Shown in pieces: positions 1-64,000 of a stretch of 64,000 bases of DNA. Each line of letters opens with the position of its first letter. Position 1 is the first letter of the stretch. A program made the translations under genes and the position numbers. The DNA is from Hymenobacter busanensis (GTDB taxonomy: Bacteria; Bacteroidota; Bacteroidia; Cytophagales; Hymenobacteraceae): contig NZ_VTWU01000002.1 in the NCBI RefSeq assembly GCF_008727865.1, positions 496,001 through 560,000 on the forward strand, in the 5' to 3' direction. The notes beneath the pieces were generated by a model. It was given only the letters and a program-made list of their open reading frames with translations. It made no database searches and was not told where the DNA came from.

Positions 1-639
1 TTCGTAGGTGTACTTCCAGGCATTCTGGCCGTTTGCGTTTTTGGTGTTTCCTGGCCAGTTGTTCCGGCGGCGTTATTAGGCCTGATTGCGTCTTGGGCAC
101 TTCACTACTTCCGGTCAAGCCAATACAAGATTGTGTTTCCTGTCGACTCCATCGTTCTGGCAGCAATGCTGTGGCTTGGCGCAATTCCGCGGATAATACT
201 GATCCTAGTCCTTTGTGCCGCCATAGACCTCACGCCCCCCGCACTGGTAGCCCTGCTTGCCCTGACCAGCTGGCCGGCGACAGCGCGGCTGGCCCGCGCA
301 GAGGTGCAACGCCTGCGTATGTTGCCATTCATAGAAGCGGCAAAGGTCAGCGGGTTACCTCCTATCCGCATAGTATGGCATCACATCTTGCCCAATGCCT
401 GGCCCGTATTGCGCGCTGCCATACCGCTCAACCTGAGTGCGTGCCTAACCTTCCAAACCACGCTAGCCTTCTTGGGACTTGGGCTGCCCGATGGTGCAAC
501 CGATTGGGGACGTATGTTGAGCCTTGCTAAGCTTGAGCCAACCGCTTGGTGGTTAATTGTATTCCCATGCGTGGCCCTGGCCACAACCTTTCTGGCCCTG
601 CGTGTCGCCACACCTACCCATTCCCGCACTAGCGCTTAG
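1..639 (+). CDS. ABC transporter permease, DppC/OppC type (5' end outside window)
   Basis: The reading frame is open from base 1 and stops at 637-639, so only the last 212 residues are present. It encodes several hydrophobic segments and a permease EAA loop (EAAKVSGLPPIRIVWHHILP, about bases 337-396), the surface that docks on the ATPase. The following segment, with TTLAFLGLGLP and then DWGRML, is typical of the dipeptide/oligopeptide/nickel permease family (BPD_transp_1), so the likely job is peptide or metal-chelate import across the inner membrane. The substrate cannot be told from this fragment, and the partner permease, ATPase and binding protein must lie to the left. Its codon use looks less GC-biased than most of the window. 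It converges on ftsH. The family call is firm, the substrate unknown. Confidence 0.85.
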   Translation, partial: FVGVLPGILAVCVFGVSWPVVPAALLGLIASWALHYFRSSQYKIVFPVDSIVLAAMLWLGAIPRIILILVLCAAIDLTPPALVALLALTSWPATARLARAEVQRLRMLPFIEAAKVSGLPPIRIVWHHILPNAWPVLRAAIPLNLSACLTFQTTLAFLGLGLPDGATDWGRMLSLAKLEPTAWWLIVFPCVALATTFLALRVATPTHSRTSA

Positions 640-980
640 GGTCGTAACCAACGCATTTCGTCACAAACTAGCCAAATATGTAGTCCAATTCCGCCGAGTG
701 AAGTTATAGAGCAACCTAATATAGCCGCGTAGCATTTTATAGTATCAATTCCACCATCAATAATTATAGTCACGCTACTTGAGTATCCTTCCTTTATCCT
801 GCATGCGAGGCGCCGTAATATTGTTTCTACAATGGCGCTGACAGTTACCGCTTCGGTGTTTAACCGCCTCCGCTTGTTGTACGGTAATGGAGTATGCTAG
901 TGACTAATTAAGCGGGCAGGTGGGCAACTGAAAAAAGGTCCTGAACCGCTGTGAGTTTTTTGCAACTTAAAAGGTGTGGG
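640..980. other. Non-coding stretch, AT-richer than surroundings
   Basis: No credible coding frame runs through this stretch between the ABC permease and the tandem hairpins before ftsH. It is visibly richer in A and T than the flanking genes. An imperfect hairpin can be drawn around 810-838 (GCGCC against GGCGC with an inner ATTGT/ACAAT pairing). I see no tRNA cloverleaf. It could be plain 3' flank or could hold a small RNA ending at the hairpin at 981-1009; there is no direct evidence for the latter. Confidence 0.5.
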
Positions 981-1009
981 AAAAACCGCTGGTTGTGCTA
1001 GCGGTTTTT
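981..1009. terminator. Intrinsic terminator hairpin
   Basis: Ten-base arms AAAAACCGCT (981-990) and AGCGGTTTTT (1000-1009) flank a nine-base loop. The A-run on one side and T-run on the other let it work in either direction. It is the second of two hairpins met by transcripts leaving ftsH. Confidence 0.75.
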
Positions 1010-1034
1010 CTGCGTTTAAGGCTTCTCTTACCAC

Positions 1035-1072
1035 AAAAAAGCGCCGCTTCTGATCTAGAAGCGGCGCTTTTT
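1035..1072. terminator. Bidirectional terminator after ftsH
   Basis: GC-rich arms AGCGCCGCTTC (1040-1050) and GAAGCGGCGCT (1058-1068), bounded by A- and T-runs, lie about 20 bases beyond the ftsH stop codon. This is the main ftsH terminator; with the hairpin at 981-1009 it forms a tandem pair. Confidence 0.85.
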
Positions 1073-1091
1073 ACAGCAGTTGCATTAGCTG

Positions 1092-3221
<2,130 letters not shown>

Positions 3222-3376
3222 GTAAAAAGAAAGTCTTCAACGGAAGGAAAGACACTGGACTGAACAGGCCGCCGAAGCGGATTGTTCGGTCCTGGGGTAC
3301 GCTGAGGCTAACGCACGGCTGGCCAAATTACCTTATCGGCCGACCGACGCGGGCCAAAAAGAAATGTGGGTACCCG

Positions 3377-3763
3377 TTACTTCACCGCCGTTTCCTCCTC
3401 GATGTAGGAGATTTCAGCGTCGCCCCAAAGCTCTTCGAGGGCGTAAAACTGGCGTCGGTCGCGCAGGAACACGTGCACCACCACATCTACGTAGTCGAGC
3501 AGTACCCACTCGCGGTTCAGGCGGCCTTCGCTTTGCCAGGGGTTCTGGCCGGTGGCTTTATCCACTTCTTCCTCCACCGAACGGGCAATGGCATCGAGCT
3601 GGGTATCGGACGAAGCCGAGCAGATAACGAAGTAATCGGCTACGGCATTTTTTAGGTTTTTAAGATTGAGCACCACAATGTCGACGGCCTTTTTTTCCTG
3701 CATGCCGCGCACTACGATGTCTGCCAAGTTGTCCGAATCCTGCCGAACCGGGGAAATTTTCAT
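3377..3763 (-). CDS. rsfS: Ribosome silencing factor RsfS
   Basis: RsfS (YbeB/Iojap family) binds uL14 on the large ribosomal subunit and blocks joining to the small subunit, saving energy in starvation. The 128-residue product carries the family core: a VVLNLKNLKNAVADYFVICSA segment, then DTQLDAIARSVEEEV and REWVLLDYVDVVVHVF. I chose the ATG at 3763 (MKISPVRQD). The frame can be opened 24 bases further upstream, but that would run into the birA promoter region, and the shorter form matches the usual family N-terminus. It lies upstream of ftsH on the same strand and faces away from birA. Confidence 0.93.
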   Translation of the reverse strand: MKISPVRQDSDNLADIVVRGMQEKKAVDIVVLNLKNLKNAVADYFVICSASSDTQLDAIARSVEEEVDKATGQNPWQSEGRLNREWVLLDYVDVVVHVFLRDRRQFYALEELWGDAEISYIEEETAVK

Positions 3764-3772
3764 AAGAGAGAG

Positions 3773-3780
3773 TACGTTTG
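3773..3780 (+). promoter_or_regulatory. Candidate Bacteroidetes -7 box (TACGTTTG) for birA
   Basis: TACGTTTG matches TAnnTTTG. If used, transcription would begin near 3786, which excludes the TTG at 3778 as the birA start and favours the GTG at 3802. No convincing -33 TTTG is seen. Confidence 0.4.
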
Positions 3781-3801
3781 TCAACACAAAGTAGAAAAAA
3801 T

Positions 3802-4569
3802 CGGGTGGAGCAAATCAGTCCCCAAACCCTTTTCACGGGCCAACAGCTGCTGTGGTTGCCGGAATGCGGCTCTACAAACACCGAGGCGCGCGAACTGATT
3901 GGCCAAAACCGCGCCACCGAAGGCTGCACCGTCATAACAGACCGTCAGACGGCCGGGCGCGGGCAGCGCGGCAACGGCTGGGAAGCAGCTCCCGGCGAAA
4001 ACCTGACGCTGTCGGTGGTGTGGCGCCCCGCGTTTCTGACGGCCCCGACGCAGTTCCGGCTGAACCTCGCCGTCGCCCTGGCCGCCCACGATTGGGCCAG
4101 CAGCCTGCTTGGCCCCGACCCCGCTTTGCGCGTGAAATGGCCCAACGACCTGTTTTACCACGACCAAAAGCTGGGCGGCATACTGATTGAGAACACACTT
4201 GGCGGCGCACAAATTCACTGGAGCGTTGTCGGAATGGGGCTAAATGTTAACCAAACCCGGTTCGGCGTTGGCACGGCTACTTCCATAAGCCTGTTGACGG
4301 GTCGCTCGTATGCGCTGGCACCGCTGGCCACGCAGTTGCTGGAATGCCTGGAGCAGCGGTACCTGCAGCTACGGAACGGCCGCCACGATGCCTTGCACCG
4401 CGAATACCTAAGCAAGCTGTACCGTTTCGATGAATGGCACTACTACGAGGTAGAGGGGCAGCGCTCGGCCGGGCGCATCGTGGACGTGCGGGACACCGGG
4501 CACCTTGTGGTGGAAACGGCTACCGGTACCGAGCGCGCCTTCGGATTGCAGGAAATTCGGCACTTGTAA
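3802..4569 (+). CDS. birA: Biotin--[acetyl-CoA-carboxylase] ligase BirA
   Basis: Activates biotin with ATP and attaches it to the lysine of biotin carboxyl carrier proteins. Visible family motifs are ECGSTNTEA near the N-terminus, the biotinyl-AMP loop GRGQRGNGWEAAPGENL, and KWPNDLFYHDQKLGGILIEN, followed by the small C-terminal domain. There is no N-terminal helix-turn-helix, so this is a class I enzyme with no repressor role. The start is uncertain: TTG at 3778 is possible, but a -7 box overlaps it, so the GTG at 3802 is preferred and gives about 255 residues. It is transcribed away from rsfS-ftsH. Confidence 0.9.
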   Translation, partial: RVEQISPQTLFTGQQLLWLPECGSTNTEARELIGQNRATEGCTVITDRQTAGRGQRGNGWEAAPGENLTLSVVWRPAFLTAPTQFRLNLAVALAAHDWASSLLGPDPALRVKWPNDLFYHDQKLGGILIENTLGGAQIHWSVVGMGLNVNQTRFGVGTATSISLLTGRSYALAPLATQLLECLEQRYLQLRNGRHDALHREYLSKLYRFDEWHYYEVEGQRSAGRIVDVRDTGHLVVETATGTERAFGLQEIRHL

Positions 4570-4862
4570 GGTGCTGGTTGGGTTCGTGTGTAGGTAGTAG
4601 GCAGAGCAGGCAACCCTTCGTGTGCGGTTTCCGAGTGGGAAGAAAACAGCCCAGCACTGCTTATGTCGCCGTAGTGTTAAACCACCGCCTGCTTATTTGC
4701 TCTAATCAGTGTTGCGAGGTCAAATTCAAGCAACCAAACCGCTTCCCTGAATTGGGCACGGTGCTTGCAATTTACGCACACGTAGGAGCGTCGGCCATGC
4801 GCCTTTTGCCTTCTCTCAACCGTTTACCCCACGCCGCGTTGCGGTGAATCCCCCAGCTTCTT
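4570..4862. other. Non-coding gap between birA and the cupredoxin gene
   Basis: About 290 bases with no supported gene. I see no strong hairpin after birA and no exact TAnnTTTG box. The short open frames here lack family features. Confidence 0.5.
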
Positions 4863-5489
4863 ATGAAAACTTTTACTCGTTTGGCTTTGGTACTGACGCT
4901 GCTTTGCGTACAGGCGTCGGCTTTTGCGGCTACTTGGACAGTTACCGTCAGAGACAACGACTATAGCCCCCAATTCCTCAACATTCAGCCTGGCGACGTT
5001 GTGCGCTGGCAATGGGCGTCGGGGGTTCACCCCACCATGTCGGACAGCAGCCCGGCCGCTTGGTCGACGTTTACGCCAAGTGCTTCCACTACCCGTTCCA
5101 TAACGTTCAATACGCTGGGTAGCTTCCCCTACCATTGCACGGCACACGGGGCGCCCGGCGCGGGCATGTACGGTGAAATCACGGTTTCGCCGGTGCCTAC
5201 CCCTACCCTGAACCTACGCAACGCCACTGCTTCGCTGGATGTATATCCCAGCCCTGCCCGCGGTGGCCAAGTAACCGTGGCGATGGGTGACGCTAAGGCC
5301 AACGGCATATATCAGTTGCGCGTGTCCAACATCATCGGCAGCGAGGTACGCAGCATATCGTTGCGCCCTGAACTGGTTGCCAAGGGTCAGCCCGTGGACT
5401 TGTCGGGCTTGCCAGCAGGCATTTACTTCTGCAACCTGTTGGTGAACGACAAAGCAATAGCCACCAAGCGAATTACCATCCAAGACTAA
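4863..5489 (+). CDS. Secreted plastocyanin-like cupredoxin with T9SS sorting tail
   Basis: A 208-residue exported protein. Residues 1-22 form a signal peptide ending in SAFA. Residues 24-109 form a type I copper domain with all four ligands: His56 (GVHPTM), Cys92 and His95 (PYHCTAHG) and Met102. From about residue 125 (LDVYPSPARGG) to the end is a T9SS type A sorting domain, with LRVSNIIGSEV and LPAGIYFCNL, so the mature protein should cross the outer membrane by T9SS and be attached to the surface or released. It is probably a small electron carrier or copper-binding protein; no partner enzyme is adjacent. A strong terminator follows, making it a single-gene unit. Confidence 0.88.
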   Translation: MKTFTRLALVLTLLCVQASAFAATWTVTVRDNDYSPQFLNIQPGDVVRWQWASGVHPTMSDSSPAAWSTFTPSASTTRSITFNTLGSFPYHCTAHGAPGAGMYGEITVSPVPTPTLNLRNATASLDVYPSPARGGQVTVAMGDAKANGIYQLRVSNIIGSEVRSISLRPELVAKGQPVDLSGLPAGIYFCNLLVNDKAIATKRITIQD

Positions 5490-5530
5490 ACGGCCCTTGC
5501 TTCCCTGCCGTACCATACTGGTCTGTACCG

Positions 5531-5561
5531 AGCAGCCGCCCCACGGGGCGGCTGCTTTTTT
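5531..5561 (+). terminator. Intrinsic terminator after the cupredoxin gene
   Basis: Arms AGCAGCCGCCCC and GGGGCGGCTGCT with a two-base loop, followed by six Ts; 41 bases past the stop codon. Confidence 0.9.
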
Positions 5562-5614
5562 ATGTTTCCCGCTCGGCCAGTTGGGCCTGGCTGGTCACGT
5601 GCTGGATTTATGCC

Positions 5615-5622
5615 TACTTTTG
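5615..5622 (+). promoter_or_regulatory. -7 box (TACTTTTG) for the DUF2723 gene
   Basis: Exact match to TAnnTTTG, 20 bases before the ATG at 5643. It decides the start: the in-frame ATG at 5610 lies at or before this element and the one at 5562 touches the preceding terminator, so 5643 is the translation start. Confidence 0.65.
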
Positions 5623-5642
5623 ACCTCTCTGAAAATGCCTCT

Positions 5643-8630
5643 ATGCAGCGATACCATCGTCTGAATAACCTGATCGGCTGGCTTGTTTTTGCCATGGCCA
5701 CCGTCACGTACTTGCTCACGCTTGAGCCTACGGCCTCCTTCTGGGACTGCGGCGAATTCATCGCCTGTTCCTACAAACTGCTGGTACCGCACCCGCCCGG
5801 GGCGCCCACTTTCTTGCTGCTGGGCCGCATCTTCTCGCTATTCGCTACCGACCCAACCAAAGTTGCGGTGCTCGTGAACACGCTCTCGGCCTTGAGCAGC
5901 TCGTTCACGGTGCTGTTCCTGTTCTGGACGATTACCATCCTGGCCAAGAAGCTGGTGCTGGGTCGGCCGGGCATGCACGACGACCGGGGCCTGGAGCCGA
6001 CCCCGCCCCAGACGCTGCTCATCCTGGGCAGCGGGGTGGTGGGCGCCTTGGCGCTGGCGTTTTCGGACTCGTTCTGGTTCAACGCTGTTGAGGCGGAGGT
6101 CTACGCCCTGTCGAGCTTGTGCACGGCCGTGGTGGTGTGGCTCATGCTCAAGTGGGAAAACCGCGCCCACGAAGCCGATGCCGACAAGTGGCTCATCCTC
6201 ATTGCCTACGTCATGGGCCTGAGCATTGGTGTGCACTTGCTCAACCTGCTCGCCATTCCGGCCCTGGGCCTCATCTACTATTTCCGCCGCACCGACAAAG
6301 CTACTTGGACTGGCGCGGTCATCACGCTGGTGGTATGCAGCATCATCGTCGGGCTGATTCTAGTGGGCATCATTCCGGGCTTGCCCTCATTGGCCGGCTC
6401 GTTTGAGGTCTTCTTCGTCAACTCGGTAGGGTTGCCGTTCAACTGGGGTTTGATTCTGTTCCTGGTGTTGTTCTTTGGGTTGGTGGTGTTCGGGTTCCGT
6501 TACTCCATTCGCTCAAACAATCGCGTATTGAACACGGCGCTGCTCAGCTTTGTGTTCATTCTGATTGGCTACTCCTCGTACCTGATCATTCCGATTCGCT
6601 CCAGTTTCCACCCCACCATCAACGAGAACGACCCCGAGGATGTCCTCTCGTTTGTGAGCTACCTGAAGCGCGAGCAGTACGGCGACCGGCCCCTGCTCTA
6701 CGGCCCGCAGTTCAATGCCCAGCCCATCGACCAGAAAGAGGGTGCTCCGCGCTACGCGCGTCAGGGCAACAAGTACGTGGTGGTTGAGCACAAGCTCGAA
6801 ACTATTTACAACGACGAGGACAAGATGCTCTTGCCGCGTTTGTACAGCAACGACCCCAACCACATTCAGCAGTACAAGAAGTGGGTGGATATTCAGGAAG
6901 GCACGCGCCCGACGATGGGCCAGAACCTTTCCTTCCTGTTCCGCTACCAGATGGGCCACATGTACTGGCGTTACTTCCTCTGGAACTTCGTGGGCCGCGA
7001 GTCGGATGTGCAGCAGGCCGGGGTGCTGTGGCCGACGGGAGCTGGCAAGAACGGCCTGCCCGAACGCATTGCCGACAGCGCCGCCCGCAATAACTTCTTC
7101 GCCATTCCGCTGATTTTTGGCCTACTGGGTCTGTTCTTCCACATCCGCCGCGACGGCCGCAACGCCCTCATCGTGGGCCTGCTGTTTTTGTTCACGGGTC
7201 TGGCCATCGTCATCTACCTCAACCAGCCGCCCATCGAGCCCCGCGAGCGGGACTACACTTTTGCCGGCGCTACCTACGCCTTCGCCATCTGGATTGGCCT
7301 GGGTGTGCTCGGGCTGGCCGATTTGCTGCGCCCGGTACTGAAAGCTGACGGCTTGCGTGGTGGTCTGGCCGTGGCACTCGGCCTGCTTGCTCCGGCCCTC
7401 ATGGCGCAGCAGGGCTGGGACGACCACGACCGTTCCGACCGTTACAATTCGGTGGATTCGGCCAAGAACCTGCTGAACTCGCTGGCACCAAATGCCATTC
7501 TGTTTACCAACGGCGACAACGACACCTTCCCGCTCTGGTACGCCCAGGAAGTGGAAGGCGTGCGCCCCGATGTGCGCGTGGCCGTGCTCAGTTACCTGAA
7601 TACCGACTGGTACATCGACCAGATGAAGCGGGACAGTTACCTGTCGCAGCCGCTGCCCATTGGGATGGAGAAGAAGGACTACGTGCAGGGCACCAACGAC
7701 TACCTGCCCTTCGTGGAGAATCCCTCGGTGGCCGAAGTAAACCTGCGGGAGTTCATGCAGCTGATTCGGCAGAACAGCCCGCTGCTGCAGGTGCAAACCC
7801 AGAGCGGCCACTCGCTGCTGTCGTTCCCGACGCGCAAATTCTACCTGCCCATCGACACGGTGGCGGTGCAGAAGCTGAACATCATCCCGAAAGACCGCCG
7901 CGGCCAACTCGTGGCGCGCATGGACTGGGACATGGGCCGCGGTGCCATCGAGAAGAAGAACCTGGTGATTCTGGACATGCTGGCTACTAACAACTGGCAG
8001 CGCCCTATTTACTTCTCCTCGACGGTGAACACGCAGGATTTCATGAACCTGCAGCCTTACTTCCAGCTCGAAGGCCTGGCCTACCGCATTTTGCCGGCCC
8101 GCGACCCGAACTACCAGCCGCAGGGCGGCGACGAAGGCTACGTGGCCAAGGACTTGATGTATGACAACCTCATGCACAAGTTTGCCTACCGCAACCTCGA
8201 CCGCGCCGACATCTTCTACGACGAAAACCAGCTGCGCTTCCCGGCCAACTACCGCGACAAATTTGCCCGCTTGGCCCAGACCTACGCCGACGCCGGCGAC
8301 CTGCAGCGCACCAAGGAAATCGTGGATTACTGCCTCAAGGTGATGCCCGACAAGGCTATTCCGTACGATTACTATACTCCGCAACTGGTGGAGCCGCTCG
8401 TGAAAGTGGGCGAAAAGCAGCAGGCCGACAACATCATGGACACCATGACCAACCGCGCCCAGCAGGCGCTGGCCTACTACAGCACCAGCCCCACCAGCGG
8501 CCTCTTCGACCTCGAAGTGCAGTTGCAGTTGCTCACGTTGCAGAGCGTGTACCGCGCCGCCGAAAAAACCGGCGACCGGGCCCGGGCTACGAAAGCCCTG
8601 CAGCTGCTGCAGCAATATTATCCGCAGTAA
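5643..8630 (+). CDS. DUF2723 (GT117-type) integral membrane glycosyltransferase
   Basis: About 995 residues. The N-terminal half is polytopic, with roughly ten membrane helices, and starts with the DUF2723 signature: the first helix, then TASFWDCGEFIACSYKL and PHPPGAPTFLLLGR. This family is placed among protein O-mannosyltransferase-like GT-C enzymes and is characteristic of Bacteroidetes. The acidic DCGE motif after the first helix corresponds to the catalytic Asp/Glu position of GT-C enzymes. The second half (from about residue 580) is soluble, probably periplasmic, contains NAILFTNGDNDTFPLWYAQE and ends in helical TPR-like repeats. It probably glycosylates exported proteins or lipids; the substrate is unknown. 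It is monocistronic between two terminators. Confidence 0.9.
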   Translation: MQRYHRLNNLIGWLVFAMATVTYLLTLEPTASFWDCGEFIACSYKLLVPHPPGAPTFLLLGRIFSLFATDPTKVAVLVNTLSALSSSFTVLFLFWTITILAKKLVLGRPGMHDDRGLEPTPPQTLLILGSGVVGALALAFSDSFWFNAVEAEVYALSSLCTAVVVWLMLKWENRAHEADADKWLILIAYVMGLSIGVHLLNLLAIPALGLIYYFRRTDKATWTGAVITLVVCSIIVGLILVGIIPGLPSLAGSFEVFFVNSVGLPFNWGLILFLVLFFGLVVFGFRYSIRSNNRVLNTALLSFVFILIGYSSYLIIPIRSSFHPTINENDPEDVLSFVSYLKREQYGDRPLLYGPQFNAQPIDQKEGAPRYARQGNKYVVVEHKLETIYNDEDKMLLPRLYSNDPNHIQQYKKWVDIQEGTRPTMGQNLSFLFRYQMGHMYWRYFLWNFVGRESDVQQAGVLWPTGAGKNGLPERIADSAARNNFFAIPLIFGLLGLFFHIRRDGRNALIVGLLFLFTGLAIVIYLNQPPIEPRERDYTFAGATYAFAIWIGLGVLGLADLLRPVLKADGLRGGLAVALGLLAPALMAQQGWDDHDRSDRYNSVDSAKNLLNSLAPNAILFTNGDNDTFPLWYAQEVEGVRPDVRVAVLSYLNTDWYIDQMKRDSYLSQPLPIGMEKKDYVQGTNDYLPFVENPSVAEVNLREFMQLIRQNSPLLQVQTQSGHSLLSFPTRKFYLPIDTVAVQKLNIIPKDRRGQLVARMDWDMGRGAIEKKNLVILDMLATNNWQRPIYFSSTVNTQDFMNLQPYFQLEGLAYRILPARDPNYQPQGGDEGYVAKDLMYDNLMHKFAYRNLDRADIFYDENQLRFPANYRDKFARLAQTYADAGDLQRTKEIVDYCLKVMPDKAIPYDYYTPQLVEPLVKVGEKQQADNIMDTMTNRAQQALAYYSTSPTSGLFDLEVQLQLLTLQSVYRAAEKTGDRARATKALQLLQQYYPQ

Positions 8631-8651
8631 CGGGAATAAAGCCACTCATTC

Positions 8652-8689
8652 GAAACGCCGCTCGGCTCTGCCGCAGCGGCGTTTCTTTT
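8652..8689 (+). terminator. Intrinsic terminator after the DUF2723 gene
   Basis: Arms GAAACGCCGCT (8652-8662) and AGCGGCGTTTC (8675-8685) followed by a T-run, 22 bases after the stop codon. Confidence 0.85.
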
Positions 8690-8837
8690 GCTTCCCGTGG
8701 CACCCCAGCCACCTGGCCCTAGCGTTGCTCGTGTTCAGCTTCTCGCCGAGCCATTGCCTTGTGCTGTGGTTTGAGGCGTATCCTTTTCCCGTCCCTTATA
8801 CCCCGCCGATTCTGCCAACTTCACGTTATTAGTGTTT

Positions 8838-10076
8838 ATGCGGTGTCTGGGTTTACTTCTGAGGTTGCTGGTGGGGTTGGTAGCAGCCAGTCCCTGCATG
8901 GCGCAACGTCTGCCTTCCCCCGCCCGCTTCGACTTCACGGGCCTGTACAACCCCGCGCGCCGGGCCCAGGTCGACGTGCGCCGCGAAGCCGACAGCCTAC
9001 GCCTGTATGTGCGCTTCCCCGATGCCAGCGTGCTGCGCCCGGGTCAACCATTGCGCCTGGTGGGCTGGAGCAACTACAACGCCCGCTCGCCGTTGTGGCA
9101 AACCACTGTTCCACTCGGCTCGCGTACGTTACGGCGCGAAGGCACAGCAGCCTGGGTGGAATGCCGCGTACTGGCCGCGGCACTCGACGGCGTGCAGGTG
9201 CTGGTCGCCTGGCCCGCTGCCTACCTGCCCGATGACCCCGCCGTAGCTGCCTGGTTGGAGCTAACGCCCGACATGCGGAGCCGCTCCTACATCCTGGTCG
9301 ATTCGGTGGGACAGCCGTTGCTGCGCCGCTATGTGCGCGTGGGCGAACCGTTCGGCGTGGATTGCTACGGCCCCGAGCAGCCGTTGACCGTGCGCCGCTA
9401 CACGGCCACGTTTGCTCCTGCGCTTCCACCCTATTCCAAGCCTGCAGCAGCGGCCAAACCTCGCTCTTTACGCGCCGAAGCCGAGCAGGAAGTGCGGGCG
9501 GGCCAGCGGATGCGTTTACCGGAGCCCGGCCTTTACACCATTCAGCCGGCCAATGCCGGAGCGCCCGTTGGAGTGCTGGCGCCCAACGGTGCATTTCCTG
9601 ACTTAACCATTGCTACCGAGCTAGTGGCGCCGTTGCGCTACCTCACCACCAGCGAAGAACGCACGCGCCTGGAGCAGTCAAACACACCCAAACGGGAGGT
9701 CGATGCGTTCTGGCTGCGGGCGGCCAACAACCGCCAAGGCCCCGCCCGGCAACTACTGCAGCAGTTCTACAGCCGCGTAGAAGAAGCCAACCAACTCTTC
9801 ACCGCCCACAAGCCCGGCTGGATGACCGACCGCGGCCTGCTCTACATTGTGCTGGGCCCGCCCAACCGGGTGCAACGCAGCCCCGCCGAAGAGCGGTGGC
9901 AGTATCCTAACGCCGGCTACGGCACGGCCACGTACGTGTTCCGTGCCAAACCGAGTACCTTTGCCCCCGATTACTATGAACTGGTGCGCCGCCCCGAGTA
10001 CGAACTGCTCTGGTATGCCGCCGTGGAACAATGGAGAACAGGTCTGAACGCCCCCAGGGCGGAGGCCGGCCGCTGA
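8838..10076 (+). CDS. GWxTD domain-containing exported protein
   Basis: A 412-residue protein with a signal peptide (hydrophobic residues 3-18, ending near CMAQ). The C-terminal part holds the motif that names the family, GWMTDRGLLYIVLGPPNRV at about residue 328, followed by the conserved WQYPNAGYGTATYVFR segment. GWxTD proteins are common in Bacteroidetes and have no proven function. I chose the ATG at 8838 over the GTG two codons upstream because the signal peptide starts there. The 3' end overlaps the rlmB start by 46 bases in another frame, so translation of the two is probably linked. The molecular role is unknown. Confidence 0.85.
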   Translation: MRCLGLLLRLLVGLVAASPCMAQRLPSPARFDFTGLYNPARRAQVDVRREADSLRLYVRFPDASVLRPGQPLRLVGWSNYNARSPLWQTTVPLGSRTLRREGTAAWVECRVLAAALDGVQVLVAWPAAYLPDDPAVAAWLELTPDMRSRSYILVDSVGQPLLRRYVRVGEPFGVDCYGPEQPLTVRRYTATFAPALPPYSKPAAAAKPRSLRAEAEQEVRAGQRMRLPEPGLYTIQPANAGAPVGVLAPNGAFPDLTIATELVAPLRYLTTSEERTRLEQSNTPKREVDAFWLRAANNRQGPARQLLQQFYSRVEEANQLFTAHKPGWMTDRGLLYIVLGPPNRVQRSPAEERWQYPNAGYGTATYVFRAKPSTFAPDYYELVRRPEYELLWYAAVEQWRTGLNAPRAEAGR

Positions 10077-10879
10077 ACGAGCGCCGCCCCGCCTTCAAAA
10101 AAACCTACGCCCCGCGCCCCGCCGCCGACCGCAGCATCGAAATGATTTTCGGTCTGCGCCCGATTCTGGAGGCCTTGCACGCTGGCCGCACGCTGGAGAA
10201 AATCTTCCTGCTGAAAGGCACGAAGAACAGCCTCGTGAGCGAAATCAACGAGTTGGCCCGCGCCGTCGATACGCCCATCTCGCTGGTGCCGGCCGAAAAG
10301 CTCGACAACCTCACCCGCAAAAACCACCAGGGTGCGGTGGCCTTCCTCTCTCCCATCGACTACGCGCCGCTCGACTCGCTGCTGGCCGGGTTGTTTGAGC
10401 AGGGCAAGAACCCGCTCATCCTCGTGCTCGACCGCATCACCGACGTGCGCAACTTCGGCGCCATTGCCCGCTCGGCCGAGTGCCTCGGCGTCGATGCCAT
10501 TGTGGTGCCCGCTCGCGGCGCCGCCCAGCTAAACGGCGACGCGCTGAAAACCTCAGCCGGCGCCCTCACCCGCGTGCCCGTGTGCCGCGAGCCGAACCTA
10601 CACACCACCCTACGCCGCCTCCACGACTCGGGCCTGCAGATTGTAGCCTGCACTGAAAAGGGTGACGGCAGCCTCGAAAGCACCGATATGGACATGACCG
10701 GCCCGCTGGTGGTGGTGATGGGCAGCGAAGAGGACGGAATTACGCCCGACCTCCTGACCTTGGCCGACGCCAAGCTGCGCATTCCGATGATCGGGCAGAT
10801 TGGCTCCTTGAACGTGTCGGTAGCCAGCGGCATTCTGCTCTACGAAGTGCTGCGCCAGCGCTTGGCTGCGCCACAGTAG
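10031..10879 (+). CDS. rlmB: 23S rRNA (guanosine-2'-O)-methyltransferase RlmB
   Basis: TrmH/SpoU-family enzyme that methylates the 2'-OH of a guanosine in the peptidyl-transferase region of 23S rRNA. The 282 residues have a basic, disordered N-terminal extension of about 35 residues, then the substrate-binding domain (IFGLRPILEALHAGRTLEK). The knotted methyltransferase domain has its three motifs: NFGAIARSAECLG, VVMGSEEDGI, and the final IPMIGQIGSLNVSVASGILL that forms the knot and binds SAM. The start lies inside the end of the GWxTD gene. A 43-bp inverted repeat follows 21 bases after the stop. Confidence 0.94.
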   Translation: MENRSERPQGGGRPLNERRPAFKKTYAPRPAADRSIEMIFGLRPILEALHAGRTLEKIFLLKGTKNSLVSEINELARAVDTPISLVPAEKLDNLTRKNHQGAVAFLSPIDYAPLDSLLAGLFEQGKNPLILVLDRITDVRNFGAIARSAECLGVDAIVVPARGAAQLNGDALKTSAGALTRVPVCREPNLHTTLRRLHDSGLQIVACTEKGDGSLESTDMDMTGPLVVVMGSEEDGITPDLLTLADAKLRIPMIGQIGSLNVSVASGILLYEVLRQRLAAPQ

Positions 10880-10900
10880 CTGAGGACAGCAGCGCAGGAA

Positions 10901-11004
10901 CTGTCATCCTGAGCAACGCGAAGGACCTTCTCCCGCCAGAACGAGACGTTGTTACGTGCAGCGTTCTGGCGGGAGAAGGTCCTTCGCGTTGCTCAGGATG
11001 ACAG
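10901..11004. repeat. Long palindromic intergenic element, perfect 43-bp arms
   Basis: The left arm (10901-10943, starting CTGTCATCCTGAGCAACGCG) and right arm (10962-11004) are exact reverse complements around an 18-base centre that itself contains ACGT twice. The element fills the gap between the converging genes rlmB and manC and begins 7 bases from the manC stop. It shares the core GTCATnCTGAGC...CGAAG with the element at 34102-34184, so the two are members of one dispersed family. Transcribed from either side it would form a very stable stem and could end or stabilise both transcripts. Confidence 0.92.
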
Positions 11005-11011
11005 AGGCTTT

Positions 11012-12097
11012 TTAATTGTAGCCCGCGCCTTTCTTCGACTTTACGTCGGCCACGAAATCCTTCACGCGCTGCTCCTCGGTGCGTTTGCAGATGAGCAACA
11101 CGTTGTCGTACTCGGCCACGATGTAGCCTTCCAGGCCTTGCACCACCACGAGGCGCTCGGAAGGCGTTTTGATGACGCACTCCTTGGTGTCGTACAGGAT
11201 AGCGTCGCCGTCGACTACGTTGCCGTCGGCGTCGTGGTGGCCCATGCGGTGGAGCGAGTCCCAGGTGCCTAGGTCGCTCCAGCCGAAGTCGGCGGGCAGC
11301 ACGTACACGTTGTCGGCCTTTTCCATCACACCGTAGTCGATGCTGATGTTGCGGCAGCGGGAGTACGCCTCGTTGATGAACTCCTCTTCCTGCGCCGTGC
11401 CCAATTGCGGCAGCCCGTCGTCGAACACCTCGGCAATGTCGGACAGGTACTGGTGAAAAGCCTGCACTATGACATCGGCGCGCCATACAAACAAGCCAGA
11501 GTTCCACAGAAAGTCGCCGCTGTCGACGAACATCTGGGCCAACTCCAAATTAGGCTTCTCGGTGAAGGTTTTCACCTTCCGCAGGTTGGTGTCGCCCAGC
11601 TTCTGCTCATCCATGTATTGGATGTAGCCGTAGCCGGTATCGGGGCGCGAAGGCTGAATACCGAGCGTGATGAGCACGTTGTTCTGTTGCGCGGCTCCCA
11701 CGGCTTGGCGAATCACGTCCTGAAACACGTCCTCCTTCAACACGGCGTGGTCGGCCGGCGTGACGATGATGGTGGCGTTCGGGTCGCGCTGGGCAATGCG
11801 GTAGCTGGCGTAGGCAATGCACGGGGCCGTGTTGCGGCCGATGGGCTCCCCCAGAATCTGGTCGGGCTGCAGCTCGGGCAGGTGCTTTTGCACTAGCTCG
11901 GTGTAGTCGCGGTTGGTCACCACAAACACGTTTTCGGGCGGGCAAATGCCGGCGAAACGGTCTACGGTGAGGCGCAGCATGGATTTGCCAACGCCCAGCA
12001 CGTCGTGAAACTGCTTGGGGTTGTTGGTACGGCTGAACGGCCAGAAACGGCTGCCAATGCCGCCAGCCATTACCACGAGGTATGTGTTCTGAGTCAT
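11012..12097 (-). CDS. manC: Mannose-1-phosphate guanylyltransferase
   Basis: Makes GDP-mannose from GTP and mannose-1-phosphate for polysaccharides, glycoproteins and GDP-sugar derivatives. The 361 residues begin with the nucleotidyltransferase signature (VVMAGGIGSRFWPFSR, then NPKQFHDVLG), followed by EPIGRNTAPCIAYAS, the TPADHAV metal/nucleotide loop, and FTEKPNLELA with GDFLWNSGLFVW. This is the short form without the phosphomannose isomerase domain found in some two-domain enzymes. An exact -7 box lies 67 bases upstream. It lies just downstream of kdsD on the same strand. Confidence 0.93.
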   Translation of the reverse strand: MTQNTYLVVMAGGIGSRFWPFSRTNNPKQFHDVLGVGKSMLRLTVDRFAGICPPENVFVVTNRDYTELVQKHLPELQPDQILGEPIGRNTAPCIAYASYRIAQRDPNATIIVTPADHAVLKEDVFQDVIRQAVGAAQQNNVLITLGIQPSRPDTGYGYIQYMDEQKLGDTNLRKVKTFTEKPNLELAQMFVDSGDFLWNSGLFVWRADVIVQAFHQYLSDIAEVFDDGLPQLGTAQEEEFINEAYSRCRNISIDYGVMEKADNVYVLPADFGWSDLGTWDSLHRMGHHDADGNVVDGDAILYDTKECVIKTPSERLVVVQGLEGYIVAEYDNVLLICKRTEEQRVKDFVADVKSKKGAGYN

Positions 12098-12163
12098 TTA
12101 ATGCAAAAGAAGTGTGTTTCTCAAGGGCCATATCGGCACCCTCGGCTACACCAGCAGGGAGTA

Positions 12164-12171
12164 CAAAAGTA
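12164..12171 (-). promoter_or_regulatory. -7 box (TACTTTTG) for manC
   Basis: CAAAAGTA on the + strand reads TACTTTTG on the minus strand, an exact TAnnTTTG. It lies in the 83-base gap between the kdsD stop and the manC start, so manC probably has its own promoter. Confidence 0.5.
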
Positions 12172-12180
12172 GCAATTCGG

Positions 12181-13161
12181 CTACACCAGCCCTTCGCGCA
12201 GCAGATCGTGGAGGTGAATAAAGCCCAGGAAGCGGCCGGCTTCGGTTACCACCAATTGGGTGATGTTGCGCTCCTGCATGCGGGCCAAGGCTTCCACGGC
12301 AAATTCCTCGACGTCGATGGTCACTGGGCCGGGCGTCATGATGTCTTGGGCGCGCACCTGTGCCAGCCGCTCGGGAGCAAAATTGGAAAGCATCCGCCGC
12401 AGGTCGCCGTCGGTTACGATGCCCTGCAGCTGGCCGGCGCCGTCGAGCACGGCGGTGGCTCCGAGGCGCTTGCCCGAAATTTCGAGGATGACTTCGGCAA
12501 GGCGGGCGTCGAGCGGCACCCGGGGCGTTTGGTTCTGGCGGCTCAGGTCGCCCACTTTCAGGTAGAGTTTCTTGCCGAGGGTGCCGCCGGGGTGCAGGTG
12601 TGCAAAATCCTGCGAGCTGAACCCGCGTGACTCTAGCAGCGCCACGGCCAGCGCGTCGCCCAGGGCCAGGGCGGCAGTAGTGCTGGTGGTGGGAGCCAGG
12701 TTGTGCGGGCAGGCCTCTCGCTCCACGGGGGTGTGCAGCACAAAATCCGACTGGAGGGCGAGGTACGAGTCGCGGTTGGCCACCAGCGCGGCCATGGGCA
12801 CTCGCAACCGCTTGAGCAGCGGCACCAGCACCTTTATTTCGGGCGTGTCGCCCGACTTGCTGATGCAGATAATAAAATCCTGGGGCTGAATCATGCCCAG
12901 GTCGCCGTGAATGGCGTCGGCGGCGTGCATAAACAGGGCTGGCGTGCCGGTAGAGTTGAGCGTGGCCACCATTTTGCCCGCAATGTGGGCGCTCTTGCCA
13001 ATGCCGGTGACAACCACGCGGCCGTGCAGTCCCAAAATGGTACGCACGCAATCTTGGAAATCTCCGGTTTGCCCAATAGCTTCGGCTACGCCCCGAATGG
13101 CTTCTGCTTCTTGCAAAAGCACTTTTTTTCCGATGGAAGTAATGTCAGTCTGGGCTTTCAA
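12181..13161 (-). CDS. kdsD: D-arabinose-5-phosphate isomerase, KpsF/GutQ family
   Basis: Converts ribulose-5-phosphate to arabinose-5-phosphate, the first step to KDO for lipopolysaccharide. Of 326 residues, about 35-175 are a SIS sugar-isomerase domain with VVVTGIGKSAHIAGKM, STGTPALFMHAADAIHGDLG and ISKSGDTPEIKVL, and residues 200-326 hold two CBS domains. The start codon is TTG at 13161; no ATG is available nearby, and the N-terminus MKAQTDITSIGKKVLLQEA fits the family. That TTG is part of an 8-bp inverted repeat shared with the recQ promoter region. KDO use fits lpxH elsewhere in the window. Confidence 0.92.
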   Translation of the reverse strand: MKAQTDITSIGKKVLLQEAEAIRGVAEAIGQTGDFQDCVRTILGLHGRVVVTGIGKSAHIAGKMVATLNSTGTPALFMHAADAIHGDLGMIQPQDFIICISKSGDTPEIKVLVPLLKRLRVPMAALVANRDSYLALQSDFVLHTPVEREACPHNLAPTTSTTAALALGDALAVALLESRGFSSQDFAHLHPGGTLGKKLYLKVGDLSRQNQTPRVPLDARLAEVILEISGKRLGATAVLDGAGQLQGIVTDGDLRRMLSNFAPERLAQVRAQDIMTPGPVTIDVEEFAVEALARMQERNITQLVVTEAGRFLGFIHLHDLLREGLV

Positions 13162-13180
13162 TCTAACTTTGTTTAGATTG
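13159..13180. promoter_or_regulatory. Inverted repeat with embedded -7 box between kdsD and recQ
   Basis: CAATCTAA (13159-13166) and TTAGATTG (13173-13180) are perfect 8-base arms around CTTTGT. TAACTTTG (13164-13171), an exact TAnnTTTG, lies across the left arm and loop and points toward recQ, 71 bases before its ATG. The left arm also contains the TTG start codon of kdsD. A regulator bound here could cover both genes; alternatively it is chance. Confidence 0.45.
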
Positions 13181-13241
13181 AGCAGTAAACCTCTTTCCTA
13201 GTTTCCGCCCGGTTTGCACCCTTTGCTCAAGAGGAAGAAAG

Positions 13242-15470
13242 ATGTCAGAAGTAGCCAACACAGCAGAGCCGATTGCCAAAAAGAAGGCCGCCAAGCCCGT
13301 TGGGGCCGATTTGAAGGCCAAGTTAAAGGAAGTTTTTGGCTACGGTCAGTTCCGCGGCACGCAGGAGGCCATCATCCAGAACGTTATCGACGGCCATAAC
13401 ACGTTTGTGATTATGCCGACGGGCGCGGGTAAGTCGCTGTGCTACCAGTTGCCAGCCCTTGTGCTGCCGGGCACGGCCATCGTCATTTCGCCGCTCATTG
13501 CGCTGATGAAAAATCAGGTCGACCAGCTCAACGCCTTTGGGGTAAATGCCCAGGTGATGAACTCGACGCTGACCAAGACCGAGGCCAACCGGGTGAAGAA
13601 GGACGTCATCAACGGCGACGTGAAGCTGCTGTACGTGGCGCCGGAGAGCCTGACGAAGGAGGAAACGCTTGATTTTCTGCAGAAGGCCACCATTTCGTTT
13701 GTGGCTATTGACGAGGCGCACTGCATTTCGGAGTGGGGCCACGATTTCCGGCCCGAGTACCGGCGCATCCGCGGCATCATCGACAGCCTGGGCATGGGCG
13801 TGCCCATTATTGCCCTCACGGCCACGGCCACGCCCAAGGTGCAGCTCGACATCCAGAAAAACCTGCAGATGGACGACGCCTCGGTGTTCAAGACGTCGTT
13901 TAACCGCACCAACCTCTACTACGAGGTGCGGCCCAAGCACCAGACCAAAAAGCAGCTGATTCAGTACGTGAAGCAGCGCAAGGGCCAGGCCGGCATTGTA
14001 TACTGCCTGAGCCGCAAGAAGGTGGAGGAAATTGCCGAGCTGCTGAAGGTCAACGACGTGCGGGCCCTGCCCTACCACGCCGGCCTCGACCCGCAGACGC
14101 GCATGCACAACCAGGATGCGTTCCTGAACGAGGAAGCCGACGTGATTGTGGCCACCATTGCCTTCGGCATGGGCATCGACAAGCCCGACGTGCGTTTCGT
14201 GATTCACTACGATACGCCGAAGTCCATTGAGGGCTACTACCAGGAAACCGGCCGCGGCGGACGCGACGGACTCGACGGCGACTGTCTGATGTTCTACAGC
14301 TACGACGACATCGTGAAGCTGGAGAAGTTCAACAAGGACAAGCCGGTGACGGAGCGCGACAACTCCAAGCTGCTGCTGCAGGAAATGGCCAACTACGCCG
14401 ACTCGGCCGTGTGCCGCCGCAAGCAGCTGCTGCACTACTTCGGCGAGGTGTACGAGAAGGATTGCGGCTTCTGCGACAACTGCAAGCACCCGCGCGAGAA
14501 GTTCGAGGCCAAGGAGTTTGTGAAGCTGGCCCTGCAGTCCGTGCAGCAAACCGAGCAGCGCTTCGGCATCGACCACCTGACGAGCGTGCTCACGGGCCTC
14601 ACCAGCCCGCACATCGAAAGCTACGGCCACGATCAGCTGCCGGTGTACGGCGCGGGCAAAGAGCACGACGTGGCGTTCTGGCACTCGGTTATCCGCCAGT
14701 GCATGCTCAACGGCTTCCTGGGCAAGGACATCGAGAATTTCGGTGTTATCAAGCTCTGCGACAAAGGCGAGGAATTCCTGGCCGCGCCCTTCAGCCTGAA
14801 GTTTGCCAAAGACCACGACTTCGAGAAGGAAGTGCAGCAGGAAGAGCGGAAGGAGGAAGTGCAGCAATCGGCGGGGCACGACGCGGCCTTGTTCGATATG
14901 CTGAAGGCCCTGCGCAAGAAGCTGGCCCAGCAGAAAAACCTGCCGCCCTACGTGCTTTTTCAGGACCCGAGCCTGAAGGAAATGGCCACCACCTTCCCCA
15001 CCAAAATGGACGACCTGGCGCACGTGTCGGGCGTGGGGCAGGGCAAGGCGCAGAAGTTTGGCGCGCCGTTTCTGGAGCTGATCAAGAAGTACGTAGCCGA
15101 CAACGACATCGAAACCGCCGCCGACGTGGTGGTGAAATCGGCCGTCAACAAGTCGAAAATCAAGATTTACATCATCCAGCAGATCGACAAAAAGATGGAC
15201 CTGGAGGAAATTGCGTCCTCCAAAGGCATCGACATGCGCGAGCTGATGGAGGAAATCGAGCACATCTGCTACGCCGGCACCAAGCTCAATCTGGATTACT
15301 ACATCGACTCGGTGCTCGACCAGGACCGGCAGGAGGAAATCTACGACTACTTTATGCAGGCCGCTTCCGACAACATTGCCGTGGCCTTGGAAGAGCTGGG
15401 CACCGACGACTACACCGAAGAGGACCTGCGGTTGATGCGTATCAAGTTCCTGAGTGAAGTGGCCAACTAA
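13242..15470 (+). CDS. recQ: ATP-dependent DNA helicase RecQ
   Basis: 3'-5' helicase for recombination repair and stalled forks. The 742 residues carry Walker [14 protein letters not shown] (about residue 60), DEAH in [15 protein letters not shown] (about 157), [10 protein letters not shown], the arginine-finger region [12 protein letters not shown], and the RecQ-Ct zinc site with cysteines in [10 protein letters not shown] and [11 protein letters not shown] winged helix follows ([12 protein letters not shown]), then an HRDC domain ([20 protein letters not shown]) and a further C-terminal extension of about 120 residues with helix-turn-helix-like features, common in Bacteroidetes RecQ. It ends at a strong bidirectional terminator. 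Confidence 0.96.
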
Positions 15471-15491
15471 CGCTGGCACCGCCTTCACGCG

Positions 15492-15525
15492 AAAAACGCC
15501 CACGGCCTCGGCTGCGGGCGTTTTT
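15492..15525. terminator. Intrinsic terminator after recQ
   Basis: Ten-base arms AAAAACGCCC and GGGCGTTTTT, followed by more T-rich sequence, 21 bases after the stop codon. Confidence 0.88.
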
Positions 15526-15615
15526 GTTTGTGCCAATGCAGCGGTTGACCCCTAGCTCCGTCTCTCGGTTTCGGCTATCTTGGTCGCACACTTCCTTTTC
15601 CCTTTCCCTGCACCA

Positions 15616-17712
15616 ATGACTTACTCCTACACCAAACTGCCTGCCCGCGTGGGGCTGGCCTTGCTGCTCACCCTGGGCGGCGTATCAGCGGCCACGGCCG
15701 GCGACGGTCCGACGCCCAAACCGGCTACGTCGGTGCTGATGCCGTCCTTCAACAAGACGGTTGATTTCAAGAAAACCACCAAGGCCGATATCAAGAAAAC
15801 CACTGACGTGGCCGTGCTGGAAGCCAAAGCATCGTTGGCAGGCATTTACCTGGTGCCCGACAACAAGCGCACGTTTGCCAACACCATGCTGGCCCTCGAC
15901 AACCTTTCGGCCCGGATTGGGCAGGCGGGCGGCACCATCAACATTCTTTCCAATGCCAGCCCCGATTCGGCCATCCGCAACCAGGCCCAGCGCAGCATTG
16001 CCGAGCTGAGCAAGTTTGGCAACGAAATGGAGCTGGACGAGAAGCTTTACAAGGCCGTGAAGGCCTACTCGCAAACCGCCGAAGCCAAAGCCCTGACCGG
16101 CGCGCGCAAGAAGTTTCTGACCGAAACCATTGAGGATTTTGAGCGCAGCGGCTTTGCCCTGAGCCCCGAAAAGCGCCAGGAACTAGGCAAAATCAACGAC
16201 CGGATTTCGGAGTTGAGCCTAGCCTTCGGCAACAACATTGCGGCCTACAAGGACTTTTTGCTGGTGAGCGAGGCCGACATGAAAGGCCTGCCCGAAGACT
16301 ACAAGAAGGCCCGCCCCAAGGAGGGCGACAAGTACAAGATTGGCCTCGACGGCCCGTCGTACAGCACGTTCATGAAGTACGCGGCTTCGGATGAGGCCCG
16401 CAAGCAGCTGTTTGTGAAGTACAACAACCGCGCGGCCGACAAAAACCTCGACGTGCTGAAGCAGCTGCTGGTGGAGCGCCAGAAGAAAGCCAAGCTGCTG
16501 GGTTACCCCAGCTACGCGGCCTACCAGATCAGCAGCCGCATGGCCAAAACCCCGCAAACGGTGTGGGACTTCGAAAGCAAGCTGGTGGAGCGCGTGAAGC
16601 AGAAAACCGCGCAAGACGTGGCCGAACTGCTGGAAGTGAAGCGCACGGCCTCGGGCGACCCGAAAGCCAGCACGCTCAGCCCCTGGGAAGTGAGCTACTA
16701 CAACGAGCTGCTGATGAAAAACAAATACCAGCTCGACGCCGAGAAAACCAAGGAGTATTTCGCACTGAACAACGTGATGGACGGTCTGTTCCAGACCACG
16801 CAGCACCTGTTTGGGCTGAAATTCAACGAGGTGAAAGACGCTTCGACCTGGCACCCCGACGCCCGCCTGTTTGAGGTGCAGCGCGACGGAAAGCTCATCG
16901 GCCGCTTCTACCTCGACCTGCACCCGCGCGACAACAAGTACACCCACGCCGCTTGCTTTGGCATTGTGCCCGGCAAAGCCACGCCGCAGGGCTACCAGAT
17001 TCCGACGGCCGCGCTGCTGTGCAACTTCAACGCGCCCACGGCCGACAAGCCGGCGCTGATGTCGCACGGTCAGGTGGTGACGTTCTTCCACGAGTTCGGC
17101 CACGTGATGCACAACTTGTTGACGACGGCCGAGCTGTCGTCGCAGTCGGGCACCAGCGTGAAGCGCGACTTTGTGGAGGCACCTTCCCAGATTCTGGAAA
17201 ACTGGGCCTGGAACTACGACGCCCTGAAAGGCTTCGCCAAGCACTACAAAACCGGTGAGGTGCTGCCCAAGTCGCTCTACGACAAGATGTGGGCGGCCCG
17301 CAACGTGGGCTCGGGCATAGCCGCTTCGGCCCAGATTTTCTACGGCACGCTGGACATGACGCTGCACGACAAGTTTGACCCGAACGGCACCGAAACCACC
17401 ACCGACGTGCTCAAGAAGGTGCAGAACCAGATCATGCCCTACCCCTACCTGGCTGGGACCAACATGCAGGCTGCTTTCGGGCACCTCACGGGCTACGGCG
17501 CGGGCTACTACGGCTACATGTGGTCGAAAGTGTACGCCGAAGACATGTTCTCGGTATTCGAGAAAAACGGCGTGATGGACCAGAAAACCGGCCTGCGCTA
17601 CCGCGACATTGTGCTGGCGCAGGGCGGCACGAAGGAAGAGCTGGATTTGGTGAAAGAATTCCTCGGCCGCGAGCCGAACCAGGAAGCTTTCTTCAAGTCA
17701 TTGGGCTTGTAG
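15616..17712 (+). CDS. M3 family metallopeptidase (oligopeptidase), exported
   Basis: Zinc oligopeptidase of the thimet/Dcp/oligopeptidase A family that cleaves short peptides. The product has 698 residues. The start at 15616 opens a signal peptide (MTYSYTKLPARVGLALLLTL...ATAG), so this member acts in the periplasm. The zinc motif HEFGHVMHNL is at residues 492-501, with the third ligand in EAPSQILENW downstream. The C-terminal AFGHLTGYGAGYYGYMWSKVYAEDMF segment is typical of M3. It probably recycles peptides in the periplasm. A near-match to the -7 box (TATCTTGG, 15576-15583) precedes it and a terminator follows. Confidence 0.93.
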   Translation: MTYSYTKLPARVGLALLLTLGGVSAATAGDGPTPKPATSVLMPSFNKTVDFKKTTKADIKKTTDVAVLEAKASLAGIYLVPDNKRTFANTMLALDNLSARIGQAGGTINILSNASPDSAIRNQAQRSIAELSKFGNEMELDEKLYKAVKAYSQTAEAKALTGARKKFLTETIEDFERSGFALSPEKRQELGKINDRISELSLAFGNNIAAYKDFLLVSEADMKGLPEDYKKARPKEGDKYKIGLDGPSYSTFMKYAASDEARKQLFVKYNNRAADKNLDVLKQLLVERQKKAKLLGYPSYAAYQISSRMAKTPQTVWDFESKLVERVKQKTAQDVAELLEVKRTASGDPKASTLSPWEVSYYNELLMKNKYQLDAEKTKEYFALNNVMDGLFQTTQHLFGLKFNEVKDASTWHPDARLFEVQRDGKLIGRFYLDLHPRDNKYTHAACFGIVPGKATPQGYQIPTAALLCNFNAPTADKPALMSHGQVVTFFHEFGHVMHNLLTTAELSSQSGTSVKRDFVEAPSQILENWAWNYDALKGFAKHYKTGEVLPKSLYDKMWAARNVGSGIAASAQIFYGTLDMTLHDKFDPNGTETTTDVLKKVQNQIMPYPYLAGTNMQAAFGHLTGYGAGYYGYMWSKVYAEDMFSVFEKNGVMDQKTGLRYRDIVLAQGGTKEELDLVKEFLGREPNQEAFFKSLGL

Positions 17713-17761
17713 GCTGATTCCTTAGACTGCGGCTTGCCCGCTTTGCAGCTGCCCAATACCT

Positions 17762-17805
17762 TGGCGCCTCGCTCCGCAGCATTGCGGGCGAGGCGCCATT
17801 TTTTA
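17762..17805 (+). terminator. Intrinsic terminator after the M3 peptidase gene
   Basis: Arms TGGCGCCTCGC (17762-17772) and GCGAGGCGCCA (17788-17798) followed by a T-run. It ends only 10 bases before the next ATG, so the next gene must be read through or started from within this region. Confidence 0.85.
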
Positions 17806-17814
17806 TTTCAGGTC

Positions 17815-18336
17815 ATGCGCGAAATCGTCCTCTACATCGCCGCCTCGCTCGACGGCTACATTGCCGACGAAGCCGGTAGCGTAGCGTTTCTGAAACCGTT
17901 CGAAGAATCGGGTGAGGACTACGGCTACCACGAATTTCTCGGCAGCCTGCAGGCCGTGGTCATGGGTTCCCGCACCTACGAGCAGCTGCTGGGGTTCGGC
18001 ATTCCGTGGCCCTACGCTGGCTTCGATACTTACGTGTGCACCCAGCGGAATTTGCCCACCCATGCCGACCCGCGCATCCGGCTCTTGAACCGGCCGGTAA
18101 CGGAGCTGGTAGCCGAACTGCCCGCAGGCCGCACCTGGCTGGTAGGCGGCGGGCAGCTCATCGACTCGTTCAACGCCGCCGGGCTTATCGACCGGCTGAT
18201 GCTGGCCGTGATACCCGTTGTTCTGGGCCGCGGCGTCAAGCTGCTGACCCAGCCGCCGCCGCAAAAATTAGCGCTAAAAAATTTTCAAAAATATTCCGAC
18301 GGCGTGGTGATGCTCGACTATCAACTGCTGGGTTAG
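17815..18336 (+). CDS. Dihydrofolate reductase family protein (RibD C-terminal-like)
   Basis: A 173-residue protein beginning VLYIAASLDGYIADEAGSVAFL, the start of the DHFR/RibD-C fold, with VVMGSRTYEQLL, LVGGGQLIDSFNAAGLID and VIPVVLGRGVKLL as the other conserved stretches. It resembles the YyaP/YwjB group rather than true FolA; these bind NADPH but their substrates are mostly unproven. The ATG at 17815 is chosen because the homologous part begins at once; frames upstream cross the terminator. Flanked by terminators, so probably a single-gene unit. Confidence 0.85.
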   Translation: MREIVLYIAASLDGYIADEAGSVAFLKPFEESGEDYGYHEFLGSLQAVVMGSRTYEQLLGFGIPWPYAGFDTYVCTQRNLPTHADPRIRLLNRPVTELVAELPAGRTWLVGGGQLIDSFNAAGLIDRLMLAVIPVVLGRGVKLLTQPPPQKLALKNFQKYSDGVVMLDYQLLG

Positions 18337-18356
18337 TCGCCGCTAAATGCAAGCAA

Positions 18357-18387
18357 AAAGGCCCGCAGCAGACGCCGCGGGCCTTTT
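18357..18387. terminator. Bidirectional terminator between DHFR-like and bacilliredoxin genes
   Basis: Arms AAAAGGCCCGC and GCGGGCCTTTT around a nine-base loop, in the short gap between two converging genes; serves both. Confidence 0.85.
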
Positions 18388-18409
18388 CAGCACGAAAAAC
18401 TTACTATTA

Positions 18410-18832
18410 CTAGCAGTATTCGGCAAAGGCGCCTTGAAGGTTGTCCACAATGCGCATCAAGTCGTTGCCTTCGATGTGGTAGCGCTCAATCATGTGCACC
18501 AGTTCGCCGTCTTTGAAGAGGGCAATGCTGGGCGAACTGGGCGGGTACGGCAGCAGATGCTCGCGCACTTTGGCCACGGCTTCGGTTTCCATGCCGGCAA
18601 ACACGGTCACGAGTTTCGCCGGCTTTTTGTCGGAGCTCGACAAAGCCATTTTCAGGGCCGGGCGGGCCTTGGCGGCGGCGCAGCCGCACACCGAGTTGAC
18701 GGCCACCAGCACGGTGCCCTGGGCGGGAATGAGGGCGGCGTCCACTTCTTCGGGCGACATCAGCTGCTCGAAGCCGGCGTCGGTGAGGTCTTGGCGGATG
18801 GGGGCCACCATGTATTCGGGGTACATTGCCAT
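18410..18832 (-). CDS. BrxA/BrxB family bacilliredoxin
   Basis: Small thioredoxin-fold protein (140 residues) of the YphP/YqiW family, which in low-GC Gram-positives removes bacillithiol from oxidised protein thiols. The family motif is present: VNSVCGCAAAKARPAL, with the CGC redox site near residues 49-51, after the YPEYMVAPIRQDLTDAGF opening. Bacteroidota that make bacillithiol use the same system. Two ATG codons two residues apart can start it. An exact -7 box lies 62 bases upstream. Monocistronic. Confidence 0.93.
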   Translation of the reverse strand: MAMYPEYMVAPIRQDLTDAGFEQLMSPEEVDAALIPAQGTVLVAVNSVCGCAAAKARPALKMALSSSDKKPAKLVTVFAGMETEAVAKVREHLLPYPPSSPSIALFKDGELVHMIERYHIEGNDLMRIVDNLQGAFAEYC

Positions 18833-18893
18833 GGGAATAAACTGGCTGAGGGTACGGAAAGAAAAGTCGCGGACACGAAGGCCGCGGCGGGTG

Positions 18894-18901
18894 CAAAATT
18901 A
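18894..18901 (-). promoter_or_regulatory. -7 box (TAATTTTG) for the bacilliredoxin gene
   Basis: CAAAATTA on the + strand is an exact TAnnTTTG on the minus strand, 62 bases from the ATG. Confidence 0.55.
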
Positions 18902-19118
18902 CGCAAACTCCGACACGGCGCGGTGTATAACCACCGAAGCCAGCTAAATGGTTTGCTGATGGCGACAGATTGAGTGGTGGCAATGCAGGTGACTCGCCTG
19001 CCGGGCCTGCGGAGAAAGGGATTGTGAGAAAAATAGCAACTCAAACTCGCGGCCCGGCCGGACACCTGTCGGTGCAGGAGCTGAACTGGAAGCCGCGACC
19101 AGAGTTGACTTGACAAGC

Positions 19119-19126
19119 TAAGTTTG
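19119..19126 (+). promoter_or_regulatory. -7 box (TAAGTTTG) for the TPR/PorE-like pair
   Basis: Exact TAnnTTTG match, 76 bases before the ATG of the TPR gene. Confidence 0.5.
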
Positions 19127-19202
19127 AGCAACGGCTGGCTTCTGCGGAAAAATCCAATATATTTCGACAAGGAAACGTCCACACCCTGGACCAATTACCA
19201 GC

Positions 19203-20261
19203 ATGATGCAGAAATTACTTTTCACCATTTGCCTATCGACAGCGGGTTTTGCGGCCCAGGCACAGGTAGATACTGTACGGGCCACCACGTTGCCACCGGC
19301 GCAGGTAGCTGAGAAATATTACAATAGCGGCGTGGCGAAGTTCAACCAGAAAAGCTACCAGGCGGCCTTGCAAGACTTCGACCAAGCCATTAAGACCAAG
19401 GCCGACTTTGGCAAAGCCTACTACAACCGCGCTGCCACCCGCTACGAGCTGAAGCAGTACGGCCCGGCTGTGCAGGACTATAACCAAGCCATTCAGTTGG
19501 AACCCACCAGCTTCACGGCGTGGTATGGCCGTGCCCAAGCCAAGCAGGCGTTGGGCGAAAACGACGGTGCAGAGCAGGACTACGGCAAAACCGCCGAGCT
19601 GAAACCCGATTACGCCCCGGCGTGGTACTACCGCGGCGACCTACGCTTCGAAAAAGGCGACTACCAGGCGGCGCTGGCTGATTTCACCGCCGCCATCAAA
19701 GCCGACCCCAAGTACGCCTACGCCTATCACGACCGGGGCAGTGCCCAGCGCCAGCTCGGCAACTACGCCGCCGCCGTGCAGGATTATTCCGAAGCCCTGC
19801 GCCTGCAGCCCGAACTGGAAGTAGCCCTGCTGAACCGCGCTGCCGCCAAGCGCCGCCAGAACGACGCCAAAGGCGCGTTGGCCGACTACAACGCCTACCT
19901 CGGCCACCACACCGACAACCCCGTGGCCTACCTCGGCCGCGGTCAGGCTCGTTTTGAGGCCGGCGACTACAAAGCGGCGGCGGATGATTTCAGCAAGGCG
20001 CTGGAGCTGAAACCCGGCTACGCGCTGGCCCTGAACAACCGCGCTGCCGCCAAGCTCAAGCTGGAAGATTTCAAGGGTGCCGAGGCCGATGCCACGGCCG
20101 CTATTCAGCAAAACGCGCAGTACGCCGAGGCCTACCTAAACCGCGGGCACATCCGCGAAATGCTGCGCAATCCCGCCGGCGCCTGCGCCGACTGGCGCAA
20201 GGCCGCCGACCTGGGTATAGAAGCAGGCAAGAGCTACGCTGCCGCTTCGGGCTGTGAATAA
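19203..20261 (+). CDS. Exported tetratricopeptide-repeat protein
   Basis: 352 residues: a signal peptide (MMQKLLFTICLSTAGFAAQAQ), then about nine TPR units in a row, each of the type YYNSGVAKFNQKSYQAALQDFDQAIKT with the canonical small/aromatic pattern (for example AYYNRAATRYELKQYGPAVQDY and ALALNNRAAAKLKLEDFKGAEAD). The C-terminus has the Sel1/TPR-like ending GACADWRKAADLG. TPR arrays bind partner proteins, so this is probably a periplasmic scaffold. Its stop overlaps the start region of the PorE-like gene, so the two are one operon and perhaps one complex. The partner is inferred. Confidence 0.88.
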   Translation: MMQKLLFTICLSTAGFAAQAQVDTVRATTLPPAQVAEKYYNSGVAKFNQKSYQAALQDFDQAIKTKADFGKAYYNRAATRYELKQYGPAVQDYNQAIQLEPTSFTAWYGRAQAKQALGENDGAEQDYGKTAELKPDYAPAWYYRGDLRFEKGDYQAALADFTAAIKADPKYAYAYHDRGSAQRQLGNYAAAVQDYSEALRLQPELEVALLNRAAAKRRQNDAKGALADYNAYLGHHTDNPVAYLGRGQARFEAGDYKAAADDFSKALELKPGYALALNNRAAAKLKLEDFKGAEADATAAIQQNAQYAEAYLNRGHIREMLRNPAGACADWRKAADLGIEAGKSYAAASGCE

Positions 20262-20262
20262 G

Positions 20263-22410
20263 ATGGGCCCTTTGATGCTTGCGACGATGATTTCAGTACC
20301 TACGCCCGCCTTTCGCGCTGTGAAGATTACGACCTCCAAGTGGCCCCGCAGCTTGGGCGCCTTCCTGGCCGCACTGCTGCTGGCCTACTCGGCTTCGGCC
20401 CAAAACCAGAACATCGAATTCACCAAAGACCAGTTCAACGGCGACAAGGAAGGGCTGAAAACCGCGCTCAAGGAAATCAAGCTGGGCAACGAGTGGTACG
20501 ACACCGACCCGCCCCGCTACGAGCAGGCGCTGCCGCACTACCTGGCCGCGCAGCAGTTCAACCCCAACAACGCCCTGCTCAACTTCCGCATTGGGGCCTG
20601 CTACCTGGGCTCGGGTGGCCTTAAAGCCAAGTCGCTGCCCTACCTGCAGAAAGCGCAGCAGCTCAACCCCCAAGTGGATGAGCGCCTGCACTACCTGCTG
20701 GGCCGGGCCTTGCACCTGAACGCGAAGTGGACGGAGGCCATTGCCGAATACAAAGCGGCCCAGCCACCGGCCGGGCTGAAAGACGCCAACGCCCGCCAGA
20801 ACGACATCAACAAGAAGATTGCCGAGTGCCAATCGGGCATGGCGTTGCAGAAAAACGCGGCCCGCGTGTTCATCGACAACGTGGGGCCGAACGTCAACTC
20901 CAGCGCGGCCGACTACGGGCCGGTCATCACGGCCGACGAATCGGTGATGCTGTTTACCTCGCGACGCCAGGGCGGCGTGGGCGACGACAAGGACCCCGAA
21001 ACGGGCGGCTACTTCGAAGACATTTGGCAGTCGGTGCGCAACGCCGACGGCACCTGGCAGCAGGCCCGCAACCTGGGCACCAACGTAAATACCAAAGGCC
21101 ACGACGCCGTGGTGGCGCTGGCCCCCGACGGCCAGCGGCTGATTACCTACGTGGAAGACGGCGCCGGCGACCTGCACGAAGCCTCGCTGAAAGGCGCGGA
21201 ATGGAAGAAGCCCCAGCAGCTGGGCCGGCGCATCAACGGCGGCCAGTCGCACGAGCCCTCGGCGGCCTATACGCCCAACGGGCGCATGCTCTACTTTGTG
21301 AGCAACGGCTCCCCCAAGAGCAACCGCGGCGGCCACGACATCTGGCGCATCGACATCGAAGGCCGCGGCGACGCCGAAAACCTCGGACCGGTGATTAACA
21401 CGCCCTTCAACGAAGACGGCATTTTCGTGCACCCCGACGGCAAAACCATCTACTTCTCGTCGGAAGGCCACAACTCGATGGGCGGCTACGACATCTTCAA
21501 GTCGGAGTGGAAAAACGGGCAGTGGACCAAGCCCGAAAACCTGGGCTGGCCGATTAACACCCCCGACGACGACGTGTTTTTCGTGCTGTCGGCCTCGGGC
21601 CGCCACGGCTACTACAGCAGCACCCGCGAGGAGGACGGCCTAGGCAGCCGCGACATCTACCAGATTACCTTCCTCGGCCCCGAAAAGCCGCCAGTGCTGT
21701 CGGGCGAAGACCAGCTGCTGGCCTCGCGCGCCGCGCCGCTGCGCGAAACCCTGCTGGCCCCGCCGGTCGCCATTGCCTCGGCCCAGGTAACCATCCTGAA
21801 AGGCACTGTAACCGACGCCGACTCGAAGCAGCCCATCGAGGCCACCATCGACTTGGTCGACAACTCGCTGGCCCAGACCATTGCCTCGTTTACCAGCAAT
21901 GCGCAGTCGGGGCGCTACCTCGTGTCGCTGCCCTCGGGCACCAACTACGGCATTGTGGTGCGTAAGGAAGGGTACCTGTTCCACTCCGAAAACTTCGATT
22001 TGCCGCAGGGCGCGGCCTACTCGGAAGTGGTGAAGGACATTCCGCTCAAGAAGCTTGATGTGGGCGCCAAAGTGGTGCTCAACAACATCTTTTTCGACTT
22101 CGACAAGGCCACCTTGCGCAAGGAAAGCACCGCCGAGCTGCAGCGCCTCGTGCAGCTGATGACGACCGAATACCCCAGCCTGCGCATCGAAATTTCGGGC
22201 CACACCGACAACGTGGGCAAGGCCGAATACAACAAGGACCTCTCGCAGCGCCGCGCCAAAGCCGTGGTCGATTACCTTACCGGCAAGGGTGTGGCCGCCG
22301 CGCGCCTCACTTCGGCCGGCTACGGCGATACGCAACCCGTGGCCACGAACAACACCAAGGAAGGCCGGCAGCTGAACCGCCGGACGGAGTTTAAGGTCCT
22401 TAGTAAATAG
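20263..22410 (+). CDS. PorE-like OmpA family protein (TPR - propeller - CTD - OmpA)
   Basis: About 715 residues. After a signal sequence (SLGAFLAALLLAYSASAQ) come TPR-like helices (about 75-170), a PD40/WD40-type propeller with repeats such as NEDGIFVHPDGKTIYFSS and DDDVFFVLSASGRHGYYSS, a carboxypeptidase-regulatory-like domain (KGTVTDADSKQPIEATIDLV), and an OmpA C-terminal peptidoglycan-binding domain with EISGHTDNVG and NRRTEFKVL. This domain order is that of PorE (PG1058) of Porphyromonas gingivalis, which links the T9SS to peptidoglycan. Many Bacteroidetes have paralogues, so the T9SS role is inference. Start uncertain: ATG 20263 or GTG 20320, the latter giving a more usual signal peptide. 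Confidence 0.85.
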   Translation: MGPLMLATMISVPTPAFRAVKITTSKWPRSLGAFLAALLLAYSASAQNQNIEFTKDQFNGDKEGLKTALKEIKLGNEWYDTDPPRYEQALPHYLAAQQFNPNNALLNFRIGACYLGSGGLKAKSLPYLQKAQQLNPQVDERLHYLLGRALHLNAKWTEAIAEYKAAQPPAGLKDANARQNDINKKIAECQSGMALQKNAARVFIDNVGPNVNSSAADYGPVITADESVMLFTSRRQGGVGDDKDPETGGYFEDIWQSVRNADGTWQQARNLGTNVNTKGHDAVVALAPDGQRLITYVEDGAGDLHEASLKGAEWKKPQQLGRRINGGQSHEPSAAYTPNGRMLYFVSNGSPKSNRGGHDIWRIDIEGRGDAENLGPVINTPFNEDGIFVHPDGKTIYFSSEGHNSMGGYDIFKSEWKNGQWTKPENLGWPINTPDDDVFFVLSASGRHGYYSSTREEDGLGSRDIYQITFLGPEKPPVLSGEDQLLASRAAPLRETLLAPPVAIASAQVTILKGTVTDADSKQPIEATIDLVDNSLAQTIASFTSNAQSGRYLVSLPSGTNYGIVVRKEGYLFHSENFDLPQGAAYSEVVKDIPLKKLDVGAKVVLNNIFFDFDKATLRKESTAELQRLVQLMTTEYPSLRIEISGHTDNVGKAEYNKDLSQRRAKAVVDYLTGKGVAAARLTSAGYGDTQPVATNNTKEGRQLNRRTEFKVLSK

Positions 22411-22437
22411 GTATCGGACGCAATCTTACATAGGAGA

Positions 22438-22475
22438 AGCGGTGCTGCGGCTCGAAGCTGCGGTACCGCTTTTCG
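22438..22475 (+). terminator. Probable terminator after the PorE-like gene
   Basis: AGCGGT (22438-22443) pairs with ACCGCT (22465-22470), with more pairing inside (GCTGCGG region) and a TTTTCGTTTT tail. Weaker than the other terminators here. Confidence 0.5.
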
Positions 22476-22545
22476 TTTTCACCCTCAAATATTCATTGTC
22501 GACTTCTGTTAAGGGCACTGAGTCGTTTGTTTCACTTGACTTTTA

Positions 22546-22929
22546 TTACTCGTATTGCTCCAGCTCCTGATTTAAAGCGTCCGGCAAATACTGAGGAGAC
22601 ACTTCTATAGCTTGTCGCATTAGATTAGGGAATACACCGACTAGTTGATCATGCGTTATCATTCCCGGCAGCCATTTCTCGATGAACTGCTGCAACTCTA
22701 TTTTCGCAGGTTTGTAGCCATTCCATTCTTCAACGGCATAGGCTTGGGCAAACGCTTCTTCGGGCCAGAACGGCAGCACTTCCTGCCCTTCATCGTTAGC
22801 GACTACTGCCCAGCCTTCTTCCTCTTTTAGCCCCCATACCGCTTAAAAATCGGCTATTTTCCTGACGAAGTATTCAAACCGTTGAGGCGCGGCAAGCTTG
22901 AGCACACTTTCAAATTGCTTCGGATGCAT
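22546..22929 (-). pseudogene. DUF2750 gene broken by one in-frame stop codon
   Basis: Read from the ATG at 22929, the frame gives MHPKQFESVLKLAAPQRF, EYFVRKIADF, then TAA at 22845-22843, then continues in the same frame with AVWGLKEEEGWAVVANDEGQ and EVLPFWPEEAFAQAYAVEEW to the normal stop at 22546. Joined, the 127-codon frame matches DUF2750 along its whole length; family members have an acidic residue where the TAA lies (compare ADW-E-EVWGL), so one base change in GAA or GAG explains it. The rest of the frame is intact, which suggests a recent mutation or a sequencing error. The downstream half could be made from the GTG at 22779. DUF2750 function is not established. The segment is lower in GC than its neighbours. 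Confidence 0.85.
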
Positions 22930-22978
22930 AACTTTTTGGGCCAATATATCTGTTAAAGCACGGAGGTAACTCGTCCAC

Positions 22979-23017
22979 AAAATCCGTGGAATCCGAAAAA
23001 TCCGTCTAAATCCGTGG
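22979..23017. repeat. Short degenerate repeat of AATCCG(T)
   Basis: Four close copies of AATCCG(T) lie in 39 bases directly upstream of the LUD gene's -7 box. It may be a leftover of a dispersed repeat or a regulator site; no function is evident. Confidence 0.4.
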
Positions 23018-23018
23018 T

Positions 23019-23026
23019 TAGCTTTG
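23019..23026 (+). promoter_or_regulatory. -7 box (TAGCTTTG) for the LUD-lpxH group
   Basis: Exact TAnnTTTG match 5 bases before the ATG at 23032, implying a very short or absent leader. It also argues against starting the protein at the GTG two codons upstream of that ATG. Confidence 0.5.
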
Positions 23027-23031
23027 CACCT

Positions 23032-23685
23032 ATGCCCTCCGAAACCTCCCGCGACATAGTGCTGCGCCGTGTGCGCGAGGCTTTGCAGAAGCCCAGCCCC
23101 CACCTGCCGCCCACGCCCAACCTCACCTCGCCCGTTTTCGCCCCGCCGGCCGACGACCTCACGGTGCTCTTCGCCGAAAGCTTTGTGAGGGTGGGCGGCA
23201 CGTTTTACTACTGCGCCTCCGAAGCCGACTTTTTCGACCAGCTGTTCGCCCTCAAAAAGGAGCGCAGCATCGAGCACCTGTTTGTGTGGGAACCGGAGCT
23301 GAAGAAGCTCTTGCACGCGGCCGGCATCGTGTTTACGGGCGACGAAACCGACTTCATTGCCCACGCCGACGCGGGCCTGACGACCTGCGAAGCCCTGGTA
23401 GCCCGCACCGGCTCGGTGGTGCTCAGCTCGGCCACAGCCAGCGGGCGGCGCCTGAGCATTTACCCCGACCAGCAGCTGGTGTTTGCCCGCGCCTCGCAAA
23501 TCGTGGCTGACATCGGCGACGCGCTGGCGCGGCTGGAGCAGCAGTACGGGACCGACAAGCTGCCGTCGATGCTCTCGTTGGCTACCGGCCCGAGCCGCAC
23601 CGCCGACATCGAAAAAACGCTGGTCCTGGGCGCCCACGGCCCGCGCAGCATCACGTTGTTTCTGATTGATGACCTCGGCGCCTAA
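23032..23685 (+). CDS. LUD domain protein (LutC/YkgG family)
   Basis: 217 residues. The LUD (lactate utilisation) fold is shown by LFVWEPELKKLLHAAGI, the central TDFIAHADAGLTTCEALVARTGSVVLSS, and LVFARASQIVADIGDALARL. LutC works with the iron-sulfur proteins LutA and LutB in L-lactate oxidation, but neither is adjacent here; the gene stands directly before lpxH. Lone LUD genes are common in Bacteroidetes and their role is unclear, so a lactate function should not be assumed. The next start codon lies inside its 3' end, so the two are co-translated. Confidence 0.85.
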   Translation: MPSETSRDIVLRRVREALQKPSPHLPPTPNLTSPVFAPPADDLTVLFAESFVRVGGTFYYCASEADFFDQLFALKKERSIEHLFVWEPELKKLLHAAGIVFTGDETDFIAHADAGLTTCEALVARTGSVVLSSATASGRRLSIYPDQQLVFARASQIVADIGDALARLEQQYGTDKLPSMLSLATGPSRTADIEKTLVLGAHGPRSITLFLIDDLGA

Positions 23686-24463
23686 GATGCTCCCCACCCT
23701 GCCCGACGTGCCGCTGCGGCCGGGCCAGCGCGTGTACTTCGCCTCCGATTTTCACCTCGGCGCGCCCTCCGTGGCGGCCTCGCAGGAGCGGGAGCGGCGC
23801 ATTGTGCGCTGGCTGGATATGGCCGCGCAGGACGCGGCGGCCATCTACCTCGTCGGCGACATTTTCGACTTCTGGTTTGAGTACCGTCACGCTATTCCGC
23901 GCGGCTTTATCCGGCTGCAGGGCAAGCTGGCCGAACTCACCGACCGCGGCATTCCCATCACCTTCTTCACCGGCAACCACGACATGTGGATGTTCGGCTA
24001 CTTCACCGAAGAGTTGGGCATTCCGGTGCTGCGCCACCCCGTCAGCCTGAACATCGGTCCGCACCGCTTCCACCTGGGCCACGGCGACGGGCTGGGGCCG
24101 AAGGACTACACCTACAAGTTTTTGAAGCGCGTGTTTGCCTCGCCGGTAGCGCAGTGGCTGTTTGCGCGCCTGCACCCCAACTTCGGCATCGGCATTGCCA
24201 ACGCGTGGAGCCAGCGCAGCCGTATCAGCAACACCGGCAAAGACGACCAGTATTTTGGCGACGACGAGTGGCTGCTGGTGTACTGCCGCGAGTTGGAAAA
24301 GCGCATTCACCACGACTACTACGTGTTTGGCCACCGCCACCTCCCGCTCGATGTGCCAGTGGGCCCCGGCAGCCGCTACGTGAACTTGGGCGAATGGGTC
24401 AATTATTGTACCTACGCGGTGTATGACGGACAGCAACTCGCCCTCGAACACTTCACCGGCTAA
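23669..24463 (+). CDS. lpxH: UDP-2,3-diacylglucosamine diphosphatase, LpxH family
   Basis: Calcineurin-like metallophosphoesterase that hydrolyses UDP-2,3-diacylglucosamine to lipid X in lipid A synthesis. The metal-binding motifs are complete and in order: YFASDFHLGAP, LVGDIFDFWFEYRH, FFTGNHDMW, LGHGDGLG and YYVFGHRHLP. 264 residues from ATG 23669, which overlaps the LUD stop by 17 bases; ATG 23687 is an alternative. The following gene starts 41 bases before its end. Cytosolic enzyme working at the inner membrane; with kdsD it supports LPS production. Confidence 0.92.
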   Translation: MTSAPKMLPTLPDVPLRPGQRVYFASDFHLGAPSVAASQERERRIVRWLDMAAQDAAAIYLVGDIFDFWFEYRHAIPRGFIRLQGKLAELTDRGIPITFFTGNHDMWMFGYFTEELGIPVLRHPVSLNIGPHRFHLGHGDGLGPKDYTYKFLKRVFASPVAQWLFARLHPNFGIGIANAWSQRSRISNTGKDDQYFGDDEWLLVYCRELEKRIHHDYYVFGHRHLPLDVPVGPGSRYVNLGEWVNYCTYAVYDGQQLALEHFTG

Positions 24464-25397
24464 CGTCTTGCACCCGCGGCTGCCGATGCTGCTGGGCGGG
24501 CTGTTGCTGCTCGCCTTTCCGCTGACGGCTTCAGCCCAAACGGCCACCACGCCGCCCTCGGCCCCGGCCGCCGTACGCCCGCCGGCGCAGCCCGCAGGCA
24601 AGCCAGCCGAAACCGTTTCAGCTACACCGGCTGCGCCCGAAGCCTGGAAGCTGGTGCGCACCATTGCGCTGCCGCAGCCCGGCCCGGCCTCGCTCGACCG
24701 CCGCGGCAACCTTTACGTGGCCGACGCCAAGAACAACCTGCGGCAGTTTGCGCCCGATGGCCAGCCGCTGGCCGTCTACTCGCCGCCGCTGCCGGGCCAC
24801 ACGGCCCAGGTAGAAGCCTGGAACACCACCAAGGTGCTTGTGTTCTACGACGACCGGCAGGAGCTGCTGTTTCTCGACCGGTTTCTGGCGCCCATTTCCA
24901 GCACACGCCTCGCCGAGTACACCGACGGCCAGATTCGAGCCGCCACCCTCGCGCCCGACGAAAACCTGTGGCTGCTCAACGAGAGTGATTTGCGGCTTTC
25001 GCAGTTCAGCACCCAACAGCAGCGCTTTAGCATCAACACCCCGCTCGATTTGCTGCTGGGCCGCCAGAAACCCGATTTTCGCTTCCTGCGCGAGTACCAG
25101 AACAACCTCTACCTCGTCGACCACAACTCCGACGTGTGGGTGTTCGACAACTTGGGCAACTTCCGCAAACGCCTCCCCTTCCAAGGCCTTACCACCATCG
25201 GTTTCCGCGGCGACGAGTTGTATTTCCTGAAAGACGGGCAGCTGCACTTCTTTCACCTTTACCAGCTGAAGGAACGTACCCAACCGCTGCCCACGCCGGC
25301 CGGCACTGCCGTTAGCCAGGTGCTGGTGGGCGAACAATACGCCTACTGCTTTCTGCCCGAAGGCGTGGCCGTGTACCAGTTGCCGCTGGCCAAGTGA
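24423..25397 (+). CDS. Exported beta-propeller protein of unknown function
   Basis: 324 residues. A hydrophobic segment (about residues 22-39, MLLGGLLLLAFPLTASAQ) is a signal peptide, followed by a Pro/Ala-rich linker to about residue 72. The rest has spaced beta-strand repeats of NHL/WD type, for example GPASLDRRGNLYVADAKNNLRQF, FRFLREYQNNLYLVDHNSDV and GFRGDELYFLKDGQLHFF. I recognise no catalytic motif. ATG 24423 overlaps lpxH by 41 bases; ATG 24486 would begin exactly at the signal peptide and may be the true start. Co-transcription with lpxH is likely, but a link to lipid A is not shown. Confidence 0.7.
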   Translation: MTDSNSPSNTSPANVLHPRLPMLLGGLLLLAFPLTASAQTATTPPSAPAAVRPPAQPAGKPAETVSATPAAPEAWKLVRTIALPQPGPASLDRRGNLYVADAKNNLRQFAPDGQPLAVYSPPLPGHTAQVEAWNTTKVLVFYDDRQELLFLDRFLAPISSTRLAEYTDGQIRAATLAPDENLWLLNESDLRLSQFSTQQQRFSINTPLDLLLGRQKPDFRFLREYQNNLYLVDHNSDVWVFDNLGNFRKRLPFQGLTTIGFRGDELYFLKDGQLHFFHLYQLKERTQPLPTPAGTAVSQVLVGEQYAYCFLPEGVAVYQLPLAK

Positions 25398-25523
25398 GGC
25401 CGAATCGGCTGGCACCACATTCTGCTATTCCTATTTTCCGATTCATTTCTTTACTTACACCCGGCCCAGTGCTTTGGCGCGGGGTCACCAAGCTATTGTT
25501 CGTCGTTTTGTTAGTTGGTTTTT

Positions 25524-26516
25524 ATGGGTTTGCTTACGCCGCTGCACCGGTTGGTGCGCCGCCATTTTGGGTTTTCGCGGGCTGAAACCAACGGGTTTGC
25601 CGTGTTGCTGCTGGTATTGCTGGGCCTGTTTTCGGCGCCCGTTCTCCTGCGTCCAGCCCTGCCCGCCTACAATCCCGCTACTGACCGCCAGCAGCTCGAT
25701 GCCGTAGCGGCCGAGCTGGCGGCGCAACGCCCCGCCTACACCCCGCGCTTCCGCAGCAAATACCCCCAGCGCAAGCCCTACGAAGCCGTGGCGCAGGTGC
25801 CGTTGGCGCCCTTCGACCCCAACGCGCTGGACGAAACCGGCTGGCAGGCCCGCGGGCTGCCGCGCTACCTGGCCACGCGCCTGGTGAAATACGGCAGCGC
25901 CATTGGCGGCTTCAAGGCCAAAGAACAGATTCACAAAGCCTACGGCCTGACCGAGGAACAATACGCACGTCTTGCTCCCTACATCCAACTGCCCGAGGCG
26001 CTGCCGCCGCGCGCGGCCCGGGAGTTTGCCAGCCGCTACCCCAAAAGCCGCTTCGGCCCCGACTCGGCCCGTTTTCCTCCTTCAAAGTTTACGCGCAAGC
26101 CCAAGCATCTGGCGGCCTTCGACCTGAACACGGCCGACACCACCCAGCTGATGCAGATTCGGGGCGTGGGGCGGCGGTTGTCGGCGCGGGTGGTGGAGTA
26201 CCGCGGACGGCTGGGCGGTTTCCTTTCTGTGAACCAAACGGCCGAAATCTACAGCCTGCGCGACGCGCCCGACCTGGTAGATAGCCTGCGCAAGTACACG
26301 TTTGTGGCTGCGGGTTTTCAGCCCGCGCCCATTAATGTAAACAAAGGCTCGTTTGAGGACCTGTACCCGCACCCCTACGTGGGCAAGCGGCTGGCGCGGG
26401 TGCTGGTGGCCTACCGTGCCCAGCACGGGCCGTTCAAGCAGGCCGCCGATTTGCAGCAGATCCGCACGTTGAGCGAAGAAGACTATCAGAAACTGCTGCC
26501 GTATCTGCGGTTTTAA
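25524..26516 (+). CDS. Helix-hairpin-helix (ComEA-like) protein with N-terminal membrane anchor
   Basis: 330 residues. One membrane helix (NGFAVLLLVLLGLFSAPVLL, about residues 23-42) is followed by tandem helix-hairpin-helix motifs: DLNTADTTQLMQIRGVGRRL with SARVVEYRGRLGGF, and INVNKGSFEDLYPHPYVGKR with LARVLVAYRAQHGPF; a more degenerate pair precedes them (DETGWQARGLPRYLATRLVK). ComEA proteins bind DNA at the membrane for transformation, but many Bacteroidetes HhH proteins of this shape are uncharacterised. The ATG at 25524 puts the anchor close to the N-terminus. No competence genes are adjacent. Confidence 0.82.
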   Translation: MGLLTPLHRLVRRHFGFSRAETNGFAVLLLVLLGLFSAPVLLRPALPAYNPATDRQQLDAVAAELAAQRPAYTPRFRSKYPQRKPYEAVAQVPLAPFDPNALDETGWQARGLPRYLATRLVKYGSAIGGFKAKEQIHKAYGLTEEQYARLAPYIQLPEALPPRAAREFASRYPKSRFGPDSARFPPSKFTRKPKHLAAFDLNTADTTQLMQIRGVGRRLSARVVEYRGRLGGFLSVNQTAEIYSLRDAPDLVDSLRKYTFVAAGFQPAPINVNKGSFEDLYPHPYVGKRLARVLVAYRAQHGPFKQAADLQQIRTLSEEDYQKLLPYLRF

Positions 26517-26618
26517 GCGCCGAAGCCAGTGCCAGAAACAGCCGCCGAGGGCTACTTTGCGTAAGCGCAAACCAGCGTGTAGCGCCGCAGCGTTTCTGTT
26601 CACTCAAGCTCTTCTGCC

Positions 26619-27491
26619 ATGCTTTTTGTCCTCCGCGACAAGCTTGTTCCTCTCCTGATTTTTCTGCAGTCGGTGATTTGCGGGTGTGCCCGCGACGCCG
26701 ACCGGGGCGACTTTGAGCGGGTGTCGCAGGCGTATACCATCAAGCAAGTGGGCCGCATGGAGCGCGACAAGGTGGTGGAAAGCTCCGGCCTGGCCCTGGC
26801 CAACGCCGAAGGCGACCTGTGGACGCACGGCGACGGGGGCAACACCAGCAACCTGTACCTGATTACGCCCCAAGGTGACCTGCTGCGCACCCAACCCGTG
26901 CGCGGCGCCCACAACGTGGATTGGGAAGACCTCGCGCAGGACCGCCAACGCGGCTTTCTGTACATCGGCGACTTTGGCAACAACGCCAACAAGCGCCGCG
27001 ACCTGCGCATCTACCGCCTCAGCGGCCCACAGTTCACGCAGGTAGATACCATCCTGTTCCGCTACCCCGATCAGCAGCAGTTCCCGCCGAAGAAAGCCCG
27101 GCGCAACTTCGACTGTGAAGCCTTCTTCTTCCGTGACGACAGCTTATACCTGTTCACCAAAAACCGCGGCAAGGGCAATTGGGTGAAAGAATACCACCTG
27201 CCCGCCAAACCTGGCAACTACGTAGCGCGCTTGGCCGACAGCATCCGCATCAACACCTGGATAACGGCAGCCGACATCAGCCCCAACGGCCGCACCGTGG
27301 CCTTGCTGGGCTACGGCCACGTGTACCTCATCGAGCCGCAACCCGGCCAAAAACTTTTCTCGGGTGCCAAAAGTTGCTTGCCACTTCCCACCAGCGGCCA
27401 GGCCGAAGCCCTCACGTTCGTCAACGACCACGACTTTGTAATCAGCAACGAAAAAGGAAAGCTCTACCGCGCCGTGCACGACGGCAAGTGA
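26619..27491 (+). CDS. Propeller-type lipoprotein of unknown function
   Basis: 290 residues. The N-terminus (LVPLLIFLQSVICGC) ends in a lipobox-like ICGC, suggesting lipidation at Cys23. The body has beta-propeller-like strands and conserved-looking stretches such as VVESSGLALANAEGDLWTHG, DGGNTSNLYLITPQGDLLR, VDWEDLAQDRQRGFLYIGDF and FDCEAFFFRDDSLYLFTKNR, typical of the SdiA-regulated/esterase-like group of extracellular propellers. No catalytic residues can be assigned. It stands alone between the HhH gene and an NmrA-type gene. Cellular location is inferred from the lipobox. Confidence 0.7.
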   Translation: MLFVLRDKLVPLLIFLQSVICGCARDADRGDFERVSQAYTIKQVGRMERDKVVESSGLALANAEGDLWTHGDGGNTSNLYLITPQGDLLRTQPVRGAHNVDWEDLAQDRQRGFLYIGDFGNNANKRRDLRIYRLSGPQFTQVDTILFRYPDQQQFPPKKARRNFDCEAFFFRDDSLYLFTKNRGKGNWVKEYHLPAKPGNYVARLADSIRINTWITAADISPNGRTVALLGYGHVYLIEPQPGQKLFSGAKSCLPLPTSGQAEALTFVNDHDFVISNEKGKLYRAVHDGK

Positions 27492-27532
27492 TGCTTCACG
27501 CTGGTTTCGCTATTGCCCTCTGATTCACTCTT

Positions 27533-28414
27533 ATGAAAACAGACACCATCCTCATTACCGGCGCTACGGGCACGGTAGGCTCTGAACTCGTCCGGGCACT
27601 GGCCAACCGCGGGGCCACCGTGCGGGCCGGGGTGCACTCCGTCATCAAAGGCGACCGGCTCAAGCACCTGAATCCCGAAGTGCAATTAGTGGAGCTGGCT
27701 TTCGAACGCCCCGAGACACTCGTGCCGGCCTTCACTGGCGTCGACCGGGTGTTTCTCATCACGCCGTTTTCGCCCGAGCAGGTAGCCGTTGCCCGGCAGC
27801 TCATTGATGCCGCCAAAGCCGCCGGCGTCAAGCAGGTTGTGAAACTATCGGCACTGGGCGCCGAGGCCGAGCCCGGCATTCAGCTGGGGCGCTGGCACCG
27901 CGAAGCCGAGCAATATCTGGCGCAAAGCGGCTTGTCGTACGCTATTGTGCGGCCCAGCAGCTTCATGCAGAATTTCATCACCTACCACGCCGACGGCATC
28001 AGGCAGCAAGGTGCTATTTACCTGCCGCTCGGCCAGGGCCGCCTCAGCTACATCGACGCGCAGGATATTGCCGCTGCCGCCGCCGCCATCTTGCTCGACG
28101 ACCCGATTCGCCACCACGGCCGCGCCTACCCACTCACCGGCTCCGAAGCGTTGTCGACCGACGAGGTAGCTCGCATCATCGGTCAAGCCGCTGGCCGCGA
28201 CGTGCGCTACGTCGACCTGCCCGAGGATGCAGCCCGCCAGGGTATGCAAGGCGCTCCGCAGTGGCTTGTTGATGCCATGATGGAACTGAACGCCATCGGC
28301 AAAGCCGGATACGCCGCCACCGTGGCGCCTGATCTGGAACGGTTAACAGGTCGCCCGGCCCGCACTTTCGCCGAGTTTGCCCAAGACCACCGCACCGCGT
28401 TTGCGGCGGCGTAG
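27533..28414 (+). CDS. NmrA-type NAD(P)H-binding oxidoreductase (atypical SDR)
   Basis: 293 residues. The nucleotide-binding motif ILITGATGTVGSELVRAL opens the protein, followed by VDRVFLITPFSPEQ, KQVVKLSALGAEA and YAIVRPSSFMQNF. The usual SDR Tyr-x3-Lys pair is absent, as in the NmrA/azoreductase-like and quinone-reductase-2 group, which sense or use NAD(P)H. Substrate unknown. The C-terminal half (PLTGSEALSTDEVARIIGQA) fits the same group. A bidirectional terminator follows. Confidence 0.87.
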   Translation: MKTDTILITGATGTVGSELVRALANRGATVRAGVHSVIKGDRLKHLNPEVQLVELAFERPETLVPAFTGVDRVFLITPFSPEQVAVARQLIDAAKAAGVKQVVKLSALGAEAEPGIQLGRWHREAEQYLAQSGLSYAIVRPSSFMQNFITYHADGIRQQGAIYLPLGQGRLSYIDAQDIAAAAAAILLDDPIRHHGRAYPLTGSEALSTDEVARIIGQAAGRDVRYVDLPEDAARQGMQGAPQWLVDAMMELNAIGKAGYAATVAPDLERLTGRPARTFAEFAQDHRTAFAAA

Positions 28415-28490
28415 CGAATCGCCGACTAGCTGTCCGTGGTCGTGTACCTACAATACTCGGCAGCCACCGGTGAATGATTCTCCATTGGCA

Positions 28491-28529
28491 ACAAAAAAGG
28501 CTTTCTGCACTGCAGAAAGCCTTTTTTGT
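28491..28529. terminator. Bidirectional terminator, NmrA-type gene / low-complexity gene
   Basis: A near-perfect palindrome, ACAAAAAAGGCTTTCTGCA on the left and its complement on the right, with A- and T-runs at the ends, between two converging genes. Confidence 0.9.
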
Positions 28530-28546
28530 TATCGGTCAATTACCAC

Positions 28547-30256
28547 TTAGTAGCGGTCATCGTCGTCGCGGCCGCTGTTGCGGCGCGGCGCAGAGCCGTA
28601 GTCCGAATCGTCGTTCGATTGGTTGCGGTAACTGTTGCGGTTTCCTTGGCCGTAGTTGCGGTTGCGGTCCTGCGAGTCATAGTCGCCGCGCGAGGCCGAG
28701 CCCGTGCGCGAGTTACGGTTCGACGAATCGTACTCGTCGTTGTAGGAGCCGCCGCGCGAGCCGTAGCCTTCGCCGGAGTTGCCGCCGTAGCCACCCTGGC
28801 CCTGGTTGTAGCCGCTGCGTGAGCCGTAGTTCTCGTTTTGTGAGCCGTACGACGAACCCGAGCGGCCCGAGCCGTACCGGTCGTCGTTGTAGCCGCCGCC
28901 GTAGCCACCGCCCATGTTGCCGCCGCTCATGCCGCGGTTGCCGCGGCCGTAGTCGTCGCCTTGCTGCATGTTGCTGCCGCCGTAGTTACGGCCGCTGTAG
29001 TCGCCGCCCTGCGAGCCGTAGGTATCCTGGTAGCCGCCGCCCATGCTCTGCGAACGGCCCGAGCCGGAATAGTCGCCGCCACGCGACGGGCGGTAATCCT
29101 CGTGCTGGTTGCGACGGCCGTACTGGCTGTCGTCGCCTTGGCCGTAGCCACCGCGCATGCCTTGGCCGCCGCGGTTGCTCATGCCCCCGCCCATCGACGA
29201 GCGGCCGTAATCTTCGCTGTAGCCCTGGCTGCGGCCGTAGTTAGAGCCGTTGTCGTTGTTGTAGTCGTTGCGGCCCATGTTGCCTTGCGAGCCGCGGCCG
29301 TAGTCGCCACCTTGGCTGCCGTAGCCTCCCTGGTCGTTGCGGTTGCTCATGCCTCCTTGGCTTTGGCTGCCGTAGCCGCGCTCCTGATAGCCGTAGGAGT
29401 CGCGCATGCCTTGGCCGCCGCTCATGTTGCCTTGGTGCATGTCCTGCGAGCCGCGACCGTAGCTGCCGCTGTAGCCGCCCTGATTGCCGTAGCCACCTTG
29501 GCCCTGGTACTCGTCGCGGCCGCTGTACTGGCCGTAGGAGTTGCCTTGGCCGCCGCGGTTGTACTGATCCTGCCCGTACTCGTTGCCGCGCGAGCGGGTG
29601 TCGTAGTCGCGGTTTTGATTGCCGTAACCACCCTGGGTATTGCCGGAGCCCTGGCTACCGTATTCGCCACGCCCCGAGCCGCTGTACATATTTTCGTCCC
29701 GGTCACGGTCGTTGTAGCTGCCCTGGGTGCTGTTGCCGAAGTTGCCGCCGTAGTTGCCGCGGCTTTCGGAGTTGCTATCCATGCCGCCGCTGTTTTGCTG
29801 GCTGCCCGACATCGACAAAGAGTCCTGGTTTTGGCTGCGGCTGCTCGACGAAGACGACGAGCCTTTGCTGCCCGATTTCTTGGCCGTGGCCGACGTGCCG
29901 CTGGCACCCGTAGCGCTGGTAGCGCCCGATTTGCTGCTCGACGATTTGCTGCCGCTGGCAGATGATTTGCCCGTGCTGGCGCCACTCGTACGGCTGGTGC
30001 TGCCGCTCTTGCCAGCCGACACCGCTCCCTGGCCCATGCTCGTTTGCGAGTCGGCCAGCGACTGGCTGGAAACACTCGAGCCTGACGTACGGTTGCTGTC
30101 AGTGCTGCCGCTGGTCAGGCTCGTGGTAGAACCAGATTGATTGGTGCCGGAGTTCATGCCGCCGGTCGATGTCGAGCCGGAAGCCGAAGTACCCGACTGC
30201 ATCGAACCGGCATTCTGGTTCTTGGCGTCGTTCTGATTTTTGGTGTTGTCAGCCAT
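28547..30256 (-). CDS. Gly/Ser/Tyr/Gln/Arg-rich low-complexity protein, FUS-like
   Basis: 569 residues from the ATG at 30256 (MADNTKNQNDAKNQN); no signal peptide, so probably cytoplasmic. Residues 1-161 are Ser/Thr/Gly/Ala with scattered Lys and Arg (for example SGSKSSSSKSGATSATGASG). Residues 162-569 are built from short motifs such as QGGYGSQGGDYGRGSQ, with about 47 Tyr by hand count, many RG, GRG and SGR steps, and no Leu, Ile, Val, Trp, Cys or Lys at all. This is the make-up of prion-like FUS-type domains mixed with RGG-like segments, which condense and bind RNA in eukaryotes; here such a role is inference. I recognise no folded domain. It is real coding sequence: the frame is open throughout, ends at a terminator, and the opposite-strand frames are by-products of the repeats. 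A palindrome lies about 100 bases upstream. Confidence 0.8.
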   Translation of the reverse strand: MADNTKNQNDAKNQNAGSMQSGTSASGSTSTGGMNSGTNQSGSTTSLTSGSTDSNRTSGSSVSSQSLADSQTSMGQGAVSAGKSGSTSRTSGASTGKSSASGSKSSSSKSGATSATGASGTSATAKKSGSKGSSSSSSSRSQNQDSLSMSGSQQNSGGMDSNSESRGNYGGNFGNSTQGSYNDRDRDENMYSGSGRGEYGSQGSGNTQGGYGNQNRDYDTRSRGNEYGQDQYNRGGQGNSYGQYSGRDEYQGQGGYGNQGGYSGSYGRGSQDMHQGNMSGGQGMRDSYGYQERGYGSQSQGGMSNRNDQGGYGSQGGDYGRGSQGNMGRNDYNNDNGSNYGRSQGYSEDYGRSSMGGGMSNRGGQGMRGGYGQGDDSQYGRRNQHEDYRPSRGGDYSGSGRSQSMGGGYQDTYGSQGGDYSGRNYGGSNMQQGDDYGRGNRGMSGGNMGGGYGGGYNDDRYGSGRSGSSYGSQNENYGSRSGYNQGQGGYGGNSGEGYGSRGGSYNDEYDSSNRNSRTGSASRGDYDSQDRNRNYGQGNRNSYRNQSNDDSDYGSAPRRNSGRDDDDRY

Positions 30257-30351
30257 GATGAGGGTGTTTTGGGTGAAAAGATGGGGAAACAAAAAGTGCC
30301 TATCCTATACGCTGCGCATTCTGCCGAGTTCCGTTTTTTGCACACTTTCAT

Positions 30352-30370
30352 ACATAGTAAAATACTATGT
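30352..30370. promoter_or_regulatory. Operator-like palindrome upstream of the low-complexity gene
   Basis: ACATAGTA-AAA-TACTATGT, perfect 8-base arms around three bases, AT-rich, about 96 bases before the ATG at 30256. Size and symmetry suit a dimeric repressor or activator. No exact -7 box is seen nearby. Confidence 0.45.
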
Positions 30371-30424
30371 TTCCCCATTGCCTGGTCCGTTGTTTTCTAC
30401 GCGCAACCAAGTTCGTCACCGCCC

Positions 30425-30461
30425 AAAAACAAACCAGCCACTGCGGGAGGGCAGTGGCTGG
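30425..30461 (-). terminator. Terminator after gldH
   Basis: CCAGCCACTGC (30434-30444) and GCAGTGGCTGG (30451-30461) pair; read on the minus strand the stem is followed by a T-rich TTTGTTTTTG. It ends the ricT-gldH transcript. Confidence 0.85.
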
Positions 30462-30483
30462 CTTCAGGTAAAAAACAAGCTTG

Positions 30484-30993
30484 TTAAGGCGTGTCGGGTG
30501 CTTTTTCATTGGCTTTGACTACCCGTACGCCCATAGCCATGATGCCCGGCAATACGTCCTGCCGCATGTACTGCTCCAGCACCACGGTGTAGGTACCGGG
30601 GCGCGCAAACCGCTGCTTCGGAAGGGCCAGAAACTGGTGGTCGAAAATGTCGCCGGTGCCGTCGCCGAGTGGTTCGCCGGTCTTGGGGTCCATCAGAACC
30701 ATGTGGTGCAAAAGCCGCGACACCACTTGCCCGTCGGGCCCCGTGAGTGTGTGCTTCACATACAGGTTGTAGTAGCCGTAGGCCGAGGCGTTGCGCACAT
30801 TGAAATACACGTCGTACAACTGCGTGGTGTCCTGAATATCGAACGAAAACGAGGGCTTGTTCTGCACCGACCACGCATAGTCGGGCAGGTCGATGTTGGT
30901 TTCGTACACCCGGTTTGGGTCGCAGGCCACCAATAGCGGCAGCACCAGCAGCCACAGCATCGCACGCAACAGGGCAAGGTTGTTCATCGGCAT
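30484..30993 (-). CDS. gldH: Gliding motility lipoprotein GldH
   Basis: 169 residues. A lipoprotein signal (MLWLLVLPLLVACDPNRVYE) has its lipobox Cys in VAC. The mature part carries the GldH pattern: YETNIDLPDYAWSVQNKPSF, YDVYFNVRNASAYGYYNLYV, LLHHMVLMDPKTGEPLGDGTGD with IFDHQF, and the ending PGTYTVVLEQYMRQDVLPGI. GldH is required for gliding in Flavobacterium and is kept in non-gliding Bacteroidetes. It starts 3 bases after the ricT stop codon, so the two are translationally linked; ATG 30987 is an alternative start. Confidence 0.92.
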   Translation of the reverse strand: MPMNNLALLRAMLWLLVLPLLVACDPNRVYETNIDLPDYAWSVQNKPSFSFDIQDTTQLYDVYFNVRNASAYGYYNLYVKHTLTGPDGQVVSRLLHHMVLMDPKTGEPLGDGTGDIFDHQFLALPKQRFARPGTYTVVLEQYMRQDVLPGIMAMGVRVVKANEKAPDTP

Positions 30994-30996
30994 GGG

Positions 30997-32529
30997 CTAC
31001 GAAGCAGCTGGTGGAGGAGTTGAACCGCCGCCTTCGCCCCCGCTCCGGCGGCCGCCGCGCCGCGAACGGCTGCTGCGGCCCGACCGTTCGGCGGCTCCGC
31101 TGTCAGCTGCCGGTTTTGGTGTCCCCGGCGCCGCACCGTCGGCCGATGGCGACGCGTTGCGGAAACGTGGGTCGAAGCGCGGCGTGGGCCGCTCGGGCCG
31201 TGGCGCGTCGTTGCTGGCGCCGCTGCGGGCCCCACGGCGGCTACCCGAACGGCTGCCTTTCGGGGCCCGTCCTTCGGCTCCTTCAGAAGGCGTAGCTACG
31301 CCCGTGGGCTCGGGCCTCGGCTTGGGTTCCGGCCGCGGCATTGGGGCCGACTTCGGGACCGAAGCAGTGGGCTTGGGTAGCGCATTGCCCGGAGCGGTAG
31401 TGGTGGTAGGCTTCTTCTTGCGCTTGCTGCGCTTGACGCCTTTTATTTTGTCGTCGAGGCGGTCGAGGGAGCCTTCCACGTGGTCCTGCACGCTGGGCGT
31501 GGGTTCGGCCTCAATCACCGGGGCCAGCAGCGCGTCCGGCTTCTCCCCGGCTTTGTTCAGCGTCTGGATTTCGCGCACGCGCTCGGCCGTGAGCATGTGC
31601 CAGTTGTTGTCGCCGCGGTAGGCAAACCACATGCGCTTCTTGAAGATGTCGGTCTTCTGCAGGAAGGCTTCGCCCTGCTGGGTTTGCAGGGGGCGCTGCA
31701 CTTGCGGAATGTCCTTCAGCGCGTCGAGGTAGGTATCGAGCTCGTAGTTGAGGCAGCACTTGAGCCGCCCACATTGGCCCGATAGTTTAGCCGGGTTCAG
31801 GCTCAGATTTTGGTAGCGTGCGGCGGTGGTACTCACGCTCTTGAACTCCGTCAGCCAGGTAGAGCAGCACAGCTCGCGCCCGCACGACCCGATACCGCCC
31901 AGGCGGCCGGCTTCGTGGCGCAACGAAATCTGGCGCATCTCTACCCGCACGCGGAATTCATCGGCGAGGCGCTTGATCAGGTCCCGAAAATCCACCCGGT
32001 CTTCGGCCGAGTAGAAGAATGTGGCACGGGTGCGGTCGGCCTGATACTCCACGTCGGAGAGTTTCATTTTCAGGCGCAACTCGTCGACGAGGGAGCGGGC
32101 CTTGAACATGGTGCCCAACTCCAGGTTTTGGGCGGCTTCAAACCTCTCGATGTCCTCGGCCGTGGCCACCCGCATGATGCCGCGAATGTCCTTGTGGTCG
32201 ACGGGCACCTTTTTCTTGCGCATCTGCAGACGCACCAGTTCGCCCTTCAGCGACACGTGGCCAAGGTGCCAGCCGTTGCCGCCGGTTTCCACCACCACGG
32301 CGTCGCCGGTGACGAGGGCCAAACGATGGGTATTGCGGAAAAACTCTTTGCGGCCGCCCTTGAAGCGCAGCTCGACGATATCGAATTCTTTGAAGTCGAC
32401 GGGCAGGTCTAGGTCCTGCAGCCAGTCGAAAACGTTGAGGCGGTTACAGCCTCCCGATGAGCAGCCCCCTTTGGAGCCGCAGCCAGACGTAGAGCATCCG
32501 CCCCCGCTGGAACATGAAGTGCAAGCCAC
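30997..32529 (-). CDS. ricT: RicT (YaaT/PSP1 family) with Cys-rich head and basic tail
   Basis: 510 residues. In Bacillus, RicT with RicA and RicF carries an iron-sulfur cluster and helps RNase Y mature mRNAs. The PSP1 core is intact (FDIVELRFKGGRKEFFRN, EVRLQMRKKKVP-like segment, RLADEFRVRVEMRQISLRHE). It holds two C-x4-C-C motifs, CGRELCC and CGRLKCC, the first at the known ligand position. Unusual parts: an N-terminal head with Cys at residues 3, 6, 12, 17, 23 and 28 in Gly/Ser repeats, and a C-terminal tail from about residue 365 that is Lys/Arg/Pro/Ser/Gly-rich, probably disordered and able to touch RNA. GTG start at 32529. First gene of the ricT-gldH operon; an exact -7 box lies 62 bases upstream. 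Confidence 0.92.
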   Translation of the reverse strand: MACTSCSSGGGCSTSGCGSKGGCSSGGCNRLNVFDWLQDLDLPVDFKEFDIVELRFKGGRKEFFRNTHRLALVTGDAVVVETGGNGWHLGHVSLKGELVRLQMRKKKVPVDHKDIRGIMRVATAEDIERFEAAQNLELGTMFKARSLVDELRLKMKLSDVEYQADRTRATFFYSAEDRVDFRDLIKRLADEFRVRVEMRQISLRHEAGRLGGIGSCGRELCCSTWLTEFKSVSTTAARYQNLSLNPAKLSGQCGRLKCCLNYELDTYLDALKDIPQVQRPLQTQQGEAFLQKTDIFKKRMWFAYRGDNNWHMLTAERVREIQTLNKAGEKPDALLAPVIEAEPTPSVQDHVEGSLDRLDDKIKGVKRSKRKKKPTTTTAPGNALPKPTASVPKSAPMPRPEPKPRPEPTGVATPSEGAEGRAPKGSRSGSRRGARSGASNDAPRPERPTPRFDPRFRNASPSADGAAPGTPKPAADSGAAERSGRSSRSRRGGRRSGGEGGGSTPPPAAS

Positions 32530-32590
32530 GGAAAAAATATCTATGTGTAAGCGGGCCCAAGACAGGCCCGACGGAAAATCCGGTTCCTAA

Positions 32591-32598
32591 CAAAGATA
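32591..32598 (-). promoter_or_regulatory. -7 box (TATCTTTG) for ricT-gldH
   Basis: CAAAGATA on the + strand is an exact TAnnTTTG on the minus strand, 62 bases upstream of the GTG start of ricT. Confidence 0.55.
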
Positions 32599-32974
32599 AG
32601 AAAACGGGCGCGGCAAGGCGCCGCGCGTCGTTGGGATGCGCCGATTGCTCTTTTTGCGTTGTGGCGCCTTCGGATGCCATGCCGGGCTACAGAAGCTGTT
32701 AGGGCAATTCCGTGCCAATTGTACTACGCCAACGAAGCAGCAACGATGGACCCAGAATTCATTTTGTTTTCACTTATGCAATAAATACAAATATAAACTT
32801 GGCTTAATATTAAGGACTAACCCCTCTGAACTCCGCTATGAATACATGAGCGCGCGCACGCATACCGTTGAAACATTTACAAGGTTCCACTAAAAAAATT
32901 TTGTTATTCTGAATTTTAGTCCGACTTTTTGGTCGTTCTTTTCACCAAACCCAACCAAACCAACCAAAACCTCT
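32599..32974. other. AT-rich non-coding region before the M57 peptidase
   Basis: About 375 bases with no supported gene, clearly AT-richer toward the right end. It must hold the promoter of the M57 gene, but no exact TAnnTTTG is present (nearest is TAAACTTG). The last 30 bases are a run of CCAAAC/CCAACC repeats (32943-32971) that forms the immediate leader. Confidence 0.55.
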
Positions 32975-33784
32975 ATGAAGCTTACCCAAATTTTACCCGC
33001 TCTGAGCATTGCTGCCTTCTCAATGGTGGCCTTCTCCTCGTGCCAGAAGAAAGAAGAAGTTCTTGCTAAAGACCAAATTTCGAAAGACGAGTTATCCAAA
33101 ATCCAAGCACTGGGCTTTACCTCGGCCGACGCCAAAAAAGTGGACGACGGTATTGTGGTGGAAGGCGACATCCTGCTGACTAAGGAAGTGCTGGCCAGCA
33201 AGCCGGAGAGCCAACTGCTCCGTGTTGGCGAAGATGAGCAATACCGCACCACCAACTTGGTACAGCGCCTGCCCCGCACGCTGACGGTAAAACTGATCGG
33301 CAGCTTCCCTTCTGCCTATGTATCGGCTGTGGATGAGGCCATCCGCCGCTACAACGCGGAGAACCTGCAGCTTCGCTTTACGCGCATCACCGGCAGCACC
33401 TCTGCTGATTTGCCCATTACTTCGCAGTACCTGGGTGCTGGCATCCTGGGCCAGTCGGGTGGCTTCCCCTCGGGTGGCAACCCCGCTCCTGGCTTCAAAC
33501 TGTCGCCGAGCGTAATCAACAGCACCAACGTTGGCTACATTGCCACCATCATGGCGCACGAAATGGGCCACTGCATTGGCCTGCGCCACACCGACTATTT
33601 CAACCGCGCATACAGCTGCGGTGGTGCAGCCTCCAACGAAGGTGCCAGCACGGTAGGCGCTATTCTCATCCCCGGTACGCCCTCGGGTGCCGACCCCAAC
33701 TCGTGGATGCTGGCCTGCGTTGGCAACGGTGTTAGCCGCCCGTTCAACTCCAACGACCGTATTGCCCTCAACTACCTCTACTAA
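32975..33784 (+). CDS. M57-type (dual-action HEIGH) zinc metalloprotease lipoprotein
   Basis: 269 residues. A lipoprotein signal ends in AFSSC with Cys23 as the lipidation site. The catalytic motif HEMGHCIGLRH (residues 195-205) is the extended HExxHxxGxxH of metzincin-like enzymes, preceded by NVGYIATIMA. Between them, AVDEAIRRYNAENLQLRFTR matches the M57 peptidase fold. It probably degrades proteins at the cell surface or in the periplasm. It has an unusual A/C-rich leader and a strong terminator, so it is a single-gene unit. Family assignment rests on the motif and overall layout. Confidence 0.85.
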   Translation: MKLTQILPALSIAAFSMVAFSSCQKKEEVLAKDQISKDELSKIQALGFTSADAKKVDDGIVVEGDILLTKEVLASKPESQLLRVGEDEQYRTTNLVQRLPRTLTVKLIGSFPSAYVSAVDEAIRRYNAENLQLRFTRITGSTSADLPITSQYLGAGILGQSGGFPSGGNPAPGFKLSPSVINSTNVGYIATIMAHEMGHCIGLRHTDYFNRAYSCGGAASNEGASTVGAILIPGTPSGADPNSWMLACVGNGVSRPFNSNDRIALNYLY

Positions 33785-33810
33785 GCCTCGCCGCTTAGCA
33801 GAACGCGAAA

Positions 33811-33846
33811 CGTCCCCTGGCTCGGCTGAGCCAGGGGACGTTTTTT
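33811..33846 (+). terminator. Intrinsic terminator after the M57 gene
   Basis: Thirteen-base arms CGTCCCCTGGCTC and GAGCCAGGGGACG with a four-base loop and six Ts. Confidence 0.93.
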
Positions 33847-34101
33847 GTTACCTAATACCGTGCTATACTGCCTGCTTGCTTGTAGCAATGCAGACTGTAC
33901 CGTTCTAAGCCGTACAGAGAATTGCGTTCTGCTGGCTTTAGGGTGAAGTAAAACCGCTTTATTCACCTCAGCCCCGCCCTATTCGCTCCGTTGAGCTAGC
34001 AGTATTGGCCTATGGGCGGATCGTGAGGAAACACTTCACCAGCGAGGCGAGCTTGCCTGTGTGGACAGTGAGGAAAAAGGTCTGTTTGGATAAAATTGAT
34101 A

Positions 34102-34184
34102 CGTCATGCTAAGCGCAGCCGAAGCAACGCTACCGCTTCGTTGTGTCTTTCGGTAACGTTGCTTCGACTGCGCTCAGCATGACG
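34102..34184. repeat. Palindromic intergenic element, 34-bp arms with three mismatches
   Basis: Left arm 34102-34135 (CGTCATGCTAAGCGCAGCCG...) and right arm 34151-34184 are reverse complements except at three positions. All three are A/C or C/A on the + strand, hence G-U pairs in minus-strand RNA, so an RNA read in the direction of the upstream subtilase gene keeps a continuous 34-bp stem. It shares the GTCATnCTGAGC...CGAAG core with 10901-11004. The rest of the 33847-34247 gap shows no gene. Confidence 0.88.
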
Positions 34185-34247
34185 TGCTTTTTTTGCCTCC
34201 ACGCGCCTAAGTGTAGCCGTTGGTAGTAAGGCAGGTCCGGCGACGTT

Positions 34248-37016
34248 TTATAGCACCAGGATGCGCCGGGTTACTTCGCGGCCTCCCGGTATGCTTACCC
34301 GCAATAGATAGGTGCCGGACTTCAGTCCGTAGGTATCCAGCTCTTTGATGATGCTGATGTCGGTTGTTACGTCGCGTTGCAACCGGCCCAGTACATCGAA
34401 CAGGCGCATGCGTAACGCTTGCTCGGGAGGACCGACTACAAACAGGGGTTCCCCGGCGGTTACCGGAACCGGATACACCAGCACATCGGCCACGGCGGGC
34501 ACGAAGTTTACGACTTCAGTCTGGCTGTAGAGGGTTTGGCCCGTGCTGAGTTGCAGGCGGGTGCGGTATTCGGCCCGGCCCAGCTGCGGCTGCGGATCGG
34601 TGAGCAGGGTTGTCAACTGTAAGTTGGTGGTCAGGCTTTGCACGGCGGAAAAGCTACCATCGGGATTCCGTCGTTCCAGCGCAATGCTCTGCAAGCGGTA
34701 GGTAGTGCCCAGCGTGAGGTTGAACTGAACCGTGTCCATCACCTGCTGCTTGGGCAGGAAGGAGCGCACGTAACACCCGTAGTAACTCTGGGTCACATCC
34801 ACGGTACTGCTCCGCTCCCCTACCCGACTTTGCACAACGGGAGCCACGGCGTAGTAGCGGGCTGTGGCTTCGGTGGTGGTGAGGCGCAGGGCGGTATCGG
34901 GCAGCAAGCGGAAGGGCTCCAACTGGGTGGCGCCTAGCCGGTACACTTGGTACTGAGTGGCGCCGGGCACCGGGGTCCAGGTGAGCAGCGTTTCATCGGC
35001 GCAGGCATAGGCCACATCCAGCAGCAGTGGTTGGGCTACGAAAAACGTATCGGAGGCAACGGCCCCGGCAGCGGTGACGAAGCGGAGCTGAGCGGCTGCC
35101 GGGGTACTAGGGGCCGACCAGCGCAAAGTTTGCCGGGCTAGATCAACGGAAGTACTAATGGTGGTCCAGGTAGTTTGCCCTACGACCTGGTATTCCAGCC
35201 GGGCGTCCGTGGCCGGGCCGGCCCACTGCCAACGCAGCAGCGCCTCTTCCCCGGCCCGCACGTTGCGCGCTTTTGAGGGGTGAAGCCAGGTAAGGCCGTT
35301 TTCCAGTTCGTAGGCCACGTTGAAAGCTTGCGGCCCTTGTCCCAGTTGGTAGCCCCGCACGCGCAGTTCGTAAGTGCCAGCCGCGGGTAGGTCCAGCGTA
35401 ATCTGTTCGGCGTTGTCGCGGTGGTTGGGGCGGCGGCGGGCGGGCTGGGCCAGCGAATCGAGGTGGGGATAGGCGCTGAGCGTCCACGGCAGCCAGCTTT
35501 GGCCATCGGCGGGCCGGGCGAGGGTCAGGTCCAGGTCGTTGACAAGGGTCGTAGCGGCGTTGGCGGCGGCTTCCGGGTCCGTCCAGGCCAGTGTGATTTT
35601 GAGGCGGTGGGTACCGGCCGGCACCGTCAGCGGAAACACCTGTTCCTGTCCCTGGCCCACGCTCCCTGCCACAAAACGACCGTCGAGCATGGTTTGCACC
35701 GCCCCCAGCGCGTCGGCCTGGCCGTAACCTGCTACGAAATCCACGTTGGGCCGCCCGGTATCGTCGGCCGAGTTCAGTAGGGCGGCCCGCACCAGCGCCG
35801 AGGTGGGTAATGTGCCGTGCCGCTCCCGGTAGGCGTGCTGGGCAAGTAGACTGATGCCCGACACCAGCGCCGCCGCGTCGGAAGAACCGCCGCTGCCGTA
35901 GGCCACCAGCTCGGGCTTCACCCGGCCGTCGGCGGCGGGGCCGCGGGAGCTGAGCGCCACCACTTGCCCCAGGGCATCGGTATTGCCTACGCTCAGGCTG
36001 TTTTTGGCGTTTTTGAACTCGCCGGTGAGGTTGGCTGTGTTGGCCAGTCCGGCATAGGTGGTGCCCGCAGCGCCGGGCTGGTTGCCGATGTTGCCGGAAG
36101 AAAATACGTGCACCAAGGCCGGGTATTGCCGCGCCTGCGCGTCGTAGGCACGGGCTTCGAGGCCGTAGAAATTCTCCACGCCCACGTTCACCCCGTAGGA
36201 GTGATTTTGCACCGAGACGCCCTGCGCCGCCAGTGTCGCGCCGTTGTCGGGCAATAAGTTGCGGGAACTGGCTTGGGCGATGCGCGCCTGCCAAGCCGCG
36301 CCTTTGCCGTTGGGCGACGAGTTGCCGGCTCCGGCAATAAGCGTGGTCATGATGGTAGAGTGCGCATCAAGTACCTGCGCCTGCGGGTCAGGGTTGACGA
36401 GGCGCCCCTTGAAGTCGATGTCGGTTTCGTCAATGGGGTCTTCCTTCACCGAAACCGTCAGTCCCTGGCCCGTAAGCTGCGGGTAACGGGCGTGCACGGC
36501 GGTTATTTTGTTGGCCATGAGGTCAGCGCCGTTGAGTTGGCGCTCCGGCCGGGCCTGGCGGTCGGCGGCCTGTACAAAGCTCACGTAGGGGCAGGCCGCC
36601 AGCGCGGTGGCTGTGGCGACTCCTTGCACGGTAAACAACTGCGCATCGGTAGTGGCCTGCAGGTGGGCGCCGGGCAGGTGCTGGGCGGTCCAGCGGCGGA
36701 AGGCAGCAACATCCAGAACCTGTACGCGGAAAGCAGCGGCCCGCGGAACCAGCTGCAGCGGCGGCGCTAGTTTTGCCGACAGCGCGGCGCGGGCAGCGGG
36801 CGTTTGGGCGTGGGAAGCGGACAGCAGCGCGGCGGGCAGCAGCACCGCCAAAGCGGAGCGAAACAGTACGGTTTTCAGAGCGGTGGTTTGGTAAGGCGCA
36901 AAATCAACCGAGCAACGCACGCGGCCCAGGTTGATGGCAGGAGCAGGAGAATGGCTTTCAAGATACGAAAGCCAGCCGACGCGTGCACGGCATTCCGATC
37001 CTTTAGCCCCCGCCAT
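34248..37016 (-). CDS. Subtilisin-like (S8) serine protease with T9SS sorting tail
   Basis: 922 residues from the ATG at 37016. A hydrophobic export signal (VLFRSALAVLLPAALLSASHA) lies at about residues 50-70, then an inhibitor-like propeptide. The S8 domain has a modified Asp site (LTVSVKEDPIDETDIDF), the His site AHSTIMTTLIAG and the Ser site GSGGSSDAAALVSG, a variant of GTSMAAP. A P-domain-like region (HRLKITLAWTDPEA), fibronectin-like domains and a C-terminal T9SS sorting domain (VLVYPVPVTAGE with MRLFDVLGRLQRDV) follow. It is probably a secreted or surface protease. The start is doubtful: the ATG gives an unusually long 46-residue lead, and no ATG, GTG or TTG lies directly before the signal peptide. 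It begins 4 bases after the NHL gene. Confidence 0.87.
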   Translation of the reverse strand: MAGAKGSECRARVGWLSYLESHSPAPAINLGRVRCSVDFAPYQTTALKTVLFRSALAVLLPAALLSASHAQTPAARAALSAKLAPPLQLVPRAAAFRVQVLDVAAFRRWTAQHLPGAHLQATTDAQLFTVQGVATATALAACPYVSFVQAADRQARPERQLNGADLMANKITAVHARYPQLTGQGLTVSVKEDPIDETDIDFKGRLVNPDPQAQVLDAHSTIMTTLIAGAGNSSPNGKGAAWQARIAQASSRNLLPDNGATLAAQGVSVQNHSYGVNVGVENFYGLEARAYDAQARQYPALVHVFSSGNIGNQPGAAGTTYAGLANTANLTGEFKNAKNSLSVGNTDALGQVVALSSRGPAADGRVKPELVAYGSGGSSDAAALVSGISLLAQHAYRERHGTLPTSALVRAALLNSADDTGRPNVDFVAGYGQADALGAVQTMLDGRFVAGSVGQGQEQVFPLTVPAGTHRLKITLAWTDPEAAANAATTLVNDLDLTLARPADGQSWLPWTLSAYPHLDSLAQPARRRPNHRDNAEQITLDLPAAGTYELRVRGYQLGQGPQAFNVAYELENGLTWLHPSKARNVRAGEEALLRWQWAGPATDARLEYQVVGQTTWTTISTSVDLARQTLRWSAPSTPAAAQLRFVTAAGAVASDTFFVAQPLLLDVAYACADETLLTWTPVPGATQYQVYRLGATQLEPFRLLPDTALRLTTTEATARYYAVAPVVQSRVGERSSTVDVTQSYYGCYVRSFLPKQQVMDTVQFNLTLGTTYRLQSIALERRNPDGSFSAVQSLTTNLQLTTLLTDPQPQLGRAEYRTRLQLSTGQTLYSQTEVVNFVPAVADVLVYPVPVTAGEPLFVVGPPEQALRMRLFDVLGRLQRDVTTDISIIKELDTYGLKSGTYLLRVSIPGGREVTRRILVL

Positions 37017-37020
37017 TCAC

Positions 37021-38088
37021 CTAGCGAATTACCCGCACGGTATGGTTGCGCCCGTCGGCTACGTACACGGCCCCGCCGGGCCCTATGGCCAGCCCCAACG
37101 GGCTTTTGAAGCGGGCCGCGGCCGCTGATCCGTCGGCGCTGCCTGGCGAATTGGCGTCGCCGGCCAGGGTGCCCACCTGCCCAGTGGCAGGGTTGATTTG
37201 CCGAACCACCATGCCAGCCGCATCGGCCACATACAGCGTGCCGCTGGCGCCCAGGGCCATACCCGAGGGCGCCCCAAACCGGGCTTCCGCGCCGGTACCG
37301 TCGGCGTTGCCAAATTTGCGGACCTTGCCGGCTAGGGTGCTCACGGTGCCGTCAGCGCCGATACGGCGCACGGTCATGTTGCCGTTGTCGGCTACGTAGA
37401 GCGCGCCGCTGGCTTCGACGGCAATGCCGTAGGGGTAGCGGAAACCGGCCGCCGTGCCCGGGCCATCGAGGCTGCCGATGCGCTTGGGGGTACCGGCCAG
37501 CGTAGTCACGGCACCGGCGGGACTGATGCGGCGCACCGTGTGGTTGTAGGTATCGGCCACGAGCACGTTGCCTGCGGCGTCGACGGCCAAGGCGTGGGGC
37601 TGATTGAACCGCGCGGCGGCCCCCACACCGTCGGCGGTGCCGGGAAGGCCGGCAGCTCCGGCCAGCGTAGATATTGCCCCATCGGGCGTGATTTTGCGAA
37701 TGACGTTGTTGCCGGTGTCCGCTACGTACAGAGTACCCTGCGCATCCAGAGCCAGACCGACGGGGTTGAACAGCCGGGCTGCGGGGCCGATGCCGTCGGC
37801 GAAGCCTTTCTGCCCGGCGGTACCGGCCAAGGTGCTGACTTGGCCTGCGGCGGTGATTTTGCGAATGACATGGTTGTCGGTATCGGCCACGTACACGTTG
37901 CCGCCGGCGTCTACTGCCACGCCCATGGGGCGGCTGAAGCGGGCAGCCGCGCCCGCGCCATCGGCGCTGCCCTTGCTGCCCGCCGTACCGGCCAGGGTAC
38001 TAACTGCGGCGGACGTAGCGGATTGGGCGGCGGCTCGGGTCAGGAGCGTGCACCACAGCAGCAGTAAGAACTGATAACGCAGAAGCAT
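37021..38088 (-). CDS. Exported NHL-repeat beta-propeller protein
   Basis: 355 residues. The ATG at 38088 opens a signal peptide (MLLRYQFLLLLWCTLLTRAAAQ). The rest is six consecutive NHL units of about 54-57 residues; each contains a stretch like ARFSRPMGVAVDAGGNVYVA, then DTDNHVIRKI and STLAGTAGQKGFADG. Six blades make a complete propeller with no other domain. NHL propellers bind proteins or glycans, and some act as secreted lyases; no catalytic residues can be named here. It is followed 4 bases later by the subtilase start, so the two are probably one operon. Confidence 0.88.
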   Translation of the reverse strand: MLLRYQFLLLLWCTLLTRAAAQSATSAAVSTLAGTAGSKGSADGAGAAARFSRPMGVAVDAGGNVYVADTDNHVIRKITAAGQVSTLAGTAGQKGFADGIGPAARLFNPVGLALDAQGTLYVADTGNNVIRKITPDGAISTLAGAAGLPGTADGVGAAARFNQPHALAVDAAGNVLVADTYNHTVRRISPAGAVTTLAGTPKRIGSLDGPGTAAGFRYPYGIAVEASGALYVADNGNMTVRRIGADGTVSTLAGKVRKFGNADGTGAEARFGAPSGMALGASGTLYVADAAGMVVRQINPATGQVGTLAGDANSPGSADGSAAAARFKSPLGLAIGPGGAVYVADGRNHTVRVIR

Positions 38089-38133
38089 AACTCGAACAGA
38101 AAAGGCCGCGCAAGGTAAGGCCCGGACAACAAG

Positions 38134-38158
38134 CACCCCGGCCGGTGCGGCCGGGGTG
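38134..38158 (-). terminator. Hairpin after the alcohol dehydrogenase gene
   Basis: CACCCCGGCC and GGCCGGGGTG pair around a five-base loop, about 36 bases beyond the stop codon; the following tract is only moderately T-rich on either strand. Confidence 0.6.
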
Positions 38159-38193
38159 TTTCCTGAAGTAGTCGAAAAGGTTGCCGACGACAG

Positions 38194-39357
38194 CTAGGGC
38201 TTGAGCACTACTTTGGTGCAGTTGTCCTTCTTGTTGCGGAAGATGTCGTAGCCGTGCGCGGCTTCGGCCAGCGGCAGGCGGTGCGAAATGACGTCGTCGA
38301 GCTGCACCTTGCCGTCGATGACGTACTGCAGCAGCGTATCGATGTGCTTGTGGGCAGGGGCCTGCCCGCCACGCAGCGTAATGCCTTTGTCGAAAAACTG
38401 GCCCAGGGGGAAGTTGTCGAAATACGCACCGTACACGCCCAGCACCGACACGTTGCCCCCGCGACGCACGGCGCTCATGCAGGCTTCCAGCACTTTGGGG
38501 GAGCCTTTTTCAAAGTTAATAACGGCCTTGGCGCGGTCCAGCAGGTCGCGCTCGGGCTCGAAGCCCACGGCCTCCACGCACACGTCGGCACCGCGGCCGC
38601 CCGTCAGGGCGCGGATTTCTTCAATCACCTGCTTCCGGTCTTCCCACAGGATGGTTTCCACGTTGGCCGTGGCCCGGGCTTTGTCGAGGCGGTACTGTAG
38701 CACGTCCACGATGACTACGCGGCCCGCGCCGCGCAGCCAGGCCGATTTGGCGGCCATGATGCCCACCGGACCGGCCCCGAAAATGGCCACGAACTCGCCG
38801 CCCTTCACCTCGCCCCAGTCGATGCCGCTGTAGCCGGTGGGAAAGATATCGGTGAGGAACAGGGCCTGCTCGTCGGTAAGCGAGTCGGGAATGACGCGGG
38901 GGCCGTAGTCGGCGTAGGGCACACGCACGTACTCGGCCTGCCCGCCGTTGTAGCCGCCGTAGAGGTCGGTGTACCCGAAGAGGGCGCCGCCTTTTTCCGT
39001 CAACACGCCGCCTTCGGGGCCGTAGTGGTCGGGGTTGGAATGCTCGCAGTGGCCGGGCAGGTCGCGGTTGCAGAAAAAGCAGGTGCCGCAGGCTATCGGG
39101 AAGGGCACCACTACCCGGTCGCCCACTTTCAGCTTGCCGCCCACGCCTTTGCCCACTTCCTCCACAATGCCCATAAACTCGTGGCCCAGCACCATGGGCC
39201 GGGGCTGCGGAATGCCGCCGTTGTAGATGTGCAGATCGGAACCGCAAATGGCGGTGCTCGTCACCCGGATAATGGCGTCGCGCGCGTCTTCAATCTTCGG
39301 GTCGTCGACCGTGTCGACTCGCACGTCTTTGATGCCGTGAAACACTAATGCTTTCAT
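38194..39357 (-). CDS. Zinc-dependent alcohol dehydrogenase, formaldehyde-dehydrogenase-like group
   Basis: 387 residues. The catalytic zinc site appears as AICGSDLHIY and LGHEFMGIVEEVG; the structural zinc cysteines are in ACGTCFFCNRDLPGHC; the Rossmann motif is VAIFGAGPVGIMAAKSA. The segment EAVGFEPERDLLDRAKAVIN with KHIDTLLQYVIDGKV is typical of the group near glutathione-independent formaldehyde dehydrogenase. NAD(P)+-linked oxidation of an alcohol or aldehyde is expected; the substrate is unknown. I took the ATG at 39357 (MKALVFHGIKDVRVD), where the family begins. Confidence 0.92.
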   Translation of the reverse strand: MKALVFHGIKDVRVDTVDDPKIEDARDAIIRVTSTAICGSDLHIYNGGIPQPRPMVLGHEFMGIVEEVGKGVGGKLKVGDRVVVPFPIACGTCFFCNRDLPGHCEHSNPDHYGPEGGVLTEKGGALFGYTDLYGGYNGGQAEYVRVPYADYGPRVIPDSLTDEQALFLTDIFPTGYSGIDWGEVKGGEFVAIFGAGPVGIMAAKSAWLRGAGRVVIVDVLQYRLDKARATANVETILWEDRKQVIEEIRALTGGRGADVCVEAVGFEPERDLLDRAKAVINFEKGSPKVLEACMSAVRRGGNVSVLGVYGAYFDNFPLGQFFDKGITLRGGQAPAHKHIDTLLQYVIDGKVQLDDVISHRLPLAEAAHGYDIFRNKKDNCTKVVLKP

Positions 39358-39444
39358 AAAAAGGTGGTTTGGTTGTGGAAAAGAGGACGACAAGGAGCAC
39401 GGAGGCTAACGGACCGATTCCGGCCGAGGTTACCTAAAACCGCA

Positions 39445-39473
39445 AGCCCGACCGCAGCGGCTACGGTCGGGCT
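39445..39473 (-). terminator. Terminator after the RmlD-like gene
   Basis: AGCCCGACCG and CGGTCGGGCT arms with a nine-base loop; on the minus strand followed by TTGCGGTTTT. Confidence 0.65.
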
Positions 39474-39496
39474 CGTCTGAGAAGGCCAGTGAAGTA

Positions 39497-40399
39497 TCAG
39501 CCTGCCTGGGCCGATACAATGCCGATGCCCTCGGCGAAGCTGTGCGGCTGGTAGCCCAGCTCACGCGCGGCCTTGTCGATGACGAAACCGGTGCGCAAGG
39601 GGCGCTGGGCCGGTTGCGAAAACGTGCTGGCGTCCACGCGTTCGATCAGGCTGGCATCGAGCGAGAAATAGGCGGCCACGCGCTGGGCAATGTCGTAGGG
39701 CGTGAGGTACTCGCGGCCCGACAGGTGGTAAATGCCCTGCGCATCGTGCCGGGCCAGCAGCCAGCAACCTTCGGCCAGGTCTTCGGCCAATGTGGGCGTG
39801 CGCCATTGGTCACTGACGACTTTGATGGGCTTGCCGGCGCGCAGCGAGTCGCGCACCCACAGCACAATGTTGGTGCGGCCGCCGCCGTGCACCACCCCGT
39901 ACACCAACACCGTGCGCGCAATGGCCCAGCGCAGGTCAGGCACGCGCTGTACGGCCTGCTCGGCGGCCAGCTTGCTGCGGCCGTAGTGGCTGATGGGGTT
40001 GGGCACGGCATCTTCCGCGAGCAGGCCGCGGGAACCGTCGAAGATGAAATCGGTGCTCAGATGCGTGAGATGCACGCCGTGGGCAGCGCAGGCGCGGGCC
40101 AGGTTTTCGGTGGCCGTTACATTCTGCCGCCAGCAAGCGTCCTGGTTCAGCTCGCACTCGTCCACGTTGGTCATGGCGGCCGTGTGCACCACGTGCGTGG
40201 GCTGCCATTCCCCAATAACGCGGTCGACCTGGGCGGCATCGGTCACATCCAGCACCGTGAAAGGCACCGTGGGAAATACATCGGCCAGGCGGTTGGCACC
40301 GCGGGCGGTGGCCAGCAGCGTCACGCCCGGCTGCTGGTGCAGCCGGCCAAGCAGTTTCTGGCCCAAAAGACCGTTGGAGCCCGTTATCAGCAGCCGCAT
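39497..40399 (-). CDS. RmlD-like sugar-nucleotide reductase (extended SDR)
   Basis: 300 residues. The NAD(P) motif LLITGSNGLLGQKLLGRL, then VVHTAAMTNVDECELNQDAC, LSTDFIFDGSRG and SHYGRSKLAAEQAV (the Tyr-x3-Lys pair) mark the dTDP-4-dehydrorhamnose reductase (RfbD/RmlD) family. No rmlA, B or C genes are adjacent, so it may act on another nucleotide sugar. The start at 40399 (MRLLITGSNG) is where the family begins. Probably a single-gene unit bounded by terminators. Confidence 0.87.
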   Translation of the reverse strand: MRLLITGSNGLLGQKLLGRLHQQPGVTLLATARGANRLADVFPTVPFTVLDVTDAAQVDRVIGEWQPTHVVHTAAMTNVDECELNQDACWRQNVTATENLARACAAHGVHLTHLSTDFIFDGSRGLLAEDAVPNPISHYGRSKLAAEQAVQRVPDLRWAIARTVLVYGVVHGGGRTNIVLWVRDSLRAGKPIKVVSDQWRTPTLAEDLAEGCWLLARHDAQGIYHLSGREYLTPYDIAQRVAAYFSLDASLIERVDASTFSQPAQRPLRTGFVIDKAARELGYQPHSFAEGIGIVSAQAG

Positions 40400-40427
40400 A
40401 AAAGCAGAATTAGGGGTATTGAAAAGA

Positions 40428-40468
40428 CAAATGGCTGGCTGCTCAAGCGTTGAACAGCCAGCCATTTG
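40428..40468 (-). terminator. Terminator after the cyclophilin gene
   Basis: Perfect 14-base arms CAAATGGCTGGCTG and CAGCCAGCCATTTG; on the minus strand followed by TCTTTTC. About 18 bases past the cyclophilin stop. Confidence 0.85.
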
Positions 40469-40485
40469 CCCGTGTGGTTAGCGGG

Positions 40486-41175
40486 TTATTGGTACTGGTA
40501 TCCGTACAGTTCGGTGATTTTCTTCTTCTTCAACTTCTCCACTTTCACCGTCATTTTCACGGCCTCGGTGGGGCGGTCCATGTCGTTGCGGGCGGTTTTG
40601 GCAATTTTATCGACCACGTCCTGCCCCTGAATCACCTGCCCGAACACGGTGTACTGGCCGTCGAGGTGGGGCGTGCCTTTGGGGTTCTGCACGATGTAGA
40701 ACTGCGACGACGAACTGGCGCGGGTGGGATTCACGAAGTCGCCCTGGCGGGCGGCGGCCACGGCCCCGCGCTTGTGCTTGTACTCGGGGCGGATTTCGGC
40801 CGGAATCGTGGGGTCGTTGGGCTGGCCCATGCCGTCGTTGTTCGGGTCGGCGTCCTTCGAGTTGGCGTCGCCCCCCTGAACCATGAAGTCGGGAATGACG
40901 CGGTGGAAAGTGGTGCCGCTGTAGAAGCCGTTTTTGGCCTTGTCGAGGAAGTTGGCCTTGTGCAGAGGCGTCTGGTCGAAGAGCACGAGGCGAATGTCGC
41001 CCAAGGCCGTGGCACCTTGCATCACGCTCAGCGTTACTACTTCGTCTTTCTTGCTGGGCTTGGGGGCCTTGGTTTTAACTTTCGATTCGGTGCGGGCGGC
41101 TTGCTGGGCCTGCACCGCCGGGGCCGAAAACAGGAGCAGGGCCGCAACAGCTGTAAAACGCAGGGTAGCGAACAT
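40486..41175 (-). CDS. Exported cyclophilin-type peptidyl-prolyl isomerase
   Basis: 229 residues. Signal peptide MFATLRFTAVAALLLFSAPA, a short charged linker, then a single cyclophilin domain with NFLDKAKNGFYSGTTFHRVI, PDFMVQGGD, SSSSQFYIVQN and the substrate-pocket stretch LDGQYTVFGQVIQGQDVVDK. The Arg of FHRV and the Gln of MVQGGD, the catalytic positions of the fold, are present. It helps fold exported proteins in the periplasm. The ATG at 41175 is preferred to the TTG two codons upstream. Confidence 0.93.
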   Translation of the reverse strand: MFATLRFTAVAALLLFSAPAVQAQQAARTESKVKTKAPKPSKKDEVVTLSVMQGATALGDIRLVLFDQTPLHKANFLDKAKNGFYSGTTFHRVIPDFMVQGGDANSKDADPNNDGMGQPNDPTIPAEIRPEYKHKRGAVAAARQGDFVNPTRASSSSQFYIVQNPKGTPHLDGQYTVFGQVIQGQDVVDKIAKTARNDMDRPTEAVKMTVKVEKLKKKKITELYGYQYQ

Positions 41176-41214
41176 AGGCAAAGACTAGGGGGTGAAACGT
41201 TTCAGAAGGCGAAA

Positions 41215-41823
41215 CTACGCGGTTTCGGTGGAGCGCGCCACCCAGTCGGTACGCAGCAGGTCGAAGTAGTCGATGTCGACGTAGCGGCCGTCGTCGCCCT
41301 GCCGGAACTCGCGCCGCAGCCGGCCTCCGTGCACGAAGCCCAGCCGCAAGGCCAGTTGCCGGCTCCGTTCGTTGTCGGGCAAAATGCGGGCGAATACCTT
41401 TTCGAGGCGCAGTGCCTCAAACGCCGCTTCGCCCAGCACCGCCACCAACCCTTCGCGCAGCAGGCCCTGCCCCTCAAACGCGGCCCCCACGAAGTAGGCA
41501 ACCTCGGCTTTGGGCACATCGAAGGGACTGCGCAGCACGTCGCGCAGGCTGATGAGGCCGGCACAACGGCCCGGCGCCGCTACCGGCCAGATTCCGTACT
41601 GAAACCCGGCGCCGATGGCCCAGTCGGCTTCGCGCAAGGCAATGAAAGCGGCGGCTGACGCCTCGTCGGTTACGGCGCCGAGGGTACGCGGGAAGTTGCG
41701 CAGCAGGCGCGGCGCTTCGCTCGTGAGCATGGCCCAGAGGGCGGGCGCGTCGGCGGGCTGCCACGGGCGCAGCAGCAGGCGCGGGGTGCATATTTCGGTG
41801 GGCGGCTGGGGGCGGTCGAGCAT
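41215..41823 (-). CDS. GNAT family N-acetyltransferase, RimJ/RimL type
   Basis: 202 residues. Features of the RimJ/RimL branch are TPRLLLRPWQPADAPALWAM at the start, GLISLRDVLRSPFDVPKAEV, the acetyl-CoA loop GAAFEGQGLLREGLVAVLGEAAF and RILPDNERSRQLALRLGFVH at the end. It transfers acetyl from acetyl-CoA to an amino group, often of a protein N-terminus or a small molecule; the target is unknown. The start at 41823 opens right before the family region. It faces away from the DUF2238 gene. Confidence 0.9.
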   Translation of the reverse strand: MLDRPQPPTEICTPRLLLRPWQPADAPALWAMLTSEAPRLLRNFPRTLGAVTDEASAAAFIALREADWAIGAGFQYGIWPVAAPGRCAGLISLRDVLRSPFDVPKAEVAYFVGAAFEGQGLLREGLVAVLGEAAFEALRLEKVFARILPDNERSRQLALRLGFVHGGRLRREFRQGDDGRYVDIDYFDLLRTDWVARSTETA

Positions 41824-41924
41824 GGCAGCGGCAAAGAAGGAACTACGAATAAACCATTCTGCTGGCCGATGCGCACCGCCGTTTGGTGGCCGGCTGCGTA
41901 CACGGCGCAACTTCTTCCTGCCCC

Positions 41925-42557
41925 ATGCCCGACACCTCCCCTACCCGCTGGTTTCCGAAACTTCTGCTGGCCGCCTACCTGATGCTGTTTGCCGCGCTGT
42001 CCATCAACCCGTATAGCCGCGGTACTTGGGTAGCCGAAAACGCGCCCATTGTGCTCATTGTGGCGGCGCTGGTGGTGCTGCACGTGCGCGGCGTGCGCTT
42101 CAGCAACCTAGCCTACGCCCTCATGAGCGTGCTGATTTTTCTGCACACCATCGGCGGGTACTACACCTTCGAGCGGGTGCCGTTCGACTGGTTCAACCAC
42201 CTCTTCGGCTTCAAGCGCAACATGTACGACCGTGTGGCGCACGTGAGCGTGGGCTTTTTCGCCTTCGCCATTCTGGAGCAAATCGACCGCACGGCTACCA
42301 TTCGGGTGCGGTGGGTGGCTTATCTGTTTGCGCTGTGCGTCATCGGCACGGTGGCCATGAGCTACGAAATCATCGAGTGGCTCTATGCCGACCTGAGCGA
42401 CCCCACGGCCGGCGCCGCCTTCCTCGGCAGCCAGGGCGACATTTGGGACGCGCAGAAAGACATGCTGGCCGACACCAGCGGCGCGGTGCTGGCGCTGGCC
42501 TTGTATGCGCTGACGGGACGTGGGCCCAAGCCGGGAACAGATTCGGTTCGCGCCTAA
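41925..42557 (+). CDS. DUF2238 integral membrane protein (YjdF family)
   Basis: 210 residues with about five membrane helices. The family pattern is VPFDWFNHLFGFKRNMYDRV followed by AHVSVGFFAF, then MSYEIIEWLYADLSD and FLGSQGDIWDAQKDMLAD; the conserved Asp, His and Glu in these segments lie near the membrane surface. The family is widespread and of unknown function. ATG 41925 (MPDTSPTRWF) is taken as the start. Its stop codon overlaps the hemC stop tail to tail. Confidence 0.9.
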   Translation: MPDTSPTRWFPKLLLAAYLMLFAALSINPYSRGTWVAENAPIVLIVAALVVLHVRGVRFSNLAYALMSVLIFLHTIGGYYTFERVPFDWFNHLFGFKRNMYDRVAHVSVGFFAFAILEQIDRTATIRVRWVAYLFALCVIGTVAMSYEIIEWLYADLSDPTAGAAFLGSQGDIWDAQKDMLADTSGAVLALALYALTGRGPKPGTDSVRA

Positions 42558-43510
42558 AACGTGCCCGACTCCGAGTGCCGATGCTCCCGGATGTCGGCCA
42601 GAATCTGCACGCCGCCGCGGCTTAGCACGGCTTCGGCCGTGGCGTGGCCCAGCTCTTCGGCCGCTTCGATATCGGTGGTGCTGCGGATTTCCTCCACGTA
42701 CTGCTGCCCGTCGAGGCTGATGAGGCCGCCGTGCAGTTGCAGGGTGCCTTCGTCGGTGAAGGTGGCCAGGGCAAACGACGGAATGCTGCAGCCGCCTTCC
42801 ATGGTGCGCAGAAAGGCCCGCTCGGCCCGCAGGCACACGTGCGTATCGGGGTCGTCGAGCAGGTTGCGCAGGGCCATTTTGCGGGGCAAATCCAGGTTTT
42901 TAGCGCATTCGATGGCCACCGAACCCTGCCCGGCGGCGGGCACAAACTGGGTTTCGGGCATCACATTCACAATCAGCTCGTCGTACTCCATGCGGTGCAC
43001 GCCGGCAAAGGCTAGCACCAGGGCGTCGTACTGGCCTTCTTCGAGCTTGCGCAAGCGCGTTTGGAGGTTGCCGCGCGCTTCGGCCGTAATGGCCTGCGGG
43101 TAGTGGCGCTTGAGCATGGCACGGCGGCGGGTGCTGCTGGTGCCCAGCACAATGTCGGGCTGGTCGAGCGAAAACGAAGGATCGAAGCTCACGATAACGT
43201 CATTCACCTGTTCACGCTTCATGAAGGCCAGCAGCTCCAGGTCGTCGGGCAGGGTGCTTTGCACGTCTTTGGCGCTGTGCACGGCAATGTCGATTTGGCC
43301 CGTGCGCAAGCTTTCTTCCAACTCTTCCGTAAACACGCCCTTAGCCCCAATTTTATCGAGGGAGCGGTCGAGCACCACGTCGCCCTTGGTGGTGATGATG
43401 ACGATTTCGGTACGCAGGCCGGCGGCGAGCAGCGTGTCGGCGACGTGGTGGGCCTGCCACAGCGCCAGTTTGCTGCCGCGGGTACCGATGCGGATGGGTA
43501 AATGCGACAT
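42554..43510 (-). CDS. hemC: Hydroxymethylbilane synthase (porphobilinogen deaminase)
   Basis: Joins four porphobilinogens into hydroxymethylbilane in haem synthesis. The 318 residues show IRIGTRGSKLALWQA, KGVFTEELEESLRTGQIDIA with HSAKDVQ, GTSSTRRRAML, and QFVPAAGQGSVAIEC. The Cys in TMEGGCSIPSFALA carries the dipyrromethane cofactor. The ATG at 43510 fits the family start, and an exact -7 box lies 28 bases upstream. No other hem gene is adjacent. Confidence 0.95.
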   Translation of the reverse strand: MSHLPIRIGTRGSKLALWQAHHVADTLLAAGLRTEIVIITTKGDVVLDRSLDKIGAKGVFTEELEESLRTGQIDIAVHSAKDVQSTLPDDLELLAFMKREQVNDVIVSFDPSFSLDQPDIVLGTSSTRRRAMLKRHYPQAITAEARGNLQTRLRKLEEGQYDALVLAFAGVHRMEYDELIVNVMPETQFVPAAGQGSVAIECAKNLDLPRKMALRNLLDDPDTHVCLRAERAFLRTMEGGCSIPSFALATFTDEGTLQLHGGLISLDGQQYVEEIRSTTDIEAAEELGHATAEAVLSRGGVQILADIREHRHSESGTF

Positions 43511-43537
43511 AGAAAAGCAATCAACAGAAACGGCCTG

Positions 43538-43545
43538 CAAAGGTA
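43538..43545 (-). promoter_or_regulatory. -7 box (TACCTTTG) for hemC
   Basis: CAAAGGTA on the + strand reads TACCTTTG on the minus strand, 28 bases upstream of the hemC ATG. Confidence 0.6.
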
Positions 43546-43578
43546 GCGCGGCCGGGGCAACGAAACTGGTAATTCCGC

Positions 43579-44607
43579 TTAAAGGTGCTCTGTCCGCGGC
43601 TTGTGCAGCGGATTGGGCACCACGGTTTGCTTGGCCGCCAGCGTAGCCTTGTCTTCGGTGTACTTGTCGTAGATGCGCGGGTCAATCTTTTTGCGGTCGA
43701 TGAAGAACAAGCCCGCGTTGAAGCCGCGCCGCCGCACCCACTCGTTTTCGATGAAGGCCACCAGCCGCTCGGGCAGGGTGTATTCGCCGGTGGGGGCGCC
43801 GTACCGGCCCAGAAAATACTGCCGGGCCTCCACGGCCGGGCGCACCCGGCCGCCCTGGCCGCGGCGCAGCCGGTCCACGTCGGCCATCCAGTTGCCGGTG
43901 ATGATGTTCATGGCCGGATAGGGGGCGGGGTTGCCCCACATGACCTTTTTGCCCGGGCCGTTTACGTTGGCAAACCACGGAAACTGCGCCATCATGAAGC
44001 CCGAGAAGTAAGCGTACTCGATGGGGTCGTATTTGCGCTGCCGGAACACCAGCGTTACTTCGCGGCGCTCCTGGCGCACCAGCCGCACAAACTCGCGCCG
44101 AAAGGCCGCGTCGGCGAAATAGTGCTTGGCTTCGGCAAAATCGTTGAAGAGCAGCCACAGCCCGTTGCAGTGCACCACGCCGTGCAGGTAGTTGACGACG
44201 TGGGGCATGCGCCGCTCGGGCCCGTGCGGTATTTCGGGCAGCTGCGCCGATTTCTTCACCATCTCGGCCAGAAACCCGCCCACTTTCTGCATGATGTGCT
44301 CGTCGGATTCGGTGGCTATGCCGGGGGCCGGCTGGGTCCGAAACACCACGTTGCGCAGCCAAGCTAGTTCATCAGTGCCGGGGAGGCGGCCGGTGCACCA
44401 CGGGTGGGTTTTGTCGATGAGGCCGGCGTGCACCTTCTGCACGTGCCAGAGCCGCAGCACGTGGTAGGCCCCAAGGGTATTGTGCACCACGTCGCCGCGC
44501 ACGATGCTCACGGCGCCTTTCACATTGCGCGCCCAGTTGCGCAGCCGCCCGCGGGCAGGCGCAGCGGGTAGTTCCTGAAGCGTGTGGTACGGGGCGGGAA
44601 TTTGCAT
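43579..44607 (-). CDS. Unrecognised soluble protein of 342 residues
   Basis: I do not recognise this family. The product (start MQIPAPYHTLQEL at 44607) has no signal peptide or clear membrane helix. It is rich in Trp, His and aromatic residues in apparently conserved blocks: VRGDVVHNTLGAYHVLRLWH, HVVNYLHGVVHCNGLWLLFN, YFSGFMMAQFPWFANVNGPG and PAMNIITGNWMADVDRL. Several His and Asp residues could bind a metal, but this is not evidence of activity. Codon use resembles its neighbours. It lies between hemC, whose promoter begins about 40 bases beyond its stop, and the divergent methyltransferase gene. Confidence 0.75.
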   Translation of the reverse strand: MQIPAPYHTLQELPAAPARGRLRNWARNVKGAVSIVRGDVVHNTLGAYHVLRLWHVQKVHAGLIDKTHPWCTGRLPGTDELAWLRNVVFRTQPAPGIATESDEHIMQKVGGFLAEMVKKSAQLPEIPHGPERRMPHVVNYLHGVVHCNGLWLLFNDFAEAKHYFADAAFRREFVRLVRQERREVTLVFRQRKYDPIEYAYFSGFMMAQFPWFANVNGPGKKVMWGNPAPYPAMNIITGNWMADVDRLRRGQGGRVRPAVEARQYFLGRYGAPTGEYTLPERLVAFIENEWVRRRGFNAGLFFIDRKKIDPRIYDKYTEDKATLAAKQTVVPNPLHKPRTEHL

Positions 44608-44761
44608 ACCAATAGACGATGAGGTGAATGACGGCGCAGAAGCAAGCCGGGTGAAGTGCCCGCCGAAAGCCAACGGCCGCTAGCCCGGCGGTGGTACATC
44701 CGTCCGGGCTTTTCGGTACATTGGCTTCCGCCTTAGGCGGGTAACGTGCCGGGGCCGTGCT

Positions 44762-45379
44762 ATGTCGACTGCCTCGAACAATATTCGCTATTTCTTTTTC
44801 TCGCTGGTTTATGACCGCGCCCTGCAGTGGTTTTACCGCCCGCTCATTGCGCGGCTCATCGGCGAGGTAAACGCCCAGCCCGCCGGCCAAGTGCTCGAAA
44901 TCGGCGTGGGCACGGGTCTGTCGCTGCCGTTCTACCGCCAGCCGCACGTCACAGCCATCGACTGCTCGGCGCCCATGCTGAGCGCGGCCCGGCGCAAGGC
45001 CAATGCCCTGCCCGACTTGCAACTGGAGCTGGTGCACGCCTCCGCCGAAGACTACAGCCCCCAGGCGCACCGTTACCGTCACATCGTATTTTGCAATACG
45101 CTGTCGGTGGTAGCCGACCCCGCGGCGGTGTTTCGGGCGTACTATGTGGCCCTGCCGGCAGGCGGCAACATCTATATCCTGAACCACTTTACGCCCGAGC
45201 GCGGTGTGTTGCGCATACTAGATCGGCTCTTGAAGCCGTTGGGCAACGTGCTCGGCTTCAAGAGCTATTTCCCACTCTCCAGCCTTGTGGGCCCCGACGC
45301 GCTGGCCCAGGCGCGCACCGTCCTGAGCGGCTATTGGGGCATTGTTCACATTCAAAAACTCCCTTATGCAAGTGCGTGA
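44762..45379 (+). CDS. Class I SAM-dependent methyltransferase
   Basis: 205 residues. SAM-binding motif I is VLEIGVGTGLSLPFYR, motif II includes VTAIDCSAPMLSAARRKA, and the post-I region ends with HIVFCNTLSVVADP. The start (FSLVYDRALQWFYRPLIARL) and NIYILNHFTPERG resemble the PmtA-type phosphatidylethanolamine N-methyltransferases, so a lipid substrate is possible but not shown. A near-match to the -7 box (TACATTGG, 44717-44724) precedes it. The next gene begins 14 bases before its end. Confidence 0.85.
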   Translation: MSTASNNIRYFFFSLVYDRALQWFYRPLIARLIGEVNAQPAGQVLEIGVGTGLSLPFYRQPHVTAIDCSAPMLSAARRKANALPDLQLELVHASAEDYSPQAHRYRHIVFCNTLSVVADPAAVFRAYYVALPAGGNIYILNHFTPERGVLRILDRLLKPLGNVLGFKSYFPLSSLVGPDALAQARTVLSGYWGIVHIQKLPYASA

Positions 45380-45857
45380 TGCTCGGCGACTGGCCCTTCA
45401 TTGCCTGCTGCCCATGCTCGTCAGTCTGGTAATTTACGTGTGCTTCCGCTCCCAGAAAACCATCGTCAACCAAGTGCTGCAACTGGTGGGCATCCGTCCG
45501 GCCCTGTGGCGGCTGACGCACGCGCGCTGGCTGGTGTACAACCTGCCGGGGGCGCTGTGGCTGTATGCTTTTCTGTGGTTCAGCTCTTTGCCGGGCCGTA
45601 AACTCCTGTACCTGCTACCGCTTTCCATGGCGCTGGGAATAGAGTTGCTGCAGCTTTTGCACATTACCGACGGCACTTTCGACCCGCTCGACGTAGCCTT
45701 TTACGGCTTGGCGGGGTTGGCTTTTGCGGCTTCGCAGCACCTGACCACACCCTGGACCTTGCCCGTGTTTCGCACCGCCACCCGCGCCCGTCTCTACCGG
45801 CTCACCTGGGTTAGCTTCGTAGCGGTGGTGCTGCTCTCCGATGTGTGGGTGCGGTAG
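45366..45857 (+). CDS. VanZ-like integral membrane protein
   Basis: 163 residues with four probable membrane helices (LALHCLLPMLVSLVIYVC; LPGALWLYAFLWFSSL; LLYLLPLSMALGIELLQLL; LTWVSFVAVVLLSDVW). The stretch LGIELLQLLHITDGTFDPLD followed by VAFYGLAGLAF resembles the core of VanZ-like proteins, whose function is mostly unknown outside glycopeptide resistance. Start ATG 45366 overlaps the methyltransferase, so the two are co-translated. The family call is tentative. Confidence 0.7.
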   Translation: MQVRDARRLALHCLLPMLVSLVIYVCFRSQKTIVNQVLQLVGIRPALWRLTHARWLVYNLPGALWLYAFLWFSSLPGRKLLYLLPLSMALGIELLQLLHITDGTFDPLDVAFYGLAGLAFAASQHLTTPWTLPVFRTATRARLYRLTWVSFVAVVLLSDVWVR

Positions 45858-45939
45858 CGCAGCGCCCCTGGATTTTGGCTTCAGCACAACCCCGCTTAGC
45901 CCGCCGACCTATTACTCTCTCCTTTAACCCCAACCGGTG

Positions 45940-46653
45940 ATGCTATCGGTTATCATTCCTACCCTCAACGAAGGCCAGGCGCTGGCCGAGGTGCTCCGCC
46001 ACGTGGCCGGTAATCTGGGCGTGGTGCCGCACGAAATCATCGTGTGCGACGGGGGCAGCCGTGACGACACCTGCGCGGTTGCCCGGCAGTACGGCGCCCA
46101 GGTGGTGCGCACCGAACGCCCCAGCCGCGCCGCCCAATTAAACCTGGGGGCCCAGCAGGCCGCGGGCGAACTACTGTACTTTCTGCACGCCGATACGCTG
46201 CCACCGCCTCGGTTTGGCGTTATTATCAACCAGTACCATGCCCAGGGTTACCAAGCTGGTTGTTTCCGGCTGCGTTTTGACTACCGCCACTGGATTCTGC
46301 GCCTGAGTGGGTGGGCGTCGCGCTTCAATGCGCACAACTTCCAGTTCGGCGACCAAAGCCTGTTCATGAACGCCGCCGCGTTTCGGCAGCTAGGCGGCTT
46401 CAACGAGGAGCTGCTGCTGATGGAAGACGTGGACATTGTGGGGCGCATCAAGCACCTTCACCGGTTTGTGGTAATGCCCTACGAGGTTCTGACCTCGGCC
46501 CGCAAATACCGTGAATATGGCGTGAGTCGCACCGAATTGACCCATCTGGCGGTATTCACGCTCTACAGTCTGCACGTGAAACAGCCCACGCTGGCGCACT
46601 GGTATCGAAAGCTGCTCCATAACCGGCGCAACAGTACCCGCAAGGCGGCGTAG
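45940..46653 (+). CDS. GT2 glycosyltransferase, TIGR04283-like (arsenosugar-type)
   Basis: 237 residues. GT-A fold: MLSVIIPTLNEGQALAEVL, IIVCDGGSRDDTCAVARQYG, LYFLHADTLPPP (DxD-like HAD), and GGFNEELLLMEDVDIVGRIK. The length and the SRAAQLNLGAQQAAGELLYF segment match the group annotated as arsenosugar-biosynthesis glycosyltransferases (TIGR04283). That pathway is not shown here: no arsenic genes are adjacent. No membrane helix. The start ATG 45940 is one codon after an in-frame GTG. Converges on holB with 7 bases between stops. Confidence 0.85.
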   Translation: MLSVIIPTLNEGQALAEVLRHVAGNLGVVPHEIIVCDGGSRDDTCAVARQYGAQVVRTERPSRAAQLNLGAQQAAGELLYFLHADTLPPPRFGVIINQYHAQGYQAGCFRLRFDYRHWILRLSGWASRFNAHNFQFGDQSLFMNAAAFRQLGGFNEELLLMEDVDIVGRIKHLHRFVVMPYEVLTSARKYREYGVSRTELTHLAVFTLYSLHVKQPTLAHWYRKLLHNRRNSTRKAA

Positions 46654-46660
46654 ACGCAGG

Positions 46661-47803
46661 CTACACCGCGGCGGGCAGGCGCAGGTACTCGGCCAACTGC
46701 AGCGACGTATCCACGAAGGTGATGCGCGGGTTGGCGTTGCGTTCGATGTGGAAATGGGCGTCGTTCAACTCGCGCACGAGGTCGTCGGCGTTCAGGCGGT
46801 GCACAAACTGGCAGAACCGGCTGATGAACGTCTGCTCTTGCGCCGGTAAGTGCGGCACCAGCTGCGGGTCGAGGCCGTAGAGCAGCACCTTGCGCGTGAG
46901 GCCGAGGGCGTACTGCAGAAACTCTTTCTGGTTTTCGCGCCCCATTTTCTGGAAGTTGTCGGCGGCAGCCACAATTTTTTCCAGGCTCAGGCCATAGCAG
47001 GCGCGCATCCAGTCGGCGTACGTCTGGAAATAGTCGTTGCCGCCGTCCTGGTCGCGGGCGGCCAGCGCGGCGCCCAGGTTGCCTTCGGTGAGTTGGGCCA
47101 GTTGCCGGGCCTTCACTTCGAGCACGCCAAACTGCCCAACCAAGTGCTGGGTGATTTCCTCTTCCCGAAACTGCCGCACGGGCACCAGCTGCACGCGGCT
47201 GAGGATGGTGGGCAGCAGTTTGTCGGGCTGCTGACACACCAGCAAGAACACGGTGGCGGGAGGCGGCTCTTCCAGCAGCTTGAGCACGGCGTTGGCGGCG
47301 GCGGGGTGCATCAGCTCGGGCAGCCAGACGACCACCAGCTTGAACTGCGCCTCAAACGCTTTCAGCGACACCAGCTTGAGCAGCTGCACCGCCTCGTCCT
47401 TCGAGATGTTGCCCTGCTTGTTTTCGGCCCCGATGTGCTGCATCCAGTCATTCAGGCCCTGGTAGGCGCCGCTCTCGGCCAACACAAACGTGCGCCACTC
47501 GGCCGCAAACTTGTGGCTGAGCGCGTCTTTGCTCACCGCCTTGGTGGTGGTGACAGGCAGGATAAAGTTCAGGTCGGGGTGCACCAGCCGGTCGATTTTG
47601 CGGCAGCTGGCGCACTGCCCGCAGGAATCCTGCGGCTGGCGGTTTTCGCAGTTCAGGAAAGCGCCGTAGGCCAGCGCCAGGGCCAGCGCGCCCGAGCCCT
47701 CGGCTCCGCGAAACAGCTGCGCGTGGGCCACGTGCTGGCGCTGCACGCTCTGTACCAGTACCTGCTTTACCTCGTTGAGGCCGGGAATATCAGCAAAACG
47801 CAT
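46661..47803 (-). CDS. holB: DNA polymerase III subunit delta'
   Basis: Clamp-loader subunit, 380 residues. AAA+ fold opening with FADIPGLNEVKQVLVQSVQR and HAQLFRGAEGSGALALALAY; the P-loop Lys is replaced by Ala (GSGAL), as expected for delta', which does not need ATP. The zinc cysteines are in CENRQPQDSCGQCASCRK. KLVVVWLPELMHPAAANAVL with KLLEEPPPATVFLLV is the usual core of the family. The last gene of a probable operon with the small membrane protein and the GlmU-like gene (gaps of 24 and 27 bases). Confidence 0.92.
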   Translation of the reverse strand: MRFADIPGLNEVKQVLVQSVQRQHVAHAQLFRGAEGSGALALALAYGAFLNCENRQPQDSCGQCASCRKIDRLVHPDLNFILPVTTTKAVSKDALSHKFAAEWRTFVLAESGAYQGLNDWMQHIGAENKQGNISKDEAVQLLKLVSLKAFEAQFKLVVVWLPELMHPAAANAVLKLLEEPPPATVFLLVCQQPDKLLPTILSRVQLVPVRQFREEEITQHLVGQFGVLEVKARQLAQLTEGNLGAALAARDQDGGNDYFQTYADWMRACYGLSLEKIVAAADNFQKMGRENQKEFLQYALGLTRKVLLYGLDPQLVPHLPAQEQTFISRFCQFVHRLNADDLVRELNDAHFHIERNANPRITFVDTSLQLAEYLRLPAAV

Positions 47804-47827
47804 CGGCGCTCCGGAGTTGAAATCGGC

Positions 47828-48100
47828 TTAAAAAAACGTGCGCAGCACCATGAACATGCCAATGCGCAGGGCCATGGTAACGGCCGCAATACCCATAGCA
47901 AACAACGCTTTCTGCACGATGGGCAGCGGCCGGCGCAGCACCCGTATCAGCAGCCAGATACCCAGGCCGGTGATGAGCAGCGACACCAGCCCGGCGCGCC
48001 ACGAAATTCCAAAATCGAGCAGGCAGCCCCCCACCAGCGCGGCCACCAGAAAGGCAGCCATGCCGTAATCAGCCCCGCGCATTTGCTGCTCCTCGGCCAT
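47828..48100 (-). CDS. Small membrane protein of unknown function
   Basis: 90 residues with three probable membrane helices (GMAAFLVAALVGGCLLDFGI; GLVSLLITGLGIWLLIRVL; FAMGIAAVTMALRIGMFMVL). I recognise no family. It lies between the GlmU-like gene and holB with short gaps, so it is probably co-transcribed with both. Confidence 0.7.
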   Translation of the reverse strand: MAEEQQMRGADYGMAAFLVAALVGGCLLDFGISWRAGLVSLLITGLGIWLLIRVLRRPLPIVQKALFAMGIAAVTMALRIGMFMVLRTFF

Positions 48101-48127
48101 GTTCTGTGTGTTTATCGAAAGAAAGAG

Positions 48128-49363
48128 TTACAGTTCGAAGCTGGCATCGGCAGCCGGGGCGGAGGTCCGCTCCCACACGCGGTCCTTCACCGTCAGTTCG
48201 TATACCTTGGCCATAATGGCCTGCTCCACGTCGTCGTAGGGCAGGTGGCGGCGCGCCATCACGCGGTCGGCCACCTCGGCTGCTTTGGGCAATCGGAAGG
48301 TTTCGAAGCCCGAGGCACCGCCCCAGCTGAAGGACGGAATGAAGTTGCGCGGGAAGCCCGCCCCGAAGATGTTGGCCGCCACGCCCACCACCGTGCCGGT
48401 GTTGAACATGGTGTTGATGCCGCACTTGCTATGGTCGCCCATCATCAGCCCGCAGAACTGCTGCCCGGTATTCACGAAACGGCCGGCGGCATGGCTCCAC
48501 ACCTTCACCGGGGCGTAGTTGTTCTTGAGGTTCGAGGTGTTGGTATCGGCCCCCAGGTTGCACCACTCGCCGATGACCGAGTTGCCGAGGTAGCCGTCGT
48601 GGCCTTTGTTGGAGTAGCCCATCAGGATGGAGTTGCCCACTTCGCCGCCCACTTTACAGTGCGGGCCCACGGTGTTGTCGCCGCGCATTTTGGCGCCGGC
48701 ATTGATGTGGCTGCCTTCGCCCAGCGCCAGCGGCCCTTTGATGATGGCCCCCTCGTGCACCTGCGAGTTTTTGCCGAGGTAAATCGGGCCGTCTTCCGCA
48801 TTCAGGATGGCCGCCCGAATCTTCACGCCTTCTTCGATGAAGATGTTTTCGGGGGCGTATACGATGGTGTGCGCGTCGTTTACCGGCTGCGAGGTGCGGC
48901 CGGCCGTCAGCAGCTTGAAGTCGTTGCGGATTTCGGCGCCGTTGCGCAGAAACAGGTGCCAGGGCCGGCTGATGACCGTTACTGGCTCGGCTACTTGTTT
49001 GGTCACGGGCAGGCCATCCTGGATCAGCTCGGCTATCTGCGAGGCATCGGCTAGGTGCGCGGCCACCAACACGTCGTCGCAAAACAAGGCTTCGCCGGGC
49101 TGCAGCTGCTTCACCTGCTGGGCCAGCACGTCGTCGGCGCACACGGCCCCGTTGATGACGAGGGCCGGGCCCACGGCGGGTGCGGCCGGGTATTTGGCCT
49201 GCAAATAGGGTTCGGTGAGGTAGTGCACCGGCTCGCCGAGGCGGTGCTCCCATTTTTCGGCCAGCGTGAGAATGCCACACCGCAGGGCCGCTACGGGCCG
49301 GGTGAAGGTGAACGGCAGCAGGTGCGGCCGGATGGCCGGGTCGTCGAAAAGCAGGATGTTCAT
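48128..49363 (-). CDS. GlmU-like protein with left-handed beta-helix acyl/acetyltransferase domain
   Basis: 411 residues. The N-terminal half resembles the putative sugar-nucleotidyltransferase part of Bacteroidetes GlmU-family proteins but lacks the canonical LAAGxGTRM loop: it starts NILLFDDPAIRPHLLPFTFT with RPVAALRCGILTLAEKWE. From about residue 170 hexapeptide repeats begin: YAPENIFIEEGVKIRAAILN, IYLGKNSQVHEGAIIKGPLA and GNSVIGEWCNLGADTNTSNL, ending in a C-terminal domain. The name suggests UDP-GlcNAc synthesis, but a related sugar is equally possible. The ATG at 49363 is chosen. A near -7 box (GACCTTTG) lies about 48 bases upstream. First gene of the operon with holB. Confidence 0.87.
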   Translation of the reverse strand: MNILLFDDPAIRPHLLPFTFTRPVAALRCGILTLAEKWEHRLGEPVHYLTEPYLQAKYPAAPAVGPALVINGAVCADDVLAQQVKQLQPGEALFCDDVLVAAHLADASQIAELIQDGLPVTKQVAEPVTVISRPWHLFLRNGAEIRNDFKLLTAGRTSQPVNDAHTIVYAPENIFIEEGVKIRAAILNAEDGPIYLGKNSQVHEGAIIKGPLALGEGSHINAGAKMRGDNTVGPHCKVGGEVGNSILMGYSNKGHDGYLGNSVIGEWCNLGADTNTSNLKNNYAPVKVWSHAAGRFVNTGQQFCGLMMGDHSKCGINTMFNTGTVVGVAANIFGAGFPRNFIPSFSWGGASGFETFRLPKAAEVADRVMARRHLPYDDVEQAIMAKVYELTVKDRVWERTSAPAADASFEL

Positions 49364-49436
49364 CGGAGTAGCAGGAGCGCGTTGGTCGGCAACTGGGCCG
49401 GGGTCGGAGCGCAAAGGTCGCAGTCCGGCGCCAGTT

Positions 49437-49474
49437 CAAAAACAAAAACTCCCGCCAGACGAGCCGGCGGGAGT
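49437..49474 (-). terminator. Terminator after rpmE2
   Basis: ACTCCCGCC and GGCGGGAGT arms; on the minus strand followed by a strongly T-rich run (TTTTGTTTTTG). It separates rpmE2 from the GlmU-like gene. Confidence 0.88.
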
Positions 49475-49526
49475 TTGTAGGTACGTGAAGGTCGATTGCA
49501 ACCGGCAACCGGCCACCCGCAATAGA

Positions 49527-49775
49527 CTAAGCTTTTTTCGCGTAGCGGCTGCGGAATTTCTCCACGCGGCCGGCCGTGTCGATGAACATGTTCTTGCCCG
49601 TGTAGAACGGGTGCGACTGGCTGCTCACTTCCACCTTGATGACGGGGTAAGTCTTGCCGTCTTCCATCGTGATGGTCTCGTTCGAGGTCATCGTCGAACG
49701 GGTGATGAATTTGAAGTCGCTCGAGGTGTCCTGGAACACTACCTCGCGGTACTCGGGGTGGATGTCTTTTTTCAT
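49527..49775 (-). CDS. rpmE2: 50S ribosomal protein L31, type B
   Basis: 82 residues, [19 protein letters not shown], then [20 protein letters not shown] and [15 protein letters not shown]. The zinc-ribbon cysteines of type A L31 are absent, so this is the zinc-free form, the paralogue many bacteria use when zinc is low. The ATG at 49775 is clear. It has the best promoter in the window (both -33 and -7 boxes) and its own terminator, as expected for a highly expressed gene. Confidence 0.96.
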
Positions 49776-49829
49776 GACGCGAAAAGCGGTTGATTCCTTG
49801 TGACCCTGCCGATTTTGCGGAAGGGAGGG

Positions 49830-49859
49830 CAAAGGTACATAGCTGAGGCTGAAATCAAA
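49830..49859 (-). promoter_or_regulatory. Bacteroidetes promoter of rpmE2 (-33 TTTG, -7 TACCTTTG)
   Basis: On the minus strand TTTG (49859-49856) is followed after 18 bases by TACCTTTG (49837-49830). Both elements and their spacing fit the TTTG/TAnnTTTG promoter of this phylum; the -7 box is 55 bases before the ATG. Confidence 0.75.
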
Positions 49860-49921
49860 AGCCCGCGCATTTTTTTCCGCCTCCGCGTCTTTACTTGATG
49901 CTGATAATTCCCGGAATTGGT

Positions 49922-49929
49922 TATTTTTG
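49922..49929 (+). promoter_or_regulatory. -7 box (TATTTTTG) for the small exported protein gene
   Basis: Exact TAnnTTTG match 55 bases before the ATG at 49985; a TTG lies 24 bases further upstream, longer than usual spacing. Confidence 0.5.
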
Positions 49930-49984
49930 GTCCCGGCCCGGCTCGTTTTCCCCGCCCCTTCCCCACCCTTAGCAGCGCCGCCGC

Positions 49985-50398
49985 ATGATTCGCAAACCGC
50001 TACTCCTGCTATTTACTGCGCTGCTATTGATTGTTCCGGCCGTTTGGGCCGTTACCCTCACCCTCTTTCAGGCCACGCCCGACGGCACGTCCGTGCGCAT
50101 CGAATGGGAAGTACTGAGCGAGGCGGGCGTCACGTCGTTCGACCTGTACCGGCGCGGCGGCAACGACGCCAACTTTGACCGCGTGACGGTAATCTCGCCC
50201 ACCGGCCAGCGCCGCTACCAGTACACCGACGCCAACCTGTACCGCGGCACTACCGGCACCGCCGGCGGTGGCCCCTACACCTACCGCCTCACCGTGCACA
50301 GCAGCGGCGCCGCCGACCAGTCGTACACCACCAGCCTCACGCAAACGCCCAGCGCCGTGCAGCGGTCCTGGGGCAGCATCAAGTCGATGTTTCGATAA
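49985..50398 (+). CDS. Small exported protein with fibronectin-like fold
   Basis: 137 residues. Signal peptide [19 protein letters not shown], then a single domain with [20 protein letters not shown] followed by DLYRRGG, then [14 protein letters not shown] and [13 protein letters not shown], matching the strand pattern of a fibronectin type III or PKD-like module. No T9SS tail is present. Function unknown. Own -7 box and terminator, so a single-gene unit. Confidence 0.75.
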
Positions 50399-50441
50399 AT
50401 GGCTGAATGTTGGCCCCGGCCGGCCTACGAACTCACCACAC

Positions 50442-50465
50442 AACCGGAATCATTCCGGTTTTTTT
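50442..50465 (+). terminator. Intrinsic terminator after the small exported protein gene
   Basis: AACCGGAAT and ATTCCGGTT with a one-base centre (the true loop is larger), followed by a run of Ts, 44 bases after the stop. Confidence 0.82.
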
Positions 50466-50539
50466 GTGCCTGCCCGATTCGCCCGGCGTCGTTACCCGAC
50501 CAGCCATTTAACCATCCAACCATTTAGCCATTCACCCCC

Positions 50540-51136
50540 ATGCGCCTTTGCTTCGCCTCCAATAACGCCCACAAGCTCGACGAAATTAGGCCGCTGCTGC
50601 CGGCGGGCATCGAGTTGCTCAGTTTGGCCGATATCGGCTGCCAAGAGGAACTACCCGAAACCCAGGATACGCTGGAAGGCAACGCCCGCCAGAAAGCCCG
50701 CTACGTATGGGACCATTACGCCACGCCCTGCTTTGCCGACGACACCGGCCTGGAAGTAGCCGCCCTGAACGGGGCGCCGGGCGTGTACTCGGCCCGCTAC
50801 GCCGGCCCCCAGCGCGATGCCGCCGACAACATACAGAAACTTCTGCTGGAGCTACAGAACCAGACCGACCGCGCGGCGCAGTTCCGCACGGTGGTGGCTT
50901 TGGTGCTGAGCGAAACCGAGGAACACCTGTTTGCCGGCTCGGTACCGGGGCTTATTACCGAGGCACCACGCGGCAGCGGCGGCTTTGGCTACGACCCCGT
51001 GTTTGTGCCCACCGAGGGCGACGGCCGCAGCTTCGCCGAAATGCCGCTGGCCGACAAGAACGAGTTAAGCCACCGGGCCCGGGCCGTGAAGAAACTCGTA
51101 GCTTTTCTGAACGGTTTGACCGACGGCAACGCCTAA
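50540..51136 (+). CDS. rdgB: Non-canonical purine NTP pyrophosphatase (RdgB/HAM1)
   Basis: 198 residues. Hydrolyses ITP, dITP and XTP to keep them out of nucleic acids. Motifs: LCFASNNAHKLDEI at the start, ELPETQDTLEGNARQKARYV, CFADDTGLEVAALNGAPGVY with SARYAG, and GSGGFGYDPVFVP followed by MPLADKNELSHRARAVKKLV. Start ATG 50540, preceded by an unusual leader of ACCATT-like repeats (50506-50537). It lies before udk on the same strand, separated by a promoter. Confidence 0.95.
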   Translation: MRLCFASNNAHKLDEIRPLLPAGIELLSLADIGCQEELPETQDTLEGNARQKARYVWDHYATPCFADDTGLEVAALNGAPGVYSARYAGPQRDAADNIQKLLLELQNQTDRAAQFRTVVALVLSETEEHLFAGSVPGLITEAPRGSGGFGYDPVFVPTEGDGRSFAEMPLADKNELSHRARAVKKLVAFLNGLTDGNA

Positions 51137-51230
51137 GCTCGCACGGGCGGCAGCGTAGCGCCAAGCGGCTCGAGAAATGGCTGGTCACGCATCGGTGCAT
51201 TTTTTGGCCGGTGGTTCGAGGCTAAGTGCC

Positions 51231-51238
51231 TACTTTTG
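51231..51238 (+). promoter_or_regulatory. -7 box (TACTTTTG) for udk
   Basis: Exact TAnnTTTG match, 37 bases before the ATG at 51275. It excludes the upstream TTG at 51236 as a start. Confidence 0.6.
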
Positions 51239-51274
51239 CAAGGTTGGGCCAGCCACAACGCCCCATTTCCCCTC

Positions 51275-51895
51275 ATGCAACAACCTTTCATCGTCGGCAT
51301 TACCGGGGGCAGCGCCTCGGGTAAGACCACTTTCCTGCGCCGCCTGCTTTCCGCGTTTTCAGAAGACGAAATCTGCCTGATTTCGCAGGACAACTACTAC
51401 CACCCGCGCGAAAGTCAGCTGGTGGACGACCAGGGCGTGACCAACTTCGACCTGCCCTCGTCCATCGACTCGGCAGCCTACGCGGCCGACGTGCTGCAGA
51501 TCAGCCAGGGCAAGGAAGTGCGCCGGCCCGAATACACCTTTAACAACCCCGGCGCCACGCCCAAAGAGCTGGTATTCAAGCCCGCTCCGATTGTGGTGGT
51601 GGAGGGCATTTTCGTGTTCTACTTCGAGGAAGTGGCCAAGCTGCTCGACCTAAAAGTATACATCGACGCCCGGGAGCACGTGAAAGTGCTGCGCCGCATT
51701 GTGCGCGACCGGGACGAGCGGGGCTACGACCTGGAAGACGTATTGTACCGCTACACCAACCACGTGGCGCCGACCTACGAGAAGTACATCAAGCCCTTCA
51801 AGCACGACGCCGACCTGATTATTCCCAACAACCGCCACTTCGACAAGGGGCTGGATGTGCTGGTGTCGTTTTTGAAAAGCAAAGTCAGGAGCTAA
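51275..51895 (+). CDS. udk: Uridine kinase
   Basis: 206 residues. P-loop kinase that phosphorylates uridine and cytidine in pyrimidine salvage. Walker A is GITGGSASGKTTFLRRL; further signatures are SQDNYYHPRE, NFDLPSSIDSAAYAADV, YTFNNPGATPKE and VVVEGIFVFYFEEV. RRIVRDRDERGYDLEDVLYR is the lid region. The ATG at 51275 is fixed by the upstream -7 box. Confidence 0.95.
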   Translation: MQQPFIVGITGGSASGKTTFLRRLLSAFSEDEICLISQDNYYHPRESQLVDDQGVTNFDLPSSIDSAAYAADVLQISQGKEVRRPEYTFNNPGATPKELVFKPAPIVVVEGIFVFYFEEVAKLLDLKVYIDAREHVKVLRRIVRDRDERGYDLEDVLYRYTNHVAPTYEKYIKPFKHDADLIIPNNRHFDKGLDVLVSFLKSKVRS

Positions 51896-52096
51896 ATCGC
51901 CCCGCACAATTTCCTTCTAACAGAGTATCACTATTTATAACTGTTCGTATATTTTCGCAGCAAGCTCCGCTTAGGTAGCTGGCGGCTAAGCGGGCGTTAC
52001 GGGTTGCCCACCCATTATGATGCTATTTCAAGCGGGGTGGTCGAAAACCGCTTTATAAATCTGAGTAGACAACCAATTACAACCAATACAACCATT

Positions 52097-52507
52097 ATGA
52101 AAAAAGTACGCTTACTAATTCCTTTCTCAATGACATTGTTGATTGGAATGGGAATTATTGTGGGGTGTGATAAGAACCAAGAGGTTTCTTCGGTGGAGCA
52201 AACGGTTACGTCGATTCAGCAGCAGGAGGGCATAGTGACGGAAGAAGAATTTGAGAATGTTGCGGAAGCAGTGTGCGCAGCCCTCGATGAGAACCACTAC
52301 GCTCAGGTTACCCAGGTGGAGGGGGGCTATATTTTTCAAGTGCGGGAGGGAAACTTGGAACCTCAAGAAAGAACTTACTGCAGCTACGCCTATGCAGGCA
52401 ACACATTTTTGAACTGTCTAAAACATGCTACAGCTATTGCACCAAACCATTGCGTAAGAGTTGGGTACAGTACAACTACTCATCTTTATACAGTCTATGA
52501 CTGTTAA
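52097..52507 (+). CDS. Small Cys-containing lipoprotein, low GC
   Basis: 136 residues. Lipoprotein signal KKVRLLIPFSMTLLIGMGII with lipobox VGC. The mature part has several Cys in the second half (AVCAAL, RTYCSYAYAG, FLNCLKH, NHCVRVGY, VYDC), which may form disulfides. I recognise no family. Base composition is clearly lower in GC than the window around it, suggesting acquisition from elsewhere. The ATG at 52097 is preceded by an A/C-rich leader with ACAACCAAT repeats (52069-52095). Reading from the earlier ATG at 52016 or TTG at 52004 would precede the signal by many residues and is rejected. Confidence 0.7.
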   Translation: MKKVRLLIPFSMTLLIGMGIIVGCDKNQEVSSVEQTVTSIQQQEGIVTEEEFENVAEAVCAALDENHYAQVTQVEGGYIFQVREGNLEPQERTYCSYAYAGNTFLNCLKHATAIAPNHCVRVGYSTTTHLYTVYDC

Positions 52508-52537
52508 CATGAGCGCACAGCACCGTTAGTATAGTAA

Positions 52538-52575
52538 CCAAATGGCCTGCTTCTTTCTCGAAGCGGGCCATTTGG
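52538..52575. terminator. Hairpin after the low-GC lipoprotein gene
   Basis: CCAAATGGCCTGCTTC (52538-52553) pairs with GAAGCGGGCCATTTGG (52560-52575), with one G-U pair. The T-tract is weak, but size and place suit a terminator. Confidence 0.6.
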
Positions 52576-52576
52576 C

Positions 52577-52584
52577 TATATTTG
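52577..52584 (+). promoter_or_regulatory. -7 box (TATATTTG) for the next small gene
   Basis: Exact TAnnTTTG match right after the hairpin and 18 bases before the GTG at 52602. Confidence 0.45.
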
Positions 52585-52601
52585 TAGCCCTGCTGCGTAT
52601 C

Positions 52602-52970
52602 GTGTTGTTTTTCACCGCCATATTACCCCGTCTGCGTTTTAGCCTGCTGGCCGCCACGTTGCTGTTGGTGGTGGGGCTGAACAACCAGGCCGTAGCCACG
52701 TTCCGGCTGCCGGCCAAGGCGGGCAACGCGCGCGTGAGCAGCGTGCCGAAGGGCACGGTGGTCAAGCAGAAAGTAACCCTGGAAGCTACGTCGCCGCTGG
52801 CGCCGTGGCTGCTGCCGGCTCTCGACGGCTGGTTTCCGCCCGTACCGGCGGCCCCGCTGGCGGCGGTTTCCTGGCCGCTGGCCACCGCACCGCGGCCCCG
52901 GCCCTGCGCCGTCCCCGACTGGTTCCACACACGCCTGCTCGAAGCAGCGCTGTCGCCGCACGCGCCCTAG
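52602..52970 (+). CDS. Small exported protein, poorly supported
   Basis: 122 residues from GTG 52602, with a signal-like N-terminus (LLAATLLLVVGLNNQAVA) and a Pro/Ala/Leu-rich remainder without a recognised domain. In favour: a -7 box at the right place, an export signal and codon use like neighbours. Against: no family match that I know of. An upstream frame opening at 52542 would run through the preceding hairpin and is less likely. It precedes secDF by about 170 bases. Confidence 0.45.
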   Translation: MLFFTAILPRLRFSLLAATLLLVVGLNNQAVATFRLPAKAGNARVSSVPKGTVVKQKVTLEATSPLAPWLLPALDGWFPPVPAAPLAAVSWPLATAPRPRPCAVPDWFHTRLLEAALSPHAP

Positions 52971-53143
52971 CGAGCCGACGCAGCCGGTTGCCTTTCTCCC
53001 GCTTACAGGTGAGTTCAACCGCTGACCGCCGCAAGCTTTCGGCTTGCCCCAATTGCCTTTCGATGCTCATGCGCCCCGCCGGTAGTGCCGGGCGGCCGCT
53101 TTGCCTCGGGGCCCCAATCCAGCACCTTTCTTAATTCCATTCA

Positions 53144-56137
53144 ATGCGTAACAAAGGCTTAGTCATTGCGCTGACACTTATCGTGTCGGCGTTGTGCGTG
53201 TACTTCCTCTATTTCACCTTCGTCTCGCGCCGCGTGCAGGCCGACGCGGTGACCTACGCCACCCGCAACGGGCAGGTGGACCAACAAAAGCGTCAGCACT
53301 ACCTCGACTCGGTGTGGCGCGTGCCGGTAACCAGCGTGCTGGGCGCCGACTACACCTACCGCGACGTGCGCGCCTCGGAGCTGGGCCTCGGCCTCGACTT
53401 GAAAGGCGGCATGCACGTGACGCTGGAAGTGTCGCCGGTGGAGATTGTGCGGGCCATGGCCGGCAACTCCAAAGACCCCAAGTTTAACCAGGCCCTGACC
53501 CGCGCCCAGGAGCTACAGAAGCAGAACCCGAGCGCCTCGTTCACGGCCCTGTTTGCCCAGGCCTTCCGCGACGTGGCCCCTGGCGACAAACTGGCCCGCA
53601 TCTTCGCCAACACCACCAACAAGAGCCGCGGCATCGACTACAACTCGACCGACGCGAAAGTGCTGAGCGAAGTAGACAAGGAAGTAGAAGAATCCATCGA
53701 CCGCGCCTTCCGCATTCTGCGCACCCGCGTCGATAAGTTTGGCGTGAACCAGCCGAACATCCAGCGCGTGAAAGGCACCGGCCGCATTCAAATTGAATTG
53801 CCCGGCGTCGACAACCCCGACCGCGTGCGCAAGCTGCTGCAGGGCCAGGCCAAACTGGAGTTCTGGGAAGTATACAAGCAGGACGAGTTCTATCCCTACC
53901 TGGCCCAACTCGACGCCATTGTAAAGGCCAAAGACGAAGCCGCCAAAGGCGGTGCAACGGCCGCTACCACCTCGACGACCGACACGACGGCTACGGCCGC
54001 GGCGGCCGGCGACTCGACTTCGCTGGCTAGCCAGCTGGCCAAGAAAAACGCCAAGGCCGATTCGGCCAAAACCGCCGCGCAAGCGGGTTCGGGCCTCGCC
54101 AAGTACTTCACCATGCCCGGCACGCTGGGCGCCAACGTGCGCGACACCGCCCGCGTGAATGCCCTGCTCCGCTCGCCGGAAGTGAAGGCCGTATTGCCCG
54201 GCAACCTCACCTTCCTGTGGGACGTGAAGCCGACGACCATCGAAGGCCAGGAATACCTGCAGCTGAACGCCATTCGGAAAGGCCGCGAGTCGGTAGCTCC
54301 GCTGGGCGGCGAAGTGGTGTCGGATGCCCGCCAGGACTACGACCAGGGCGGCCGCCCCGAGGTATCGATGCAGATGAACCCGACCGGGGCCCGCAAGTGG
54401 CAGAAGCTGACCGCCGCCAGCATTGGCAAGCAGGTAGCTATTGTGCTCGACGATTACGTGTACTCGGCGCCGGTGGTGCAGTCGGAAATTGCCGGCGGCA
54501 ACTCCAGCATTTCGGGCAACTTCACCATTGAAGAAGCGCAAGACTTGGCCAACGTGCTGAAAGCCGGTAAGCTGCCCGCCCCCACGCGCATCGTGGAAGA
54601 AGCGGTAGTAGGTCCGTCGCTCGGGCAGGAAGCCATCAACCAGGGCCTGTACTCCTCGCTGGCCGGTCTGGGCGTTATCATGCTGTTCATGGCCTTCTAC
54701 TACGGCCGTGCTGGTTTGGTAGCCGATGCCGTACTGCTCTTCAACATGTTCCTGATTCTGGGTGTACTGGCCCAGTTCAGCACCGCCCTCACGCTGCCCG
54801 GCATTGCCGGTATGATCCTGGTAATTGCTACCTCGGTTGACGCCAACGTACTGATCTTCGAGCGTATTCGCGAAGAACTCAACCACGGCCTCTCGCACAA
54901 GGACGCCATCAATAAGGGCTACTCGCGTGCCTTCACGGCCATCTTCGACACCAACGTTACCACGCTGATCATTGCCCTGATCCTGGGCTTCTTTGGCACG
55001 GGTCCGGTGCAGAACTTCGCCGTGACGCTGGGTATCGGTGTGTTTACCTCGTTCCTTTCGGCCTTCTTCGTGTCGCGCCTCATCATCGAGTGGCTGATCA
55101 AGGGCAAGGAAACGACCCGCATCACCTTCTCGACCTTCCTTTCGCGCAACCTGTTCCAGAACGTGAACTTCGACATCGTGGGCAAGCGCTACATCGCCTA
55201 CGCCCTTTCGTCGGCGGTCATCGTGATTGGTTTCGTGCTGATGTTCATCCAAGGCGGCCCGAACCTGGGCGTGGACTTCCGCGGGGGCCGCGCCTACGTG
55301 GTCGACTTCAACAAGCCGATGGTAGCCTCCGACGTGCGTGAGCACCTGCACGGGGTGTTCCAGAACGCCGGCACCGAGGTGAAAACCTACGGCTCGGCCG
55401 ACCGCCTGCGCATCACCACCGGCTACTTGGCCGATGACGAAAGCACCACCGCCGACCAGAAAGTGCGCGCCGCCCTCGACCAGGGTCTGCAGCAGTACGC
55501 CTCGTCTGCGCCGGTCGTGCAAAGCACCTCGAAAGTGGGCGCTACTATTGCCGACGACATCAAGAAGACCTCGGTGCTGAGCTTGGGCCTGACGCTGCTG
55601 GCCATCTTCGTGTACGTACTCTTCCGCTTCGAGAAGTGGCAGTACTCCATGGCCGCCGTAGTCGCGCTGTTCCACGATGCCTTGTTCGTAATTGCCTGTT
55701 ACCCGATTGCCCGCGCCCTGGGCATGAACCTGGAAATCGACCAGGTATTTGTGGCCGCCGTGCTGACCGTAATTGGTTACTCGATGAACGACACCGTGGT
55801 TATCTACGACCGTATCCGCGAGTACCTGAAGGAAAACCCCAACCTGACCTTCGCGCAGGTGGTAAACCCGGCCCTAAACAGCACCTTCTCCCGCACGATG
55901 ATTACCGCCACCACCATCCTGATGGTTGTAACGGTACTCTTCTTCTTCGGCGGCGAAACGCTCCGCTCGTTCTCCTTCGCCATGATTGTGGGCATGATCA
56001 TCGGGACGTACTCCTCGCTGTTCATTGCCGCCCCGCTCATCCTCGACACTTCGGCCGGCAAGGCCAAAGGCAAGGGCACGGAACCCGGCGCCCCCGCCGA
56101 CGCCGCTGCGCCCAAGCTCTCGACGGCTCTGCAATAA
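53144..56137 (+). CDS. secDF: Protein translocase SecDF, fused
   Basis: 997 residues. SecD and SecF are one chain, as in Bacteroidetes. It uses the proton gradient to help SecYEG complete export. The first membrane helix (GLVIALTLIVSALCVYFLYF) is followed by LGLDLKGGMHVTLEV, the large periplasmic P1 domain and the first RND-type membrane block (GVIMLFMAFYYGRAGLVADA, with SVDANVLIFERIREELNHG). An Ala/Thr/Ser-rich insert lies at about residues 265-300. The SecF half begins near residue 680 (NFDIVGKRYIAYALSSAVIV, then GVDFRGGRAYVVDF) and has its second membrane block with NDTVVIYDRIREYLKENP. The acidic residues of both blocks needed for proton flow are present. A terminator follows. Confidence 0.96.
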   Translation: MRNKGLVIALTLIVSALCVYFLYFTFVSRRVQADAVTYATRNGQVDQQKRQHYLDSVWRVPVTSVLGADYTYRDVRASELGLGLDLKGGMHVTLEVSPVEIVRAMAGNSKDPKFNQALTRAQELQKQNPSASFTALFAQAFRDVAPGDKLARIFANTTNKSRGIDYNSTDAKVLSEVDKEVEESIDRAFRILRTRVDKFGVNQPNIQRVKGTGRIQIELPGVDNPDRVRKLLQGQAKLEFWEVYKQDEFYPYLAQLDAIVKAKDEAAKGGATAATTSTTDTTATAAAAGDSTSLASQLAKKNAKADSAKTAAQAGSGLAKYFTMPGTLGANVRDTARVNALLRSPEVKAVLPGNLTFLWDVKPTTIEGQEYLQLNAIRKGRESVAPLGGEVVSDARQDYDQGGRPEVSMQMNPTGARKWQKLTAASIGKQVAIVLDDYVYSAPVVQSEIAGGNSSISGNFTIEEAQDLANVLKAGKLPAPTRIVEEAVVGPSLGQEAINQGLYSSLAGLGVIMLFMAFYYGRAGLVADAVLLFNMFLILGVLAQFSTALTLPGIAGMILVIATSVDANVLIFERIREELNHGLSHKDAINKGYSRAFTAIFDTNVTTLIIALILGFFGTGPVQNFAVTLGIGVFTSFLSAFFVSRLIIEWLIKGKETTRITFSTFLSRNLFQNVNFDIVGKRYIAYALSSAVIVIGFVLMFIQGGPNLGVDFRGGRAYVVDFNKPMVASDVREHLHGVFQNAGTEVKTYGSADRLRITTGYLADDESTTADQKVRAALDQGLQQYASSAPVVQSTSKVGATIADDIKKTSVLSLGLTLLAIFVYVLFRFEKWQYSMAAVVALFHDALFVIACYPIARALGMNLEIDQVFVAAVLTVIGYSMNDTVVIYDRIREYLKENPNLTFAQVVNPALNSTFSRTMITATTILMVVTVLFFFGGETLRSFSFAMIVGMIIGTYSSLFIAAPLILDTSAGKAKGKGTEPGAPADAAAPKLSTALQ

Positions 56138-56211
56138 GGACCACGGCCGAAGACGACTTTCCGCCTGGCGGAACAGCGTCTCGGATTCCACAGCCGTGGT
56201 GGAAAACACCC

Positions 56212-56250
56212 AAAGCAGCCCGACCGGTCCCGGTCGGGCTGCTTTCGTTT
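56212..56250 (+). terminator. Intrinsic terminator after secDF
   Basis: Fourteen-base arms AAAGCAGCCCGACC (56212-56225) and GGTCGGGCTGCTTT (56232-56245), followed by CGTTT. Confidence 0.85.
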
Positions 56251-56284
56251 GCGGGGTACTGGCGTGGCGGTATTGTTCTATCGA

Positions 56285-56953
56285 ATGCGTAACTTTTTAG
56301 GGAGCGAAGGCAACCTTTTGCGCACGCCTTCCCGAGTGCTTTGTTGTAACTCCCCCGCCACCGTGTCTGCCAAACCCGACCACGACCCCGCCGAAGTGCT
56401 GCTGGCCATTCTGGCCGGGTGCCGACGTGCCGAGCGGGCAAGTCAGCGGCAGCTGTACACGCGCTACTACAGTTACGCCATGAGCGTGTGTTTGCGCTAC
56501 ACCCGCACCCGCGACGAAGCCATGGAAGCCGTCAACGACGGTTTTATGAAAATCTTTCGCGACGTGGCTCGTTTCGACGTGACCAAGCACGAGCTCAGCG
56601 GCTCGTTTCGCGGCTGGCTCAAGCGCATCATGATTCACACCGCCATCGACCACTACCGCGCCACCGAAAAGCACCAGCACCAGCAGGACCTGGCCGACGT
56701 AGCCAATTACCACCCCGAAGAAGGCGCCACCCCGCTCGATTCACTGGCCTACGACGAATTGATTCAGCTGATTCAGCGCCTCACACCGGGCTACCGGACC
56801 GTGTTCAACCTGTATGTGATTGACGGCTTTACCCACGAAGAAATAGCGCAACAGTTGGGCATTTCCGTGGGCGCTTCCAAATCCAATCTTTCGAAAGCCC
56901 GGGCCCATTTGAAGGCCATGTTGCTCAAAACCACCCACCATGTCTACGCCTAA
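56285..56953 (+). CDS. ECF-type RNA polymerase sigma factor
   Basis: 222 residues from ATG 56285; GTG 56363 (196 residues) is a good alternative because the first 26 residues look unlike a sigma factor. Region 2 is LYTRYYSYAMSVCLRYTRTR with DEAMEAVNDGFMKIFRDVAR; region 4 is DELIQLIQRLTPGYRTVFNL and YVIDGFTHEEIAQQLGISVG followed by SKSNLSKARAHLKAML, which reads -35 elements. This is a small sigma factor without regions 1 and 3. It overlaps the next gene by 14 bases, so it is made together with its probable anti-sigma partner. The stimulus is unknown. Confidence 0.88.
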   Translation: MRNFLGSEGNLLRTPSRVLCCNSPATVSAKPDHDPAEVLLAILAGCRRAERASQRQLYTRYYSYAMSVCLRYTRTRDEAMEAVNDGFMKIFRDVARFDVTKHELSGSFRGWLKRIMIHTAIDHYRATEKHQHQQDLADVANYHPEEGATPLDSLAYDELIQLIQRLTPGYRTVFNLYVIDGFTHEEIAQQLGISVGASKSNLSKARAHLKAMLLKTTHHVYA

Positions 56954-58619
56954 CTTATCGGATGAGGAACTGGATGCGCTGTTTCGACAGGGCGCCGATG
57001 ACTACCCCGAGGAGGTAAACCTGGGGGCGTGGCTGCGCATGGAACAGCGCCTGGACGAAGCCGAAATGCAGCGCCGCGTGAACCGCAAAGTGGCGCGCTT
57101 TTTCCTGGCCGAGGTGGCAGCCGTAGCCTTGTTGCTGCTGCTGTGGCTGGGCTACCGGCAGTATACGGGCCCCGCCACGGCGGCGCGGCGCACCCAGCCG
57201 GCAGCTACTCAACCGGTAGAAGCGCCAGCTAAACAAGCTCACCGCTCTGGCGAGACGCAGCTTGCGGCCGCTAGCCGAATGAAACCCGCTGGCACCGCGA
57301 AACCCGCAGCATCGTTGGCTACCGACGCCAGCCTCCAAGGCGAGGCTTCGCCGGCCACCCGCCCGGCCGCAACGGCCAACGATGCGGCTATGACTTCCGG
57401 CGAGGCTGCTTCGGCAACGCTGGCCGCTTCGGGCACCGCCGGATTAGTAGCGCCGGGCAGTTCCCGCAATTCCGGGCGCTCGGGTGAGTACTCCCAAGCT
57501 GCGGCACCAAAAAGCCAAGGCCGACGGCCCCGTATTTCGACTTATGCAGCAACTGCTACGCATGATGCCGCGGCGCGGGCGGGCCGTTCTGCTGGTACCT
57601 CCGTTGAATCTTCCCGTACGCTAGCCAGTCGGTCTTCCACTCCCCAAACGGCTGCTGCCAGCACTGCCAGCCGATCCACGACTGGCTCAGGCGCCGCCGC
57701 TTTCTCCCAAACACAGACGGAAGCCCGCGGCAGCGCATTGCCACCGGCAGGCCAAACCACGCCGGTTGAGTACGCTACCGGCGCGGCAATACGCACCGAG
57801 AGCAGTAACTCCGTCGGTGGCAAGGCAACCCGCGCTGCCAGCGTTGCTTCCCCCGATAACGAATCGACGTCCACCTCTTACGACCTGCTCAACCCAATCA
57901 ACCCGGCTTTGCAGGGCCTGAACACGGCCGACTTGCCCGTGCTGACGGCCCAAGCGCAGCCGACGGTAGAGGTAGCGGAGCGCCCGGAGAAGCCGCGCTT
58001 GCAGCCGGCGCATCGGCTGGCGGTTTCGTTGGTCTACTCGCCCGATTTTAGCACCGTGCGCTTCGCCAACATCAAGGCACCGGGCACCAACTTCGGGGCG
58101 CTGCTGGAATACCGCTTCACCAACCGCCTGCGCATCAGCACCGGGTTTGTGCGCTCGGACAAGAGCTACAAGGCCCGCCGCGAAGATTACACCATTCCCG
58201 ATGCCCCCACCGGCGGCGGCTCCTATGCGCCCTCCTACGAGTGGGTGCAGGGCACCTGTACCATCTGGGATGTGCCGCTGAACCTGCGCTACGACTGGCT
58301 GGCGCGGGCGCAAAGCCAAGGGTTTGTATCGGCGGGCCTGTCGTCGTTCTTCATGAAAGAAGAGCACTATTACTACGACTACGTGGTGAAGAACCGCTAC
58401 GGCACGCCCACTACCTACACCTGGAACCGCAAAGTGTACAACGGCCGGCAGCATCCGCTGAGCGTGCTAAACCTGTCGGGCGGCTACGAGCGGCAGGTGG
58501 GCAGCCGCTGGAGCGTGCAAGCCGAACCCTTCGTGAAGATTCCGTTGGGCGGCGTCGGCTACGGCAACATCAAACTCCTGAGCGGCGGCGTCTTCCTCGG
58601 CCTTAAATACGGCCTGTAG
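56940..58619 (+). CDS. Candidate anti-sigma / outer-membrane barrel protein
   Basis: 559 residues. Residues 1-50 are a cytosolic domain with LDALFRQGADDYPEEVNLGA followed by WLRMEQRLDEAEMQ, a pattern that recurs in Bacteroidetes proteins paired with ECF sigma factors. A membrane helix follows (ARFFLAEVAAVALLLLLWLG, about 52-71). Residues 75-350 are a low-complexity Ala/Ser/Thr/Arg linker. From about 355 (HRLAVSLVYSPDFSTVRFAN) to the end is a beta-barrel-like domain with aromatic strand ends (SVQAEPFVKIPLGGVGYGNI, ending LGLKYGL). If both ends fold, it would cross the inner membrane and reach the outer membrane in one chain. The coupling to the sigma factor is by overlap, so anti-sigma action is inferred. 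Confidence 0.75.
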   Translation: MSTPNLSDEELDALFRQGADDYPEEVNLGAWLRMEQRLDEAEMQRRVNRKVARFFLAEVAAVALLLLLWLGYRQYTGPATAARRTQPAATQPVEAPAKQAHRSGETQLAAASRMKPAGTAKPAASLATDASLQGEASPATRPAATANDAAMTSGEAASATLAASGTAGLVAPGSSRNSGRSGEYSQAAAPKSQGRRPRISTYAATATHDAAARAGRSAGTSVESSRTLASRSSTPQTAAASTASRSTTGSGAAAFSQTQTEARGSALPPAGQTTPVEYATGAAIRTESSNSVGGKATRAASVASPDNESTSTSYDLLNPINPALQGLNTADLPVLTAQAQPTVEVAERPEKPRLQPAHRLAVSLVYSPDFSTVRFANIKAPGTNFGALLEYRFTNRLRISTGFVRSDKSYKARREDYTIPDAPTGGGSYAPSYEWVQGTCTIWDVPLNLRYDWLARAQSQGFVSAGLSSFFMKEEHYYYDYVVKNRYGTPTTYTWNRKVYNGRQHPLSVLNLSGGYERQVGSRWSVQAEPFVKIPLGGVGYGNIKLLSGGVFLGLKYGL

Positions 58620-58709
58620 TACGGTTTACTTAGGTTTTTTCTTTCGGCTACCCGGTATTGCGGGCTGGCCTGGGCTCCTCTTTTCTTCCACCGTTTCGGT
58701 TTCGCTCCC

Positions 58710-59126
58710 ATGCGCACCACCTTCATCCGAAAGCTACTGCCGACCGGGGCGCTGGTCGGGGCCTTTGTTACGCTTGCCTTCCTCAACAGCTGTTCCTACG
58801 ACAACGCCGAGGAGCTGTTTGGCCAGCAGGAACCCACCGAATGCGACACGGCGGCCGTGACCTACAGCGGCACCATCAAGCCCCTGCTCACCCAGCATTG
58901 CTACAGCCAGAATGGCGTTTCGTGCCACAGCGGCAACACGCCCGAAGCCGGCATTAACCTGACGGACTACAACACGGTGAAGCTGTATGCAGGCTTCCCC
59001 ACCTTGCTGGCTGTGGTGGAACACCGGCCCGGCTACCCCGCCATGCCCCAAAACGGCACCAAGCTTTCCGACTGCGACATAGCCCACCTGCGCACCTGGA
59101 TTGACGCAGGGGCCCTTAACAACTAG
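58710..59126 (+). CDS. Cytochrome c-like lipoprotein with stretched heme motif
   Basis: 138 residues. Signal with lipobox-like FLNSC (Cys28). The body follows the Bacteroidetes mono-heme pattern: CDTAAVTYSGTIKPLLTQHC, GINLTDYNTVKLYAG, GYPAMPQNGTKLSDC and LRTWIDAGALNN, with Met112 in AMPQNG as the likely sixth ligand. The usual C-x2-C-H is replaced by C64-x7-C72-H73 (HCYSQNGVSCHS). Either heme is attached in a non-standard way or this is a degenerate cytochrome. First gene of a trio with YceI and a DUF5777 barrel, spaced 13 and 31 bases. Confidence 0.8.
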   Translation: MRTTFIRKLLPTGALVGAFVTLAFLNSCSYDNAEELFGQQEPTECDTAAVTYSGTIKPLLTQHCYSQNGVSCHSGNTPEAGINLTDYNTVKLYAGFPTLLAVVEHRPGYPAMPQNGTKLSDCDIAHLRTWIDAGALNN

Positions 59127-59139
59127 TTTTTTCGCGCCT

Positions 59140-59727
59140 ATGAAATCGTTGTTTCTCGCGTTGCTAGTGGCCGTGGCCCTGGGGCGCCCGGCCGCTGCCC
59201 AGCGGTATTCTACCCGCATGGCTACCATCGACTTCTTCTCTGATGCGCCACTGGAAGACATCAAGGCCAAGAACACGCAGGTAGCCGCTACCGTCGATTT
59301 GCTAAGCCAGCAGCTGGCATTTGTGGCCAACCTCAAGGAATTTGACTTTCCCGACAAGCTCATGCAGGCGCACTTCAACGAAAACTTCGTGGAGTCGGAG
59401 AAGTACCCGCGGGCAACGTTCAGCGGCCGCATTTCCGGCCTGCCCGAAGGCGGCCTGCCCGCCGTGGGCACTACCGCGGTGCAGGTGGAAGGCGAGTTGA
59501 CCCTTCACGGCGTGAAGCGGCGCATCAAGCTGCCCGCGTCGCTGGAAATGCAGGACAAGCAGCTCGTGGCCAAAGCCCAGTTCAACGTGGCCCCGGCCGA
59601 CTACAAAATCGACATTCCGTCGCTGGTGAAGGAGCACATTGCCAAGTCGGTGGCCGTGACGGTATATGCCGTGTGCGCCCCGCAAGGCCCCACGCCGCAG
59701 ATTTCGTCGCAGACAACCCGTCCTTGA
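59140..59727 (+). CDS. YceI family exported protein
   Basis: 195 residues. Signal peptide MKSLFLALLVAVALGRPAAA, then a lipocalin-like YceI domain: FVANLKEFDFPDKLMQAHFN, ESEKYPRATFSGRI, VQVEGELTLHGVKRRIKLPA. YceI proteins bind isoprenoid lipids or amphiphiles in the periplasm; the cargo is not known here. The ATG at 59140 follows the cytochrome-like gene by 13 bases. Part of a conserved Bacteroidetes arrangement with a DUF5777 barrel. Confidence 0.92.
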   Translation: MKSLFLALLVAVALGRPAAAQRYSTRMATIDFFSDAPLEDIKAKNTQVAATVDLLSQQLAFVANLKEFDFPDKLMQAHFNENFVESEKYPRATFSGRISGLPEGGLPAVGTTAVQVEGELTLHGVKRRIKLPASLEMQDKQLVAKAQFNVAPADYKIDIPSLVKEHIAKSVAVTVYAVCAPQGPTPQISSQTTRP

Positions 59728-59758
59728 CCGGCTTGCATTGCCTTTACTCCCCTCCCCT

Positions 59759-60667
59759 ATGACTTCTTTCTACGTTTCTTCCATCCGAAGCCTGCTGCTG
59801 GGCGCGGCACTGGTGCTGGGCCACACGGCCGCAGCCCAGGACGACCTGCTCAACCAGCTGGAGCAGGAAACCAAAACCGAGGTAAAAACCGACTTTGCCA
59901 CCGGTACTTTCAAGGGCACGCGAATCGTCAACGGACACTCGGTGGAAACGCCGGCGCAGGGTTCCATGCTGTTTCTCATCGGGCACCGCTTCGGCACGCT
60001 CAACAGCGGCGCCTACAACTTCTTCGGCCTCGACCAAGCTACCATTCGACTGGGCCTCGAATACGGCATCAACGACCGCGTGGCCGTGGGCATCGGGCGC
60101 AGTTCGCTTGACAAGACCTTCGACGGCTTTGTGAAATACAAAGCCCTGCGGCAGCACACCGGACCCGCCGCGTCGCCGGTTACGGTTACGCTGCTGGCCA
60201 GCAGCACGCTCACCACGCTCAAGTTTCCCGTCGGCGCCGACCGCAGCGTGGGCAAGCGCATGGCCTACTCCTACCAGGCATTGGTGGCGCGCAAATTCAG
60301 TCCCTCGCTTTCGGCGCAGCTCATGCCCACCTTGGTGCACCGCAACCTGGTAGACAAACCCACCGACAACAACGACGTGTACGCGCTGGGTGGCGCCGTG
60401 CGGCAGAAAATCAGCCGCCGCGTAGCCCTTACGGCCGAGTATTACTACGTGCTGTCGGAGCACACCAGTGAGCAGTTTCGCAACCCAGTGGCGTTTGGCT
60501 TCGACATCGAAACCGGCGGGCACGTGTTTCAGCTGCACTTCACCAACGCCAACGGCATGGTCGATCCGCTGTTTATTCCACGCACCACCGGCAACTTCTG
60601 GGACGGCGACATTTTCTTCGGCTTCAACGTTGCCCGCTCCTTCGGCATCGGCCACCGGAAAGAGTAG
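59759..60667 (+). CDS. DUF5777 outer-membrane beta-barrel protein
   Basis: 302 residues. Signal peptide ending in LGHTAAAQ; the rest has the alternating pattern of beta-strands of an outer-membrane barrel: MLFLIGHRFGTLNSGAYNFF, RLGLEYGINDRVAVGIGR, KRMAYSYQALVARKFSPSLS, VALTAEYYYVLSE and HVFQLHFTNANGMVDPLFIP. It ends with FGFNVARSFGI followed by HRKE. The family is annotated DUF5777. Third gene of the trio with the cytochrome-like lipoprotein and YceI; the three may be one envelope electron-transfer or lipid unit, but no function is established. Confidence 0.88.
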   Translation: MTSFYVSSIRSLLLGAALVLGHTAAAQDDLLNQLEQETKTEVKTDFATGTFKGTRIVNGHSVETPAQGSMLFLIGHRFGTLNSGAYNFFGLDQATIRLGLEYGINDRVAVGIGRSSLDKTFDGFVKYKALRQHTGPAASPVTVTLLASSTLTTLKFPVGADRSVGKRMAYSYQALVARKFSPSLSAQLMPTLVHRNLVDKPTDNNDVYALGGAVRQKISRRVALTAEYYYVLSEHTSEQFRNPVAFGFDIETGGHVFQLHFTNANGMVDPLFIPRTTGNFWDGDIFFGFNVARSFGIGHRKE

Positions 60668-60703
60668 CCTGCGTTTTTACCCTCGCATCCACCTACACCA
60701 CCC

Positions 60704-60739
60704 ACAAAAAAGCCCGGCACATTGGCCGGGCTTTTTTGT
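60704..60739. terminator. Bidirectional terminator between DUF5777 and nfu genes
   Basis: ACAAAAAAGCCCGGC (60704-60718) and GCCGGGCTTTTTTGT (60725-60739) form a 15-bp stem with A- and T-runs, in the gap between two converging genes. Confidence 0.9.
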
Positions 60740-60772
60740 TTACGAATGCGGCTGGGCACAGAAGCCCAAACA

Positions 60773-61399
60773 TTAAAAGCCGGCGGTTACGCCTTCGGCC
60801 ACCACTTCCGTTACCTGGGGCACCATGCGCTTGAGCAGGTTTTCGATGCCCGACTTGAGCGTGACGGTAGCCGAGGGGCAGCCCGAGCAGGAGCCCTGCA
60901 GGTTCACCGTTACCACGCCTTCGCGGTAGCTCTTGAAGGTGATGTTGCCACCGTCCTGCTCCACGGCGGGGCGCACGTAGTTGTCGAGCAGGTCGATGAT
61001 TTTCTGGGCCGTTTCCTGGTCTTCAGCCGAGTGGTCGGCACCGGCAGCCTGCTGGGCGGCGCGCTGCTCGGCGGCGGGGTCGACGAGGAAAATGGGGCCG
61101 CCCGACTCCACGTACGACTTCAGGAAAGTGCGCAACTCGGGAATGAGTTGCGTCCAAGTATGGTCGGGTGTGGTTTTGGTGACGGTTACGAAGTTGGCGG
61201 CGATGAACACGCGGCCCACGTAATCGAACTTGAACAGCTCCTGAGCCAATGGCGAGTTGCTGGCCGATTCGGCGTCGGGGTAGTCTACGCTCACGCCGTC
61301 GCTCACAAGCTGGGCGTTGAGCACGAATTTCATCGACTCGGGGTTGGGCGAGGCTTCGGCGTAGATGGAAACCGAGCCGGCGGGGGCGGTAGTATTCAT
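60773..61399 (-). CDS. Nfu-type iron-sulfur scaffold protein
   Basis: 208 residues. N-terminal Nfu_N domain (IYAEASPNPESMKFVLN, LFKFDYVGRVFIAANFVTVT) and C-terminal NifU domain (LLDNYVRPAVEQDGGNITFK, LQGSCSGCPSATVTLKSGIE). The CSGC pair binds the [4Fe-4S] cluster handed to target proteins. Cytosolic. The ATG at 61399 is preceded by an exact -7 box 85 bases upstream. Single-gene unit. Confidence 0.94.
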   Translation of the reverse strand: MNTTAPAGSVSIYAEASPNPESMKFVLNAQLVSDGVSVDYPDAESASNSPLAQELFKFDYVGRVFIAANFVTVTKTTPDHTWTQLIPELRTFLKSYVESGGPIFLVDPAAEQRAAQQAAGADHSAEDQETAQKIIDLLDNYVRPAVEQDGGNITFKSYREGVVTVNLQGSCSGCPSATVTLKSGIENLLKRMVPQVTEVVAEGVTAGF

Positions 61400-61483
61400 G
61401 ATGAGACTGTGCTACTTAGGTCGAGGAAGGAGGCCGCCACAAAGCGGGTTTGGTGTATAACCGCAACAGGGCCCCGGTGGTTG

Positions 61484-61491
61484 CAAAGGTA
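61484..61491 (-). promoter_or_regulatory. -7 box (TACCTTTG) for the nfu gene
   Basis: CAAAGGTA on the + strand is an exact TAnnTTTG on the minus strand, 85 bases before the ATG. Confidence 0.5.
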
Positions 61492-61592
61492 ATAGAATGT
61501 GGGTGGCTGGTAGCGGCAAATACGGGTTGGCGGGTATGGCGGCGGGCTTGGGCGAGCCGCACCTTTACGGCCGGTTCATTTGCCTTCTGCCC

Positions 61593-62660
61593 ATGCTATT
61601 CCGCCTTGCTTTACTGGCTCTGAGTGTACTGTTCGCCACTTTGGGCCGCGCCCAGCAGCTAGTACCGCGCCTGCTGCTCGACGAAGAATTTCACGACAAC
61701 CACCGCAACTGGCCCACCGGCCTGCTCGGCAACGCCGAGTACAGCTTTCGGCCGGGCGAATACGTGGGCAAGGAAATCCGCCGCGAAAACCGGCAACGCG
61801 TGGCCCTCATTCAAGTGCCGCTCGACGCCGACCGCGACTTCGACATCGAGGCCGAATACCGCACCAGTTGGGTAGGTACGCTGGCCTGGGGCGCCCAAGA
61901 CGAGGAAAACATGCAGCTCTTCGGGCTCAACCCCGACAAGCACGTTTCCATTTGCGGCTGGCGGCGCGGCAAGTTTTTCTGGGGTGCGCCCGAAAGCACC
62001 ACCGCGGCTGTCATCAACGAAAAAGGCTGGAACACGCTGCGCCTGGAGCGGCGCGGAAAGCGCGTACGGTACTTCATCAACGGCACGCCGGTGGCCGACA
62101 CCAAGTTTGCCGGGCTGTGGGGCCAGGGCATTGGGCTCGAAACCAACCGCGGCTCTACGGCGCGGCTGCGGCACCTGCGCGTGTGGCAACTAGAGCCCGA
62201 AATGCCAGCGCCAGCCGCCACTCCTGCGCCGGCCGCGGCTATTGCGCCGGTGGCCACAGCCAGCACGGCGGAACCCGCCGATGCTGCCGAGGCCCTGGCC
62301 GCCCCGCTGCGTGGCGGGCAGCGCCTGGCGCTGCGCAACGTATTTTTCGTGCAAGGCCAACCCGAACTGCTGGGCACCAGCAAACCCGAGCTGGCGCGGC
62401 TGGCCAAGGCGCTCAACAACCAGTCGGCCTTGCGCATCCGGCTGGAAGGCCACACCGACAACCAAGGTCCGGAAGACAAAAACCAGCTTCTGAGCGAACA
62501 GCGCGCCCAAGCTATCAAGACTTTCTTGGTGAAGTACGGTGTAGCGGCCGAGCGGCTCGAAACCGTTGGTTACGGCCCCACACGCCCCGTGGCACCAAAC
62601 GACACCGAAGCCCACCGCCGGCAGAACCGGCGGGTGGAGTGCGTGGTCGTGGAGCAGTAA
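61593..62660 (+). CDS. Exported OmpA-family peptidoglycan-anchored protein
   Basis: 355 residues. Signal peptide MLFRLALLALSVLFATLGRA. The first half (about 30-200) has a jelly-roll look with WNTLRLERRGKRVRYFINGT, close to concanavalin/3-keto-disaccharide-hydrolase-like folds. An Ala/Pro linker leads to an OmpA C-terminal domain (about 245-355) with RIRLEGHTDNQGPEDKNQLL, the peptidoglycan-binding Asp in HTDN, and HRRQNRRVECVVVEQ at the end. The N-terminal domain may bind glycans at the cell wall. It converges on aroC. Confidence 0.85.
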   Translation: MLFRLALLALSVLFATLGRAQQLVPRLLLDEEFHDNHRNWPTGLLGNAEYSFRPGEYVGKEIRRENRQRVALIQVPLDADRDFDIEAEYRTSWVGTLAWGAQDEENMQLFGLNPDKHVSICGWRRGKFFWGAPESTTAAVINEKGWNTLRLERRGKRVRYFINGTPVADTKFAGLWGQGIGLETNRGSTARLRHLRVWQLEPEMPAPAATPAPAAAIAPVATASTAEPADAAEALAAPLRGGQRLALRNVFFVQGQPELLGTSKPELARLAKALNNQSALRIRLEGHTDNQGPEDKNQLLSEQRAQAIKTFLVKYGVAAERLETVGYGPTRPVAPNDTEAHRRQNRRVECVVVEQ

Positions 62661-62686
62661 CGGCCTGTTTCTTCCTTCGCGCGGCG

Positions 62687-63766
62687 CTACAGCCGACTGG
62701 CGCGGGCGCGCAGCAGCATATCGGCCAGCACGAGGTTGGTCATGGCGTCTACAATGGGCACGGCGCGGGGCAGCACACACGGGTCGTGGCGGCCACGGCC
62801 GGCTAGCTCCACGGCTTCGCCTTGGTCGTTGATGGTTTGCTGAGGCTGCAAAATGGTGGCCACGGGCTTGAACGCCACGCGGAAATACACGTCCTGCCCG
62901 TTGCTGATGCCGCCCTGAATACCGCCCGAATGATTGGTGCGGGTACGCACCCGGCCGGCCTCATCGGTGTAGAAGGCATCGTTGTGCTCCGAGCCAAACA
63001 GCAGCGTGCCCGCAAATCCCGACCCGTATTCGAAGCCCTTCACTGCGTTGATGCTCAGCATGGCCTTGCCCAGCTCGGCGTGCAGCTTGTCGAACACCGG
63101 TTCGCCCAACCCCGTGGGCACCCCCGTCGCCACGCCCGTAATGATGCCGCCCACCGTATCGTGCCGGTCGCGGGTCTGCCGAATGAGGTCGGCCATGCGC
63201 GCTGCTGTTTCGGGGTGCGGGCAGCGCACCAGGTTGGTATCGATCAGGCTTAAATCGAGCTGCTCGTAGCTCACCGGCACCGCCACGGCCCCCACCTGCG
63301 ACACGTAGCTGCGCACGCGCACGCCGTGGTGCGCTAGCAGCGCCGCCGCCACCGCGCCGGCTGCCACGCGGGCCGCCGTTTCGCGGGCCGACGAGCGGCC
63401 GCCGCCGCGGTAGTCGCGGTGGCCGTACTTCTGGTCGTAGGTATAATCGGCGTGCGAAGGGCGGTAGGCGTGCTGGATGTGGGAATAGTCGTGGCTGCGC
63501 TGGTCCTGGTTGCGGATAAACAGCCCGATGGGCGTGCCCGTGCTACGGCCCTCAAACAGCCCCGACAATACCTCCACCGTATCGGCTTCGCTGCGCGGCG
63601 TCGTCAGCTCCGATTGGCCCGGCCGGCGGCGGTCCAGCGCCGCTTGAATGGCCGCCGCCTCGATGGGCAAGCCCGCAGGACAGCCATCGATGACTACGCC
63701 AATGCCCGGCCCGTGCGACTCGCCGAAAGTGCTGATGCGGAACAACTGTCCGTAGGAATTGCTCAT
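62687..63766 (-). CDS. aroC: Chorismate synthase
   Basis: 359 residues. Converts EPSP to chorismate using reduced flavin. Signatures: [20 protein letters not shown] near the start, [20 protein letters not shown] followed by [14 protein letters not shown], and [20 protein letters not shown]. The ATG at 63766 ([10 protein letters not shown]) is the usual family start; the frame is open 11 codons further upstream but those residues are atypical. No other aro gene is adjacent. Confidence 0.96.
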
Positions 63767-63832
63767 GCCCAAAAATGCAGTAATGAAACCCGGCTGCATG
63801 CAGCACGGCCCGGCGAAGCTACAACCGGATTG

Positions 63833-64000
63833 CTACCGTCGGCCGGCCCGCCACCACCCAATCACCGTGAGAAGGCCCAAAACAGCCAGTACTGCATAGG
63901 CATAACGGCGCGTTTGCTGCGGCGTATCCAGTGGCCGCAGTGTGTTGTCGGCGGCCGGAATTTGCTGGGCGTAGAACGGGTCCGTGCGGATGTAGGCCGC
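63833..64000 (-). CDS. C-terminal end of a membrane-anchored protein (5' end outside window)
   Basis: The minus-strand frame is open from the window edge to a TAG at 63835-63833, giving the last 55 residues: YIRTDPFYAQQIPAADNTLR, then a single hydrophobic helix YAYAVLAVLGLLTVIGWW and the basic tail RAGRR. It lies 66 bases upstream of aroC on the same strand. Too little remains to name a family. Confidence 0.6.
   Translation of the reverse strand, partial: AAYIRTDPFYAQQIPAADNTLRPLDTPQQTRRYAYAVLAVLGLLTVIGWWRAGRR

Follow-up and report, generated by a model that had tools for sequence, protein, structure and literature searches.

A predicted fully disordered, FUS-like protein of Hymenobacteraceae behind a candidate general-stress promoter

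Results

A low-complexity protein gene downstream of ricT and gldH

The window is the whole stretch of 64,000 nucleotides of Hymenobacter busanensis DNA that was analysed. On its minus strand, at 28547..30256, lies an open reading frame of 569 codons plus stop, with its ATG at 30256 and its stop ending at 28547. The preliminary description of this DNA had placed the gene exactly and left out the strand. The gldH lipoprotein gene (30484..30993, minus strand) and ricT (PSP1; 30997..32529, minus strand) serve as syntenic anchors on one side, and an NmrA-like oxidoreductase gene (27533-28414, plus strand) is the downstream neighbour. A Peptidase M57 (HEIGH metallopeptidase) gene is also found nearby, at 32975-33784 of the window.

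The encoded protein has a low-complexity sequence of FUS-like composition. Its head (residues 1-147; 29816..30256, minus strand) starts with MADNTKNQ, carries a net charge of +7 and is rich in Ser, Thr, Ala and Lys, with 50 Ser, 14 Ala and 9 Lys, in agreement with the Ser/Lys/Ala-rich head noticed initially. The FUS-like tail (residues 148-569; 28550..29815, minus strand) contains all 47 Tyr of the protein and 42 Arg, for a net charge of -6. It is devoid of Leu, Ile, Val, Trp, Cys and Lys, an absence first claimed for about 408 residues and true over 422. The last 408 residues comprise 110 Gly, 58 Ser, 47 Tyr (confirming a hand count), 43 Asn, 42 Arg, 36 Gln, 36 Asp, 13 Met, 11 Glu, 5 Thr, 2 His, 2 Pro, 2 Ala and 1 Phe, so that Gly, Ser, Tyr, Asn, Arg, Gln, Asp and Met together account for 385 of the 408. 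Strict [GS]Y[GS] motifs number 14, and the fraction of Tyr within [GSN]Y[GSN] is 0.49, versus 0.26 in shuffles. The product of the Tyr and Arg counts is 2115.

Alignments delineate several conserved segments, all encoded on the minus strand. Short motif A (residues 63-79, SSQSLADS..SMGQGAV; 30020..30070) is present in the aligned acidic orthologues described below as well. Block B (residues 168-216, YGGNFGNS...RGEYG...TQGGYGNQ.R; 29609..29755) lies near the start of the tail, and a C-terminal motif (DYGSAPRRNSGRDDDD, residues 552-567; 28556..28603) near its end. The most widely conserved motif, GSRGGSYNDEY (residues 497-509; 28730..28768), has the core GGS[YF].[DE].

The reading frame is real and under selection

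Codons at synonymous sites vary along the gene, identical DNA words of 12-18 bases exceed a synonymous-codon shuffle by only about 1.5 standard deviations, and tandem repeats amount to a trivial part of the sequence. Replication slippage was considered as the origin of the low complexity and finds no support in these repeat and shuffle statistics. The gene is open and near gldH in all seven other genomes of the genus examined (8/8 with the window). Pairwise dN/dS values (NG86) of 0.10-0.60 across the 28 pairs of these eight genomes indicate purifying selection on the frame. Thus, the low complexity of the ORF is more than chance, and the protein is real and selected. The preliminary description had named a lack of conserved composition and frame in close relatives as evidence that would count against it; both are kept in 7/7.

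Within the genus, Tyr identity in the tail reaches 0.757, versus 0.628 at random positions (p 0.012, gaps treated as loss). Gly conservation is likewise raised (p 0.0098); for Asp (p 0.14) and Arg (p 0.32), any excess over the average lacks significance. When a Tyr of the tail is replaced, Phe is its most frequent substitute (19/62 replacements).

Predicted disorder, aromatic patterning and location

AlphaFold, run on an alignment of 19 sequences, gave a mean pLDDT of 40.8, with 0/569 residues at or above 70 and no helix. Pfam and NCBIfam searches of the window protein returned no family match. In particular, no RRM, zinc finger or other nucleic-acid-binding domain was found in Pfam (E 1 or better) or NCBIfam, no LEA domain was found in Pfam, and no chain in the PDB sequence search matched at E 1 or better. 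Kinship with the SWFGD-domain protein (NF033157) was also considered and rejected; the organism's own genome has no match above the cut-off, only a hit of 12.1 bits outside this protein.

Evenly spaced aromatics are a hallmark of eukaryotic prion-like domains. In the window protein, the coefficient of variation of aromatic spacing is 0.53, versus 0.91 after shuffling. Aromatics are more evenly spaced than in shuffles in 8/8 members of the genus and in 33/36 FUS-like members overall, versus 21/66 members of the acidic form. Even spacing, a net charge near zero and richness in Tyr and Arg bear out the FUS-type composition and patterning first proposed. In the available excerpts of PMC11820118 and PMC10406433, Tyr and Arg are described as functioning as stickers.

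The best 15-residue Kyte-Doolittle mean is 0.17 in the window protein and -0.36 at most in its first 40 residues, and among the 102 family members scanned, none has a 15-residue window exceeding 1.6. We infer from this lack of a hydrophobic segment that the protein is probably cytosolic. A T9SS sorting domain was also looked for; the window protein has no NCBIfam match of any kind and hence none to a sorting-domain model. The absence of a signal peptide noted initially is thus consistent with hydropathy and family models, neither of which reveals the export signal expected if the protein formed a surface coat.

Hydrophilins are characterized by Gly above 6% and a hydrophilicity index above 1. 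With 134 Gly out of 569 residues and a -GRAVY of 1.61, which served as the index, the window protein exceeds both thresholds. A general definition of hydrophilins is given in the available excerpt of PMC4190154.

The family is found across Hymenobacteraceae

A profile built from 14 members found the gene in 127/204 Hymenobacteraceae genomes. Among the genomes listed, it matched 8/8 in the genus of the window and 119/120 in the sister genus, the total of 120 being deduced from genome order. On the same listing, this profile (A1) found none in the other four genera, and a family confined to Hymenobacter and the window's genus was therefore considered. Synteny contradicts it: in these four genera, a FUS-like ORF of 533-756 residues lies downstream of gldH, on the same strand, in 20/20 genomes. 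The sequence compared was a stretch of about 6 kb following gldH, taken from 20 of the 22 available genomes of these genera (G030 and G034 were left out). Hence, the apparent boundary reflects a limit of the HMM, and the relatives that the preliminary description had proposed to look for in Hymenobacteraceae have the FUS-like architecture in all 20. ORF starts were called at the first ATG, so that some lengths are overestimated.

A scan of named loci with the patterns GGNFGN and GS[RK]GGSY kept 80 of 86 matches, corresponding to 77 loci that belong to Hymenobacter or to one unplaced Hymenobacteraceae MAG. gldH is near the gene in 60/77 of them (61 counting the window). In one Hymenobacter group (L086-L090, L092-L098), the gene is without ricT-gldH neighbours, yet it is acidic and its promoter-like site is kept.

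No such orthologue was found in the gldH neighbourhoods of 20 genomes from other families of the order (20 of 22, the contigs of G047 and G051 ending too soon; L206 spans only 5.6 kb). In an order-wide profile search, 45/291 genomes matched, all 45 of them Hymenobacteraceae, with a profile that may miss divergent members, as A1 did. Judged from these searches, and within what they covered, the protein is specific to Hymenobacteraceae.

Two forms of one gene

We assembled 102 members, 8 from the genus, 74 from named loci and 20 from other genera, after dropping L130, L134 and L135 as duplicates of G001, G003 and G002, respectively. They split into 36 FUS-like and 66 acidic proteins. FUS-like members have 33-59 Tyr and a net charge of -8 to +10. 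Acidic members have 8-25 Tyr, a net charge of -18 to -38 and 11-28% Pro plus Ala. The Tyr x Arg product is at least 814 in the former and at most 702 in the latter, with no overlap and no intermediates. The acidic, Pro/Ala-rich and Tyr-poor orthologue is that of 66/74 named loci (66/77 before the three duplicates were dropped).

In the alignments, short motif blocks are common to both forms while the spacers change. The core GGS[YF].[DE] occurs in 28/28 members found without use of a motif, among them all 20 FUS-like ORFs of other genera; shuffles would yield no more than 0.4 per group. It also occurs in 73/74 named loci, a biased count, since the scan chose these loci by two family motifs.

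A RicT plus GldH tree of 50 loci rejects a single clade of FUS-like members (AU p 1.1e-42). When rooted with 16 outgroup rows, of which 15 were checked as FUS-like and G030 (L059) was labelled so without a check, the tree requires 6 changes of form (5-6 in bootstrap), of which well-supported branches alone force 3. The FUS-like form is probably ancestral, and with a FUS-like root these 6 changes mean that the acidic form arose separately about six times. Several deep branches of the tree lack resolution, so that this figure is a rough one and some switches may have run the other way. As an example of close neighbours with different forms, Hymenobacter sp. BT190 (L116) has an acidic protein of 297 residues and stands beside the FUS-like H. 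psychrotolerans (L117) and H. duratus (L111).

The initial interpretation is therefore retained in part. Its FUS-type composition and patterning, disorder prediction, conservation and lack of export signs stand. The simple view of a "FUS protein" does not: with an acidic, Tyr-poor orthologue in 66/74 named loci, the FUS grammar is not indispensable to the role of the gene there.

The gene has a candidate promoter of its own

Alignment places an ECF-sigma-like promoter, GGAACTC-(spacer)-CGTATAG (AAC-N16-CGTATAG), at 30305..30332 on the minus strand, with the ATG 49 bases beyond. A terminator-like hairpin found by the hairpin scan follows gldH (30431..30464, minus strand); in the genus alignment it has a GC-rich stem and a T run. 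The terminator scan gave 2 sites in the region, versus a shuffled mean of 3.0, so that the scan alone is no proof. With this hairpin, the ORF is probably a transcription unit of its own. Between the hairpin and the ATG, the genus alignment contains the invariant sequence GCGTATAG. On the other side of the gene, an inverted repeat free of mismatches and bearing runs of A and T, which resembles a bidirectional terminator, was read from the sequence at 28490..28530 and is absent from the terminator scan output.

ECF-sigma promoters carry AAC in their -35 element and CGT in their -10 element, and AAC-N16/17-CGTAT has the look of such a promoter. A first pattern, GGAAC...CGTAT, was too narrow (1/8 in the genus) and was abandoned. 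The broader pattern, taken from the alignment of sequences upstream of the target itself and not predicted beforehand, occurs upstream of 34/36 FUS-like and 61/66 acidic genes (95/102), whereas mononucleotide shuffles give about 0.5 and 0.7, respectively. Each stretch searched took in 300 bases upstream as well as the first bases of the ORF: 3 in the genus, 60 in the other genera and 200 in the named loci. The pattern is missing upstream of two FUS-like (L108, L119) and five acidic genes (L105-L107, L120, L129), where either a wrongly assigned start codon or lost regulation may be the cause. A sigma-70 scan of the region gave one unrelated site only.

Genes behind the same promoter-like site

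The strict pattern AACN16-17CGTATAG occurs 7 times in the genome of the window and 83 times in 12 relatives (90 sites in 13 genomes). The reversed pattern, used as a control, occurs 11 and 155 times, respectively, and the strict site is thus not over-represented. Its position is another matter. Where both flanks could be compared (37 of 90 real and 30 of 93 scrambled-control sites), a same-strand ORF of at least 90 residues starts within 200 bp behind 29/37 real sites, versus 8/30 sites with a scrambled -10 element (p 2.7e-5). Conversely, 7/37 real sites fall inside a long ORF, versus 20/30 scrambled ones (p 1.3e-4). Removal of the four target sites leaves 25/33 versus 8/30 (p 1.3e-4). On the mirrored side of the real sites, an ORF starts in 14/37.

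A same-strand ORF of at least 90 residues lies within 200 bp of 68/90 strict sites, the other 22/90 being without one. The target gene itself makes up 12 of these 68 ORFs. Among the best 25 of 36 Pfam families found in the 68 genes are DUF892 (13), the YciF type, DUF4142 (7), YtxH (7), CsbD (7) and SDR (6). GSP39-like SDR genes belong to this set, and GSP39 is YdaD. Singletons include trehalose-phosphate synthase, carbonic anhydrase, YceI, SPW, YkuD_2, ParA-type and HhH-GPD proteins; some, such as the ParA-like ATPase and the base-excision-repair glycosylase, have no stress connection. In the available excerpts of the sources, ytxH, csbD and ydaD belong to the list of the B. subtilis SigB regulon (PMC7824861), and YciF is an enterobacterial stress protein (PMC6262077).

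In the genome of the window, the other genes behind the site encode a YtxH/CsbD protein, a DUF4142 lipoprotein, a disordered protein of 119 residues and a family-less protein of 116 residues; for two of the seven sites, no gene is convincing. The 119-residue protein (G000:C4:69347, L212) is acidic-looking and preceded by AAC-N16-CGTATAG. This copy has no Pfam match, and its counterparts lie behind the same promoter in three relatives of the genus (L226, L228, L296). The gene of the 116-residue protein (L210, G000:C3:917262), which belongs to no Pfam family above the cut-off, starts 34 bases behind AAC-N16-CGTATAG.

In one relative (L280, G026), a trehalose-phosphate synthase-type gene (Glyco_transf_20) stands behind the same promoter, a hint of a role in desiccation. 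In yeast, trehalose and a hydrophilin act together in desiccation tolerance, according to the available excerpt of PMC6054528. For the window protein, a link to desiccation would follow from the company of its promoter alone.

Overall, the position of the site and the genes behind it are unusual, though its number is not, and the site often appears to mark a general-stress regulon of Hymenobacteraceae. A literature search on ECF sigma factors in the general stress response of Bacteroidetes gave nothing on-topic by title or abstract opening. By the evidence of its promoter, the FUS-like gene is apparently stress-regulated. The stress function proposed in the preliminary description thereby gains new support, in the form of an ECF-like promoter common to general-stress genes.

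Discussion

The account that we favour, and consider somewhat more likely than not, is that of a stress-induced, cytosolic disordered protectant that self-associates through Tyr and Arg stickers in its FUS-like form. The gene would have a promoter of its own, read by an alternative sigma factor of the ECF type that also transcribes general-stress genes of the DUF892/YciF, YtxH/CsbD, DUF4142 and GSP39-like SDR types and, in one relative, trehalose-phosphate synthase. The protein would then accumulate under stress, probably drying, cold or osmotic stress. With some 45 Tyr at even intervals, about as many Arg and a polar Gly/Ser/Asn/Gln spacer, the FUS-like form may behave as a sticker-and-spacer polymer. 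It would most likely self-associate, through contacts of Tyr with Tyr and with Arg, into a condensate or gel shielding cytosolic components, and the short motifs kept in both forms could serve to dock a partner. What is conserved in function may be something other than self-association, since 66/74 named loci have lost the grammar and 61 of those 66 have kept the promoter. As most acidic forms keep promoter and motifs with few stickers, either the function can do without condensation or the species that switched perform the same task differently.

An alternative is a generic hydrophilin, a soluble, non-assembling stress protectant in which hydrophilicity and disorder, common to both forms, matter and the Tyr/Gly richness of one form is incidental. 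In its favour, -GRAVY is above 1 in 36/36 FUS-like and 65/66 acidic members, Gly is above 12% in all, most members of both forms retain the promoter, and on the rooted tree the FUS-like form gave way to the acidic one about six times. Incidental Tyr would not, however, be expected to rank among the best conserved residues, nor aromatics to be evenly spaced in 33/36 FUS-like members, and two composition classes without intermediates are not predicted by a composition-independent role. We regard this alternative as unlikely, though worth serious consideration.

The protein could instead be a partner scaffold, whose motifs (YGGNFGN..., GSRGGSYNDEY, PRRN.GRD) recruit client proteins or nucleic acid while the spacers set reach and solubility. 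The persistence of motif blocks amid changing spacers would then be explained, as would the presence of GGS[YF].[DE] in 28/28 unbiased members and in the biased 73/74 named loci. The candidate partner is hypothetical, however, and linkage to gldH is seen in only 60/77 named loci, which makes a scaffold role rather improbable.

The RNA- or DNA-binding stress body of the preliminary description would account for the Arg in RG-type steps and the weakly basic head of net charge +7. It is at odds with the net charge of -6 of the tail, with that of -18 to -38 of the acidic orthologues and with the lack of a binding domain in Pfam and NCBIfam, and we deem it very improbable. As for an exported surface or matrix coat, the adjoining gldH and the resemblance of Gly/Tyr-rich sequence to some structural proteins weigh little beside 102 members without a 15-residue window above 1.6 and a window protein without NCBIfam match, and we give it hardly any credence.

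The self-associating protectant that we favour can be set beside several known systems. The low-complexity domains of the FET family (FUS, EWSR1, TAF15) and of hnRNPA1 have a similar Tyr-rich sequence with Gly/Ser/Gln/Asn spacer and Arg-Gly steps, and the window protein resembles them in its evenly spaced aromatics, near-zero net charge and full predicted disorder. Unlike FET proteins, it is predicted to be disordered throughout, without RRM, RanBP2-type zinc finger or other domain; lacking an RRM or zinc finger match in Pfam at E 1 or better, it is not a FET member. Since the protein is bacterial and family-specific in what was searched, the likeness would be convergent. With hydrophilins and LEA-type disordered stress proteins, for instance yeast Hsp12 in the available excerpt of PMC6054528, it shares Gly-richness, hydrophilicity, disorder and a stress-type promoter; it differs by its Tyr/Arg sticker grammar and by having no LEA match in Pfam. 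In Hymenobacteraceae, it has an ECF-like promoter in common with general-stress proteins of the SigB/RpoS type (YtxH, CsbD, YciF, GSP39), from which it differs in having no family match and in occurring in one bacterial family only, in what was searched.

Prion-like regions of bacterial Rho sit within a folded enzyme. As described in the available excerpts (PMC6400439, PMC13269538), these proteins, such as Rho of C. botulinum and B. thetaiotaomicron, are likewise disordered, compositionally biased and proposed to self-assemble; the window protein differs in having no folded part and in being based on Tyr, Gly and Arg.

FUS-type domains are already known, as are hydrophilins and bacterial stress regulons, and most of what is known about condensate grammar comes from eukaryotic RNA-binding proteins. 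Among the papers that our literature searches listed, none describes a vertically kept, domain-free, FUS-like bacterial protein of a stress regulon that repeatedly lost its grammar. It is conceivable, if short of probable, that a condensate former with FUS grammar evolved here independently of eukaryotes, is deployed in stress through an ECF sigma factor and was toggled about six times while promoter and docking motifs were kept.

The finding matters in several ways. A vertically inherited bacterial protein would consist of nothing but FUS-type grammar, and its promoter would link it with a general-stress regulon, for which the site is a candidate promoter motif in Hymenobacteraceae. Orthologues with parallel loss of the grammar would allow bacteria to be used to ask whether Tyr/Arg stickers protect and what the acidic version does. 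If true, the toggling would amount to a series of natural grammar swaps, all made within one orthologous gene.
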